DNA of 64,000 nt from the NCBI GenBank assembly GCA_001799845.1, contig MGUG01000054.1, forward strand, positions 127,393-191,392, in the 5' to 3' direction. Both the position numbers and the translations under genes were made by a program. Within the stretch, counting starts at the first letter, position 1. Every line of letters begins with the position of its first letter. Source of the DNA: Elusimicrobia bacterium GWC2_64_44. GTDB lineage: Bacteria > Elusimicrobiota > Elusimicrobia > Elusimicrobiales > UBA9959. The notes under the pieces were generated by a model. That model saw nothing but the letters and a program-made list of their open reading frames with translations. It did no database searches and had not been told where the DNA came from. Shown one piece after another: positions 1 to 64,000 of the stretch.

Positions 1-9100: not shown

Positions 9101-10125
9101 CCCGTCTGTCTTTCCACGCCTACGCGGCCGCGGCCAGGGCGGAGACTTTCGCGGTGATGCAGGGCTGGCTGCGGGAGGAAACCCTCGGCCTGCCCGCGGT
9201 GATGCGGACCTGCATGGCCGACTATCCCGCCCGCGGCGGCAAAGCGCTGCGCCCGCTGCTGCTGCGCCTCTTCGGTGAAGGCCTGGGCGCTTCTCCGGAG
9301 CGCTGCGCGCGCCTGGGCGCCGCCTGCGAGCTCTTCGAGAACTGGGCGCTCGCCTGCGACGACATCATGGACGATTCCCTGCTGCGGCGCGGCAAGCCCG
9401 CCATCCACCGGCTCTACGGCCGCGAGACGGCGATGAACTCCATGGCCGCGCTCACAGCCATCATGCCGCGCCTGCTCTACCGCTCCTGCGGCCTGCCCCC
9501 GCGGCTCTACGGGCCCGTGCTGGAACAGTTCTACGACTCCACGCTGGAGGCGCTGGGCGGCCAGCACCTCGAGCTGAGCTGGCGCGCCCGGCCGCTGGCC
9601 GAGTTCGGCGCGCGGGCCTACTTCGCCATAGCGTCAGCCAAGACGGCCTCCTATACCACCGTCGGCACCGCGCGCCTGGGCGCCATCCTGGCCGGCCGCC
9701 GGGACCTCTTCCCGGCCGTGGACCGCTTCGGCCTGGCCCTGGGCAAGGCCTTCCAGCTGATGGACGACATCCTCGACGTAGAGAGCGAGGGCGGCGGCGC
9801 TTTCGGCAAGGCCCTGGGCAACGACCTGCTGGAGGGGAAAAAAACCCTGCTGGCGGCCCTGGCACTGAAAAAGATGAAAGGCGCAGAACGCCGCAGGTTC
9901 GAAGTATTCTACGAACCGGGCCGCGCGCGCCCGCGCAAAGAAGCACTCTGGGCGCGGGAAGCGATACTGCGCTCGGGCGCCGCGGCCGCCTGCCGCAGGC
10001 GGGCCGCCGAACTTTCAGGCGAGGCCCTTTCTGTTTTACGGGCGGACCTAGTCCCGGCCATGAAAGAGCCGTTCAGGGAATATATCCTCGGATTCGTAAT
10101 GCTGCTCAAGGAGCGGGCCGCTTGA
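9097..10125 (+). CDS. Polyprenyl synthase, copy 2
   Basis: 'DDIMDDSLLRRGKP' and 'LMDDILD'. ATG 9097 overlaps the upstream stop. Confidence 0.9.
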   Translation: MTRLSFHAYAAAARAETFAVMQGWLREETLGLPAVMRTCMADYPARGGKALRPLLLRLFGEGLGASPERCARLGAACELFENWALACDDIMDDSLLRRGKPAIHRLYGRETAMNSMAALTAIMPRLLYRSCGLPPRLYGPVLEQFYDSTLEALGGQHLELSWRARPLAEFGARAYFAIASAKTASYTTVGTARLGAILAGRRDLFPAVDRFGLALGKAFQLMDDILDVESEGGGAFGKALGNDLLEGKKTLLAALALKKMKGAERRRFEVFYEPGRARPRKEALWAREAILRSGAAAACRRRAAELSGEALSVLRADLVPAMKEPFREYILGFVMLLKERAA

Positions 10126-11174
10126 CCGCGCCTGCCTTCGACCTCGCCTCCGCCCCCGGGCTGCGGCTGATAAAAGCCGCGACGCTGCGTTCTTTCCCGC
10201 GCCGCTTCAACCGGGCTTTCTCCGTCCCGCCGCTGCCGGCGGGGGAGCTTGAAAGGGCCATCAACCGCCCGGCGCGCCTTTATCTGGCGCGGCCCGGCAA
10301 AATGCTGCGTCCCATAATAACGCATGTCATCCTGCAGGGCCTGGGCAAGAAGCCGGCCAGGTATGCCGCCGCGCTCGGCGCTATAGAATTAATGGAGGCT
10401 GCGACCGTCAGCTTCGACGATATTATCGACGCTTCCGATACACGGCGGGGCGGGCCGGCGACGCACAAGGTGTATGGCGAAAAGAACGCCTACCTGGCTT
10501 ACCAGGCCGCTTATAACTGGGCCTACGGGGCCTTCCTGGACCCGGCCCTGCAACTGGAGTCCTGGCGTCGGCTGGAGCTCCTCGCTTCTCTCTCGCGCGA
10601 GATCTTCGCTTACGGCTACGGCCAGGCCTCCGAACTTTACTGGACCGCGTCGCGCCGGCGCCCGACGCCGGAGCAGTACCTGGCCATGAGCTGGGACCGC
10701 ATCCGGTTCCTCTCCTTCAACGGGCCTTTCCGCATCGGGGCGCTGCTGGGCGGCGCGCCGCGCCGCGACCTGCCGCTATACGTGAAGGCCGGGGCCTGGC
10801 TGGGGATGGCCTATCACCTGCACGGCGACGAGCTCAACCTCTTTCCCCGCTCCGCGGAATGGGGAAAACCGCTGGCCGACGACATCACGGCGGGCCGCTA
10901 CACTTACCTGTACCTCGCCGCCCTGCGCCTCGCCGCGCCCGCCGCGCGGCGGGAGCTGAGCGCCGCGCTGGGGAACGCGCGCATTTCCCCGTCCCGTCTT
11001 AAAAATGTTATAGATATAGTCCGCGCCAGCGGCGCGGTCGAAGAGAACCGGCGGAAGATAGGAGCTTTTTACCGGCGGGCCTCGGGCGCGATCTCGCGGC
11101 TGCGGCTGCCGGCGAAGCAGAAGCGGCTGCTCCTGGGGCTGGCCCGCTACATGGCATATGACAGGCCGAAATAA
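10122..11174 (+). CDS. Polyprenyl synthase-like, copy 3, with degenerate second Asp-rich motif
   Basis: First motif 'DDIIDASDTRRGGP'; the second-motif position reads 'HGDELNLF' instead of DDxxD. Confidence 0.8.
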   Translation: MTAPAFDLASAPGLRLIKAATLRSFPRRFNRAFSVPPLPAGELERAINRPARLYLARPGKMLRPIITHVILQGLGKKPARYAAALGAIELMEAATVSFDDIIDASDTRRGGPATHKVYGEKNAYLAYQAAYNWAYGAFLDPALQLESWRRLELLASLSREIFAYGYGQASELYWTASRRRPTPEQYLAMSWDRIRFLSFNGPFRIGALLGGAPRRDLPLYVKAGAWLGMAYHLHGDELNLFPRSAEWGKPLADDITAGRYTYLYLAALRLAAPAARRELSAALGNARISPSRLKNVIDIVRASGAVEENRRKIGAFYRRASGAISRLRLPAKQKRLLLGLARYMAYDRPK

Positions 11175-11886
11175 AATCCAACTGTTGATCAGCCCGGTAA
11201 ACATACGCGAGGCCGCGGTGGTCGCGCGCGCCGGGGCGGATATCCTGGACCTTAAAAACGTGAAGGAAGGCTCTCTCGGCGCCAATTTCCCATGGGTCCT
11301 CTCCGGCATCATCGCCCGGTTCCGCCGTCCCGGCCTCAAGTTCAGCGCGGCCATCGGCGACCTGGAGTATAAGCCTGGTACGGCGGCGCTGGCCGCCTAC
11401 GCCGCGGCGGTTATCGGCGCCGATTACGTCAAGGCCGGGCTTTACGGCGTCAAGGGCGAGCGGCAGGCTTTCGAGCTGGCCGCGGCCGTGGTCAAAGGCG
11501 TGAGGGCGGGCAGCCCGCGCGCGCTGCCCGTCATCTCCGGCTACGCCGACTGGCGCCGCTTCGGCGGGCTGGCCCCGTGGCCGCTGGTTCGCGCGGCTCA
11601 GAAGGGCGGCGCCGCCGTGGTCATGCTGGATACGGCGCTCAAGGACGGGCGCACCCTTTTCGACAGTATGACCCAGGCCGAGCTCGCCCGCTTCATGCGC
11701 CTGGCCCGGACGGCGGGCCTCAAGACGGCCCTGGCAGGCTCTGTAAAGCCGGAGCACCTGGCCCGCCTGCGCGCGCTGGGGCCTGACATCATCGGCCTGC
11801 GCGGCGCCGTCTGCCTGGGCGGCGACAGGTCCCGCCCGGTCTGCCCGAAGCGGCTCTCCGCCCTGCGCGAGGCCTGCGGGGCATGA
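11158..11886 (+). CDS. (5-formylfuran-3-yl)methyl phosphate synthase-like (MfnB/DUF556)
   Basis: 'LLISPVNIREAAVVARAGADILDLKNVKEGSLGANFPWV', 'DYVKAGLYG', 'LDTALKDGRTLFD', 'GLRGAVC' match the family. Confidence 0.88.
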   Translation: MTGRNKIQLLISPVNIREAAVVARAGADILDLKNVKEGSLGANFPWVLSGIIARFRRPGLKFSAAIGDLEYKPGTAALAAYAAAVIGADYVKAGLYGVKGERQAFELAAAVVKGVRAGSPRALPVISGYADWRRFGGLAPWPLVRAAQKGGAAVVMLDTALKDGRTLFDSMTQAELARFMRLARTAGLKTALAGSVKPEHLARLRALGPDIIGLRGAVCLGGDRSRPVCPKRLSALREACGA

Positions 11887-12410
11887 AGACGCTATTCCCC
11901 GCTCCCGCCGGGATAAAGGCCTGGCACAGGGCCATCCTCGGCCCGGCCCCTTTCCCTTCCGACGCGCCCTCCTCCGCCGCGGCTTTCTTCAGGCCGGCCG
12001 CCGCGCTTTGCCGGCGCCCGGTGGCCGCGGAAAAAGCGCTGCCCGCTTCCCTGCCGGCCGCCCTGCGTAAAAAGCTGGTTTATTCCCTGCGGCTTTGGCA
12101 GGCCTCGCAGGAAATTACGCAGGCGTGGGCGAAGCGCGGCTTCCTGAGCCCTGGTATGGACCTGCCCATGACGCTCAACTTCGCTATGGCGCTTGGCAAC
12201 TATTCCCGGTTTTTTATTTTCTCCGCCAAGGGGCTGCCGGCGGCAGCGGCCCTGCGCCTGCACGCGGCTTTCGCCGGGGAGATGACAAGGATGCCGGCGG
12301 CCATGGCCCTCGACCGCCTGCCGGCCCGGGCGGCCAGCGCCTGCTCTCCGGCGGCTTCCACCGGCCGCTTGGCCGCGGCCTTTGCCGCGGCTCTCGGGGG
12401 GAGACCGTGA
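11883..12410 (+). CDS. Hypothetical protein, 175 aa
   Basis: ORF tightly coupled in operon (overlaps both neighbours); no family recognised. Confidence 0.55.
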   Translation: MKTLFPAPAGIKAWHRAILGPAPFPSDAPSSAAAFFRPAAALCRRPVAAEKALPASLPAALRKKLVYSLRLWQASQEITQAWAKRGFLSPGMDLPMTLNFAMALGNYSRFFIFSAKGLPAAAALRLHAAFAGEMTRMPAAMALDRLPARAASACSPAASTGRLAAAFAAALGGRP

Positions 12411-13240
12411 AGTTCTCTCCCTGGCTTGGCCGCGTGGCCGCGCTTTACGACTCCAAGCGCAAGGATTTCAACTGGCGCCTCGCCGCCGATGGTGTCATCC
12501 ATCACCATAACGGCCTGGTCTTCGACCGGGCCGCCTACATGGGCCGCATAAAGAAGGGCGGAGCGGCGGCCGACCTGGCCGTCCACGCCGCGGAGACGGC
12601 GCTCTCCAGGTTCGGCTTTAAATACCTGGGCCGCCCCCATGCCGGCGCCCGGCTGCTGGACGCCGGCTGCGGGCGCGGCGGCTCCAGCCTGCTGCTGGCT
12701 AAGAAATATCCTGCTCTGGCGATACGGGGCGTGACGCTGTCCTCCTACCAGGCCGCCGCGGCGCGTGCCGCGGCCAAAGCGGCCGGCGTAGGTCGGCGGG
12801 CCGTGTTCCGTCGGGCTTCCATGCTGGCGCTGCCCTTCCGGCCAGAAACCTTCGACCTGGTCTGGGCCTGCGAGTCCACCGAGCACGTGCCGGCCTTGAA
12901 AGTTTTTTTCTCCGAGACTGCTCGCGCGGCCAAGCCGGGCGCCAGGCTGGTGATCATCGCCTGGGTCCGCAACGCCGACCACGCCGCCGGGCGCCGTTAC
13001 GCGGCCCTCGCCGACAAGGCCTACGTTACGGCTATCCATCCGGAGGCCGAATACCTGCGCGAGTGCGCGGGCACGGGCTGGCGCCTGGCCGCAAAGGCCG
13101 ACCTGACCGCCCCGACGGCGGCCTATTGGGCCGGCCGCCTGGCGCTCAAGAGCGGCTCCGGCACTGAGGCCTTCATGGCCCCGGCCTTCGCCTCCCGCGC
13201 GCTGGTTTACAGGTTATACGCTTATGATCTTGCCGAATGA
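12407..13240 (+). CDS. SAM-dependent methyltransferase, geranyl diphosphate methyltransferase-like
   Basis: 'LLDAGCGRGGSSLLLA' SAM motif; 'AADGVIHHHNGL' and 'TLSSYQAAAARAAAKAAGV...CESTEHV' resemble GPP C-methyltransferases. GTG start. Confidence 0.75.
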   Translation: MKFSPWLGRVAALYDSKRKDFNWRLAADGVIHHHNGLVFDRAAYMGRIKKGGAAADLAVHAAETALSRFGFKYLGRPHAGARLLDAGCGRGGSSLLLAKKYPALAIRGVTLSSYQAAAARAAAKAAGVGRRAVFRRASMLALPFRPETFDLVWACESTEHVPALKVFFSETARAAKPGARLVIIAWVRNADHAAGRRYAALADKAYVTAIHPEAEYLRECAGTGWRLAAKADLTAPTAAYWAGRLALKSGSGTEAFMAPAFASRALVYRLYAYDLAE

Positions 13241-14803
13241 CGGACAGGCCGCGGCCGCGGCCTCGATGGTGTTGAAATTTATCTGAGCCGATCCGCCAGG
13301 CTCGCCGTAGGCCCCGCCCAGCAGCACGCAGGCGGGGATCTTCTTTTCAGCCAGCAGGGCGAAGAGGAAGGCGTCCCGCTCTTTAAGGCCATCGGCGGAA
13401 ACACCGAGGCCGCCCAGCGGGTCCTTCTCCCAGGCGTCGGCCGTGCAGAGGGCGAAGACGAAGTCCGGCTTGGCCAATTCCAGGAAATCTTTCAGTCCCT
13501 TCTTTACCGCCGCCAGGTAGGCGGCGTCATCCGCCCCGCCGGGCAGGTCCAGGTCCATCGAGGAGCGCACCCTGCCGGGCGGGTAGCCGTCGGCCTTGTG
13601 CGCGGAGAAGGTCTTTACCTCGCCGCCGGAGAAGATGAAGGCGGTGCCGTTGCCCTGGTGGGCGTCGAGGTCTATGACGGCCGGCCGCCGGACCAGCCCC
13701 TCTTTCAGCAGCAGCCTGGCCGCGATGGCGATGTCGTTGACCGGGCAGAAGCCTTCGCCGCGGTCAGGGAAGGCGTGATGGCCTCCTCCCGGCGGGAAGA
13801 CGCCGAGGCCGCCAGCGAGGGCGGCGCGGGCAGCCGCAATGGTGCCGCCGGCCATGCGCCAGGCCAGGGGGAAGAGCTGTTTTGAATAAGGCAGCGCCAG
13901 GGCCTCCTCCTCTGCGGGGGAGAGGTCCGCGGCCTTCAGGCGGGCGAGCCAGCCGGGAGTATGGACCAGCAACAGCTGCTCGTCGGCGGCCGGGGACGCT
14001 TCCTGCAGTGTGAAGCCGGAGGACTTAAGTCTTTCGTAAAGCAAAGAGTACCGTTCCAGGCCGCGGCGGAAAGCGGCACCTGGCGGCTCTGCGGCGCCTG
14101 GGCGCGGCAGGCCGGCGGCGGGGCCCAGGTAGGCCTGGGCGCCGTTCTCCAGCACCAGCGCCAGGTCGGCGAAGCCGCGCGCCAGCGCGTGATCGTGCGT
14201 GGCGAAGACCAGGATAGCGCCGGCCTGTTTCAGTTCCTTCAGCCTGGCGAGGCAGAGTTCCCGGAAGCCGGCGTCGCCCACGGCGAGCGTCTCGTCGATG
14301 AGGAACAGCCCGGCGTTGGAGGCCAGGGCGGCCATGAAAGGCAGGCGCAGTTTCATGCCGGCGGACAGCTCTCCGGCGCGGGCGTTGCGCAGGTGGGCAA
14401 GCCCGGCCGCGGCCATCACCCGCTCACCGTTCTCGGCAGCTGAGCCCGGCAGGCCGAAGAAGACGGCGCAGAGCCGGGCGTTCTCCTTTACGCTCAGGCG
14501 GTCCTGGAGGATGGAGGCGAAACCCAGCAGGCAGGCGGTCTTGCCGTCGTAGCGGTACCCGCCGCCGGAAGGCTCGGTGATGCCGGCCAGGACCTTGAGC
14601 AGCGTGGTCTTGCCGGAGCCGTTGTGGCCGCACAGCGCCAGCGCCGTGCCGGGCTCGAGCTCGAAGGAGACGCCGTCGAGCGCGTTGAAAGGGCGCGACG
14701 GCGAGCGGCCGCTGAAAAAGCGCATCAGCGCAGAAAGCGCGTCCTCGCGTGGCAGCTCCACCCGGTAGGTCTTGGAGATATTTTTCACCGAGAGGCCGGT
14801 CAC
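13214..14803 (-). CDS. Fusion protein: Wzt/TagH-like ABC ATPase plus HDAC/acetylpolyamine amidohydrolase-like domain
   Basis: Walker A 'GHNGSGKTT', 'ELSAGMKLRL', 'FLIDETLAVGD'; then 'PPGGGHHAF', 'VIDLDAHQGNGT', 'CTADAWEKDPLGGLGVS' in the same frame. Confidence 0.88.
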   Translation of the reverse strand: MTGLSVKNISKTYRVELPREDALSALMRFFSGRSPSRPFNALDGVSFELEPGTALALCGHNGSGKTTLLKVLAGITEPSGGGYRYDGKTACLLGFASILQDRLSVKENARLCAVFFGLPGSAAENGERVMAAAGLAHLRNARAGELSAGMKLRLPFMAALASNAGLFLIDETLAVGDAGFRELCLARLKELKQAGAILVFATHDHALARGFADLALVLENGAQAYLGPAAGLPRPGAAEPPGAAFRRGLERYSLLYERLKSSGFTLQEASPAADEQLLLVHTPGWLARLKAADLSPAEEEALALPYSKQLFPLAWRMAGGTIAAARAALAGGLGVFPPGGGHHAFPDRGEGFCPVNDIAIAARLLLKEGLVRRPAVIDLDAHQGNGTAFIFSGGEVKTFSAHKADGYPPGRVRSSMDLDLPGGADDAAYLAAVKKGLKDFLELAKPDFVFALCTADAWEKDPLGGLGVSADGLKERDAFLFALLAEKKIPACVLLGGAYGEPGGSAQINFNTIEAAAAACPSFGKIISV

Positions 14804-15555
14804 AGCGCGTCCCCTATGGCCCGGCGCTTGAGCCGCAGCAGGGCAAAGCCCGCGGCCAGCGCGGCCGCGGCCCAGAGCGCGGTAAGCCCCAGCGCTTCCG
14901 GCCGCGGGGCAGAGCCCGCGAAAGCCAGGCGCGCGCTTTCAACTACGGCGGTGAGTGGGCTGTAGGCGAGCAGTTGGCCCTTATCCGGAGCAAGCACGGA
15001 AAGCGGGTAGAAGACCGGGGTCAGGAAAAAGCCCGCCGTAAGGACCAGGGTCCAGATGCGTTCCAGGTCGGAGAAGAAAACGAAGAGCCCGGCGAGAAAA
15101 AGGCCGGCGCCCGCGGCCAGCGCCAGGTAGGCGAGGTCTATAACGAGGACCCAGAGCCAGGGGAATGAAGGCGGGTATTGGAAGGCGGCGAGGATGGCGC
15201 CCAGGGCGGCGAGCTCGAGCAGGTGCGAGAAATAGACGCTGAGCACCGAGGCCAGCACCGGCACCTCCAGCGGGAGCGGGTAGCTTTTCAGCAGGGGGCC
15301 GCGGCGCAGGAGGCTAGAGAGGGAGTAGGAGGTGGCGGAGGCGAAGAAGTTCCACTCGACGAGGCCTATCAGTAGAAAAACCGCGTAGTCGCCCTGCGCG
15401 CGGCCCAGCCACTTCACGAACAGCCCGTAGAGCACGGCGAACATGAGGGCCGGGTTGAGCAGAGTCCACAGGAAGCCGAGGAAAGTGCTCTGCTGCCGCA
15501 GGCGCCACTCGGCCCGCGCCAGCGCCAAAAGCTTTTCCAGGTCTTCGCGCTTCAT
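14800..15555 (-). CDS. ABC-2 type polysaccharide/lipid export permease (Wzm/TagG-like)
   Basis: 'EWRLRQQSTFLGFLWTLLNPALMFAVLYGLFVKW' N-terminus; multiple TM segments. Confidence 0.85.
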   Translation of the reverse strand: MKREDLEKLLALARAEWRLRQQSTFLGFLWTLLNPALMFAVLYGLFVKWLGRAQGDYAVFLLIGLVEWNFFASATSYSLSSLLRRGPLLKSYPLPLEVPVLASVLSVYFSHLLELAALGAILAAFQYPPSFPWLWVLVIDLAYLALAAGAGLFLAGLFVFFSDLERIWTLVLTAGFFLTPVFYPLSVLAPDKGQLLAYSPLTAVVESARLAFAGSAPRPEALGLTALWAAAALAAGFALLRLKRRAIGDAL

Positions 15556-15582
15556 AGTTAAGATTATATCAAAGGCCCGCTC

Positions 15583-16446
15583 CTAGCGCGCGCAGCGCAG
15601 GAAGCAGGAGGCGCACGACGGGGAGGAAGAGGGGAGGCGGCGGCGCAGGGCGGACTCGGAGCCGGGCGGGGCGGTCAGGCCCTTGTGGAAGGGGCAGAGG
15701 TAGAAGAGGCCTTCGGGGGAGAACAGGTAGAAGGCCGTTCCCGCGCCGCACGGGCCGGGGGCCGGCTTGCCTGCCAGGAAATCCAGCGCGGCAGCGAGGT
15801 TGCCGGACGGGGCCTCCGCCTGCGCCGCTTTCAGGCCCGCGGCGAGGGCCTTCTTGTCGGCGGCGCCCAGCTCCAGGCCGGCGGTGTTGGCGTTGGGCGC
15901 CAGGAATTGGATCCCGAGCGGGGCGCCGAGCTTTTTCGCCTCCAGCCAGGTCTGGTAAAAGGCGGCGGCGTTGAGGCGCGTGGCGGTAAAGGTGAAGCCG
16001 GTAGAAAGGCGGGGGAATTCCCTCTTTACCGCGGCATGGGCTTTTTTCAGCGCGGCGAAAGCGCCGGGCCGGCCGCGCAGTTCGTCGTGCAGGGGCGCGG
16101 GGCCGTCCAGCGAAGAGCCCAGGTGCAGGCGCGCCAGGACGGCGGCCGGGAGCGAGCGCAGCAGCGCCAGGGCTTTATCTCCGTCGTAAAGGCTGGAGAG
16201 GAGCACCAGCGCCGCGGCGGGGAACGCCCCGGCAGCTTTATTCATTATAGCGGCCAGCTCCGGGTGCAGCAGCGGCTCGCCGCCAGAAAAAGAGACCAGC
16301 CGCAGGCCTTTAAAGCGCGGGGAGGAAAAAAGGGGGGCGAGAGCGGCCAAGGAAAGCCGGGCGGACCCGGCCCGCCTGTGGTCGCAGGCCAGGCAGGCGC
16401 TGGGGCAGGAATGGAGCAATTCCAGGTGGAGGGCTTCAGCGGGCAT
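15583..16446 (-). CDS. Radical SAM protein
   Basis: 'ELLHSCPSACLACDH' CxxxCxxC; 'SFSGGEPLLHPEL'; C-terminal cysteines. Confidence 0.82.
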   Translation of the reverse strand: MPAEALHLELLHSCPSACLACDHRRAGSARLSLAALAPLFSSPRFKGLRLVSFSGGEPLLHPELAAIMNKAAGAFPAAALVLLSSLYDGDKALALLRSLPAAVLARLHLGSSLDGPAPLHDELRGRPGAFAALKKAHAAVKREFPRLSTGFTFTATRLNAAAFYQTWLEAKKLGAPLGIQFLAPNANTAGLELGAADKKALAAGLKAAQAEAPSGNLAAALDFLAGKPAPGPCGAGTAFYLFSPEGLFYLCPFHKGLTAPPGSESALRRRLPSSSPSCASCFLRCAR

Positions 16447-17619
16447 GCAGCACCTTTGCGTAAACTTCCGAGACCTTAGCTACGACGTCGTCGAAGGCGT
16501 AGCTTTTTTTTACCAGCTCCAGCGCCGCACCGGCCAGGCGACCGCGCAGCGCGGCGTCGCTGAGGAGCAGCGCGGTCTTTTGCGCGAAGTCCCGGTCGGA
16601 CCCGGCGGCGAGCAGGTGCCGCCCGGGCTCCGCCGCTTCTACGCTGGCCGCGGCCTCGCGCGAGGCCACCACCGGCAGGCCGGCGGCGAATGCTTCGAGG
16701 AGCTTGCCCTTGGTGCCCAGGCCGTAGCGTACCGGCGCGGCGAAGACCTGCGCCCTCCAGAGGAAAGGCCTGATGTCGGCAGTCGTGCCCGGAACGGCGA
16801 TGTCGAGCCCCGCCAGGGCCTGCACCGCCGCCGTGGGGCAGGAGCCGGCCAAGGTAAGGGTAGCGCCCGGGAGTTCCGCCTTGACGAGGGGGAAAATGCG
16901 GCGGGCCAGGCGCAGGGCGGCGTCTTCGTTGGGGTAATGCGGGTAATGGCCGAGGAAGAGTATCTCTCCGTCCCGCCTACCAGCGGGGCGGGCCTGCTCG
17001 AAGTCGGCCGGAATGACCGCATTGGGCGTGACCCCCGCCAGCGGGGCGGAAAGATAGGGCTCTATGTCGCGCCCGTCGCTGGCCGTGATGGACGTGGCGG
17101 CTGCGAAGCGGTGATAATGCCGTCGGGCGTAGGCGCGGGCCCTGAAGAACTCTCCGGGCTTGAAGAAGCCTTTCAGCCCGGCCGTCTCGCGCAGGTAATA
17201 CTTCCAGGGGTAGAGGTAGCTCGAGTCTATCTCTGTATACACTGCGGGCAGACCCGACGGCAGCGCCCCGGCATAAGCGGCCATCTCGGAGAAAAGGATG
17301 TGCACTACTTCGGCCCGCGTCTCCCGGGCGGCATCTCCCAGCCTGGCGGCCGCCGCGGCCGACCAGTAAAGGCCGGGCAGCGCCGGCAGGCCACGGGCCT
17401 CGGCGCCGTCGGGCCTTGGCAGCAGGTAGATCTTTTTGAGCTGCCGGCCCTCCAGCGTCATGGCCAGCGCGGTCTGATGCGCCTCCGCGCCGGGCGCCGC
17501 GAAGGCGAAGAGCGAGACTTCGTGCTTTACCGAGAGGCCGGCGGCGAGCGAGGCGGCCCACTTCTCCCCGCCCGAGAGGGAGGGATAGGGAAAGCGCGGC
17601 GCTACCAGGAGGACCCTGC

Positions 17620-17623
<4 letters not shown>
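16436..17623 (-). CDS. Glycosyltransferase, GT4/GT1-like
   Basis: 'RVLLVAPRFPYPSLSGGEKW...', 'GTKGKLLEAFAAGLPVVAS'. Confidence 0.85.
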
Positions 17624-20436
<2,813 letters not shown>

Positions 20437-20443
20437 TGGGTGG

Positions 20444-22039
20444 CTACTTTCCGTAGCGGTCCGCTACGGTGGGTTTCAGGAACTTGTCCGACGGCTTGGG
20501 GTAATCCACGGTGTAATGCAGCCCGCGGCTTTCCTTGCGGGCGCGGGCCGAGCGGATGATGACTTCGGCCAGGCAGGCGATATTGCGCAGCTCCAGCAGG
20601 TCGCGGGTGGGGAGGAAGTCCCAGTAATACCTGACTATCTCCGCAGAGATGAGCTCCATCCTGTCGGCGGCCCGCGCCAGGCGCTTGTCGCTGCGGACTA
20701 TGCCCACGTAATTCCACATCAGCGTGCGGATCTCGTCCCAGTTATGCTTAATGACGACGGCTTCGTCGGAGGGGCGGGCGTTGCCGGTGGTCCAGGGGGC
20801 GGGCTTCATAGCGGGGCGCGGGCCCGGGCGGTCTCCCAGTACGGCCTCGGCGGCCCGGTGCGCGAAGACGCAGGCCTCCAGCAGGGAGTTGGAGGCCAGG
20901 CGGTTGGCGCCGTGCAGGCCCGTATGCGCCACCTCGCCTATGGCCCAGAGGCCGGGCAGGGCGGTGCGGCCCCGCTCGTCGGAGCGCACGCCGCCGCAGA
21001 AGAAGTGGGCGGCCGGCACCACCGGGATGGGGGCTTTGGTCATGTCGATGCCGAGCGAGAGGCACTTGGCGTGGATCATCGGGAACCGCCTCTTAAGGAA
21101 GGCGGGCTGCAGGTGAGTCATGTCCAGGAAGGCGTGGTCGGCGCCGGTGCGCTTGAGCTCGGAGTCTATGGCCCGCGCCACTATGTCCCGCGGGGCCAGT
21201 TCCTGGTAACGGGAGTAATCCTTCATGAAGGCGCGGCCTGCGGCGTCGCGGAGTATGCCGCCCTCGCCGCGCAGCGCCTCCGAGATCAGGAAGGACTTGG
21301 CCTGCGGGTGGTAGAGGCAGGTGGGGTGGAACTGCACGAATTCCATGTTCACCAGCTCGAGGCCCGCGCGGTAGGCCATGGCCATGCCGTCCCCGGTGGT
21401 TACGTCGGGATTGGAAGTGTAGCGGTAGACCTTGCCGGCCCCGCCGGAGGCCAGCACCGTTGCCGGGGCCAGGAAGCTGCGGACCTTCCCGGTAGCCTGC
21501 TCGAGGGCGTAAACGCCCAGGCAGCGGTTAGCGCCAGGGCGCACCCGGGCCGGCCGCCCCGCCAGGATCAGGTCCACGGCGGAAAAGTGGGTGAAGAAAG
21601 TGATGTTCTTGTCGGCGCGGCAGGCCGCCAGCAGCGCGCGCTCTATCTCGCGGCCGGTGGAGTCGGCGGCGTGCAGCACCCGGCGGCGGGAGTGGCCGCC
21701 CTCGAGCCCGAGTTCGAAGGCGCCGGCCCTGGCGCTGAAGCGGGTTCCCAGGTCCAGGAGCTCCTGCACGCGGGCGGGGCCCTCGCTGACGGTCAGCCGC
21801 ACTATGCGCGGGTCCGAGAGGCCGGCGCCGGTGCGCAGCGTGTCCGCGATGTGCAGGTCGAAGCTGTCGCCGGGGGCCGTGACGGCCGCGAGTCCGCCCT
21901 GAGCCAGGTTGGTGTTGGAGATCTCGGGCTCGCGCTTGGTCAGCACGGCCACGCGGCCGGCCCGTGCCAGTTTGCGGGCGGCCAGCAGGCCGGCGGCCCC
22001 GCTGCCGACCACCAGGAAATCGAACCGGTATATGGGCAT
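20444..22039 (-). CDS. nadB: L-aspartate oxidase
   Basis: FAD motif 'DFLVVGSGAAGLLAARKLA'; 'NTNLAQGGLAAV'; 'SLLEACVFAHRAAEAV'. Confidence 0.95.
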   Translation of the reverse strand: MPIYRFDFLVVGSGAAGLLAARKLARAGRVAVLTKREPEISNTNLAQGGLAAVTAPGDSFDLHIADTLRTGAGLSDPRIVRLTVSEGPARVQELLDLGTRFSARAGAFELGLEGGHSRRRVLHAADSTGREIERALLAACRADKNITFFTHFSAVDLILAGRPARVRPGANRCLGVYALEQATGKVRSFLAPATVLASGGAGKVYRYTSNPDVTTGDGMAMAYRAGLELVNMEFVQFHPTCLYHPQAKSFLISEALRGEGGILRDAAGRAFMKDYSRYQELAPRDIVARAIDSELKRTGADHAFLDMTHLQPAFLKRRFPMIHAKCLSLGIDMTKAPIPVVPAAHFFCGGVRSDERGRTALPGLWAIGEVAHTGLHGANRLASNSLLEACVFAHRAAEAVLGDRPGPRPAMKPAPWTTGNARPSDEAVVIKHNWDEIRTLMWNYVGIVRSDKRLARAADRMELISAEIVRYYWDFLPTRDLLELRNIACLAEVIIRSARARKESRGLHYTVDYPKPSDKFLKPTVADRYGK

Positions 22040-22106
22040 ATTGTCACGCTGGCGCGGGGGCCTTTGCCTAGCCGCGCAGAATAATATAAACTAATTTTAT
22101 CACATT

Positions 22107-23162
22107 ATGAAACAGGTCTCCGCCCGCAAAAAATTGGCACTTTACGCCCCCGTCGGGCTGTCCCTGGGCATCCTGCTCTGGCTCATCTACCCCAACCTGG
22201 GCGCGATGGCCGACACTCTCCGCAACTCCAGCCCCTGGTGGCTGCTCCTCTCGGCCGGCTTCGCGGTCTCGAGCTACACCTTCATGGGCCTCACGCTGTG
22301 GGAGGTGCTGCGCATCCTCGGCATCAGGCTGCCCTTCCTGGAGACCGCCGGGATCGCCTTCGTCTCCACCACGGTTAACTACTTCGTTTCCTCGGGCGGC
22401 ATCAGCGGCTTCGCCACCCGCGCCCACCTGCTGGGCAAGCGCAAGGTCCCCTACGGCGCCAGCGTCACCTCGTCCGTGGTGATCACGGTGCTGATCTACC
22501 TGGCCCTCGCCTTGATAGTAGTGGAGGGAGCCGTGCTGCAGTTCCTGCAGACGCCGGAGTTCAACAAGAGCATGGTGGAGGCGCTGATCGGTGTTGTGGC
22601 GGTGCTGGGTTTCGCCTTCGGCCTGACCCTGCTGTTCTTCCATCACGAGCTGCGCGCGGCCTGGGCGCGGCGCATGTTCGTGGGGGTCAACCATGTCATC
22701 TACTTCTTTTCCAAGAAGGAGATCCCGCACGAGAATTTCAAGAAGTTCGAATGCCAGCTCGACGAAGGCATCCGCACCATCCACGGCCGCAAGTTCGAGC
22801 TGCCCAAGGTGATCGGCTACGTGTTCTGCGACTGGGTCAGCAATATCCTCATCCTCTACTTCGCCTTCAAGGCCGTCGGCGTCTCCCTCGGGGCCACCAC
22901 GCTGATCGCCGGCTTCGCCTTCGGGATGCTGATGACGATAATCCCCATCCTGCCCGGCGGCCTGGGGGCCATGGAGGCCGCGATGACGGCCGCCTTCTCC
23001 GGCATGGGCGTGCCCGTGGGCCAGGCGCTGACTGCGAGCCTCCTGTTCCGCCTCTTCTATTACCTGCTGCCCGCCTTCGCCAGCGTCTTCATCTACTGGG
23101 CCCTGCACGCTACCGAGCCCAAGTCCACCGGGCATTACCGCCACGGAAGGGGAGTTAAATGA
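22107..23162 (+). CDS. Lysylphosphatidylglycerol synthase TM region/UPF0104-like membrane protein
   Basis: Polytopic; 'SSGGISGFATRAHLLGKRKVPYG', 'PGGLGAMEAAMTAAF'. Confidence 0.85.
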   Translation: MKQVSARKKLALYAPVGLSLGILLWLIYPNLGAMADTLRNSSPWWLLLSAGFAVSSYTFMGLTLWEVLRILGIRLPFLETAGIAFVSTTVNYFVSSGGISGFATRAHLLGKRKVPYGASVTSSVVITVLIYLALALIVVEGAVLQFLQTPEFNKSMVEALIGVVAVLGFAFGLTLLFFHHELRAAWARRMFVGVNHVIYFFSKKEIPHENFKKFECQLDEGIRTIHGRKFELPKVIGYVFCDWVSNILILYFAFKAVGVSLGATTLIAGFAFGMLMTIIPILPGGLGAMEAAMTAAFSGMGVPVGQALTASLLFRLFYYLLPAFASVFIYWALHATEPKSTGHYRHGRGVK

Positions 23163-23671
23163 CCGAAGAATTCCTGGGCGCAGTACCCGAAGTCCACGCC
23201 GGGGCGTGGGTGCACTCTACGGCCTGCCTGATAGGCAAGGTCAAGCTCGCCGACGAAGTCTCGGTCTGGCCGGGGGCCGTGATCCGCGGCGACGTGGACC
23301 GCATAGAGATAGGCCGCGGCACCAATATACAGGACCTGGCCGTCCTGCACCCGAACAAGGACAAGCCCGTGCTGGTCGGCCCCGGCGTTACCGTCGGGCA
23401 TTCCGCCCTCATCCACGGCTCCGTAGTAGGCGCGCACACGCTGATAGGCATGGGGGCGGTGGTGATGGATTGCGAGATCGGCGAGTACTGCGTGATAGCC
23501 GCGGGCGCGGTGGTCACGCCCGGCACTAAGATCCCGGCGCGCAGCATGGTGATGGGCGCTCCCGGCAAGGTCAAGCGGGAGCTGACCCCCGAGGAATGCC
23601 TCGGCCTCGAGCGCTCCGAGAAGGATTATATCCTGCTGGCCGGCTATTACGCCAAAGGCGGCGCACGGTGA
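23159..23671 (+). CDS. Gamma-carbonic anhydrase family protein
   Basis: Left-handed beta-helix hexapeptides; 'GAVIRGDVDRIEIGRGTNIQDLAVLH...VGHSALIHG'. Confidence 0.93.
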   Translation: MTEEFLGAVPEVHAGAWVHSTACLIGKVKLADEVSVWPGAVIRGDVDRIEIGRGTNIQDLAVLHPNKDKPVLVGPGVTVGHSALIHGSVVGAHTLIGMGAVVMDCEIGEYCVIAAGAVVTPGTKIPARSMVMGAPGKVKRELTPEECLGLERSEKDYILLAGYYAKGGAR

Positions 23672-24042
23672 CCGCGCGCAAGATAGTGATGATAGAGGAC
23701 AGCAAGGCCGCCTCCGGCGTGCTCAAAGACGTGCTGGCGGCCGAGGGCTACGCGGTACTGCACGCCGCCGACGGCGTGAGCGGCCTGGCCCTGGCGCGCC
23801 GCGAGAAGCCGGACCTTATCCTGCTGGACCTGCTGCTGCCCAAGCTAAACGGCTACGACGTCTGCAACGCGCTGATGCGCGATAACCTGATGCGCCATAC
23901 GCCGGTGCTGATAATTTCCACGCTGGATACCCCCGAGAGCATAGAGAAGGCCAAGCAATGCGGCGCACGCAACTTCATGAAAAAGCCCTACAACCTCGAC
24001 GACCTGCTGCGCGAGATAAAGCGGCTGCTTCCCAAAGAATAA
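23668..24042 (+). CDS. Response regulator receiver protein, single domain
   Basis: 'IVMIEDSKAASGVLKDVL', 'LILLDLLLPKLNGYDV', 'KPYNLDDLL'. Confidence 0.93.
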   Translation: MTARKIVMIEDSKAASGVLKDVLAAEGYAVLHAADGVSGLALARREKPDLILLDLLLPKLNGYDVCNALMRDNLMRHTPVLIISTLDTPESIEKAKQCGARNFMKKPYNLDDLLREIKRLLPKE

Positions 24043-24740
24043 GAGGGATCTATTCCCTGCTGTTAAAGGCTTTCGGCCCGCAGGGCTGGTGGCCGGTCAC
24101 GCCCGCCGGCGGTGCCGCGCCCGTCTATGTGCCGCTCCGCTACGGCCCTCCGGGGGAAAAGGGTTCTTTCGAGATCTGCGCCGGGGCCATACTCACCCAG
24201 AACACCGCCTGGACCAACGTGGAGAAGGCCCTCGCGGCGCTGCGCCGCGCGGGGCTCATGAGCGCGGCCGCCCTGGCCGCCTGCCCGCTGCCGCGCCTGG
24301 AGCGGGCGATACGGAGCAGCGGCTATTATAAGCAGAAAGCGCGCCGCCTCAGAGAATTCTGCCGGCGGGTCAGGAAGGAGCACCCGGAAGGTTTTAAGCG
24401 GTGGTTCTCGGCAACCCCTGCCCCGGCGCTGCGGGCGGAGCTGATGTCCTGCAAGGGCGTAGGGCCGGAAACCGCGGATTGCATGGTCCTCTACGCCGCG
24501 GGCAAAGCCTCTTTCGTGATCGACGCCTATACCCGGCGGCTGGGCGAGAGGGCCGGCCTGGGCCGGGGCCTTTCCTACGGCGCCTGGCAGGCCCTCTTCG
24601 AGGCCGCGCTCCCGCCCGACGTAAAAGTGTATAATGAATATCACGCCCTGCTGGTAAAGCTGGGCAAGGATTTCTGTAAGAAAACTAAACCTCTCTGCGG
24701 CCCCTGCCCCCTGACGAAGGTGTGCCGGAAACTTATCTGA
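24039..24740 (+). CDS. Endonuclease III-like HhH-GPD protein with [4Fe-4S] motif; start codon uncertain
   Basis: 'GAILTQNTAWTNVEKAL', 'CKGVGPETADCMVLYA', C-x6-C-x2-C-x5-C at the C-terminus. No canonical start codon near the conserved start. Confidence 0.88.
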   Translation: MRGIYSLLLKAFGPQGWWPVTPAGGAAPVYVPLRYGPPGEKGSFEICAGAILTQNTAWTNVEKALAALRRAGLMSAAALAACPLPRLERAIRSSGYYKQKARRLREFCRRVRKEHPEGFKRWFSATPAPALRAELMSCKGVGPETADCMVLYAAGKASFVIDAYTRRLGERAGLGRGLSYGAWQALFEAALPPDVKVYNEYHALLVKLGKDFCKKTKPLCGPCPLTKVCRKLI

Positions 24741-24742
24741 CT

Positions 24743-25792
24743 ATGGAAAAAATTGAAAAGCTTCTTGACGACGGCGAATTCTCGAAGGCCCTGGCAGCGC
24801 TGAAGCGCACCAGCCCCGGCGGAGGGCGCGCGCGCTGGCTGCTGCTGAAGGGCGAGGCCCTGCGCGGCCTGGGCCTGTTCGCTGACGCCCTTAAAGAATA
24901 CGCGCTGGCGCGCAAGGCCGCCGGCCGCGACGGGGAACTGGTGCTGGAGGCACTGCTCAGCGAGGCCCGCTGCTTCCGGGCCCTGGGCGACGAGAAGGGC
25001 GCCCTCTCGGCGGCTTCCGCCGCGCGCGAGCTGGCCGGGAAACTGGAGATTTATGGACAGGAGGCGGACCTGGAATGGGCCCTTGCTCTGCGCTTGGTCG
25101 GCCGCCTGCCCGAGGCCGCGAAGGGCCTTGAGCGGCTGCTTAAGGGCTACAAGAAGGCCGGCGACCACTCCGGCGCGGCCTTTGTGCTCTGGGCGCTGGG
25201 CGGGCTCTATCGCCTCCAGGGGCGCTACGCCGACGGGATTGCCGCCTTCGAGGCGTCTTTAAAAGCCGCCGGGCGCGACAAGGACGAGCCCGCCGCGGGT
25301 TACGCGCTGTTCGGCCTGGGCGGCATATTGCGCGTGGCCGGCTTCATGGGCCGCGCCCTGGATTGCTATGTGCGGGCGCGCAAACTGTTCGCTGGCACGG
25401 ACGACGCCTTTGCCAAGGCCTACGCGGAATGCGGCACGGCCAACGTGCTGCGCCAGCTGGGCCGCCTGGACGAGGCCTACGCCGGCTACGAGCGGGCGCA
25501 CAAGCTCTACTCTTCCCTCTCCGATTGGGCCGACCTGGGTTTCGTGGAGTGGGGGATGGGGGAGATCAACAAGAGGAACGGGCACTTCTCCGACGCGCTG
25601 AAAAATTACCGCAAAGCCGCCTCCCTCTTCAAAGGCCGCTCCGAGCCGCGCGGCGAAGCCCTTACTCTTCTTTCCTTAGCGAACCTTTACTACCTCACGG
25701 GCCAGACCGCCTCCGCCGAGCGCCAGCACGACGTAGCCATGTCCCACATCCGCAAACACAACCTTCACACCCACCTGGAGACGTTCACGTAA
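24743..25792 (+). CDS. TPR-repeat protein
   Basis: Repeated TPR-like units, e.g. 'AFVLWALGGLYRLQGRYADGIAAFEASLKAA'. Confidence 0.8.
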   Translation: MEKIEKLLDDGEFSKALAALKRTSPGGGRARWLLLKGEALRGLGLFADALKEYALARKAAGRDGELVLEALLSEARCFRALGDEKGALSAASAARELAGKLEIYGQEADLEWALALRLVGRLPEAAKGLERLLKGYKKAGDHSGAAFVLWALGGLYRLQGRYADGIAAFEASLKAAGRDKDEPAAGYALFGLGGILRVAGFMGRALDCYVRARKLFAGTDDAFAKAYAECGTANVLRQLGRLDEAYAGYERAHKLYSSLSDWADLGFVEWGMGEINKRNGHFSDALKNYRKAASLFKGRSEPRGEALTLLSLANLYYLTGQTASAERQHDVAMSHIRKHNLHTHLETFT

Positions 25793-25828
25793 GAATCCAC
25801 GGGTAGGTCGCTGAAACTCGGCGGCCTA

Positions 25829-25973
25829 CCGTGGGGACGGGCCCGTCAAAACCCGGGCTCGGTGCATTGTCGCTTCGCTCCACACGCACACAGTGCTCGG
25901 CCCTCGCCACTCAGCCCTCGCGCTTACGCAAGCTCGGGCTTCCGTGACGGTTTTGCCGGACCCATCCCCACGG
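25829..25973 (-). repeat. Structured repeat element A (145 bp) with 25-nt terminal inverted arms
   Basis: CCGTGGGGACGGGCCCGTCAAAACC / GGTTTTGCCGGACCCATCCCCACGG pair at 22/25; core GCCCGAGCTTGCGTAAGCGCGAGGGC on minus. Confidence 0.8.
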
Positions 25974-26022
25974 TCTCCGCCAGATATATCATTACTGTGA
26001 GATGCTGAACAGCCGGAGGGGT

Positions 26023-26224
26023 GGCAGGGGTGCTGCCCCCCGAACCCTTTGTGGAAGGGGGGGCCCCGCACTGCGGATTTGAATCTGGAAATACTGTTTA
26101 GATAGGCGCTATTTCTTATGAAAGCGGGAAAGCCTTAGCAACTTATTGCACGAAAGCCGCAGTGTGGGGGGAAACCGACGCAAGGGTTTCCATCTTCCAG
26201 GGTTCGGGGGGTAGTACCCCTGCC
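26023..26224. repeat. Large nested inverted repeat enclosing an 80-nt AT-richer segment
   Basis: 26023-26048 pairs with 26199-26224 (24/26); 26064-26076 pairs with 26157-26169 (12/13). Confidence 0.85.
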
Positions 26225-26264
26225 AGGCCCCCGACTTCGCATCTCGCGGTTCTATTTTTGCTGA

Positions 26265-26984
26265 TTACAGTTTGAAGTCCCAGCCGAGGTAGAGCTCGCG
26301 GGCTTTGGGGTCGTTGAGGAGGGCGTTGGCGTCTCCGTCTATGAGGATCTGGCCCTGGTAGATCAGGTAGGAGCGGTCGGTGATGGAGAGGGTTTCGCGG
26401 ACGTTGTGGTCGGTGATGAGGACGCCGATGCCCTTGTCCTTCAAGTGCAGGATGATCTTCTTGAGGTCGCTGACGGTGATGGGGTCGATGCCGACGAAGG
26501 GCTCGTCGAGCAGGATGATCTTGGGGTCGTTGATCATCACGCGGGCCACTTCCAGCCGGCGTTTCTCGCCGCCGGACAGCGTCCAGGCCTTCTGGTCCTT
26601 GAGCCGCAGCAGGCCGAACTCGCCCAGCAGGGACTCAACGCGGTCCTTCATAGCCTTGCGGTCGGGCGTAGTGCGTTCGAGGATGGCTTCCAGGTTCTGC
26701 GCCACCGTCAGGCCGCGGAAAACAGTGGGCTCCTGCGCCAGGTAGCCTATGCCGCCGCGGGCGCGCTGGTACATCGGTTCCTTGGTCGCGTCGCGGCCGT
26801 CGATGAAGACCTTGCCGCCGTCCGGCTCCAGGAAGCCGACCAGCATATGGAAAGTGGTGGTCTTGCCTGCGCCGTTGGGGCCCAGCAAGCCGCAGACTTC
26901 GCCCGAATTGATGTGCAGGGAAATGCCGTTGACCACCTGGCGGCGGCTGAAGTTCTTCTCGAGGAGGGCGCATTCCAGCTTCAT
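26265..26984 (-). CDS. lptB: LPS export ABC transporter ATPase LptB
   Basis: 'GLLGPNGAGKTTTFHMLVGFLEPDGGKVF', 'LSGGEKRRLEVARV', 'ITDHNVRETL'. Confidence 0.97.
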   Translation of the reverse strand: MKLECALLEKNFSRRQVVNGISLHINSGEVCGLLGPNGAGKTTTFHMLVGFLEPDGGKVFIDGRDATKEPMYQRARGGIGYLAQEPTVFRGLTVAQNLEAILERTTPDRKAMKDRVESLLGEFGLLRLKDQKAWTLSGGEKRRLEVARVMINDPKIILLDEPFVGIDPITVSDLKKIILHLKDKGIGVLITDHNVRETLSITDRSYLIYQGQILIDGDANALLNDPKARELYLGWDFKL

Positions 26985-27664
26985 TATTTTTTTCCGTTGG
27001 CGCCGGCGGCGTCCTTGACCCAGCCGGAGACCCTATTATAGAACTTTATGTCGCGGCTATCCTTGAAGAACTTTATCCGCTCAGCGCCGATGGCGAAATC
27101 GTAGCCTTGCCTGGCACCCACGGCCGCCGGGGTGGAATCGTACATCAGGAAGGTGGCCTCGGCGTTGTCGTAGATGCCTTTTTCCGAATAGAGGTCCAGG
27201 TTCTCTGTGGACAGAGAGAACGCGCCGGTGAAAGTCATCATGCCCTTTTTGTACTCGGCTTGCGAGCGGTTTGCCAGGCCCCGCAGCAGGCGCCCGTCGG
27301 CGCCGGTGTATTTCAGGCGCACCGGCTGGGCGCCGCGCTCCAGCGTGGCCTCTTCCAGCGTCTCCAGGTAGACGGCCCGGTCGCAGTTCACTTCCACCTG
27401 CCCGCCGCGTTCGAAGCGGCGCAGCATGTAGACGGAGCCGTTCATGTTCCAGGTCTGCGCCGGGCGCAGGTAAAGGGCGTTATCCGCCTTCAGGGTGTAC
27501 CGGGGGTTGCGGAAAGAGACGTTGCCGTCGAAGATCTCCCGGTCGTTGGCGCGGTCCATCTTCCACCTGTCGCTTTTTACCACGGAGCCCATCAGCAGGT
27601 CCTCCGCCGCCGGCAGGGGGAGCGCCGGGAGTGCCAGCAGCAGGAAAAGCGGTAGCTTCCTCAT
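26984..27664 (-). CDS. LptA/OstA-like periplasmic protein
   Basis: Signal peptide; OstA-like repeats; operon position between lptB and an lptC-like gene. Confidence 0.75.
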   Translation of the reverse strand: MRKLPLFLLLALPALPLPAAEDLLMGSVVKSDRWKMDRANDREIFDGNVSFRNPRYTLKADNALYLRPAQTWNMNGSVYMLRRFERGGQVEVNCDRAVYLETLEEATLERGAQPVRLKYTGADGRLLRGLANRSQAEYKKGMMTFTGAFSLSTENLDLYSEKGIYDNAEATFLMYDSTPAAVGARQGYDFAIGAERIKFFKDSRDIKFYNRVSGWVKDAAGANGKK

Positions 27665-28164
27665 TCGCCGGCCAGCCTCGTCTCCTGGCGCTGTATCTCT
27701 ATCTCCGAGAGGTCGGGGTTGGCGGTGAAGCCGCGGCCCTTGATGACAGTGCGCCCCTTGTAGATGGTGACCGGTTCTTCGGTCCAGATCTTGGCGCGGG
27801 CCGAGCTGTAGTAAAGCTTCGTAGTGGCGAGCTTCATGCCGTCCCTGACCGCGGTGACCACCACCTCGTCGCTGAGCACGGCGGACTTCTCGGTCATCTT
27901 CAGCGAACCGGCCCGCGACGTGACCTCGGAGGAGACCTTGCCGGCGTCGTAGAAGCGGATGCGGGGGGAGGTGAAGGTTATAACGCCTTTCTTCTCGTCG
28001 AGGCGGCCCTTGTCGGCGTCCAGGCGCCAGCGGGAGCCCAGGCGGTCGGCCTCGGACATGGAAAAGTTCTCCAGCAGGCTCACGCCCGGCAGGGTCGCCT
28101 CGCGGGCGTCGGTCCCGCCGCAGGCTGCCAGCAGGGGCAGCAGGATGAGGGCGAGCTTTTTCAA
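27661..28164 (-). CDS. LptC-like lipoprotein
   Basis: Lipobox 'LAAC'; OstA/LptC-like body; operon context. Confidence 0.75.
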   Translation of the reverse strand: MKKLALILLPLLAACGGTDAREATLPGVSLLENFSMSEADRLGSRWRLDADKGRLDEKKGVITFTSPRIRFYDAGKVSSEVTSRAGSLKMTEKSAVLSDEVVVTAVRDGMKLATTKLYYSSARAKIWTEEPVTIYKGRTVIKGRGFTANPDLSEIEIQRQETRLAGE

Positions 28165-29144
28165 CCCAGGCCTTCCTTCAGCAGGTCGCGCTCGTCGATG
28201 ATGCCGACGGGCCGGCCGGTCTTCTTGTCGGTCACCGGCAGGTTGTCGATCTTGCGGTCGGAGATCAGGCGGGCGGCCTCCATGGCCATGGTCTCCGGGT
28301 GCACCGTAAGCGGCCCGCGCGTCATAACGGTCTTGACCGGGGCGGAAAGATCGGCCAGGCCGTCCTGCAGGCGGCGGCGCAGGTCGCCGTCGGTGAAGTA
28401 GCCGGTCAGGCGCCCGCCGGCGCCGGTGACGGAAACCGCCCCGGCCCTGGTGGCGGTCATCACGCGCAGCGCCGCCGACACGGAGGCCGTTTCCCTGATC
28501 ACCGGGTTCTGGCGGCCCTTGTGCATCAGGTCGCTCACTTTCAGGTTGAGCAGTTTGCCCAGATTGCCGCCGGGATGGAGCCGCGCGAAGCGGCTGCGGT
28601 CGAAACCCTTGAGCGTCATCAGCGTCACGGCCAGGGCGTCGCCCAGCGCCAGCATGGCGGTGGTGGAGGAGGTCGGGACTATGTCCATGGGGCAGGCCTC
28701 GGATCTTACGTGCAGGCGCAGCACCACGTCGGAAGAGCGCGCCAGGCGCGAATCCGGGTTGTTGGTGATGGAGATCACCGGCAGGCCCTGCCGCTTCAGG
28801 ATCGGCAGCAGCTTGGCCGTCTCCTCGGTCTCGCCTGAGTAGGAGAGGGCCACGGCCACGTCGTCGGCCGCTATCATGCCCAGGTCGCCGTGCAGGGATT
28901 CCACGGGGTGCAGGTAGACGGCGCGCGTGCCGGTGGAGGCCAGGGTGGCCGCGATCTTGCGGGCGATGAGCCCGGATTTACCCACGCCGATCAGGACGGC
29001 CTTGCCGGAGCAGCCCTCCAGCAGGCGCGCGGCCCGGACGAAAGACCGGTCCAACGCCTTCGAAAGCCCGGCCACGGCGAGGCTCTCGGAGCGGATGACC
29101 GCGCGGGCGGTCTTCAGTATCAGCGCGTCTTTCTTGGGGGCCAT
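28161..29144 (-). CDS. kdsD: Arabinose-5-phosphate isomerase (KdsD/KpsF family)
   Basis: SIS domain 'VGKSGLIARKIAATLASTGT', two CBS domains. Confidence 0.93.
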   Translation of the reverse strand: MAPKKDALILKTARAVIRSESLAVAGLSKALDRSFVRAARLLEGCSGKAVLIGVGKSGLIARKIAATLASTGTRAVYLHPVESLHGDLGMIAADDVAVALSYSGETEETAKLLPILKRQGLPVISITNNPDSRLARSSDVVLRLHVRSEACPMDIVPTSSTTAMLALGDALAVTLMTLKGFDRSRFARLHPGGNLGKLLNLKVSDLMHKGRQNPVIRETASVSAALRVMTATRAGAVSVTGAGGRLTGYFTDGDLRRRLQDGLADLSAPVKTVMTRGPLTVHPETMAMEAARLISDRKIDNLPVTDKKTGRPVGIIDERDLLKEGLG

Positions 29145-29145
29145 A

Positions 29146-29409
29146 TTATTTAGCCGGCACTTTGTGCGGGTTCAGCCAGGGCGTCATCTCCGGCGGGATC
29201 TGGCGCTGGTCGTAGGGCGGCGGCAGTTTGCGCAGCAGGTAGCTGACGGCGAAGAACCCGACGATCAGCGTCAGGTAGATCCAGGCCAGCGTCTTCAAAT
29301 GCCACTTCCAGCCCGGGAACCAGGCCGGAGGGAGGGTGAGGTCCCCGCCGCATTTCTTGCAGAACTTGACGGTCGAGCGGTTGTCCTGGCCGCAGTTGAT
29401 GCATTTCAT
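29146..29409 (-). CDS. Small zinc-ribbon membrane protein
   Basis: 'CINCGQDN...FCKKCGG' plus one TM segment. Confidence 0.65.
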   Translation of the reverse strand: MKCINCGQDNRSTVKFCKKCGGDLTLPPAWFPGWKWHLKTLAWIYLTLIVGFFAVSYLLRKLPPPYDQRQIPPEMTPWLNPHKVPAK

Positions 29410-29425
29410 AGAATTTCCTTGGCTG

Positions 29426-30274
29426 CTAATTTGAGCTGAGGCCGGAGAGCTCTCCGGCCAGCCGGTCCACGCGGTTAAGCGCCGAGACCAGCGGCTTTAC
29501 AGAGGAGAGTTTCAGCGAATTGGGCCCGTCGGAGAGCGCCTTCGCGGGGTTCGGGTGGGCCTCGAAGAACAAGCCGGCGATCTTGAGCGAGGCCGCCGCT
29601 TTGGCCAGCGGCACGATGAAGCGCCTGTCGCCGCCGGTGGCCGTGCCCAGGCCGCCTGGCCGCTGCACCGAGTGCGTGCAGTCGAAGATTACCGGGTAGC
29701 CGAAGTCCTTCATTATCTCCAGCGCGCGCATGTCCACCACCAGGTTGCCGTAGCCGAAGGACGAGCCGCGCTCGGTCAGCATGATGCCGGCGGCGCCGCG
29801 GCTCTCGAGCTTTTTGATTATATTCTCCGCCTCCCACGGCGAGAGGAACTGCCCCTTCTTCACGTTGACCGCGCGGCCGGTGTCGGCGCAGGCGAAAAGC
29901 AGGTCCGTCTGCCGGCACATGAAGGCCGGCACCTGCAGGATATCGGCGGCCTCGGCCACGCGGGAGGCCTGGGCCGGCTCGTGCACGTCTACGAGGAGCG
30001 GCAGGCCGAGGCGGTTCTTGAGGTCCTTCAGGAAGTCCAGGGCCGCCTCCATCCCCACGCCCCGGAAGGAGTCGTGCGACGAGCGGTTGGCCTTGTCGAA
30101 GGACGCCTTCAGCACGAACGGCGTCTTCAGCGCGGCGAAGACGCCCTTGAGGTGCGCGGCTTCCGCCGCGTAAGACCTGGGCGTCTCTATTACGCAGGGG
30201 CCCGCTATGTAGGCCAGCGGCCTGTCGTTGGAGAAGACCACGTTCCCGGCTTTGACTTGTTTTTGTTTGGCCAC
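29426..30274 (-). CDS. kdsA: 3-deoxy-8-phosphooctulonate synthase
   Basis: 'IAGPCVIET', 'KASFDKANRSS', 'GVGMEAALDFL', 'VIFDCTHSVQRPG'. Confidence 0.96.
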   Translation of the reverse strand: MAKQKQVKAGNVVFSNDRPLAYIAGPCVIETPRSYAAEAAHLKGVFAALKTPFVLKASFDKANRSSHDSFRGVGMEAALDFLKDLKNRLGLPLLVDVHEPAQASRVAEAADILQVPAFMCRQTDLLFACADTGRAVNVKKGQFLSPWEAENIIKKLESRGAAGIMLTERGSSFGYGNLVVDMRALEIMKDFGYPVIFDCTHSVQRPGGLGTATGGDRRFIVPLAKAAASLKIAGLFFEAHPNPAKALSDGPNSLKLSSVKPLVSALNRVDRLAGELSGLSSN

Positions 30275-30284
30275 TTTGGGCTCC

Positions 30285-31880
30285 TTACTTTTTCTTGTTC
30301 TTCACCGCGGCCGCCACGAAGCTGAAGAACAGCGGGTGCGGCAGCAGGGGCTTGGACTTGAATTCCGGGTGGAACTGCACGCCGACGAACCACGGGTGCG
30401 CCTTGATCTCAACTATTTCGGGGAGCCCTGTCTTCTTGTTGAAGCCGCTGATCAGCATGCCTGCCTTCGCGTACTGCGCCTCGTATTTGCTGTTGAACTC
30501 GTAGCGGTGGCGGTGGCGCTCGGAGATGGCGGCCGCGCCGTAGATCTTGCGGGCGAGCGTCCCCGTCTTCAGTTCGCAGGGCCAGGCGCCCAGGCGCATG
30601 GTGCCGCCCTTGTCCTTCACGCTCTTCTGCTCCGCCATCAGGTCGACTACGGGGTGGGGGGTCTTGGCGTCGAACTCGGCCGAGTGGGCGCGCTTGAGGC
30701 CCAGCGCGTTGCGGGCGAACTCTATGGTGGCGCACTGCATGCCCAGGCAGATGCCCAGGAACGGCAGCTTGTTCTCGCGGGCGAAGCGCACCGCCTCTAT
30801 CTTGCCCTCTATGCCGCGGTCGCCGAAGCCGCCGGGCACTATCAGGCCGTCGGCCTTGCCCAGGCGCTCCTTGAAGTCGGGGGCCTCCACGTCGACGTAG
30901 TCGAACTCGGCCTTGACGCCGTTGGCGATGGCGCCGTGAAATACGGCCTCGGTGAGGGACTTGTAGGAATCCTTGAGCTTGGTGTATTTCCCGGCGATGG
31001 CGATGCGTACCGGCGCGGCCGAGCAGGCGTTCTTGAGGCGCGTGGTAAAATCCGTCCACTCCTCGAAGTCCCAGCGGCCGCTGCGCAGGCGCAGCAGCAT
31101 CATGATCTGCTCGTCGAGGCCCTGCTTCTTGAGCACGAGGGGCACGTCGTAGATGGAGGCGGCGTCGGGCGCGTCGATGACGGCTTCCTTCGGCACGCTG
31201 GTGAACAGGGCGATCTTGTTCTTGATGTCGCGGGCGAGCGGCTTGTCCGCGCGGCAGACTATGATGTCGGGGTCGATGCCGATCTCGCGCAGCTTGTTGA
31301 CCGAGTGCTGGGTGGGTTTGGTCTTGAGCTCGTCGGAGGCGTGCAGGTAGGGCACCAGGGTCACGTGCAGGTAGAGCACGTCGTTGCGCATGCGGTCGGG
31401 GCGCATCTGGCGGGCGGCCTCGAGAAAGGGGAGGCTCTCGATGTCGCCCACGGTGCCGCCTATCTCTATGATGGCGATGTCGAAACCCTCGCCGGCCTTC
31501 TGGAAGCGGCGCTTGATCTCATCGGTGATATGGGGAATGACCTGCACGGTCTGGCCCAGGTAGCCGCCCTCGCGCTCTTTGGCGATGACGGTCTGGTAGA
31601 TCTGCCCGGCGGTCATGATGTTGACGCGGCCGGTGTCTATGCCCAGGAAGCGCTCGTAGTAGCCCAGGTCCAGGTCGGTCTCGGCGCCGTCGTCGGTGAC
31701 GAAGACCTCGCCGTGCTGGAACGGCGCCATGGTGCCGGCGTCCACGTTGATGTACGGGTCGCACTTCATAATGGTGACGGAAAGCCCGTGGGCCTTGAGC
31801 AGGCGGCCGATGGAGGCCGCGGTGATGCCTTTGCCGAGAGAGCTGACTACGCCGCCGGTCACGAATATATATCTGGTCAT
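30285..31880 (-). CDS. pyrG: CTP synthase
   Basis: '[28 protein letters not shown]'; glutaminase '[20 protein letters not shown]'. Confidence 0.98.
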
Positions 31881-31952
31881 GGTTGTCCCCGCGCTCGCGC
31901 GCAAAACCACTGAAGAGCCGCTCCCCGCGGGGCGGCCCGGCCCGGCTTCCTC

Positions 31953-32693
31953 CTAGCGCCCGGCTTTTTTTAGATAATTCTCGGCGGCCCTCAGGTCCGC
32001 CGGCACGTCGATGGCCGGCCCCAGCGCCGGCACTTCCGCCACGGCTATGCGCAGGCCGTTCTCCAGCGCGCGCAGCTGCTCCAGCCGCTCCAGCCGCTCC
32101 AGCGGGCTGGGCTTCATCTTTACGAATTTTTCCAGGGCTTCACGGCGGTAGATATAGAGGCCGTAATGCCGGTAATAAGGATAACCCTTCAGGTCTGAAA
32201 GCGGGTGATGGAACGGCACCGGGCAGCGGGAGAAGTAGAGGGCGCGGCCCGCGGCGCTCATCGCCACCTTCACGCAGTTGGGGTTCTCTATGTCGGCCTT
32301 GTCCGTGATCCGGGTGCAGGCCGTGCCGATCTGGCAGTCCGGCGACGCCTTAAGTTTGAGGAACGCCTTCTTCAGGACGGCGGCTTTCATAAAGGGCTCG
32401 TCGCCCTGGATGTTGATGACGAAGGAGGCCTTCGAGCCGCGGGCCGCCTCGCGGACCCGGTCCGTGCCCGACTGGCAGCGCGGGCTGGTCAGCACGGCCC
32501 TGGCGCCGAAGGCTTTGCAGACCGCCAGCACTTTCTCGTGCTCGGTGGCCACTATGACCTCTCCGAGGCCGGCCTTGACGGCGGCCTCCCAGCACCACTG
32601 TATGACGGGCTTGCCGGCCAGCGGCGCGAGCACCTTGCCGGGGTAGCGCTGCGACCCGTAGCGGGCCGGGATCACTATTAAGCAGTCAGCCAT
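31953..32693 (-). CDS. kdsB: 3-deoxy-manno-octulosonate cytidylyltransferase
   Basis: 'IVIPARYGSQRYPGKVLAPLAGKPVIQW', 'NIQGDEP'. Confidence 0.96.
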   Translation of the reverse strand: MADCLIVIPARYGSQRYPGKVLAPLAGKPVIQWCWEAAVKAGLGEVIVATEHEKVLAVCKAFGARAVLTSPRCQSGTDRVREAARGSKASFVINIQGDEPFMKAAVLKKAFLKLKASPDCQIGTACTRITDKADIENPNCVKVAMSAAGRALYFSRCPVPFHHPLSDLKGYPYYRHYGLYIYRREALEKFVKMKPSPLERLERLEQLRALENGLRIAVAEVPALGPAIDVPADLRAAENYLKKAGR

Positions 32694-33691
32694 GATTTTG
32701 CGCTTTCGAGCAGCTCTTCCACGCTGGCCGAGGCGGTGCCGAGCTTGGCCACCACTATGCCCGCGGCGAAGTTGGCGGCGAGGGCCGCCTCTTCCGGCGC
32801 GGCGCCAGCGGCCCAGGTGAGGGCCAGCGTCGAGATCACCGTGTCGCCGGCGCCGGTCACGTCGAAGACCTCCCGCGCGCGGGTGGGGATATGGACGGGC
32901 GTCACCGCGGCGCCTTTGCGGACAAAAAGGGTCATGCCGTGCTCGCCCTGGGTTATCAGCAGGGTGCGGAGCGCGAGTTTCTTCATGATGGCAGCGCCCA
33001 GCGCCTCGGCGGCCGGCTGGCCGTCAGCCTGGGTGAGGCGCATGCCGCCGAAGGCCTCGGCGGTGTTGGGGGTGATGCAGGCGACGCCGCGGTAGAGCTG
33101 GAAGTGCTCCACCTTGGGATCGACGAAGACGGGGACGCCGCGTTTGGCGGCGAGGGCTATCGCGGCCTTGATCGTGGCCGGCTCCAGCAGGCCCTTGCCG
33201 TAATCGGAAAGTATCAGGGCGCCGCAGCCTTCCTGCAGCACCTCGGCCAGAGAGGCCAGCGCCGCGCGCTTGGCGGCGGGCCCGAGCAGGGCGGGGAACT
33301 CGCGGTCGAAGCGCACCACCTGCTGGTGCTCGGCTATCACGCGGGTCTTCTCTATGGTGCGGAAGGCGCCGTCGCGCACCAGCGCGCCGGCGGGAACGCC
33401 GGCGGCGGCCAGCAGCGAGGACAGTTCCTCGGCGGCCTGGTCGCGTCCGGCGACGGAGACCAGGACGGGCCGGGCGCCGAGGGCGGCCAGGTTGACGGCC
33501 ACGTTGGCGGCGCCGCCGCAGACGGAGGACTCGGAGGTGACGCGCACTACCGGGACCGGGGCCTCGGGCGAGATGCGCTTGACGGAGCCTTTGACGTAGC
33601 GGTCGAGCATCAGGTCGCCGAACACCGCGATCCGGAGGTCCTTGAAATTGGAAACGATGGAAGAAAGCCGCTTGAAACCAGCCTTTGTCAT
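32678..33691 (-). CDS. D-glycero-beta-D-manno-heptose-7-phosphate kinase (RfaE domain I)
   Basis: 'AVFGDLMLDRYVKGSVKRISPEAPVPVV', 'DVTGAGDTVISTLAL'. Confidence 0.92.
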   Translation of the reverse strand: MTKAGFKRLSSIVSNFKDLRIAVFGDLMLDRYVKGSVKRISPEAPVPVVRVTSESSVCGGAANVAVNLAALGARPVLVSVAGRDQAAEELSSLLAAAGVPAGALVRDGAFRTIEKTRVIAEHQQVVRFDREFPALLGPAAKRAALASLAEVLQEGCGALILSDYGKGLLEPATIKAAIALAAKRGVPVFVDPKVEHFQLYRGVACITPNTAEAFGGMRLTQADGQPAAEALGAAIMKKLALRTLLITQGEHGMTLFVRKGAAVTPVHIPTRAREVFDVTGAGDTVISTLALTWAAGAAPEEAALAANFAAGIVVAKLGTASASVEELLESAKSWLTA

Positions 33692-33748
33692 AATATAGAT
33701 ATTATACAAAGCAATGGAAAGCGGCGGAAGGCCGCGGAGGGGCGGATG

Positions 33749-34552
33749 TCAGGGAACTATGGTGCGGCGCACCAGTTTGGCGGTGACGGAACCTATGAAG
33801 ATCTCGGCTTTCAGCAGCATCGGGAGGCGCAGTTCGTCCTCGGTGATCCAGACCAGCATGCGCTTTCCGGCCTTCGCCACGAAGATGCCCTCCTCGCCGG
33901 CCATCGGCTCGAACAGCATGCATTTCTTCTTGCCGTAGGGGGTGGAGATCTTCTCGCTCTTTTTCGACCGGATCGAGATGCGCCAGTTGCGCTTGGTGTT
34001 GACGGCGAACTCCACTGTCTGGCCGGGCCCGATCTGCATGGTGCGTATGCGGTACAGCGCCGAGAGCACGTCGTTGACCGGGCCGTCCAGCGGGCCCTCG
34101 AAGTCGGCCGGCTGGCGCTTCTTGTTCATCTTGCGCCCGTAATAGCGCTTGCCCGGCCCGTCGAAGATCACCCACTCGTTGAAGAAATGGCCGCCTTCCT
34201 GGATCTTCTTGTAGTAGCCGTAGGAGGTGAGGTCCTGCGCGTCCATCCAGGCGTCGTTGCGGTCGGCGACCTTGTAGAAATTCTTTATGAAGGAGCCGGA
34301 CTTGGCCTCCGAGACGATATGCCAGGCCGGCCGCGAGGAAATGTCCACGGTGCGCTCTATCTTCAGGTAGGACTTCCCGACGTGGACCAGGCCCCAGTAG
34401 ATCTCGTATTCGAGCAGCTCCCCGCTGACCAGCGCGCCCGCCGCGGCCGGCGCGGAGGAGGAGGGCAGGCTCCAGTAGGGATGCTCCAGCAGCTTCTCCT
34501 CCGCTGACGCGGGCACGGCCAGCGACAGCAGGAGGAGGAGCCTAAAAACCAT
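33749..34552 (-). CDS. DUF3108-like exported protein
   Basis: Signal peptide; 'GELLEYEIYWGLVHVGKSYLKI'. Confidence 0.7.
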   Translation of the reverse strand: MVFRLLLLLSLAVPASAEEKLLEHPYWSLPSSSAPAAAGALVSGELLEYEIYWGLVHVGKSYLKIERTVDISSRPAWHIVSEAKSGSFIKNFYKVADRNDAWMDAQDLTSYGYYKKIQEGGHFFNEWVIFDGPGKRYYGRKMNKKRQPADFEGPLDGPVNDVLSALYRIRTMQIGPGQTVEFAVNTKRNWRISIRSKKSEKISTPYGKKKCMLFEPMAGEEGIFVAKAGKRMLVWITEDELRLPMLLKAEIFIGSVTAKLVRRTIVP

Positions 34553-35093
34553 ACTTGATCCGGGCGGCCACCAGGGCGGCCAGCGCGAACGCGGCGGTCA
34601 TGCCGCGCCACTCCTTGTTCTTGCGGAAAACCTCGGCGGAGTAGGCGCCGGAGTCGAAGAAGCCGGCGATGCCGCCAAGGCAGGGCAGGAGGGCGGGGGC
34701 CGCTTGTTTGTACTTCTCGAAGTCCGCGCCGTAGACGGAGAGGAGGAAGACCTCTTCGGCCTTGATGGTTACGTAGTAGATCCACCCGAAGGCGGCGGCG
34801 GCGAAGGCCCAGGCGCCGGCGGTCAGCAGCGGCCTCGACGGGGCGGAGAGCATGATCAGCAGCCCGGCGGTCATGATCATCGTGCCGAGGTACAGCGGGT
34901 TGCGCACGGCGGCGTAGGGCCCCGTGGTGGTGAGTGTCTTCGACTTCACTATGGCCGCGCTGGCGGCCAGGCGCACCGCTTGGCCCAGCGCCATTACGGC
35001 GAGGCCGGTCCAGAACAGGGGCCAGCTTTCGGGGCGCGTTAAGACCAGCAGCAGCAGCGTGACTATCTGGGAGACGAGTATGCGTTTTTTCAC
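34542..35093 (-). CDS. Isoprenylcysteine carboxyl methyltransferase-like membrane protein
   Basis: 'LTTTGPYAAVRNPLYLGTMIMTAGLL'; GTG start overlapping the upstream stop. Confidence 0.8.
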   Translation of the reverse strand: MKKRILVSQIVTLLLLVLTRPESWPLFWTGLAVMALGQAVRLAASAAIVKSKTLTTTGPYAAVRNPLYLGTMIMTAGLLIMLSAPSRPLLTAGAWAFAAAAFGWIYYVTIKAEEVFLLSVYGADFEKYKQAAPALLPCLGGIAGFFDSGAYSAEVFRKNKEWRGMTAAFALAALVAARIKYGF

Positions 35094-35689
35094 CGTGGTT
35101 TCCTTTTTTTGCCGCCGCTGACGTCGGGCAGCGCGCGGGCGAGGGTAAGCAGATCTTTGAAGCCTTTTTTCGCGGCCGCGGCGCCCAGCGAGTGGCGCCA
35201 CTGCCCGGTCAGTACCAGCCGGCCCTTGATCCCGGCGTTGCGCGCCAGGTCCAGGTCGCATTTCTTGTCGCCGGCCATGAAAGAGAGCGCCTGGTCGGCC
35301 GGGCGGTCCTTGGCGGCTTCGTTTATGAGCCCCGGCCTGGGCTTGCGGCAGGCGCAGGCGGCCTCCGGGGCGTGGGGGCAGAAATAGACGGCGTCCACGC
35401 TGGCGCCGGCGCGGCGCAGCTCGCGCACCATCTTGAGGTTTATGGCGCGGGAAACGGCCATGGTCATGTAGCCGCGTCCGACGGCGGACTGGTTGGTGAG
35501 CACCACCACGCGGTAGCCCTTGGCGTTAAGGAGCTTCACGGCGGCGGGGGCCGCGGCGTAGAGCCTGAACTGCGAAAGCTTGAGGATATAGGAGCCCGCT
35601 TTGTCGCGGTTGATGGTGCCGTCGCGGTCCAGGTAGGCCGTGGGGACCGGGGGGCCTTTCGCCACCTTCGGAGGCCAGGCCCGCATCAG
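35090..35689 (-). CDS. gmhB: D-glycero-beta-D-manno-heptose-1,7-bisphosphate 7-phosphatase (GmhB-like HAD)
   Basis: 'AYLDRDGTINRDK', 'VVLTNQSAVGRGYMT', 'CPHAPEAACACRKPRPGL', 'FMAGDKKCDLDLARNAG'. Confidence 0.93.
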   Translation of the reverse strand: MMRAWPPKVAKGPPVPTAYLDRDGTINRDKAGSYILKLSQFRLYAAAPAAVKLLNAKGYRVVVLTNQSAVGRGYMTMAVSRAINLKMVRELRRAGASVDAVYFCPHAPEAACACRKPRPGLINEAAKDRPADQALSFMAGDKKCDLDLARNAGIKGRLVLTGQWRHSLGAAAAKKGFKDLLTLARALPDVSGGKKRKPR

Positions 35690-36789
35690 GCGTTCTCCCT
35701 GCCGGCGCCGTCCACTATGCGCATGAGCTTTATCCACCCGTCGCAGAGGAACACGATCTTGACCGAGAGGATCAGCACCCCGCCGCCCAGCAGGTCCTGC
35801 CAGCCCGGGGGAAAGCGGGCGAAATCCTTATAGGTGGTGATCAGCGGCAGGCCCCCGCGGGCCTGCCTGGCCGCGGCCAGGTCCCGCTCGGTGTAGGCGT
35901 AGTGGTCGGGGTAGCGCCAGATCTGCTTCAGGTCTATCTTCATCTTCTTCAGCACGGCTTCGAAGGAGTCCGGGTCGCCGATGCCGGAAAGGGCGACGGC
36001 CCCGCGGCCTTTCAGGGAGCCGAGGTCCACCTGGGAGGCGGTCGCCGGGTCGATGAAGGCTTCCGGGGCGTGCATGCTCTCGATGATCTCGGCGGCCGGG
36101 GCGCAGCGCTTGATGTCGGCGCGCAGCGCGTCCACGGCGTCCTGCGAAACCTGCTCGCAGTGGGTGATGATCACGGCTTTGGCGCGGGCCAGGCCGGCGG
36201 CCGGTTCGCGCAGGTTGCCGGCGGGCAGGACCCGGTCGGCGGTGAAAGGGGCGGTGGCGTTGACCAGGGCGATATCGGCGTCGCGCTGCACGGCGAAGTG
36301 CTGGAAGCCGTCGTCCATCAGCAGGATGTCGGCGCCCAGTTCCGTGACGGCGGCCATGCCGGAGGCGAAGCGGTCCGACGAGACCACCACCGGCACGCCG
36401 GCGGGCTCCAGCAGGCGGTAAAGCATCAAGGCCTCGTCGCCGGCCTCGTCGAGCGTGGCCGGGCGGCCCTTGGCGAGGATGGTGACGGCGGCGTGGGGGG
36501 CGCGCCGCTTGTAGCCGCGCAGCAGGACGGCCGGCCGGCGGCCGGAGCGCGCCAGCTCCATGGCGGCGGTGACCACGGTGGAGGTCTTGCCGGTGCCGCC
36601 GGAGGAGATGTTGCCGAAGCAGATCACGGGCACGGGCAGGCGCCGGCTGCGCAGCACGCCCTTGCGGTAGAGGAGCCTCCGCGCGGCAATGCCGCCGGAA
36701 TACGCGAAGGATAAGAGCCCCAGCAGCAGGCGGCCGGCGGCGCCACGGCGCAGCGCGTCGCGTGTCTTTTCGGGGGAGAAAGCGGTCAT
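35686..36789 (-). CDS. lpxK: Tetraacyldisaccharide 4'-kinase
   Basis: 'PVPVICFGNISSGGTGKTSTVV', 'ILLMDDGFQHFAVQRDADIALVNA'. Confidence 0.95.
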   Translation of the reverse strand: MTAFSPEKTRDALRRGAAGRLLLGLLSFAYSGGIAARRLLYRKGVLRSRRLPVPVICFGNISSGGTGKTSTVVTAAMELARSGRRPAVLLRGYKRRAPHAAVTILAKGRPATLDEAGDEALMLYRLLEPAGVPVVVSSDRFASGMAAVTELGADILLMDDGFQHFAVQRDADIALVNATAPFTADRVLPAGNLREPAAGLARAKAVIITHCEQVSQDAVDALRADIKRCAPAAEIIESMHAPEAFIDPATASQVDLGSLKGRGAVALSGIGDPDSFEAVLKKMKIDLKQIWRYPDHYAYTERDLAAARQARGGLPLITTYKDFARFPPGWQDLLGGGVLILSVKIVFLCDGWIKLMRIVDGAGRENA

Positions 36790-37733
36790 GCCGGCACCTT
36801 CTTCAGGTTTTCCACGTGGGCGCTGAGCTGATCCCAGGCGGTCTCGAAAGGCATCTCTGCCAGCTCGCCCTGCACCCAGGCGTGCTTCGGGCCGGGCGGG
36901 CTCCAGCTCAGCGGGGAATTCTGCGGGGCGTAAATGGTGAAGGTCGGCGCACCCTGGCTGACGGCCACATGCATTGGGCCGGAGCTGGTGCCGCAGTGCA
37001 GCGCGGCGCGCTTTTGCAGGGCGGCGAGGTCGAGCAGGTCGAAGTCCGGGCAGAGCAGGTGTCGCCCGGCGGCCGCGCCCATGGCGGCTTTCACATAGTC
37101 CAGTTCGCCGGGGCCCCAGAGGAAGACCACGCGCGCGCCGAAGTCCTTGGCCAGGCCGTCGGCCAGGCGGGCGAAATTTTCCGGGGCCCAGCGGCGGTGG
37201 TCCCGCGGGCTGGTGATGTCGAGGGTGACGGTGAAGTCGCCGGGGCGCACGCCCGAAGCGGCCAGGAAGGCGTCGGCCCTGGCGGCGTTCTCGGGGCCGA
37301 AGTTCAGCTCCAGCTCGTGCCCGGCGTGGGGGATGCCCAGCGGCTCGAGCAGCTGCAGGCGGTCGTAAGCGGTGTAGCCTGCGCCGGGCTTTTTCTCGGG
37401 CAGGATGTTGTGCCAGAGGCGGCCCGCGCCGAACTTGAAAGCGAGGCGCTTTCCGGCGCCGGAGAACAGGGCGTAGAAGCCGGAGGAAGTGGAGCGCATG
37501 TAGTCGAAGGTGATGTCGATGCCGGCGGCGCGGATGGCGCGCAGGGGGCCGTCTTCGCGGCAGAAGACCCCGTCGAGGCGGGGATTGCCGCGCAGCACTT
37601 TGAGCGAGGGTCGGCGCGTCAGGAAATAGAGGCGGGAGTCGGGCATGGCCGTCTTCAGCGCGCGCAGCAGCGGCGTCGTCAGGAGCACGTCGCCAATGCC
37701 TTTGTAAACGATGACAAGTATTCCAGGTCCCAT
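36786..37733 (-). CDS. GT9 heptosyltransferase-like
   Basis: 'ILVIVYKGIGDVLLTTPLLRALK', 'HCGTSSGPMHVAVSQGAPT'. Confidence 0.88.
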   Translation of the reverse strand: MGPGILVIVYKGIGDVLLTTPLLRALKTAMPDSRLYFLTRRPSLKVLRGNPRLDGVFCREDGPLRAIRAAGIDITFDYMRSTSSGFYALFSGAGKRLAFKFGAGRLWHNILPEKKPGAGYTAYDRLQLLEPLGIPHAGHELELNFGPENAARADAFLAASGVRPGDFTVTLDITSPRDHRRWAPENFARLADGLAKDFGARVVFLWGPGELDYVKAAMGAAAGRHLLCPDFDLLDLAALQKRAALHCGTSSGPMHVAVSQGAPTFTIYAPQNSPLSWSPPGPKHAWVQGELAEMPFETAWDQLSAHVENLKKVPA

Positions 37734-37744
37734 GTTGTGTGTCA

Positions 37745-37937
37745 GGCGAGTCCTGTCTCGCCGCGAGCGATTTTAGTGCGCAGGGCCAAGGTCCGAAGCG
37801 GACCGCCTATCATTAGGGCGGCGGCGGAGACTGTCCGAGGAGCGCACTGTGTGCGCGACGAGTTCTCCGCCGGCGGAGGACCGCAGGCCCTCTTCTGCCG
37901 CGCACGCTTATGAGCGAGCGGTGAGACAGGACTCGCC
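37745..37937 (+). repeat. Structured repeat element D (193 bp)
   Basis: Terminal arms GGCGAGTCCTGTCTCGCCGC / GCGGTGAGACAGGACTCGCC; core shared in inverted orientation with 50350-50542. Confidence 0.9.
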
Positions 37938-37945
37938 GCTGCCCG

Positions 37946-38221
37946 TCACTGCGCCGTCTTGGCGCGGTAACGGGGGTCGTTGTACATCTTGAACTGGCGG
38001 TAGATCTTGAGCTTGACCCTGCCCGCTATCACGTCGGAGACGAGCTGGGTCAGCTCGTCCTCCAGGTCGCGCACCTGCACGCCCATCACCTCGAGCTTCG
38101 CGGCGCAGGCCGCCTTGTGCTCGTCGGCGGCGTCCGTGCGCTGCAGCTGCTCGCGCATGTGGTAGATCTTGAGCTGGATGATGCTGATCTTGTCGGCCAG
38201 GCTGCCTACGGTCTCAGCCAT
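37946..38221 (-). CDS. C-terminal half-like of a DUF4254 protein
   Basis: '[23 protein letters not shown]...[11 protein letters not shown]'-like (here '[15 protein letters not shown]'). Confidence 0.7.
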
Positions 38222-38414
38222 TGACGGCCTCCAGAACTTTCTCGTCGATGCGCTCTATCAGGTCGTTGCGCTTCTGGTTGAGGCGGTCGATGTTCTTCTT
38301 GGCGGCCGCGATGGCCGGCACGTCGCCAACGCGGGCCTTGTCTTCCTCGTGCCAGAGCTCGGTGTTGGTCATGGCCAGCTCGCTTACAAGTTTACCTATG
38401 CCTAAATCTTTCAT
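38214..38414 (-). CDS. N-terminal half-like of a DUF4254 protein
   Basis: '[43 protein letters not shown]'. Confidence 0.7.
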
Positions 38415-38453
38415 TTTGATGTTACCTCTGTTTATTATTATACAAAGAAGACC

Positions 38454-39269
38454 TTACAGCCTTGAAGCGCCGCACTTGAGCTGCAGGGCCAGGTCCCAGT
38501 TATTGTCGCCGCCGCGGATGAAGAGGCGGTCGATGGTGGCGCCGGCGCGGTCCCAGGGCCACGGGGTCTTGCCCTGCCTGAAGCTGAAGTCGAAGGTGTA
38601 GCCGGCCGCCAGGGCCTTCTCCCGGATGGCCGGGGCGTAGGCCCCGTCGCCGTATGGATAGGCGAAAGCGCACATCTCGCGGCCGAAGGCGGCCTCGAGC
38701 TGCCGCTTGGACTCGGCCATCTCCCACGCCGCGTCCTCGAGCTTCAGCGCCGAGAGATGGGGGTGGTTCATGGTGTGGGAGCCGTACTCCATCACGCCGC
38801 TGTCCTGCATCTCTTTGAGCTGGGCCAGGGTGGCCATGTTGACCCAGGCCTCGGAGGCCGGGTTGTGCCACAGGTTGGTCTTGCCGATGGTATTGTAGAC
38901 CACGAAGATATTGCCCTTGGCGCCGAGCTCTTTGAGGATGGGCCAGGCCACGGAGTGGTTGTTCTCGTAGCCGTCGTCGAAGGTGATCAGCACCGCCTTC
39001 TCCGGCAGGGGTGCGCCGGCGTCGTAGAGCTTCTTCAGGTCGGAGAAGAACAGCGTGGTGTAGCCGTTATCGAGCAGGTATTTTACCTGTGAGCGGAACT
39101 TTTCAGCGCTGACCCAGAGCTCCTTGAGCCTGGACCCCGCCGGCGGGACGCCGATCTTGTGGTAGCACAGCACCTTCATGCCGGGGGCCGCGGAACGCCA
39201 CCAGGTCCAGCGGGCGCTGAAGGCCAGTAGCCCCAGCAGGATTATAACGGCGGCTGCTATGATCATTTG
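38454..39269 (-). CDS. Polysaccharide deacetylase (NodB-like), membrane-anchored
   Basis: 'VLITFDDGYENNHSVAWPIL', 'EYGSHTMNHPHLSAL', 'FAYPYGDGAYA'. Confidence 0.92.
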   Translation of the reverse strand, partial: QMIIAAAVIILLGLLAFSARWTWWRSAAPGMKVLCYHKIGVPPAGSRLKELWVSAEKFRSQVKYLLDNGYTTLFFSDLKKLYDAGAPLPEKAVLITFDDGYENNHSVAWPILKELGAKGNIFVVYNTIGKTNLWHNPASEAWVNMATLAQLKEMQDSGVMEYGSHTMNHPHLSALKLEDAAWEMAESKRQLEAAFGREMCAFAYPYGDGAYAPAIREKALAAGYTFDFSFRQGKTPWPWDRAGATIDRLFIRGGDNNWDLALQLKCGASRL

Positions 39270-40780
39270 GCTGCTCCTCGTGTTCTGGCGCGGCATTCCT
39301 GCGCGGCCCTGAAAACTTCGTCTACGGTCAGCAGGCGCATGCAGAGGAAATGCCCGCGCGGACATTTTTTAGAGCCGTGCAGGGCGCAGGGCCTGCAGGC
39401 CAGCGGGGTTTCGATGACCCTGTTGCCGGGGCCATACGGGAAAAAGCCTAGCTCGCGCGTGGTGGGACCGAACACGCCCACGGCGGGCACGCCGAGCGCG
39501 GCGGCGATATGCATGGGGCCGGAATCGTTGGAGATGAAGACCTTGAGCGGGCGGATGGCCTCCATCAGCTCCGGCATGCTGGTCTTGCCGGTCAGGTTCA
39601 GGCAGCGCTCGGGCCCGGCCAGGCGCTCTATCTCCGCGTTCCAGTCCTTTTCTCCGGGGCCGCCCACAAGCAGCACTTTGCCGGGGCGCTCGGCGGTGAG
39701 GCGCTTTATCAGGCGGGCCCAGTTCTCCGCCGGCCAGCGCTTGGTGGGCCAGGCGGACCCGGCGTTAATGCCCGCGATCACGCCGTCCTGCGGGCCGTAG
39801 GGCGCGCCGGCGTCGCGGCGCAGGCCCGGGAAAGGGGATTTCAGGTTCTCGGCCAGCGGCGAGAGCAGGGCCAGGTTGCGCTCCACGTCGTGCAGCAGCC
39901 AGGAGAAGGGGACCCGGTGGGTCAGCAGCGCGCGCCCCGCGCTGGAGGAGAAGCCCACGCGCACGGGGATGCCCGCGCGCCAGGCCAGCAGCGCGCTGCG
40001 CAGCGAGCGGTGGGGGATGATGACGGCGTCGAAGTTGCGCGCGCGCAGCTCTCCGGCCAGGCGGCGGAACTCGGCGAAGCCGGACGGGGCCGTCTTCTTC
40101 CTGTCCTCTATTATTTCCGCGGCGAGGCCGGCGGCGGCGAAGATGCCGGCGGTCTCGGGGCGCGTCACCACCGTGACCGCCGCGTCCGGGAAGGCCTCGC
40201 GCAGCTTCTTGAGGAGGGGGAGCGTGAGCACGCAGTCGCCCAGGAAGGCGGTCTGCAGCAGGCAGATCTTCAGGGGGCCCTGCTTCAGCTCCGCCCGGGC
40301 GCCGCCGGGAGCCCAGTCGCCAAGCTCGGGGCCGGGATGCACCACGGGCACGCCGAGCGCGGCGAGCGGTTCGAGGTAGCGGTCGAGGGTGTGCTTTTCC
40401 AGGGCCGGGCTAGGGATGCGCAGCCCGACGAAGAGGCGGCGGGCCAGCGAGGCCTTGCGGTAGCGCAGCTTCACCGGCGCGGCCGCCAGGAGCGAGATCA
40501 GGCGGCTGCGCGGGGTGTCGTGGAGGTCGATGATGGCGTCGTAGCCGGCGGCGTTCACCTCGCGCAGGGCGGCGGCGAGGCCGGTGAAGGGGATAGCCCT
40601 GTCGATGAAAGCGTTCTTGGTGACGGCGCCGAGGAACTGCGGCTTGACCAGGATCTCCAGCCGGGCGCCGGGCCATCTGGCCTTCAGATTGCGGAAGACC
40701 GGGGCGGTCAGGATGATGTCCCCAAGGGAGGACATCCTGATCACCAGTATCTTCGGGTCCGGCTTGCTAATGTCAACCAT
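39263..40780 (-). CDS. GT9 heptosyltransferase-like protein with an extra N-terminal GT9 lobe
   Basis: 'ILVIRMSSLGDIILTAPVFRNLK' then a second 'ICLLQTAFLGDCVLTLPLLKKLR' and a complete GT9 C-lobe. Confidence 0.85.
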   Translation of the reverse strand: MVDISKPDPKILVIRMSSLGDIILTAPVFRNLKARWPGARLEILVKPQFLGAVTKNAFIDRAIPFTGLAAALREVNAAGYDAIIDLHDTPRSRLISLLAAAPVKLRYRKASLARRLFVGLRIPSPALEKHTLDRYLEPLAALGVPVVHPGPELGDWAPGGARAELKQGPLKICLLQTAFLGDCVLTLPLLKKLREAFPDAAVTVVTRPETAGIFAAAGLAAEIIEDRKKTAPSGFAEFRRLAGELRARNFDAVIIPHRSLRSALLAWRAGIPVRVGFSSSAGRALLTHRVPFSWLLHDVERNLALLSPLAENLKSPFPGLRRDAGAPYGPQDGVIAGINAGSAWPTKRWPAENWARLIKRLTAERPGKVLLVGGPGEKDWNAEIERLAGPERCLNLTGKTSMPELMEAIRPLKVFISNDSGPMHIAAALGVPAVGVFGPTTRELGFFPYGPGNRVIETPLACRPCALHGSKKCPRGHFLCMRLLTVDEVFRAAQECRARTRGAAK

Positions 40781-40851
40781 CTAAAAAAATTATATCATTT
40801 ATAAAATTGCCGGCCGGTACGGGTTGTAACAAAAAGTTAACATAAATTACA

Positions 40852-40880
40852 TTGACACGTATCTGTTTTTGATATATCTA
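40852..40880 (+). promoter_or_regulatory. Putative promoter: TTGACA with TATCTA/TATATC -10
   Basis: TTGACA at 40852; AT-rich -10 at about 40873-40880. Confidence 0.5.
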
Positions 40881-40886
40881 TATAAT

Positions 40887-41420
40887 ATGAGGTTAAAGCG
40901 GGCGCTTGCGGTCTTACTGGCTTTCCTGGCGGCGGGGGGGCTCTACCGCTATACCTCGGCCATGATGAGCTCCGCCGGCTACCGCATGCTCATCAGCGAG
41001 CAGACCACCATAGGCAACAGCGCGCCCAAGACCGGCGGGGCCTACTCACTCTTCGGCAGTACCGGCCAGCTGGGCTATGGCGCGCTCGCCGGCGGCCGCT
41101 ACACCGTGACCTGGGGCATAGTCAATTCCTGGCGCCCGCCCCAGGCCGACCTCACCTCCGCGCACGTCTACCCGAACCCCTGCAAGGTCTCCAACGGCTG
41201 CACCGGCGTCACCTTCACCCGCCTGACCCTGCGCGCCACGGTCCACGTGTTCACCGTTTCCGGCGAGAAAGTAAAGACCGTGGAGAAGAACAACAATATC
41301 GACAGCGTAGGCTGGGACCTGCGCAACGAGGCCGGCTCCAAAGTGGCCAGCGGCCTCTACCTCTACATCATCAAGGGCGAGGGCTCTACCAAGAAGGGAA
41401 AGATAGTGGTGGTCAGGTAA
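40887..41420 (+). CDS. Exported protein with FlgD/T9SS type A-like C-terminal domain
   Basis: Hydrophobic N-terminus; 'HVYPNPCKV...VHVFTVSGEKVKTV...GWDLRNEAGSKVASGLYLYIIKGEG...GKIVVVR'. Confidence 0.8.
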   Translation: MRLKRALAVLLAFLAAGGLYRYTSAMMSSAGYRMLISEQTTIGNSAPKTGGAYSLFGSTGQLGYGALAGGRYTVTWGIVNSWRPPQADLTSAHVYPNPCKVSNGCTGVTFTRLTLRATVHVFTVSGEKVKTVEKNNNIDSVGWDLRNEAGSKVASGLYLYIIKGEGSTKKGKIVVVR

Positions 41421-41429
41421 GGTGCTATT

Positions 41430-44400
41430 ATGAAAAAAACGATCTTAGCCGCGTGCGCGGCGCTGCTGCTGCCGCTCTCCGCCTGGGCGGGGGACGTGGC
41501 CCCGGGCAGCGTGCCCGGGACCCTCAACTACCAGGGCCGCCTGGAGCGCGACAACGCGCCCATAACCGGGCCCATCCATCTCTACTTCCGCGTCTATAAC
41601 CACGCCACGGCCAACAACACCGGCGGCGGTCTTTGCGGCGCCGTCGCCCAACCCTGTCTCTGGCAGAGCCCCGAGATCACCGTGCAGGCGGCGCAGGGCA
41701 TCTTCAGCGCGGACCTCACGCCCCCGCTGTCCGTGCTGAGCGGCGGCATAAAGCTGTACCTGGAAGTGCAGGTGGAAAGCGACGTGCTGCAGCCCCGCGA
41801 GCCGCTCAACAGCGTGGCGTACGCCTTGCTGGCCAAGAAGCTGGAGGACGGCGCCAGCGTCTCCGTTACCACGCTCACCGCGCTCAACAACGTCATGCTG
41901 TCCACGGCGGCCGGCGCTTACCTGACTGTGGGCACCGACGCCCAGTCCAGCGCCGCGCGGGTGACGGTGGACGGGTCGGTCAAAATTCTCAATGGCAGCC
42001 TCATTTTCGCCAACGGCACATCGATGAACACTGCCGGGGTAGGCTCCGCCAGTAATATCGCCAGCGTCAGCGACGCCGACATCCTGGCCGATTCCCTGGC
42101 CGGCAACACCGCGGCCAGCGGCGATGTCCTGTTCCGAAAGGCCAGCGCGGTCTTCATGCGCATTACCAACTCCGGCAAGGCCGGTATCGGGCCTACCTTC
42201 ACCGTCGACTCCGGCCTTAACCCGCCCGGCGGCGGCACCGGAGTGGCGCCCCTGCTGGACGTAGACGGGCAATTCTACGTCGGCAACGAAGGCATCTACG
42301 ACCGCGACGACTCCGAGGTCAACGTAAAGGAAGACCTGGTGGTGGAGGGCGGCAAGGTCAGCGGCTACGGCTCCACGCCCGCGACCCTGGCCAATATCTC
42401 GCTCGGCGAGACGCCTGGGCTCATCACTTTCAACGTGGGCGCCGCGGAGAAGATGCGCATCCATAATACCAACAGCTTCGTCGGCATAGGCCTCGCGGCG
42501 CCGACGGCCATGCTCCACGTGCTGGGCGACGTGCGTTCCAACGCGGGCGTGCGGGGCGGCGCGGTCTCGGTCGGCACGTACGCCGGAGACTGGACCGGCT
42601 ACGACAACGAGCTGCGCGCCCAGGCCGCCAGGCACCTGCTGCTGCAGCAGACCAACTCCTACAACGTAGGCATAGGCACGGACGCGCCCAAAGAGAAGCT
42701 TCACGTGCGCGGCAGCGTGCGCTCCGACTACGGCCTCATCGCCGCCACGGCGGCGTTCAGCGGCGACGTGCGCGTGAACGGCACCTTTACCGCCAACTCC
42801 GGCCAGGGCAACCGGGTCTACCTGTCCACCACCACCGTCTACGGCGATCTGATAGTGACCGGCGGCATCGGTTCGCTGGCGGGCATACCGGCCTACCTGG
42901 CCTCCACGCAGACCTTCACGGGCCTGAGCGCCTTCCAGAACCAGGTCGTGGTATCCAGCGACATCCTGACGCTGAGCCGCCTCGGCGCCGGCGTGAGCGA
43001 CTTCGATTTCGCGGGCACGAAGTACCTGCAGGTGGGCGACAACAAGCCCGCCTTCGCCAACGATAACGCGATGGCCTACCTGGTGGGCGGCGCCAACGCC
43101 GACGCCAAGCTTAATTTCTACCGCGGCGCGGCCGAGCTGGGGCGCATAGAGACCCAGACCACGGCCTATGGCACCGGCCTGGCCCAGGTGCTTAACGGGC
43201 AGACCAAGGTCTTTACTGACGCTGTCTACCACCACATCCAGAACAGCGCGGTCTGGATCTCCACCGGCTACCGCTCCACCCCGGCGATCTTCGTCAGCTC
43301 CTTCATGGGCAATGTCGGCATGGGCACCGCGGTCATGGACCCCAACTGGAGGCTGACCGTGGACGGCAACATCCGCCTCTCGGGCGCGCTTTCCAACGCC
43401 CTGATCTTCGCCGACGGCACCAGCCTCAATACCGCCAGCGCCCTCGGTTCCGCCACCAACCTGTCGTCCAACGGCGACGCGGTGGTGCAGTCCAACGCCG
43501 ACCTGAGCGGCGGCGGAGATGTGGTGCTGCGCGCGGGCGCGCTTGACGGCCTTATCCTCAACACCGGCGGCAACGTCGGTATCGGCACCATGTTCCCGGT
43601 AGCCAAGCTCAACGTCCGCTCCGGCGACCTGGTGATCGGCGCGCCGTACAACCCCTATAGCGGCGACTCCAGCGAGGACCTGGTGGTGGCCGGCAACATC
43701 GCTTTCGACGGCGAGATGGTGCAGCGCTCGGCCCTGCCGGTGTATCTTTCCAAGTTGGTGGTCTCCAACGACGTTTATCTCTCCACTACTGTGGGCACCC
43801 GCACGGGCATCGGCAACGTGGCGCCCGGCTACACCCTGGACGTGACGGGCGACATCAATACCAGCGCCTCTCTGCGCACCGGCGGCACGGCCCGCATCTC
43901 CAATACCGGCACCGTCGGCAGCGGCGGCGCCAACGCCACCTGGGACGGCGTAACCATAAACGTCAACCGCGGCGGCACCGGCGCCGCCACCTTCACCGAC
44001 GGCGGTATCCTGTTCGGCAACGGCACGGGTGCCATCGGGGCCACGGCGGTGCTGGCCAACGGTCAGCTGCTCATCGGCGACGGCACGCAGGAGCCGACCG
44101 CGGCTACCCTGACCGGCACGGCCAACCAGGTGATAGTCACCAACGGCGCGGGCAGCATCGCGCTGTCGCTGCCGCAGAATATCCATACCACGGCCGATCC
44201 CAGTTTCGACTCTATTTCGGTCGGTTCGGCTACGCTGGCCACTGCGCTGACCGTTCCCAACGGCGGCACCGGCGCGACCACTCTTGCGGGCATCGTTAAA
44301 GGCAATGGCACGGCGGCCATGACCGCCGTAACCGGAACCCTCGGATACATAACCTATTGGTCCGACGCCAATACCATTGCCGCGGAGCAGTATGCTTCCG

Positions 44401-45731
44401 TTACGCGCGGCGGCACTGGCGTGGGTAGCCTGACCGGCGTCGTAAAGGGCAACGGCACTTCCGCCATGAGCGCGATGACCGGTACCGCTAACCGCCTTAC
44501 CAAATGGTCCGACGCCAATACCATAGCCAACAGCATCATCTCGGACAACGGCACCACCGTAAGCTTTACGGGCGGGCTCGCGGTAACGGGGACCGGCAGT
44601 TTCACAGGGAACGTTACCATGAACGGCACCGGGAGGATCAATAACCTCGTAGACCCGGCGGCGGACCAGGACGCGGCGACCCGGAAGTACGTGGACGACC
44701 AGGTGCTGGGCGGCGCTTCTCCGGCCTGGAGCAAATACGGCAACACTGTCTCCGGCAGCAACTACATGGGCAGCAGTAACTTCGCCGACGTTATCTTTAA
44801 GACCAATGACACGCGCCGGATGGCCATTACGGCCGGCGGCGGGATACAGCTGGGCACGGGCGTTAACTTGTCCACTTTCACTTCCGCAGGGGTTCTGCAG
44901 CTAGCCGCTTCGCTGGGCGTAGCCTATGGCGGCACAGGGGCCAATACGTTCACCGCCAGCCAGCTGGTGCGCATGAACGCCGGCGGCACCGCGCTCGAGA
45001 GTTCCGGCAAGACGGTCCCGACCGGGACCATAGTGGGACACACCGATACACAGACGCTGACCAATAAGACCATGTCCACCAGTTCTTCCTGGCAGGGAGA
45101 TACGGTAGCGGTGGGCTACGGCGGCACCGGGGCTACTGCGTTCACCAACAGCCAGCTGGTACGCATGAACGCCGGCGGCACCGCGCTCGAGAGCTCCGGC
45201 AAGACGGTCCCGACCGGGACCATAGTGGGACACACCGATACACAGACGCTGACCAACAAGACCATGTCCACCGGCTCGTCCTGGGAGGGCACTGCCGTGG
45301 ATGTGGCTTACGGCGGTACCGGGGCCGCCACCGCCGCAGCAGCGCGCAGCAACCTTGTGGCCGCCAAGAGCGGGGCCAACAGCGACATTACCAGCCTCTC
45401 CGCCCTGAGTACCGCGCTCTCGGTGGGCCAGGGCGGCACCGGCGGCACTGACCAGGCCAGCGCACAGAGCGGCCTTGGGCTGGGGACCATGGCTACGCAA
45501 GGGGCCAACGCCGTAGCCATCACCGGCGGCACGATCTCCAACGTCACCAGCCTGACCTCGGCCGGAGTGCTGCGCCTGTACTCGCGCACGAAGTTGCAGC
45601 TTAACGCCATCACGCCCGCCGCCGTCGGAGAGATCTATTACTGCTCCAACTGCTCGCCGGTCAACGTCATGGTCTCCACCGGCACGGCCCAAGCCAACTT
45701 CGGGGCCATAACCGGCGGTGCGTTTCAGTAA
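41430..45731 (+). CDS. Large secreted surface protein with phage-tail-fiber-like repeats
   Basis: Signal peptide; 'GTLNYQGRL'; repeated 'YGGTGA...', 'GGTGATTLAGIVKGNGTAAM' modules. Confidence 0.85.
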   Translation: MKKTILAACAALLLPLSAWAGDVAPGSVPGTLNYQGRLERDNAPITGPIHLYFRVYNHATANNTGGGLCGAVAQPCLWQSPEITVQAAQGIFSADLTPPLSVLSGGIKLYLEVQVESDVLQPREPLNSVAYALLAKKLEDGASVSVTTLTALNNVMLSTAAGAYLTVGTDAQSSAARVTVDGSVKILNGSLIFANGTSMNTAGVGSASNIASVSDADILADSLAGNTAASGDVLFRKASAVFMRITNSGKAGIGPTFTVDSGLNPPGGGTGVAPLLDVDGQFYVGNEGIYDRDDSEVNVKEDLVVEGGKVSGYGSTPATLANISLGETPGLITFNVGAAEKMRIHNTNSFVGIGLAAPTAMLHVLGDVRSNAGVRGGAVSVGTYAGDWTGYDNELRAQAARHLLLQQTNSYNVGIGTDAPKEKLHVRGSVRSDYGLIAATAAFSGDVRVNGTFTANSGQGNRVYLSTTTVYGDLIVTGGIGSLAGIPAYLASTQTFTGLSAFQNQVVVSSDILTLSRLGAGVSDFDFAGTKYLQVGDNKPAFANDNAMAYLVGGANADAKLNFYRGAAELGRIETQTTAYGTGLAQVLNGQTKVFTDAVYHHIQNSAVWISTGYRSTPAIFVSSFMGNVGMGTAVMDPNWRLTVDGNIRLSGALSNALIFADGTSLNTASALGSATNLSSNGDAVVQSNADLSGGGDVVLRAGALDGLILNTGGNVGIGTMFPVAKLNVRSGDLVIGAPYNPYSGDSSEDLVVAGNIAFDGEMVQRSALPVYLSKLVVSNDVYLSTTVGTRTGIGNVAPGYTLDVTGDINTSASLRTGGTARISNTGTVGSGGANATWDGVTINVNRGGTGAATFTDGGILFGNGTGAIGATAVLANGQLLIGDGTQEPTAATLTGTANQVIVTNGAGSIALSLPQNIHTTADPSFDSISVGSATLATALTVPNGGTGATTLAGIVKGNGTAAMTAVTGTLGYITYWSDANTIAAEQYASVTRGGTGVGSLTGVVKGNGTSAMSAMTGTANRLTKWSDANTIANSIISDNGTTVSFTGGLAVTGTGSFTGNVTMNGTGRINNLVDPAADQDAATRKYVDDQVLGGASPAWSKYGNTVSGSNYMGSSNFADVIFKTNDTRRMAITAGGGIQLGTGVNLSTFTSAGVLQLAASLGVAYGGTGANTFTASQLVRMNAGGTALESSGKTVPTGTIVGHTDTQTLTNKTMSTSSSWQGDTVAVGYGGTGATAFTNSQLVRMNAGGTALESSGKTVPTGTIVGHTDTQTLTNKTMSTGSSWEGTAVDVAYGGTGAATAAAARSNLVAAKSGANSDITSLSALSTALSVGQGGTGGTDQASAQSGLGLGTMATQGANAVAITGGTISNVTSLTSAGVLRLYSRTKLQLNAITPAAVGEIYYCSNCSPVNVMVSTGTAQANFGAITGGAFQ
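44940..45310 (+). repeat. 192-bp tandem duplication within the surface-protein gene
   Basis: Near-identical 'cagctggtNcgcatgaacgccggcggcaccgcgctcgagag...' starting at 44961 and 45153. Confidence 0.88.
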
Positions 45732-45734
45732 GGT

Positions 45735-46997
45735 TTATTGAGGAACGGAGATCGCCGCCAGGGTCCTGGCGGTGGCGCCCTTGAGGGCGTTGAGAGTATT
45801 TGTAGCGTTGTCCCGGGCGGCCTGCATGGCAGCGGGATCGGTTAGAAGCTGCGCCAGCAGCGCTGCCAACTGAGGGGCGGTTTCCGCGAGGAAGCCGCCC
45901 TTCAGCTTTATAAGGGTGTCGCCGGCGTGCCGGGCGTTGCGGTAGTTAGGACCGAACAGCGCGGGCTTGCCGAACAGCGCCGGCTCCAGCAGGTTGTGCC
46001 CGCCGGTGTCGTCGAGCGTGCCGCCTACGAAGCAGACGGAGGATTTCGAGTAGAGGGCCTGCAGCAGGCCCATGGCGTCCACAACCAGGCAGTCGGTCTC
46101 GGCGGCGCCCGTGGACCAGAGAGAATACTTTACGCCGCGGGCTTTAAGCAGGGTCTCGGTCTCGCCGAGGCGCTCGGGGTGGCGGGGGACCAGGACCAGT
46201 TTGAGGGCCGGTACCGCCTTCTTCGCCTCCAGCCAGGCTTCTACCAGCACTGGCTCCTCAGGCGGATGGGTGCTGCCGGCGGTAAAGACCGGCGTGTCCC
46301 GCCAGCCGGCGGCGGTAAAAAAATCCTTAACCTGAGCGGTCCCCGCGGTCGAGATCCCCAACAGGTCGTGCTTGAGGTTGCCTGTCACGGTTACCTTGCC
46401 CTCCAGGCCGGGCAGGCGGCTGAACAGTTCGGCGTCCCGCTCGCTCTGCGCGAGGACTTTCTTCACGCCGGCGAAGGCCAGGCGGGACAGGGGCGCCAGC
46501 GCCCGGTAGAGGGCCGCCGTGCCGCCGGAGATGCGGGCGTTGACCATGAAGACGGGCACTCCGGCCAAGGCCGCCGCGTAGAGCGTGGCGGGCCAGATCT
46601 CGGTTTCCACGAGGGCCAGCAGGCGGGGGCGGGCGGCGCCGATGAACGCGGCGGCCAGCGGGTAGAAATCGAGCGGGGCCAGGCGGGCTTCCGCGCCCAG
46701 CCTGCCGGCCTCGGCGCGTCCTGCGGCGGTGGAAGAGGTGATCAGCAGCGGGGCGCCGAAGCGGGCGGCCAGCTCGGGCGCCAGGCGGGTGACCGCCTTT
46801 ACTTCGCCCATGGAGGCCGCGTGCAGCCAGACCGGGCGCTCGGCGAAGACGGGCGGCTCTAACGCGAGGCGCTCCTTCAGTTCCCCGGCCAGGGCCTTCA
46901 TCAGCGCGCGGCGGGGGGAGAGCAGGAAGAACAGCGCGTAAAGCACCGCTATGACCGGCGCGAGCAGGCTGTAGAGTAGAAGCAGCAGATGTCCCAT
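45735..46997 (-). CDS. waaA: 3-deoxy-D-manno-octulosonic acid transferase
   Basis: 'WLHAASMGEVKAVTRLAPEL', 'FTAGSTHPPEE', 'FVGGTLDDTGGHNLLEPALFGKPALFG'. Confidence 0.96.
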   Translation of the reverse strand: MGHLLLLLYSLLAPVIAVLYALFFLLSPRRALMKALAGELKERLALEPPVFAERPVWLHAASMGEVKAVTRLAPELAARFGAPLLITSSTAAGRAEAGRLGAEARLAPLDFYPLAAAFIGAARPRLLALVETEIWPATLYAAALAGVPVFMVNARISGGTAALYRALAPLSRLAFAGVKKVLAQSERDAELFSRLPGLEGKVTVTGNLKHDLLGISTAGTAQVKDFFTAAGWRDTPVFTAGSTHPPEEPVLVEAWLEAKKAVPALKLVLVPRHPERLGETETLLKARGVKYSLWSTGAAETDCLVVDAMGLLQALYSKSSVCFVGGTLDDTGGHNLLEPALFGKPALFGPNYRNARHAGDTLIKLKGGFLAETAPQLAALLAQLLTDPAAMQAARDNATNTLNALKGATARTLAAISVPQ

Positions 46998-47004
46998 CGG
47001 GGAA

Positions 47005-47631
47005 TTACTTCTTGGCGGCGGCTTTCTTTTTTTTCTTGGAAAGCCAGGGCAGGGCGAAGACGGCTGAGTATTTAGGGGTGAAGGCGCCCGTGTCGAAGGA
47101 GACCCCGATCTTGGCGGCCTCCAGGCGCTCGCAGAGGCCCTTGATGAGCTCGTTCTCGAAGAGCGGCACGGCCGTGGACTCCTGGGGCGGCAGCTCCGGC
47201 TCGGGGGTTGAGGCGATGTAGACGGCGGGGCCGAACTCGAAACCCTCCGGCTCCGCCTCGCGCATGGCCAGGTCGGCCGTCACGCTGACGGCGGTCTGCA
47301 TGAAGACCTGCGCGGCTATGCGCGCGAGGAATTTGTGGGTGTCGTCGGGCGGGTTGGCGAGCTTGTCCTCGAAGGATTTACCCAGCGTCAGGATGCCGAT
47401 GGTGACCGGGTGTTTGGAGTCTCCGCTGATGCGCGCCGCGGTCTCGTCCTCGGCGGGGAGGTACTCGAAGACCACGGCGGGCTCCAAGGCGGCGGCGAGC
47501 GAGGCGGCGTGCTCGCGCACGGAGGACTCGTCGGGCAGGCCGATGGCGGCGAGGTCGAGCTTGTGCTTGCGCGCCTTGCGCAGCACCTCGTAGGAGTAGA
47601 CCGGGATCTTGAACTTCTTTATCTTCCTCAT
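47005..47631 (-). CDS. Hypothetical protein with Lys-rich tail
   Basis: ORF track; operon spacing; no family recognised. Confidence 0.6.
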   Translation of the reverse strand: MRKIKKFKIPVYSYEVLRKARKHKLDLAAIGLPDESSVREHAASLAAALEPAVVFEYLPAEDETAARISGDSKHPVTIGILTLGKSFEDKLANPPDDTHKFLARIAAQVFMQTAVSVTADLAMREAEPEGFEFGPAVYIASTPEPELPPQESTAVPLFENELIKGLCERLEAAKIGVSFDTGAFTPKYSAVFALPWLSKKKKKAAAKK

Positions 47632-47651
47632 GCCGCCTTTCCGCTAAGTAG

Positions 47652-48542
47652 TTACTTGCCCTTGTTCTCCCACTGGTAGACCAGCGGGGTAGCTATCGCT
47701 ATGGTGGAGTAGGTGCCGAAGATGGAGCCTACCAGCATGCAGAAGGCGAAGTTGTTGATGACCTCGCCGCCGAAGAAGAACAGCACCGCCACCACGGTCA
47801 GCACGGTGAGGTTGGTCAGCAGCGTGCGCGACAGGGTCTCGTTGATGCTGGTGTTGACCAGCTTGCCGAGCGCCATCTTCGGGAACATGCGGATGTTCTC
47901 GCGCATGCGGTCGAAGATGACGATGGTGTCGTTGATGGAGTAGCCGGCGATGGTCAGCAGGGCGGCCACTATCACCAGGTCTATCTCGCGGTTGGTGATG
48001 GACATGGCGCCAGCGGCCACGAACACGTCGTGCAGCAGCGCCACTACGCCGGCCGCGCCCCAGACGGGGTTGGAGAACCGGAACGCGACATAGACGATGA
48101 TGCCGAACAGCGACAGCACGAAGGCGAACAGGGCCTTCTTGGCCAGGTCGCGGCCCACCACGGGCCCCACGTAGTCGCGCTTCTCCTCGGTATAGGCGTT
48201 GCCCGGGAAGCTGGTTTTGAAGCCCGCCAGCATCTTGTCGGCGATCTCGTTGACGTTCTCCTGGGTGCCCTTCACCTTGAGCTGGTAGGCGTTGCGCCCG
48301 GTGAAGCTCTGGATCGTGGTCTCAAGGCCGGCCGTGGTCATGGCCTCGCGCACCTGCGCGGTGGTCACGGGCGCCTCGAATTTCACCTGCAGCAGCGTGC
48401 CGCCGGTGAAGTCGAGGCCGAGGTTCAGGCCTTTTACCGCCATGGACGCCGCGCCGGCGGCTATCAGCAGGGCAGAGAAGCCGAAGAACATGAACCGCTT
48501 GCTGATGAAGTCGATGTTAGTCTTTTTTATCAGTACCATCAT
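47652..48542 (-). CDS. secF: Protein translocase subunit SecF
   Basis: 'GLNLGLDFTGGTLLQVKF', 'GYSINDTIVIFDRMREN'. Confidence 0.96.
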   Translation of the reverse strand: MMVLIKKTNIDFISKRFMFFGFSALLIAAGAASMAVKGLNLGLDFTGGTLLQVKFEAPVTTAQVREAMTTAGLETTIQSFTGRNAYQLKVKGTQENVNEIADKMLAGFKTSFPGNAYTEEKRDYVGPVVGRDLAKKALFAFVLSLFGIIVYVAFRFSNPVWGAAGVVALLHDVFVAAGAMSITNREIDLVIVAALLTIAGYSINDTIVIFDRMRENIRMFPKMALGKLVNTSINETLSRTLLTNLTVLTVVAVLFFFGGEVINNFAFCMLVGSIFGTYSTIAIATPLVYQWENKGK

Positions 48543-49972
48543 ATGCTGAGCTCCTTGGGGTTGGACGTGAGCCAGAATTCATAGATGGCCCTGGTCACGA
48601 AGACGGAGGTGAACATACCGACCAGCAGACCGATGGTCAGCGTGACGGCGAAGCCCTTGACCGGGCCCGAGCCGAACTGGAACAGGAAGATGGCCGCGAT
48701 CCAGGTGGTCACGTTGGAGTCCAGGATGGCGCTCCAGGCCTTGTCGTAAGAGGTGGGGATAATCATTGCCACCGGTTTGGACAGTGCCAGTTCTTCGCGC
48801 ATGCGCTCGAGTATCAGCACGTTCGCGTCGATAGCCATTGCGAGCGACAGGATGATGCCGGCGATGCCGGGCAGCGTCAGCGTGGCGCCGAAGTAAGCCA
48901 TCGCGGCGGAGAGGAACACGAAGTTCAGCGCCAGCGCGATGTCGGCCACGAAGCCGCCCGCGCGGTAGTAGACCAGCATGAAGGCGATGACGAAGATGAA
49001 GCCGATGCCGGCGGCCGAGAGACCCTTATTGATGGAGTCTTCGCCGAGGCCGGGGCCCACCACGCGCTTCTCGATGATGTTGACCGGGGCGGGCAGGGCG
49101 CCGGCGCGCAGGATGATGGCCAGGTTGCGGGCCTCTTCCATGGTGAAGGAGCCTTCTATGACGCCCGAGCCGCCGCCGATGCGGCTCTTGATGACGGGCG
49201 CGGAGTGCACCACGTCGTCGAGCACGATGGCCAGGAACTTGTTGACGTTGGCGCCGGTGAAGTTCTCGAACAGCTTGCCGCCTTCCTTGTTGAAGGTAAA
49301 GCCGATGCTGGGGGTGCCGAACTGCTGGTCGGTCTCCACCCGGGCGCTCTCGAGGTAGGCGCCGGTCACGGGCACTTCGTTGAAGAGCACGTAGTAGCGG
49401 GCCTTGTCGCCTTCGGGGCCGGGGGCGGCCTTGCGCAGGATCGTTCCCTTGGGCATGAGCTTGGCGATCTCGGGCAGCAGCACGCCGTTCTTGCCGAAGG
49501 GGGGCTCGGTCAGGCCGTCCACCTTGGAGAGCACGGCCTGGGCCTCGTTGGAGGTGTCCACCAGGCGGAACTCGAGGAGGGCGGTCTTGCCGATGAGGTT
49601 CTCGGCCTCTTCGGTGTTGGAGATGCCGGGGAGGTCCACGGAGATCCAGCGCTCGCCCTGGCGGGAGATCGGGGTTTCGCCGACGCCGTACTGGTCGACG
49701 CGGTTGCGGATGATCTCGATGGCGCGGGTCATGGCGTCGTTGAGCTTTTCCTTCTTCTCGAGCTTTTCAACGTCGAGCTCGAGCAGCAGGTGCGTGCCGC
49801 CGCGCAGGTCGAGGCCGAGGTTCAGGATGCGCTTGGGGCGCAGGCGCATGGCCTCGGTCTTGGCGCGGTCGTCGGCGGTCTTGGTGTACCACTCGACGCT
49901 GGGATACAGCAGCCAGACGGCAAGGATAAGCAGGCCAAGGACCGTGCCTATTTTCCAGTGTAATTTGTTCAT
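48539..49972 (-). CDS. secD: Protein translocase subunit SecD
   Basis: 'LNLGLDLRGGTHLLLELD', 'AMAIDANVLILERMREEL'. Confidence 0.97.
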   Translation of the reverse strand: MNKLHWKIGTVLGLLILAVWLLYPSVEWYTKTADDRAKTEAMRLRPKRILNLGLDLRGGTHLLLELDVEKLEKKEKLNDAMTRAIEIIRNRVDQYGVGETPISRQGERWISVDLPGISNTEEAENLIGKTALLEFRLVDTSNEAQAVLSKVDGLTEPPFGKNGVLLPEIAKLMPKGTILRKAAPGPEGDKARYYVLFNEVPVTGAYLESARVETDQQFGTPSIGFTFNKEGGKLFENFTGANVNKFLAIVLDDVVHSAPVIKSRIGGGSGVIEGSFTMEEARNLAIILRAGALPAPVNIIEKRVVGPGLGEDSINKGLSAAGIGFIFVIAFMLVYYRAGGFVADIALALNFVFLSAAMAYFGATLTLPGIAGIILSLAMAIDANVLILERMREELALSKPVAMIIPTSYDKAWSAILDSNVTTWIAAIFLFQFGSGPVKGFAVTLTIGLLVGMFTSVFVTRAIYEFWLTSNPKELSI

Positions 49973-49990
49973 GTCCTATTGCTCCTTGAG

Positions 49991-50266
49991 TTACTTTGCC
50001 TGATTCAGAACCGCGCCGATCGCGCTGCGGGTGAAGAGGGCTTTTACGCCCTCGGCGATGCGGACTTCCACTTCTTCGCCTTTCACGGCAGTGATGACGC
50101 CTATCATTCCGCCGCGGGTGACTACCTTGTCGCCCGCTTTAAGGGCTTCAAGCATCTGCTTGGTCTCTTTCAGTTGTTTCTGCTGGGGGCGGATGAGCAG
50201 GAAATAGAAAATGATGGCTACGGCTATAAAGGGGACGAGCTGCATGAAGGCTGCGTTGTTGTTCAT
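49991..50266 (-). CDS. yajC: Preprotein translocase subunit YajC
   Basis: 'FYFLLIRPQQKQLKETKQMLEALKAGDKVVTRGGMIGVI'. Confidence 0.95.
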   Translation of the reverse strand: MNNNAAFMQLVPFIAVAIIFYFLLIRPQQKQLKETKQMLEALKAGDKVVTRGGMIGVITAVKGEEVEVRIAEGVKALFTRSAIGAVLNQAK

Positions 50267-50349
50267 TGTTCCTCCGTCGGCTGTTGCGGTAAATATTCTA
50301 ACAAATTTTAAGTATTAATAATAATTAACGGTTTCCGGAGCTGTGTTGG

Positions 50350-50542
50350 CGCTCGACCGGGCCCTCCGCTCGCTCATAAGCGGCCGTGGCAGAAGAGGGC
50401 CTGCGGTCCTCCGCCGGCAAAGAACTCGTCGCGCACACAGTGCGCTCCTCAAACATTCTTTGCCGCCGCCTTAATGATAGGCGGTCCGCTCCGGACCTTG
50501 GCCCTACGGCCTAAAATCGCTCACGGAGGGCCCGGTCGAGCG
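50350..50542 (-). repeat. Structured repeat element E (193 bp), inverted relative to element D
   Basis: Perfect arms CGCTCGACCGGGCCCTCCG / CGGAGGGCCCGGTCGAGCG; core homologous to element D. Confidence 0.9.
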
Positions 50543-50546
50543 GCGG

Positions 50547-51725
<1,179 letters not shown>

Positions 51726-51760
51726 CTACCGTGCGTGCAGGAACGCCAGCGTGTTGGGCC

Positions 51761-51876
51761 GGCGAGGGTATGCCTTCTCCGGGTACGCTCGCCACACCGT
51801 GGCTCGCTCTGTCAGTCGGCCCTCGCGCTATGCAAGCTCGGGCCGACCGAGGCCCCTGCGAAGGCATACCCTCACC
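51761..51876 (-). repeat. Structured repeat element B (116 bp)
   Basis: Arms GGCGAGGGTATGCCTTC / GAAGGCATACCCTCACC; core CCCGAGCTTGCATAGCGCGAGGG on minus. Confidence 0.82.
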
Positions 51877-51923
51877 GTCCCTCAGTCCGTGTCAGTACTA
51901 CTGCAAGCGAGAAACCAGCGGAG

Positions 51924-52044
51924 ACCGCAGGGGGTAGGGTTAGCAAAACCCTCATGAGGCCCGAGCTTGCGTAAGCGCGAGGGCCGAATGCGGAGTGAGC
52001 GCACGGTGTGCGCGAACGCGTTTTGCGTTCCTACCCCCTGCGGT
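51924..52044 (+). repeat. Structured repeat element C (121 bp)
   Basis: Perfect arms ACCGCAGGGGGTAGG / CCTACCCCCTGCGGT; core CCCGAGCTTGCGTAAGCGCGAGGGC on plus. Confidence 0.85.
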
Positions 52045-52124
52045 AGGCCGCCAACCACGAGCGCGCCCAGGGGCCCCTACCCGGCTGGCCCCCGACTGGG
52101 CATCTCGCGGTCCTCTCTGTAAAT

Positions 52125-53171
52125 TTAACATATGAACATGGAGTCGCCGTAGGAGTAGAAGCGGTATTTTTCTTTGACCGCTTCGGAGTAGGCTTTGAAG
52201 AGGAGGTCACGGCCGGCGAAGGCGGCGGTCATGTAGAGGGGGGCGGAGTCGGGGACGTGCAGGTTAGTGATGAAGCCGCCCGCGACCTTGAACTTGTAGC
52301 CGGGCTTGATGAAGAGGCCCGCCCTGCCCGAGCCGGCCCGGACGGCGCCGCCCTCGTCGGAGAAGGTCTCGAGCGTACGCATGGAAGAGGTGCCTACCGC
52401 TATGACGCGGCCGCCGGCGGCGCGATGGGCGTTGATGAGGGCGGCCGTCTCTTCCGGGATCGAACAGGTCTCCTCCATCATGATATGGGAGGCGGGATCC
52501 TCGGAGCGCACCGGCTTGAAGGTGCCCCAGCCGATATGCAGCATGACGAAGGCTTTTTTGATGCCCGCCGCGTCGAGGCGGGCGAACAGGTCCGGCGTGA
52601 AGTGGAAGCCCGCCGTGTGGGCCGCAATGGAGCCCGCCTCGGCCGCGTAGACTGTCTGGTACTTTTCCTCGTCGGCGGGGGCCTCCGCGCCGCGGCGCTT
52701 GCGCGCGTTGAGGATATACTGCGGCAGCGGCACGGCCCCGTTGGCGGCGAGGTAAGCCTCGTCCACCGGGACCGAAAAGCGGAAGGAGTAGCTCCCGTCG
52801 GGGTTGCGGCCCAGGCATTCGGCCGCAGCACCCCCGGCACAGAGCAGCGTAGCCCCCGGCTGGATCTTGCGGCACAGGCCGGTCCAGAGGGTGTGGTCCG
52901 GGCCGGAGGGGGCCATCAGGAGTATCTCCGATTTGCCGCCGGTGGGCTTGGCGGCCGCCAGGCGCGCCTTCCAGACCTTGCTGCGGTTGAGCACCAGCAG
53001 GTCGCGCGGCCCCAGCAGCCCGGCCAGGCCGCTGAAGCGGTGGTGAGAAAGTTTTCCGCCGGAGCGGTCGACCGCCAGCAGGCGCGACGAATCGCGCGGC
53101 TCGGCGGGGCGGTCGGCTATCAGCGGCTCTATGTCGAGCGCGGAGAATTCTTTAAGGGCTTCTTCACTCAT
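52125..53171 (-). CDS. queA: S-adenosylmethionine:tRNA ribosyltransferase-isomerase
   Basis: 'LLVLNRSKVWKARL', 'HTAGFHFTPDLFARL', 'HIGWGTFKPV', 'TSSMRTLETF'. Confidence 0.96.
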   Translation of the reverse strand: MSEEALKEFSALDIEPLIADRPAEPRDSSRLLAVDRSGGKLSHHRFSGLAGLLGPRDLLVLNRSKVWKARLAAAKPTGGKSEILLMAPSGPDHTLWTGLCRKIQPGATLLCAGGAAAECLGRNPDGSYSFRFSVPVDEAYLAANGAVPLPQYILNARKRRGAEAPADEEKYQTVYAAEAGSIAAHTAGFHFTPDLFARLDAAGIKKAFVMLHIGWGTFKPVRSEDPASHIMMEETCSIPEETAALINAHRAAGGRVIAVGTSSMRTLETFSDEGGAVRAGSGRAGLFIKPGYKFKVAGGFITNLHVPDSAPLYMTAAFAGRDLLFKAYSEAVKEKYRFYSYGDSMFIC

Positions 53172-54297
53172 GATCTAGTATGGCGGCGCCGGGGTAATAG
53201 TGGCGGAGTATCTTTTTATACGGCCGGCCTTTCATCGCCATGTACTTGGCTCCTTCCTGGCACATGCCCACGCCGTGGCCCCAACCCCGTCCCGCCAGCT
53301 CAAAGCCGCCCTTAACGGGCGTAATGGAAGTGATGTAAACGCTGCGGAACTCGAAGGTGCCGAAGCGCTTGCGCATCTCGGTGGCCTGCACGGTCTTGGA
53401 GCCTTTGTCGGTGCCGACCAGGAACGAGACCGCCCGCCCCGAGCGGTCCTTCTTATGGATCCGCAGGCTCTTCACCTTCAGCGCGGTGGAACCGGCCGCC
53501 TGGATGTATTTCAACAGCTCCGAAGAGGCCAGGTAATACTCCCAGCGGTAGTGGCGGGAGGGGGAACAGAACGGATCGGGCGCGCCGTAAAGGGGCTTGA
53601 TGATATCCTCGCCCCAGGCCGAGCGCACGCTGGCCGTGTGGCCGCCGCAGCAGGCGTGAAAGAAAGCGGAGACCAGCTTTCCTTTATATTTAAGCACTTC
53701 GCCGCGCGTAGAGTTCACCGCCTCTATGATCCTCGGGCTGATCTTGGCGGTGCCCTTGTAGACCTGCATCTCCACGCCGTCGGTCACGTCGTAATCGCGG
53801 GCCGGGTTGATATAGCGCAGGGCGTAGGTGCGAGAGGCCACGGCCTGGGCCTTCAGCGCCTCGAGCGGCCAGTCCGGGCTCATCTCCGAAGGCAGCACGC
53901 CCTGGAGGTAGTCCTCCAGGGACAGATATTCGATGATGTCCAGCTTGCCTTCCGGCGTGGCGCGCAGCAGGATGTCTCCCTTGTAAAGATTGCCGCCCAG
54001 GCGGATGCGCTCCTGTCCGTCGGCGGCCAGCAGCTTGATGGGGGAAGAGAGGGCCTGCCCCGCCACGGCTATGCCGCGCCCGTCGGCCTTGACCTCGTAG
54101 GAGGCGTCGGCCAGCAGCATGTACTTCTGCCCGCTCTTGACCTCCTGCACGTAGAGCTTGGCCGAGGTTTTGAGCTTGAGCGCCGGCGAGTTGCGGGAGA
54201 TGGCCACCCGGATCTGCGGCTGCGCGCCCAAGCCGTCGGCCGCCGCCGCGGGCGCGGGGGAGCAAAGCAGGAAGAGCAGCGCGGGAAGCAGTTTCAT
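53164..54297 (-). CDS. SpoIID/LytB domain protein
   Basis: 'YLQGVLPSEMSPDWPLEALKAQAVASRTYAL', 'HACCGGHTASV', 'GRGWGHGVGMCQEGAKYMA'. Confidence 0.93.
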   Translation of the reverse strand: MKLLPALLFLLCSPAPAAAADGLGAQPQIRVAISRNSPALKLKTSAKLYVQEVKSGQKYMLLADASYEVKADGRGIAVAGQALSSPIKLLAADGQERIRLGGNLYKGDILLRATPEGKLDIIEYLSLEDYLQGVLPSEMSPDWPLEALKAQAVASRTYALRYINPARDYDVTDGVEMQVYKGTAKISPRIIEAVNSTRGEVLKYKGKLVSAFFHACCGGHTASVRSAWGEDIIKPLYGAPDPFCSPSRHYRWEYYLASSELLKYIQAAGSTALKVKSLRIHKKDRSGRAVSFLVGTDKGSKTVQATEMRKRFGTFEFRSVYITSITPVKGGFELAGRGWGHGVGMCQEGAKYMAMKGRPYKKILRHYYPGAAILDHE

Positions 54298-54303
54298 CCG
54301 TGG

Positions 54304-55329
54304 TTAAAGTAGTTCCGCCTGGGGGGACAGCTTGAGGCCCAGGTGCGCGGCCGCCTTGGCCGTCAGCACGCGGCCGCGGGTGGTGCGCTTGAGGAAGCCG
54401 GCCTGCATCAGGAACGGCTCGATCACGTCGGTAAGGGTGTCCGGCTCCTCGGAGACGGCAACCGCCAGAGTCTCTATGCCCACCGGCCCGCCGCCGAACT
54501 TCTCGGCTATGGCCAGCAGGATTCGGCGGTCCAGGTTGTCGAGCCCCTCGGGGTCTATCTCCAGCGAGGCCATGGCGGCCTCGGTGACTTCCCTGGTGAT
54601 GACGCCGGCGGCCTTCACGTCGGCGAAGTCGCGCACGCGCTTGAGCAGGCGGTTGGCTATGCGCGGGGTGCCGCGCGAGCGGCGGGCTATCAGGGCCAGC
54701 GCTGGCTTCTCCGCCCTGCTGCCCAGGATGCCGGCCGAGCGGACGAGGATCTGCGTGATCTCCTCCTCGCCGTAGAACCCGAGGTTGAAAACTATGCCGA
54801 ACCTGTCGCGCAGCGGGCCGGTCAGCAGGCCGCTGCGGGTGGTGGCGCCGACCAGCGTGAAGCGCGGCACGGCCAGCTTCAGCGTGGTGGCGCCGGGGCC
54901 CTGGCCTGTGTTGATGAAGAATAAAAAATCCTCCATCACGGGGTAGAGGGCTTCTTCCACCGTGGCGTTGAGGCGGTGGATCTCGTCGATGAACAGGATG
55001 TCGCCCTCGGCCAGCTCGGTGGTGAGCATGGCGGCCAGGTCGCCCGGCTTGGAGAGCACCGGGCCGGAGGTCACCTTCATGTTGACGCCCATCTCGCGCG
55101 CCAGGATGTGGGAGAGGGTAGTCTTGCCGAGGCCCGGGGGGGAATAAAACAGGCAGTGGTCGAGCGGCTCTTTGCGGCCGCGGGCGGCCTGGATGAAGAC
55201 CTTCAGGTTGTCCTTCAGCTTGGCCTGCCCGACGAACTCGTCGAGGGAGGCCGGGCGCAGGGCGGATTCCAGCCGCGCGGCCTCGGGTGAGGCGGGGCGG
55301 GCGGCGAGCAGGTCGTCGTTCTTGGGCAT
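54304..55329 (-). CDS. ruvB: Holliday junction helicase RuvB
   Basis: '[23 protein letters not shown]', '[18 protein letters not shown]', '[18 protein letters not shown]'. Confidence 0.97.
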
Positions 55330-55937
55330 TATTTGGGTGAGAGGCGCTTGAGCGCCAGCCTGATGATGGTTTCGGCGGAGGCGGCGCCGCCGGCTTCCGC
55401 CGAAGCGTCCTCGAGGGCGGCCCTGGCTTCGCCGGCCCTGAAGCCCAGCGTGGTGAGGGCGCTCATGGCCTGCGCGTAGGCCCCTGAAGCGGCGGGGAAG
55501 GCCCCGGCGGCGTAGGCGCCGGACTGCGGGAGCTTGTCCTTGAGGGCCGATACCAGCTTGTCGGCGGTCTTGGCCGTGAAACCGAAGATGGCCGTGAGGC
55601 GCTTGGTGTCCTTGGCGGCCACGGCGGCGGTGAAATCGGGCATGGACTTCACGGCCTTGCCGAGGTAGTCCATGGCTTTCTTTGCGCCGGTGTTGGGCAC
55701 GGCGTCGCGCAGCAGGTCGAAAAGCTTCTTTTCCTCTTTGGAACGGAAGCCGTAAAGCGCGGTGCCGCCGTACATGCTGATGGACTCGGCGATGAAAACC
55801 TCAGCCGTGGCCCCCTCGGCGCCCAGCGCTTCCAGCGAAGGCTCGCAGAAAAACACCTCGTAGCCGAGGCCGTTGGTCTCGATCACGGCGCTCTCGGCGT
55901 CCTTGTGCACTATGCGGCCGCGCAGGTAGGCTAGCAT
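55329..55937 (-). CDS. ruvA: Holliday junction protein RuvA
   Basis: '[13 protein letters not shown]...[12 protein letters not shown]'; operon with ruvB/ruvC. Confidence 0.94.
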
Positions 55938-56446
55938 TTGGCCCGCTCCTTCGCCGCCGCCAGCGCCTTGGCGAAAGGGGCCAGCCGCAGGTGGCAGAGG
56001 GCCGCCGCGGCGGCGTCCGCCACGTCGTCGGGCTCCAGCGGCGCGGCGAGGTTCAGCGTGAGCTGCACCACCCGCTGCATCTGCCGCTTCTCGGCGGAGC
56101 CGCTGCCTGAGATGGTCTTCTTGATGGTCTTGGGGTTGTAGGAGCTGATCGGGACGCCCGCCTTGTCGCAGGCCAGCAGGATCACGCCGCGGGCGTGGGT
56201 AGTGTTGGCCTGCGTGTCCGCCCGCTTGGAAAAAAAGACTTCCTCTATGGCGGCCTCGCCCGGGGCGTGCGCCCTGACCACGGAGGAAAGCTCGTCGTAA
56301 ACCGCCGTAAGGCGCTTTTCCAGGCGGGTATTGGCGGGGGTGTGGATCAGGCCGGAGGCGGCCAGCCGCGGGGGGGCGGCGCCGTCCTTTTCAAGCACGG
56401 CCCAGCCGGTCCTGTCCAGCCCAGGGTCTATGCCAAGTATCCTCAC
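55931..56446 (-). CDS. ruvC: Holliday junction resolvase RuvC
   Basis: 'RILGIDPGLDRTGWAVLE', 'AAIEEVFFSKRADTQANTTHARGVILLAC'. Confidence 0.97.
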   Translation of the reverse strand: MRILGIDPGLDRTGWAVLEKDGAAPPRLAASGLIHTPANTRLEKRLTAVYDELSSVVRAHAPGEAAIEEVFFSKRADTQANTTHARGVILLACDKAGVPISSYNPKTIKKTISGSGSAEKRQMQRVVQLTLNLAAPLEPDDVADAAAAALCHLRLAPFAKALAAAKERAKC

Positions 56447-56452
56447 GGAGGG

Positions 56453-57208
56453 TTACTTCTCCAGCTTGGCGATGATCGCGTCGGGGATGTTGAAGTTGGA
56501 GTAGACCTTCTGCACGTCGTCGTGGTCTTCCAGCGATTCCATCAGGTCGAGCACGCGCTGGGCGTGATCCTCTCCGACGTTGACCTCGTTCTTGGGAAGC
56601 ATCGTGATCTCCGCGGTGACCACGGGGATCTTCTTCTCTTCCAGCTTGGCCTTCACGGAGTCGAAATCCTGCGGAGCGGTGATGACCTCGTATTCTTCGG
56701 AGCCCTCGGGAGAGCGGAAATCCTCGGCCCCGATCTCGAGCACCAGGTTCATCAGCTCCTCTTCCTTGGCGTCCTCTTTCTTTACGGAGAGGTAGCCCTT
56801 CTGCTCGAACATCCAGCCTACGCAGCCGGCCGAGCCCATGTTGCCCCCGTGCTGGTCGAGGATCTTGCGGATCTCGCTGGCGGCGCGGTTCTTGCTGTCG
56901 GTGGTGACGTTGATGATGATGGCTATGCCGCCGGGGCCGTAGCCCTCGTAAATGATCTCTTCGTAGACCACGCCAGGCTCCTGGCCCGTGCCGCGCCTGA
57001 TGGCGCGCTTGACGTTCTCAAGGGGCATGTTGCTGCCTTTCGCGTCCGCGATGGCGGAGCGCAGGCGGGGGTTATCATCGGGATTGCCGCCGCCGGCCTT
57101 GGCCGCGATGGCGATCTCCTTGATGATCTTGGTCCACACCTTGCCTCTCTTCGCGTCGGTGATGGCCTTCTTGTGCTTGATACCGGCCCAGTGAGAATGT
57201 CCGCCCAT
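56453..57208 (-). CDS. YebC/PmpR family regulator
   Basis: 'MGGHSHWAGIKHKKAITDAKRGKVWTKIIKEI'. Confidence 0.97.
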   Translation of the reverse strand: MGGHSHWAGIKHKKAITDAKRGKVWTKIIKEIAIAAKAGGGNPDDNPRLRSAIADAKGSNMPLENVKRAIRRGTGQEPGVVYEEIIYEGYGPGGIAIIINVTTDSKNRAASEIRKILDQHGGNMGSAGCVGWMFEQKGYLSVKKEDAKEEELMNLVLEIGAEDFRSPEGSEEYEVITAPQDFDSVKAKLEEKKIPVVTAEITMLPKNEVNVGEDHAQRVLDLMESLEDHDDVQKVYSNFNIPDAIIAKLEK

Positions 57209-57304
57209 GGTGAACTCCTTGCTAAGGGGATTTAGGGTTAAAATTGCCGCGATTATGACGGCGGCTAAATAAATTCTATAATAATATGAATCGTTTCACA
57301 ACCC

Positions 57305-57378
57305 GCCCTCTTAGCTCAACTGGATAGAGCGTCCGCCTTCGAAGCGGCAGGTTAGAGGTTCGAGTCCTCTAGAGGGCA
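57305..57378 (+). tRNA. tRNA-Arg (anticodon TCG)
   Basis: Cloverleaf by eye: acceptor GCCCTCT/AGAGGGC, D stem GCTC/GAGC, anticodon loop CTTCGAA, T stem AGAGG/CCTCT with TTCGAGT; CCA not encoded. Confidence 0.95.
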
Positions 57379-57468
57379 CGATTTAGGCTTTTGCGGCTCG
57401 GCGGTCCTGTAACTTATTTGTAATCAAAAGTTAACCATACCGCAAACAGGATAGATTAGAATTTATAC

Positions 57469-58560
57469 ATGTTCGCCTTACTGGTGGCCGTCTTGCTGGT
57501 ACTGCCTGCCCTGCCCGGGGTTGCTCAGCCGTTGCCCAAAAAAGACCTGGGCCGCCGCGCCCTGCAGACCGTCGTGGAGCACCTCAAGAGCGACGACTCC
57601 GACGTGCGCGCCCTGGCGGCCGGCATCCTGGGCGAGGCCGGCAACAAGGCCGCCGCGGGCATGCTGCGCAATATGCTGGGCGACTCCGATAAGTACGTGC
57701 GCCTCGCCGCGGCCAGGGCGCTCTGGCAGCTCGGCAGCCCGGCCGGCATGAAGACCGTCCTCGGAGTAATCGGAGACGTGCCGGCGCAGGGACCGATAGC
57801 CGTCACCAACACCCCGCTGGTGGAGCTCAAGATCATTTCCCAGAACAAGATCCGCGAGAAGGCCATAGAGACCTATGCCTGGATGAAGGGGGAGAAAGCC
57901 TCCGAACTGCTTTACCAGCTCAAGAACGATAACTACGGCACCGTCCGCGACGCCGCCGCCCGCGAACTGGCGCGCCTGGGCCGCGAAGAGGAGCTGACCC
58001 AGTTCACCGAGGCGCTGGCCGCAGAGGAAGAGCCTATCCGCTACGAGGCGGCGGGCGTCCTGGGCCGAATCTGCGCCGCCTCGGCCGCCGGCCCGCTGGT
58101 CAAGCTGCTGGCGGCGGAAAAGTCCATGCGCGTGCGCATGGCCGCGCTGGACGCGCTGAAATGCGCCCCGGCCAAAAAAGAGGCGGCCGACGAGCTGCTG
58201 AAGCTGGCCGACGACGAGAACCCCACCATCAAATTCAAGGCCGTCGGAGCGCTGGGCGGCATCAAGGACGCGCGGGTCAAAGAAAAGCTGGCGGCCGTGG
58301 CCGCCGCCACCCGGGACATCCGCCTAAAAATAACGGCCCAGAAGGGGCTGATGCTCGCTGGCGCGGCGCCGGACCTGAACACCGCCCGCGACGCCATGAG
58401 CGCCGCCAGCGCGGATATAAAACTGGAAGCGCTGGACGTGATCTCCTCTTTCAGCGACGAGGACGCCCTGCCCCTGGTGGACCAGGCCCTGGCTGACGCC
58501 GATACCAAAGTCAAGCTGGCCGCCGCGCTGCAGGCGCTGAAGCGGGCCTCGCGCAAGTAA
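57469..58560 (+). CDS. Exported HEAT-repeat protein
   Basis: Signal peptide; repeats such as 'DSDVRALAAGILGEAGN', 'DKYVRLAAARALWQLGS'. Confidence 0.85.
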   Translation: MFALLVAVLLVLPALPGVAQPLPKKDLGRRALQTVVEHLKSDDSDVRALAAGILGEAGNKAAAGMLRNMLGDSDKYVRLAAARALWQLGSPAGMKTVLGVIGDVPAQGPIAVTNTPLVELKIISQNKIREKAIETYAWMKGEKASELLYQLKNDNYGTVRDAAARELARLGREEELTQFTEALAAEEEPIRYEAAGVLGRICAASAAGPLVKLLAAEKSMRVRMAALDALKCAPAKKEAADELLKLADDENPTIKFKAVGALGGIKDARVKEKLAAVAAATRDIRLKITAQKGLMLAGAAPDLNTARDAMSAASADIKLEALDVISSFSDEDALPLVDQALADADTKVKLAAALQALKRASRK

Positions 58561-58561
58561 T

Positions 58562-64000: not shown

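Follow-up and report, generated by a model that had tools for sequence, protein, structure and literature searches.

A ~190-bp family of folded, covarying dispersed repeats in one family of Elusimicrobia bacteria

The window, that is the whole 64,000-nucleotide stretch of DNA that was analysed, includes two related intergenic elements, named D and E. The question that they raise is whether they represent structured RNAs serving the host or copies of a mobile element. As an earlier sequence-only reading had it, the elements are of equal length (193 bp each) and lie on opposite strands; they are 87% identical across 179 nt. The terminal arms quoted for D and E were both found, and they are self-complementary and differ between the elements around a common core. 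The features are listed below.

37745 to 37937, plus strand: element D, whole, 193 bp
37745 to 37764, plus strand: 5' arm of P1 in D, sequence locus-specific
37765 to 37917, plus strand: core of D (GAGCGATTTTAG ... CTTATGAGCGA), homogenised between copies within a genome
37776 to 37781, plus strand: 5' strand of P2 in D, GTGCGC, partner 37900-37905
37782 to 37787, plus strand: 5' strand of P2b in D, AGGGCC, partner 37886-37891
37790 to 37794, plus strand: 5' strand of P3 in D, GGTCC, partner 37878-37882 and not the local GGACC
37803 to 37821, plus strand: P4 hairpin of D, loop TATCATTA conserved
37822 to 37829, plus strand: 5' strand of P5 in D, partner 37865-37872
37837 to 37861, plus strand: P6 hairpin of D with tandem G-A pairs (GAG-GA-GCGCAC-TGT-GTGCGC-GA-CGA)
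37918 to 37937, plus strand: 3' arm of P1 in D
50350 to 50542, minus strand: complete element E (193 bp), lying 3' of tgt and 5' of yajC, at a site that is empty in most genus-mates

Eighteen matches, one of them partial and D and E among them, were found in this genome (G000), and a core match is present in 20 of the 32 genomes of the genus, G000 counted. A covariance-model search of the genome and its relatives had been proposed; the model based on the RNAalifold consensus structure (R1) was replaced by one based on a hand-checked structure (R2), which recovered the repeat in 33 of 59 genomes from the taxonomic family of the host, representing 7 of 13 genera, and gave no match in any sampled Elusimicrobiota genome outside that family, the large searches being run with stricter filters at the cost of weak matches. 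The highest copy number was that of G043 (27 matches at E <= 1e-4), and genus g11 harbors a remote subtype with similar P5 and P6 in which the TATCATTA loop is absent. D, E and copies from other genera all scored below the gathering threshold of any Rfam family, hence the alternative of a known Rfam family fails. The element matched no known IS or MITE, PLSDB held no match that would indicate plasmid carriage, a search of IMG/VR for phage carriage with one exact core pattern gave no hit, and no description of this Elusimicrobia repeat was found in the literature searched. D and E are members of a previously uncatalogued ~190-bp non-coding repeat family of one family of Elusimicrobia bacteria.

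Some copies share an insertion of 23 bp (GATGGAGCGCAGCGACAGGTCTTC type) on the 3' side of P6, which at some loci is missing from the orthologs; the carriers are L139, L141, L143 and L144 in G000, L091, L093 and L103 in G024, and L127 in G019. Where two elements lie close together in other genera, which is so in five cases, they are always in minus/plus order, by chance or possibly as a composite unit, and four of the pairs flank genes (for a DUF2130 protein, nucleotidyltransferases and uncharacterised proteins):

L267: 1271-3121
L268: 1273-2543
L269: 1311-2871
L270: 1319-3495
L271: 1545-2026

The window also includes, at 44919-45302, a 192-bp direct tandem duplication whose units are 88% identical.

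The fold was analysed on an alignment of 76 complete copies, on which a 58-pair structure was counted. It consists of a closing stem, P1, a stack of P2, P2b and P3, and a three-way junction bearing P4 (loop TATCATTA) and P5/P6. In this alignment 95.5% of cells are paired, 42 of the 58 pairs show double-sided changes and the covariation score is 0.436; none of 500 shuffles reached the paired fraction, the double-sided count or the covariation score. When partners were shifted by 1-3 columns the score fell below 0.08, a control that is somewhat in favor of the structure since this was derived from the same sequences as were counted. D itself has a folding energy of -123.9 kcal/mol, compared to -88.5 in shuffles (z = -7.4). 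Double-sided changes were found at all 20 arm pairs of P1, and P2 (GGGCGC/GCGCCC), P2b, P3, P4 and P5 covary as well. The inner-helix covariation first noticed between D and E, in GTGCGC/GCGCAC (P2) and GGCGGAGA/TCTCCGCC (P5), thus extends over the 76 copies. The same is true of the hairpin described as CCGCCT-ATCATTA-(A/G)GGCGG, which is P4 (CCGCC-TATCATTA-GGCGG) and at one of whose pairs the copies are distributed as CG 46, GC 21, AU 8 and UA 1.

Two other hairpins of the sequence-only reading fared less well. The local hairpin GGTCCGnAGCGGACC pairs in 79.7% of cells, about the level of the shuffles, and was rejected as a conserved pairing: its GGTCC pairs instead with a distant GGACC to form P3, where 96.8% of cells pair and all five pairs show double-sided changes. 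In the hairpin GCGCAC-TGT-GTGCGC the inner part, GCAC-TGT-GTGC, is nearly invariant, but the outer part is variable and a tandem G-A pair slides there. That reading's broader proposal, selection on structure, finds support, as the covariation is far beyond the shuffle and slide controls and wobble pairs are biased to one strand.

The bias to one strand was found in several places. When P1 is read on the plus strand of the core there are 77 G-T pairs and 17 A-C mismatches, and with arms registered singly the genus shows a ratio of 55:25 and the other genera one of 26:7 (p = 0.001 in both cases). At the inner end of P1 a tandem G-A faces a tandem G-A in 54 to 61 of the 76 copies per column pair. 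Tandem G-A is also found at the base of P6 and, within P6, at a place that shifts by one or two positions from variant to variant; in a set of 32 copies all cells at the sliding position are Watson-Crick or G-A. On the opposite strand the equivalent of G-A is a C-T mismatch, which is unstable. The G-T excess and the recurrence of tandem G-A on the plus strand therefore point to the folded plus strand, either as RNA or as single-stranded DNA, as the form that is probably under selection.

The copies are intergenic, and no conserved flanking sequence was found beyond the arms. The ends are paired in nearly every copy (median 18-19 bp), and the sequence of the arms is only weakly conserved, with a weak consensus across copies. 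Orthologous sites with and without the element were compared. Between tgt and yajC only G000 and G024 have the element, which is absent from the other readable orthologous sites; in G006 an unrelated long palindrome containing GGGGGACGCTGCTTAGTTTTTGAGTTGTTTG follows tgt (L155). The D site is occupied in G000, G006, G011 and G003, with apparent remnants in G004 and G024, and in many other genomes its two genes lie close together with no element between them. A second type of repeat, CTCGCGCTTACGCAAGCTCGG, is seemingly also present at the D site of G004. Matches to joined flanks identified more empty sites in G024, G006, G003 and G011. These empty orthologous sites show past insertion or loss. 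No target-site duplication was detected (direct-repeat length 0.71, versus 1.00 in shuffled pairs), and such duplications may have decayed with the age of the insertions. The short flanks compared showed no GC-skew preference for the leading or lagging strand. An origin of the arms from a pre-existing hairpin or an inverted target duplication was rejected, as the empty tgt-yajC orthologs show no such palindrome by eye; together with the weak arm consensus, this indicates that the arms are part of the element.

Arms and core have different histories. In 34 orthologous pairs with enough paralogs, arm identity is 0.722 between orthologs and 0.528 between paralogs within a genome, whereas core identity is reversed, 0.882 between orthologs and 0.911 between paralogs (p = 0.004). 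The arms track the locus, and the cores evolve in concert inside each genome. Alleles that mark a species recur at several loci. Allele CTCTATGAGC is carried by 8 of the 9 copies that G003 and G011 have together, and by no other genome with at least two copies, the P5 allele GGCCGAGA by 10 of the 12 in G004 and G006 combined and by 1 of 13 in G024, and P2 GGCC is restricted to G000 and G024. The arms of D are 95% identical to those of its G006 ortholog, the core of which has the G006 allele. Among ortholog pairs with both flanks matching, the core is inverted in 14 and in the same orientation in 30; these pairs are mutually non-independent, and all genomes compared are draft MAGs, in which mis-joined repeat copies could imitate some core swaps or inversions. 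Several of the inverted pairs retain an arm identity of 0.70-0.80; in others, D versus its G003 counterpart included, the arms are so diverged that the elements may have been inserted independently.

The sequence-only reading named an ncRNA and a structured DNA element as alternatives. Mixed orientation, the lack of conserved flanks and insertion polymorphism are not what an ordinary cis-regulatory RNA would be expected to show, and they speak for a mobile, MITE-like element. The reading to which we give about an even chance takes D and E as copies of a MITE-like dispersed element of ~190 bp that is non-coding, non-autonomous and restricted to its lineage, and whose folded plus strand is recognised in trans. 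A trans-acting protein would bind the folded plus strand, as RNA or single-stranded DNA, and would have spread the copies; the pattern of identities suggests that gene conversion among copies then holds the cores alike, and that of orientations that recombination or template switching over the ~20-bp inverted arms may flip them. The requirement on the arms would be mainly pairing, so that they drift with compensation, and the core would have to retain its sequence too. Several observations weigh against the MITE-like reading. Target-site duplications were not detected, old orthologous copies keep the fold, for which a dead MITE would need conversion or a function, and a mobilising enzyme was not found. 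The number of Y1 transposases does not follow copy number: in G056 there are 22 copies and Y1_Tnp is missing, and other genomes have Y1_Tnp and no copies. A RAYT was rejected as the mobilising enzyme because the two numbers do not vary together and the RAYT gene that was looked at has a different palindrome, GGGGACAG, on its flanks. Reverse transcription or retron-type mobilisation was rejected because no RVT_1 match was found in the G000 assembly, which is ~90% complete.

The RAYT (Y1) gene, at G000:C15:30132, is located between GGGGACAG/CTGTCCCC palindromes. A second family of palindromic repeats, of the CTCGCGCTTACGCAAGCTCGG type with GGGGACAG ends, is apparently present in the window at 25903-25942 and 51956-51995.

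The main rival to the MITE-like reading, which we consider possible but on the unlikely side, is a set of multi-copy trans-acting structured RNAs, for example protein-binding ones, that have a host function and are homogenised as rRNA genes are. Strong covariation, G-T bias and tandem G-A on one strand, maintenance of the fold over 7 genera and retention of old copies at orthologous sites are what such RNAs would show. However, with no conserved sequence outside the arms the copies have no common upstream promoter, their orientation is mixed, 12 of the 32 genus-mates have no copies and many sites are empty.

The element could instead be an ordinary palindromic MITE with a fold that is not selected, its matched changes arising mainly through template switching that corrects one arm to match its partner, without selection. 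We think this improbable. Changes in the inner helices are frequently double transversions with wobble intermediates absent, and cores flip between arms, so the arms interact; yet correction of this kind sits poorly with a wobble excess specific to one strand, with tandem G-A mismatches that are retained, even sliding, and not corrected, and with P3 and P5, which are covarying long-range inner helices. There is a similarly small chance that the family represents a new class of structured mobile element of bacteria. Its folded core, of ~150 nt, would be recognised in single-stranded form, and a dedicated enzyme would swap it among, and flip it inside, palindromic arms that differ from locus to locus.

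A cis-acting RNA at gene ends, be it a terminator, an attenuator or a structure that stabilises mRNA, is very improbable: many copies do lie near gene ends, with 24 convergent and 8 divergent sites, and a stem this stable would be expected to affect read-through RNA, but codirectional gene pairs contain the element 20 times in sense and 23 times in antisense orientation (all counts approximate, from simple ORF calls), D is antisense to both adjoining genes, a terminator-like T run is absent and sites are not kept across the genus. A function in read-through RNA was dismissed as there is no orientation bias relative to genes.

These elements add a strongly covarying structured family, absent from Rfam and found in a single family of a phylum that has hardly been cultured. 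With their locus-bound arms and genome-homogenised, invertible cores, they allow both concerted evolution and inversion mediated by palindromes to be measured in bacteria, and their conserved fold could serve as bait for the protein that recognises it.

MITEs have been described as non-coding, dispersed, intergenic sequences of <500 bp with inverted-repeat ends and foldable transcripts (PMC10969869). The element is likewise 193 bp long, non-coding and multi-copy (18 in G000, 27 in G043), with terminal inverted repeats, and it does not show the flanking target-site duplication of MITEs. It resembles the ERIC/IRU, RUP and Correia MITEs in being short, non-coding, dispersed and intergenic, with inverted-repeat ends and transcripts that would fold; it differs from them in its G+C-rich sequence, in ends that are not sequence-conserved within a genome, in a multi-branched covarying fold, in the conversion and inversion of its core, and in that neither a target duplication nor a parent IS was found; among the copies read there was no larger relative. 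REP/REPIN elements with their RAYT transposases are non-autonomous and extragenic, fold as single strands and are possibly moved in trans (PMC3116915), and these properties are shared, including possible mobilisation in trans; the new element, on the other hand, is ~190 bp long, has a three-way junction and is not associated with a RAYT (Y1). Small flip-flop inversions are reported from plastid hairpins, where related species have either orientation of the stretch enclosed by inverted repeats of 18-19 bp (PMC6342102). The sequence between the inverted repeats occurs in both orientations here too, but while the plastid loops measure 5-9 bp and are not repeats themselves, what is found in both orientations in these bacteria is the ~150-bp core of a dispersed repeat.

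Follow-up and report, generated by a model that had tools for sequence, protein, structure and literature searches.

A dispersed repeat family of one Elusimicrobiota lineage combines a shared folded core with site-specific paired arms

Elements D and E of the window (the whole stretch of 64,000 nucleotides that was analyzed) belong to a dispersed, multi-copy repeat family that is restricted to one lineage of Elusimicrobiota. In each element, a single defined strand folds, and every site has retained this fold for a long time. Within one genome, the cores of the copies evolve in concert, whereas the arms that enclose them are site-specific. With moderate confidence, we favor the reading that D and E are REPIN-like, non-autonomous dispersed structured repeats that act as a folded single strand and have a conserved core and variable ends.

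Both elements are 193 bp long and lie in opposite orientation, in agreement with the original prediction. D occupies positions 37745–37937 and folds on the + strand (-122.5 kcal/mol, z = -8.15 relative to dinucleotide shuffles). E occupies positions 50350–50542 and folds on the - strand (-124.6 kcal/mol, z = -9.78). The self-complementary terminal arms were present as predicted, and the inner helices were found at the predicted positions. In D, the 20-bp left arm (37745–37764, +) pairs with the right arm (37918–37937, +). In E, the left arm (50523–50542, -), which is 5' on the folded strand, pairs with the right arm (50350–50369, -). The arm sequence of D is peculiar to the D site and is common to the orthologous copy in genome G029. 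According to gene names read from translations, D is flanked by a glycosyltransferase gene (36786–37733, -) and the next gene on the same strand, and E is located directly 3' of tgt, ahead of yajC-secD-secF.

Six further helices were placed on the + strand of D. Helix 2 (37776–37781 with 37900–37905) is followed by helix 3 (37782–37787 with 37886–37891) and by the long-range helix 4 (37790–37794 with 37878–37882). Helix 5 is a hairpin (37803–37821, CCGCCT-ATCATTA-GGGCGG), in which TATCATTA is near-invariant. Helix 6 (37823–37830 with 37864–37871) is followed by helix 7 (37842–37847 with 37851–37856), which lies within the most conserved block (37832–37866). This block consists of TGTYTGAG, a stem, GCACTGTGTGC, a stem and CGAGTTC, and forms an internal loop and the apical hairpin. 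Across the family, the near-invariant blocks were TATCATTA, GAGCG, TGTYTGAG, GCACTGTGTGC and CGAGTTC.

The helices are supported by covariation. In an alignment of 54 sequences from many genera, the seven helices were paired in 89.6% of cells, compared to 75.4% after shuffling. In the same sequences, the covariation score of the inner helices (A1) was 0.371, compared to 0.136 when shuffled and at most 0.111 when slid, and both-sided changes occurred in 29 of 44 pairs. Pairing reached 96.3% in helix 2 (double changes in 5/6 pairs), 83.3% in helix 3 and 90.3% in helix 6. For the 20-bp arms, examined in 46 full-length copies from the genus, pairing was 95.8% (61.6% shuffled) with double changes at all 20 pairs, and the covariation score was 0.864 (0.207 shuffled). 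None of 500 shuffles reached the observed covariation, either for the inner helices or for the arms. One of the hairpins proposed at the outset had to be abandoned: the local GGTCCG hairpin GGTCCGnAGCGGACC is not a conserved pairing, as it was paired in 77% of cells (54 sequences) and its outer pairs break down in other genera. It is displaced by the competing long-range helix 4, which was paired in 96.7% of cells and showed double changes in 5/5 pairs. The TATCATTA hairpin is real. The proposed GCGCAC-TGT-GTGCGC hairpin is real in its GCAC-TGT-GTGC part, but its outer two pairs are not general. Covariation in dispersed repeats is by itself no proof of a non-coding RNA.

D and E are two of at least 18 matches in the window genome (a 3.09 Mb draft), 17 of which are full length; four copies of this genome carry a 23-nt insertion in an inner helix. 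A DNA search found copies in at least 25 of the 59 genomes of the GTDB family. These copy counts are lower bounds, because the best candidates per genome were scored and several copies lie at contig ends. The covariance-model search of the phylum retrieved copies in 32 of 345 genomes, all of one family and from 6 of 101 genera. Among ~85,000 species genomes, the exact pattern GAGNNNNGCACTGTGTGCNNNNCGAGTTC matched 67 stretches, nearly all of which are titled Elusimicrobia, Elusimicrobiales or Elusimicrobiota, with a few titled only 'bacterium'. Viral carriage was rejected, as the sole match on a viral contig sits in a coding frame and is due to chance. The comparison with Rfam that had been proposed for the original prediction did not refute the family: no Rfam family reached its gathering score for D or E, and the best weak scores were those of Acido-1 (15.1 bits, 50 needed) and sbcD (12.5 bits, 40 needed). 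No ends of a known MITE or IS, which would also have spoken against the prediction, were recognized.

The arm mismatches differ between the two strands. On the element strand, G.U mismatches outnumbered A.C mismatches by 67 to 10 (p = 1.7e-11). In a conservative count, where each site and position was counted once and the outer and core-proximal pairs were excluded, there were 15 G.U and 4 A.C mismatches (p = 0.019), and 17 G.A and 0 C.U mismatches. Taken together, G.U and G.A exceeded A.C and C.U by 32 to 4 (p = 1.9e-6). These strand-specific mismatches indicate that one strand folds and that this fold is kept. The ratio of G.U to A.C was 21:3 where both neighboring genes are antisense to the element and 16:2 where both are sense. 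Since the bias is the same in both settings, it belongs to the strand of the element itself rather than to the host mRNA. The copies were not consistently oriented relative to local GC skew or the coding majority, and a replication-strand bias was therefore rejected as the cause of the G.U excess. In principle, the folded strand could mutate asymmetrically, and this, instead of selection, could cause the bias.

The same counts bear on a structure that acts in the mRNA of a neighboring gene, as a 3'-end stabilizer or an attenuator. By gene calls that are approximate (codon-usage model), the neighbors of 84 copies were oriented (-,-) in 38, (+,+) in 23, convergently in 18 and divergently in only 5 cases, and many copies start at most 30 bp past a stop codon. 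Both the scarcity in divergent intervals and the proximity to stop codons would fit a function in mRNA, but placement after a stop codon is also expected of any tolerated repeat. Antisense copies put the complementary strand into the mRNA, yet the G.U excess of the element strand stays, and the orientation of the element flips between species. A function at the mRNA level is contradicted by the strand bias of the antisense copies, and we consider it very unlikely.

The arms and the core have different histories. Of 18 positions, 16.2 matched between the left and right arms of the same copy, compared to 8.5 between the left arm of one copy and the right arms of others. Among 31 orthologous pairs, defined by both flanks, the arm identity was 0.71, compared to 0.50 between paralogues of the same genome; the corresponding core identities were 0.891 and 0.905. 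Because the core identity is no higher in orthologues than in paralogues, the cores are homogenized within a genome. Individual pairs illustrate this. The arms of L001 and L060 are almost identical, and their cores carry genome-specific variants. L002/L056 and L015/L054 have their arms in common, although one partner has a 216-nt core. The arm identity of orthologues was 0.75 for G000-G047 and 0.77 for G000-G029, and the fourfold-site identity in two genes examined was 0.75 and 0.69, respectively. The arms thus drift at approximately the pace of silent sites, yet they stay paired. The changes in orthologous arms comprised 71 double Watson-Crick changes, 22 changes involving G.U and 26 other mismatch changes. 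Intact copies persist at orthologous sites where the silent-site identity fell to 0.6–0.75.

Cores also change their orientation between retained arms. At about seven sites, 13 orthologous pairs whose two flanks both match carry the core in opposite orientations. The arms around such cores are homologous in L008/L059 (15/19 positions), L012/L080 (16/19) and L081/L086 (14 and 13/19), which shows that the core turned around while the arms stayed in place. Other such pairs, for example L001/L075, have different arms. Recombinase-driven invertible elements have conserved inverted repeats that a recombinase recognizes; the D/E cores do invert, but the arms of the D/E family share no common sequence. 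Two loci, L302 and L307 (G029:C67 and G042:C227), have the outer shell of the D/E family (family-1) around a different structured core (TGAGGCCCGGCGAAGAG...GGGCCGCAAGG), and look as if cores were interchangeable. A partial match, L300, is without the inner domain.

Inverted cores are also what would be expected if the elements had no function, with template switching keeping insertion-derived palindromes perfect and gene conversion keeping the cores alike. Template switching homogenizes the arms of inverted repeats and inverts their spacers (PMC8604942), and it can create and maintain hairpins (PMC8794818). Repair of this kind can yield paired changes in the absence of selection. In line with this explanation, the double changes in the arms are not confined to transitions, but their transversion excess does not discriminate, since G-C exchange is even stronger at silent sites. 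The signature of template switching in the form of clustered double changes was not seen: 12 were adjacent, compared to 10.5 expected (p = 0.33). A strand-specific mismatch bias is not what symmetric repair would be expected to produce, and orientation to replication is inconsistent. Moreover, copies have stayed intact at the diverged orthologous sites described above. On balance, the absence of function is unlikely.

The sites themselves bear on whether the arms are captured target palindromes, e.g., terminators, into which the element inserts. Arms that differ at each site and copies just past stop codons would be accounted for in this way. At the D site, G000 and G029 carry the element with the same arms and G026 carries it inverted; it is missing from G036, G042, G037 and G025. 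In several relatives, the E site consists of a short spacer with no palindrome. Insertion into palindromic targets was rejected, as the empty counterparts of both sites are without a palindrome, and no uninterrupted palindrome equal to the joined arms was seen in close relatives. Ordinary terminators adjoin several copies and are not inside them. In addition, the arms within a genome share recognizable ancestral sequence, most clearly in G025 and G037. The capture of target palindromes is hence scarcely credible. Separately, a recurrent intergenic repeat (CCCCAAAGTCGCGCGGGACC... / GGGGTGCTGCCCCCCGAACCCTT...) interrupts D/E-family copies; it was found at L304, at L310 and at positions 26020–26080 of the window.

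The original prediction had interpreted the pattern as selection on structure, in a non-coding RNA or a structured DNA element. A maintained structure is borne out by the covariation in 46–54 sequences and the strand-specific mismatches, but a non-coding RNA received no specific support. Such an RNA would be multi-copy and transcribed on the folded strand, with a protein-binding or regulatory role and the arms as a free basal stem. It would fit the conserved loops and covarying stems over 6 genera and the tolerance of G.U on one strand only, and the conserved asymmetric loop UGUYUGAG/CGAGUUC beside the G.A positions could be an RNA motif. However, the copy flanks showed no promoter- or terminator-like positional signal and no excess of T-runs or -10 motifs, and the 5' arm of D begins 12 bp from a start codon on the opposite strand. 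The 38 of 84 copies that are antisense to both neighboring genes, the inversion of cores between species and the lack of an Rfam match also speak against it. We regard a non-coding RNA as possible, if somewhat doubtful.

A second family of structured repeats in the window genome behaves similarly. Three related members lie in the window, at 25825–25990 (-), 51745–51885 (-) and 51920–52045 (+), and contain the hairpins CCGAGCTTGCGTAAGCGCGAGG and GCGCACGGTGTGCGC. With one member as the query, 49 matches were obtained in the genome, frequently arranged as head-to-head doublets. Canonical ends are common to some of these copies; in others, a nearly identical core is enclosed by self-complementary arms that are peculiar to the site. 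G.U mismatches numbered 25 and A.C mismatches 2, although copies with common ends are not independent. Since its arms and cores behave like those of D and E, the behavior of the D/E family is probably not unique in the window genome. At the D site of G027 (L163), a D/E-family copy is truncated by an element of this second family.

The D/E family yielded neither a transposase nor a target duplication nor a precise recent insertion; orthologous sites with and without the element have diverged too far for a target-site duplication to be delimited. RAYT transposases occur in 49 of the 59 genomes of the GTDB family, and because they are nearly ubiquitous, their co-occurrence with D/E repeats is uninformative. 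The RAYT units that were read out, including the three of the window genome, have palindromic ends other than those of D/E, and one unit lies 2.6 kb from a D/E-family copy. A RAYT linkage of the D/E family was rejected because these units carry their own ends. In the RAYT (Y1) units L280–L294, the palindromic ends match within a unit and differ between units (GGGGACAGTATACTC, GGGGACGTTCTTAACTATTGGA, AAAGGTGCCTGGCACC and others). The E site of G029 (L121) is occupied by another MITE-like hairpin (GGGGACGCTGCTTAGTTTTTGAGTTGTTTG...), whose ends equal those of RAYT unit L292 of the same genome.

We infer the active molecule and the function of the D/E family from these patterns. Folded single-stranded DNA is the more likely active molecule and is slightly preferred to RNA, because the strand specificity is the same whichever way the flanking genes run and no promoter was seen. 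Each copy consists of a basal stem of ~20 bp, the arms, which may have any pairing sequence, around a core of ~150 nt whose architecture is fixed and whose loops are invariant. In the favored reading of a REPIN-like repeat, the core would be the part recognized by an enzyme or another partner, and the basal stem would be required only as a stem. Copies may spread via strand-specific single-stranded DNA, in a HUH/REP-like mobilization. Ectopic gene conversion would then homogenize the cores, inverted-repeat recombination or template switching would invert them, and template switching may also supply the double changes in the arms. Besides the missing transposase, target duplication and recent insertion, the differing ends of the RAYT units and the possible mutational origin of the strand bias, further points speak against this reading: the internal-loop sequences, invariant across genera, resemble functional RNA, and old copies are intact in place, which is unusual for a purely mobile repeat.

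A further proposal, which we put forward tentatively and regard as rather improbable, is a new class of element whose conserved folded core of 150 nt is swapped and inverted among many resident, site-specific hairpin arms, with selection on the folding of one defined strand. If such modular shells with interchangeable structured cores exist, the shells of L302 and L307 and the second family would fall in the same class. For most small repeats of bacteria, conserved ends are the defining feature; in the D/E family the insides are conserved and the ends are free, yet at many orthologous sites in different species these ends are kept paired on one strand. The family is a natural test set for telling selection on folding from the repair of palindromes by template switching. 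It also points to a putative factor of Elusimicrobiota that recognizes the folded 150-nt core.

Among known systems, the structured RNAs of Rfam have covarying stems and conserved loops in common with the D/E family; small RNA genes have their own upstream promoter and downstream terminator, of which the flanks of the D/E copies gave no signal. By their general description (PMC2229807, PMC3049150), MITEs and repeats of the ERIC, BOX and RUP type are similar in being ~100–200 bp long, palindromic, intergenic and lineage-specific. Unlike MITEs, including those of DDE transposons with terminal inverted repeats common to the copies, D/E copies share no terminal inverted repeat, and their arms are complementary only within a copy. 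The D/E cores also evolve in concert and invert, unlike MITEs and the ERIC, BOX and RUP repeats. Inverted repeats shaped by template switching (PMC8604942, PMC8794818) show the same paired arm changes and inversion of the enclosed sequence, but the D/E family adds strand-specific mismatches, long-lived conserved 150-nt cores and unclustered double changes. REPINs have a hairpin with compensatory changes, conserved ends and a variable spacer (PMC3116915). With REPINs and the REP-RAYT system (PMC3116915, PMC8266576), the D/E family shares short, extragenic, multi-copy repeats that fold as a single strand and have no gene of their own. It differs in that no conserved REP is found inverted at both ends (8.5/18 matches between copies), no foot tag of the GTAG/CGTC type accompanies the arms, whose flanks carry no information beyond ~0.3 bit, and no cognate RAYT is flanked by the same repeats. 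With its variable ends and conserved 150-nt core, the D/E family reverses the REPIN arrangement.
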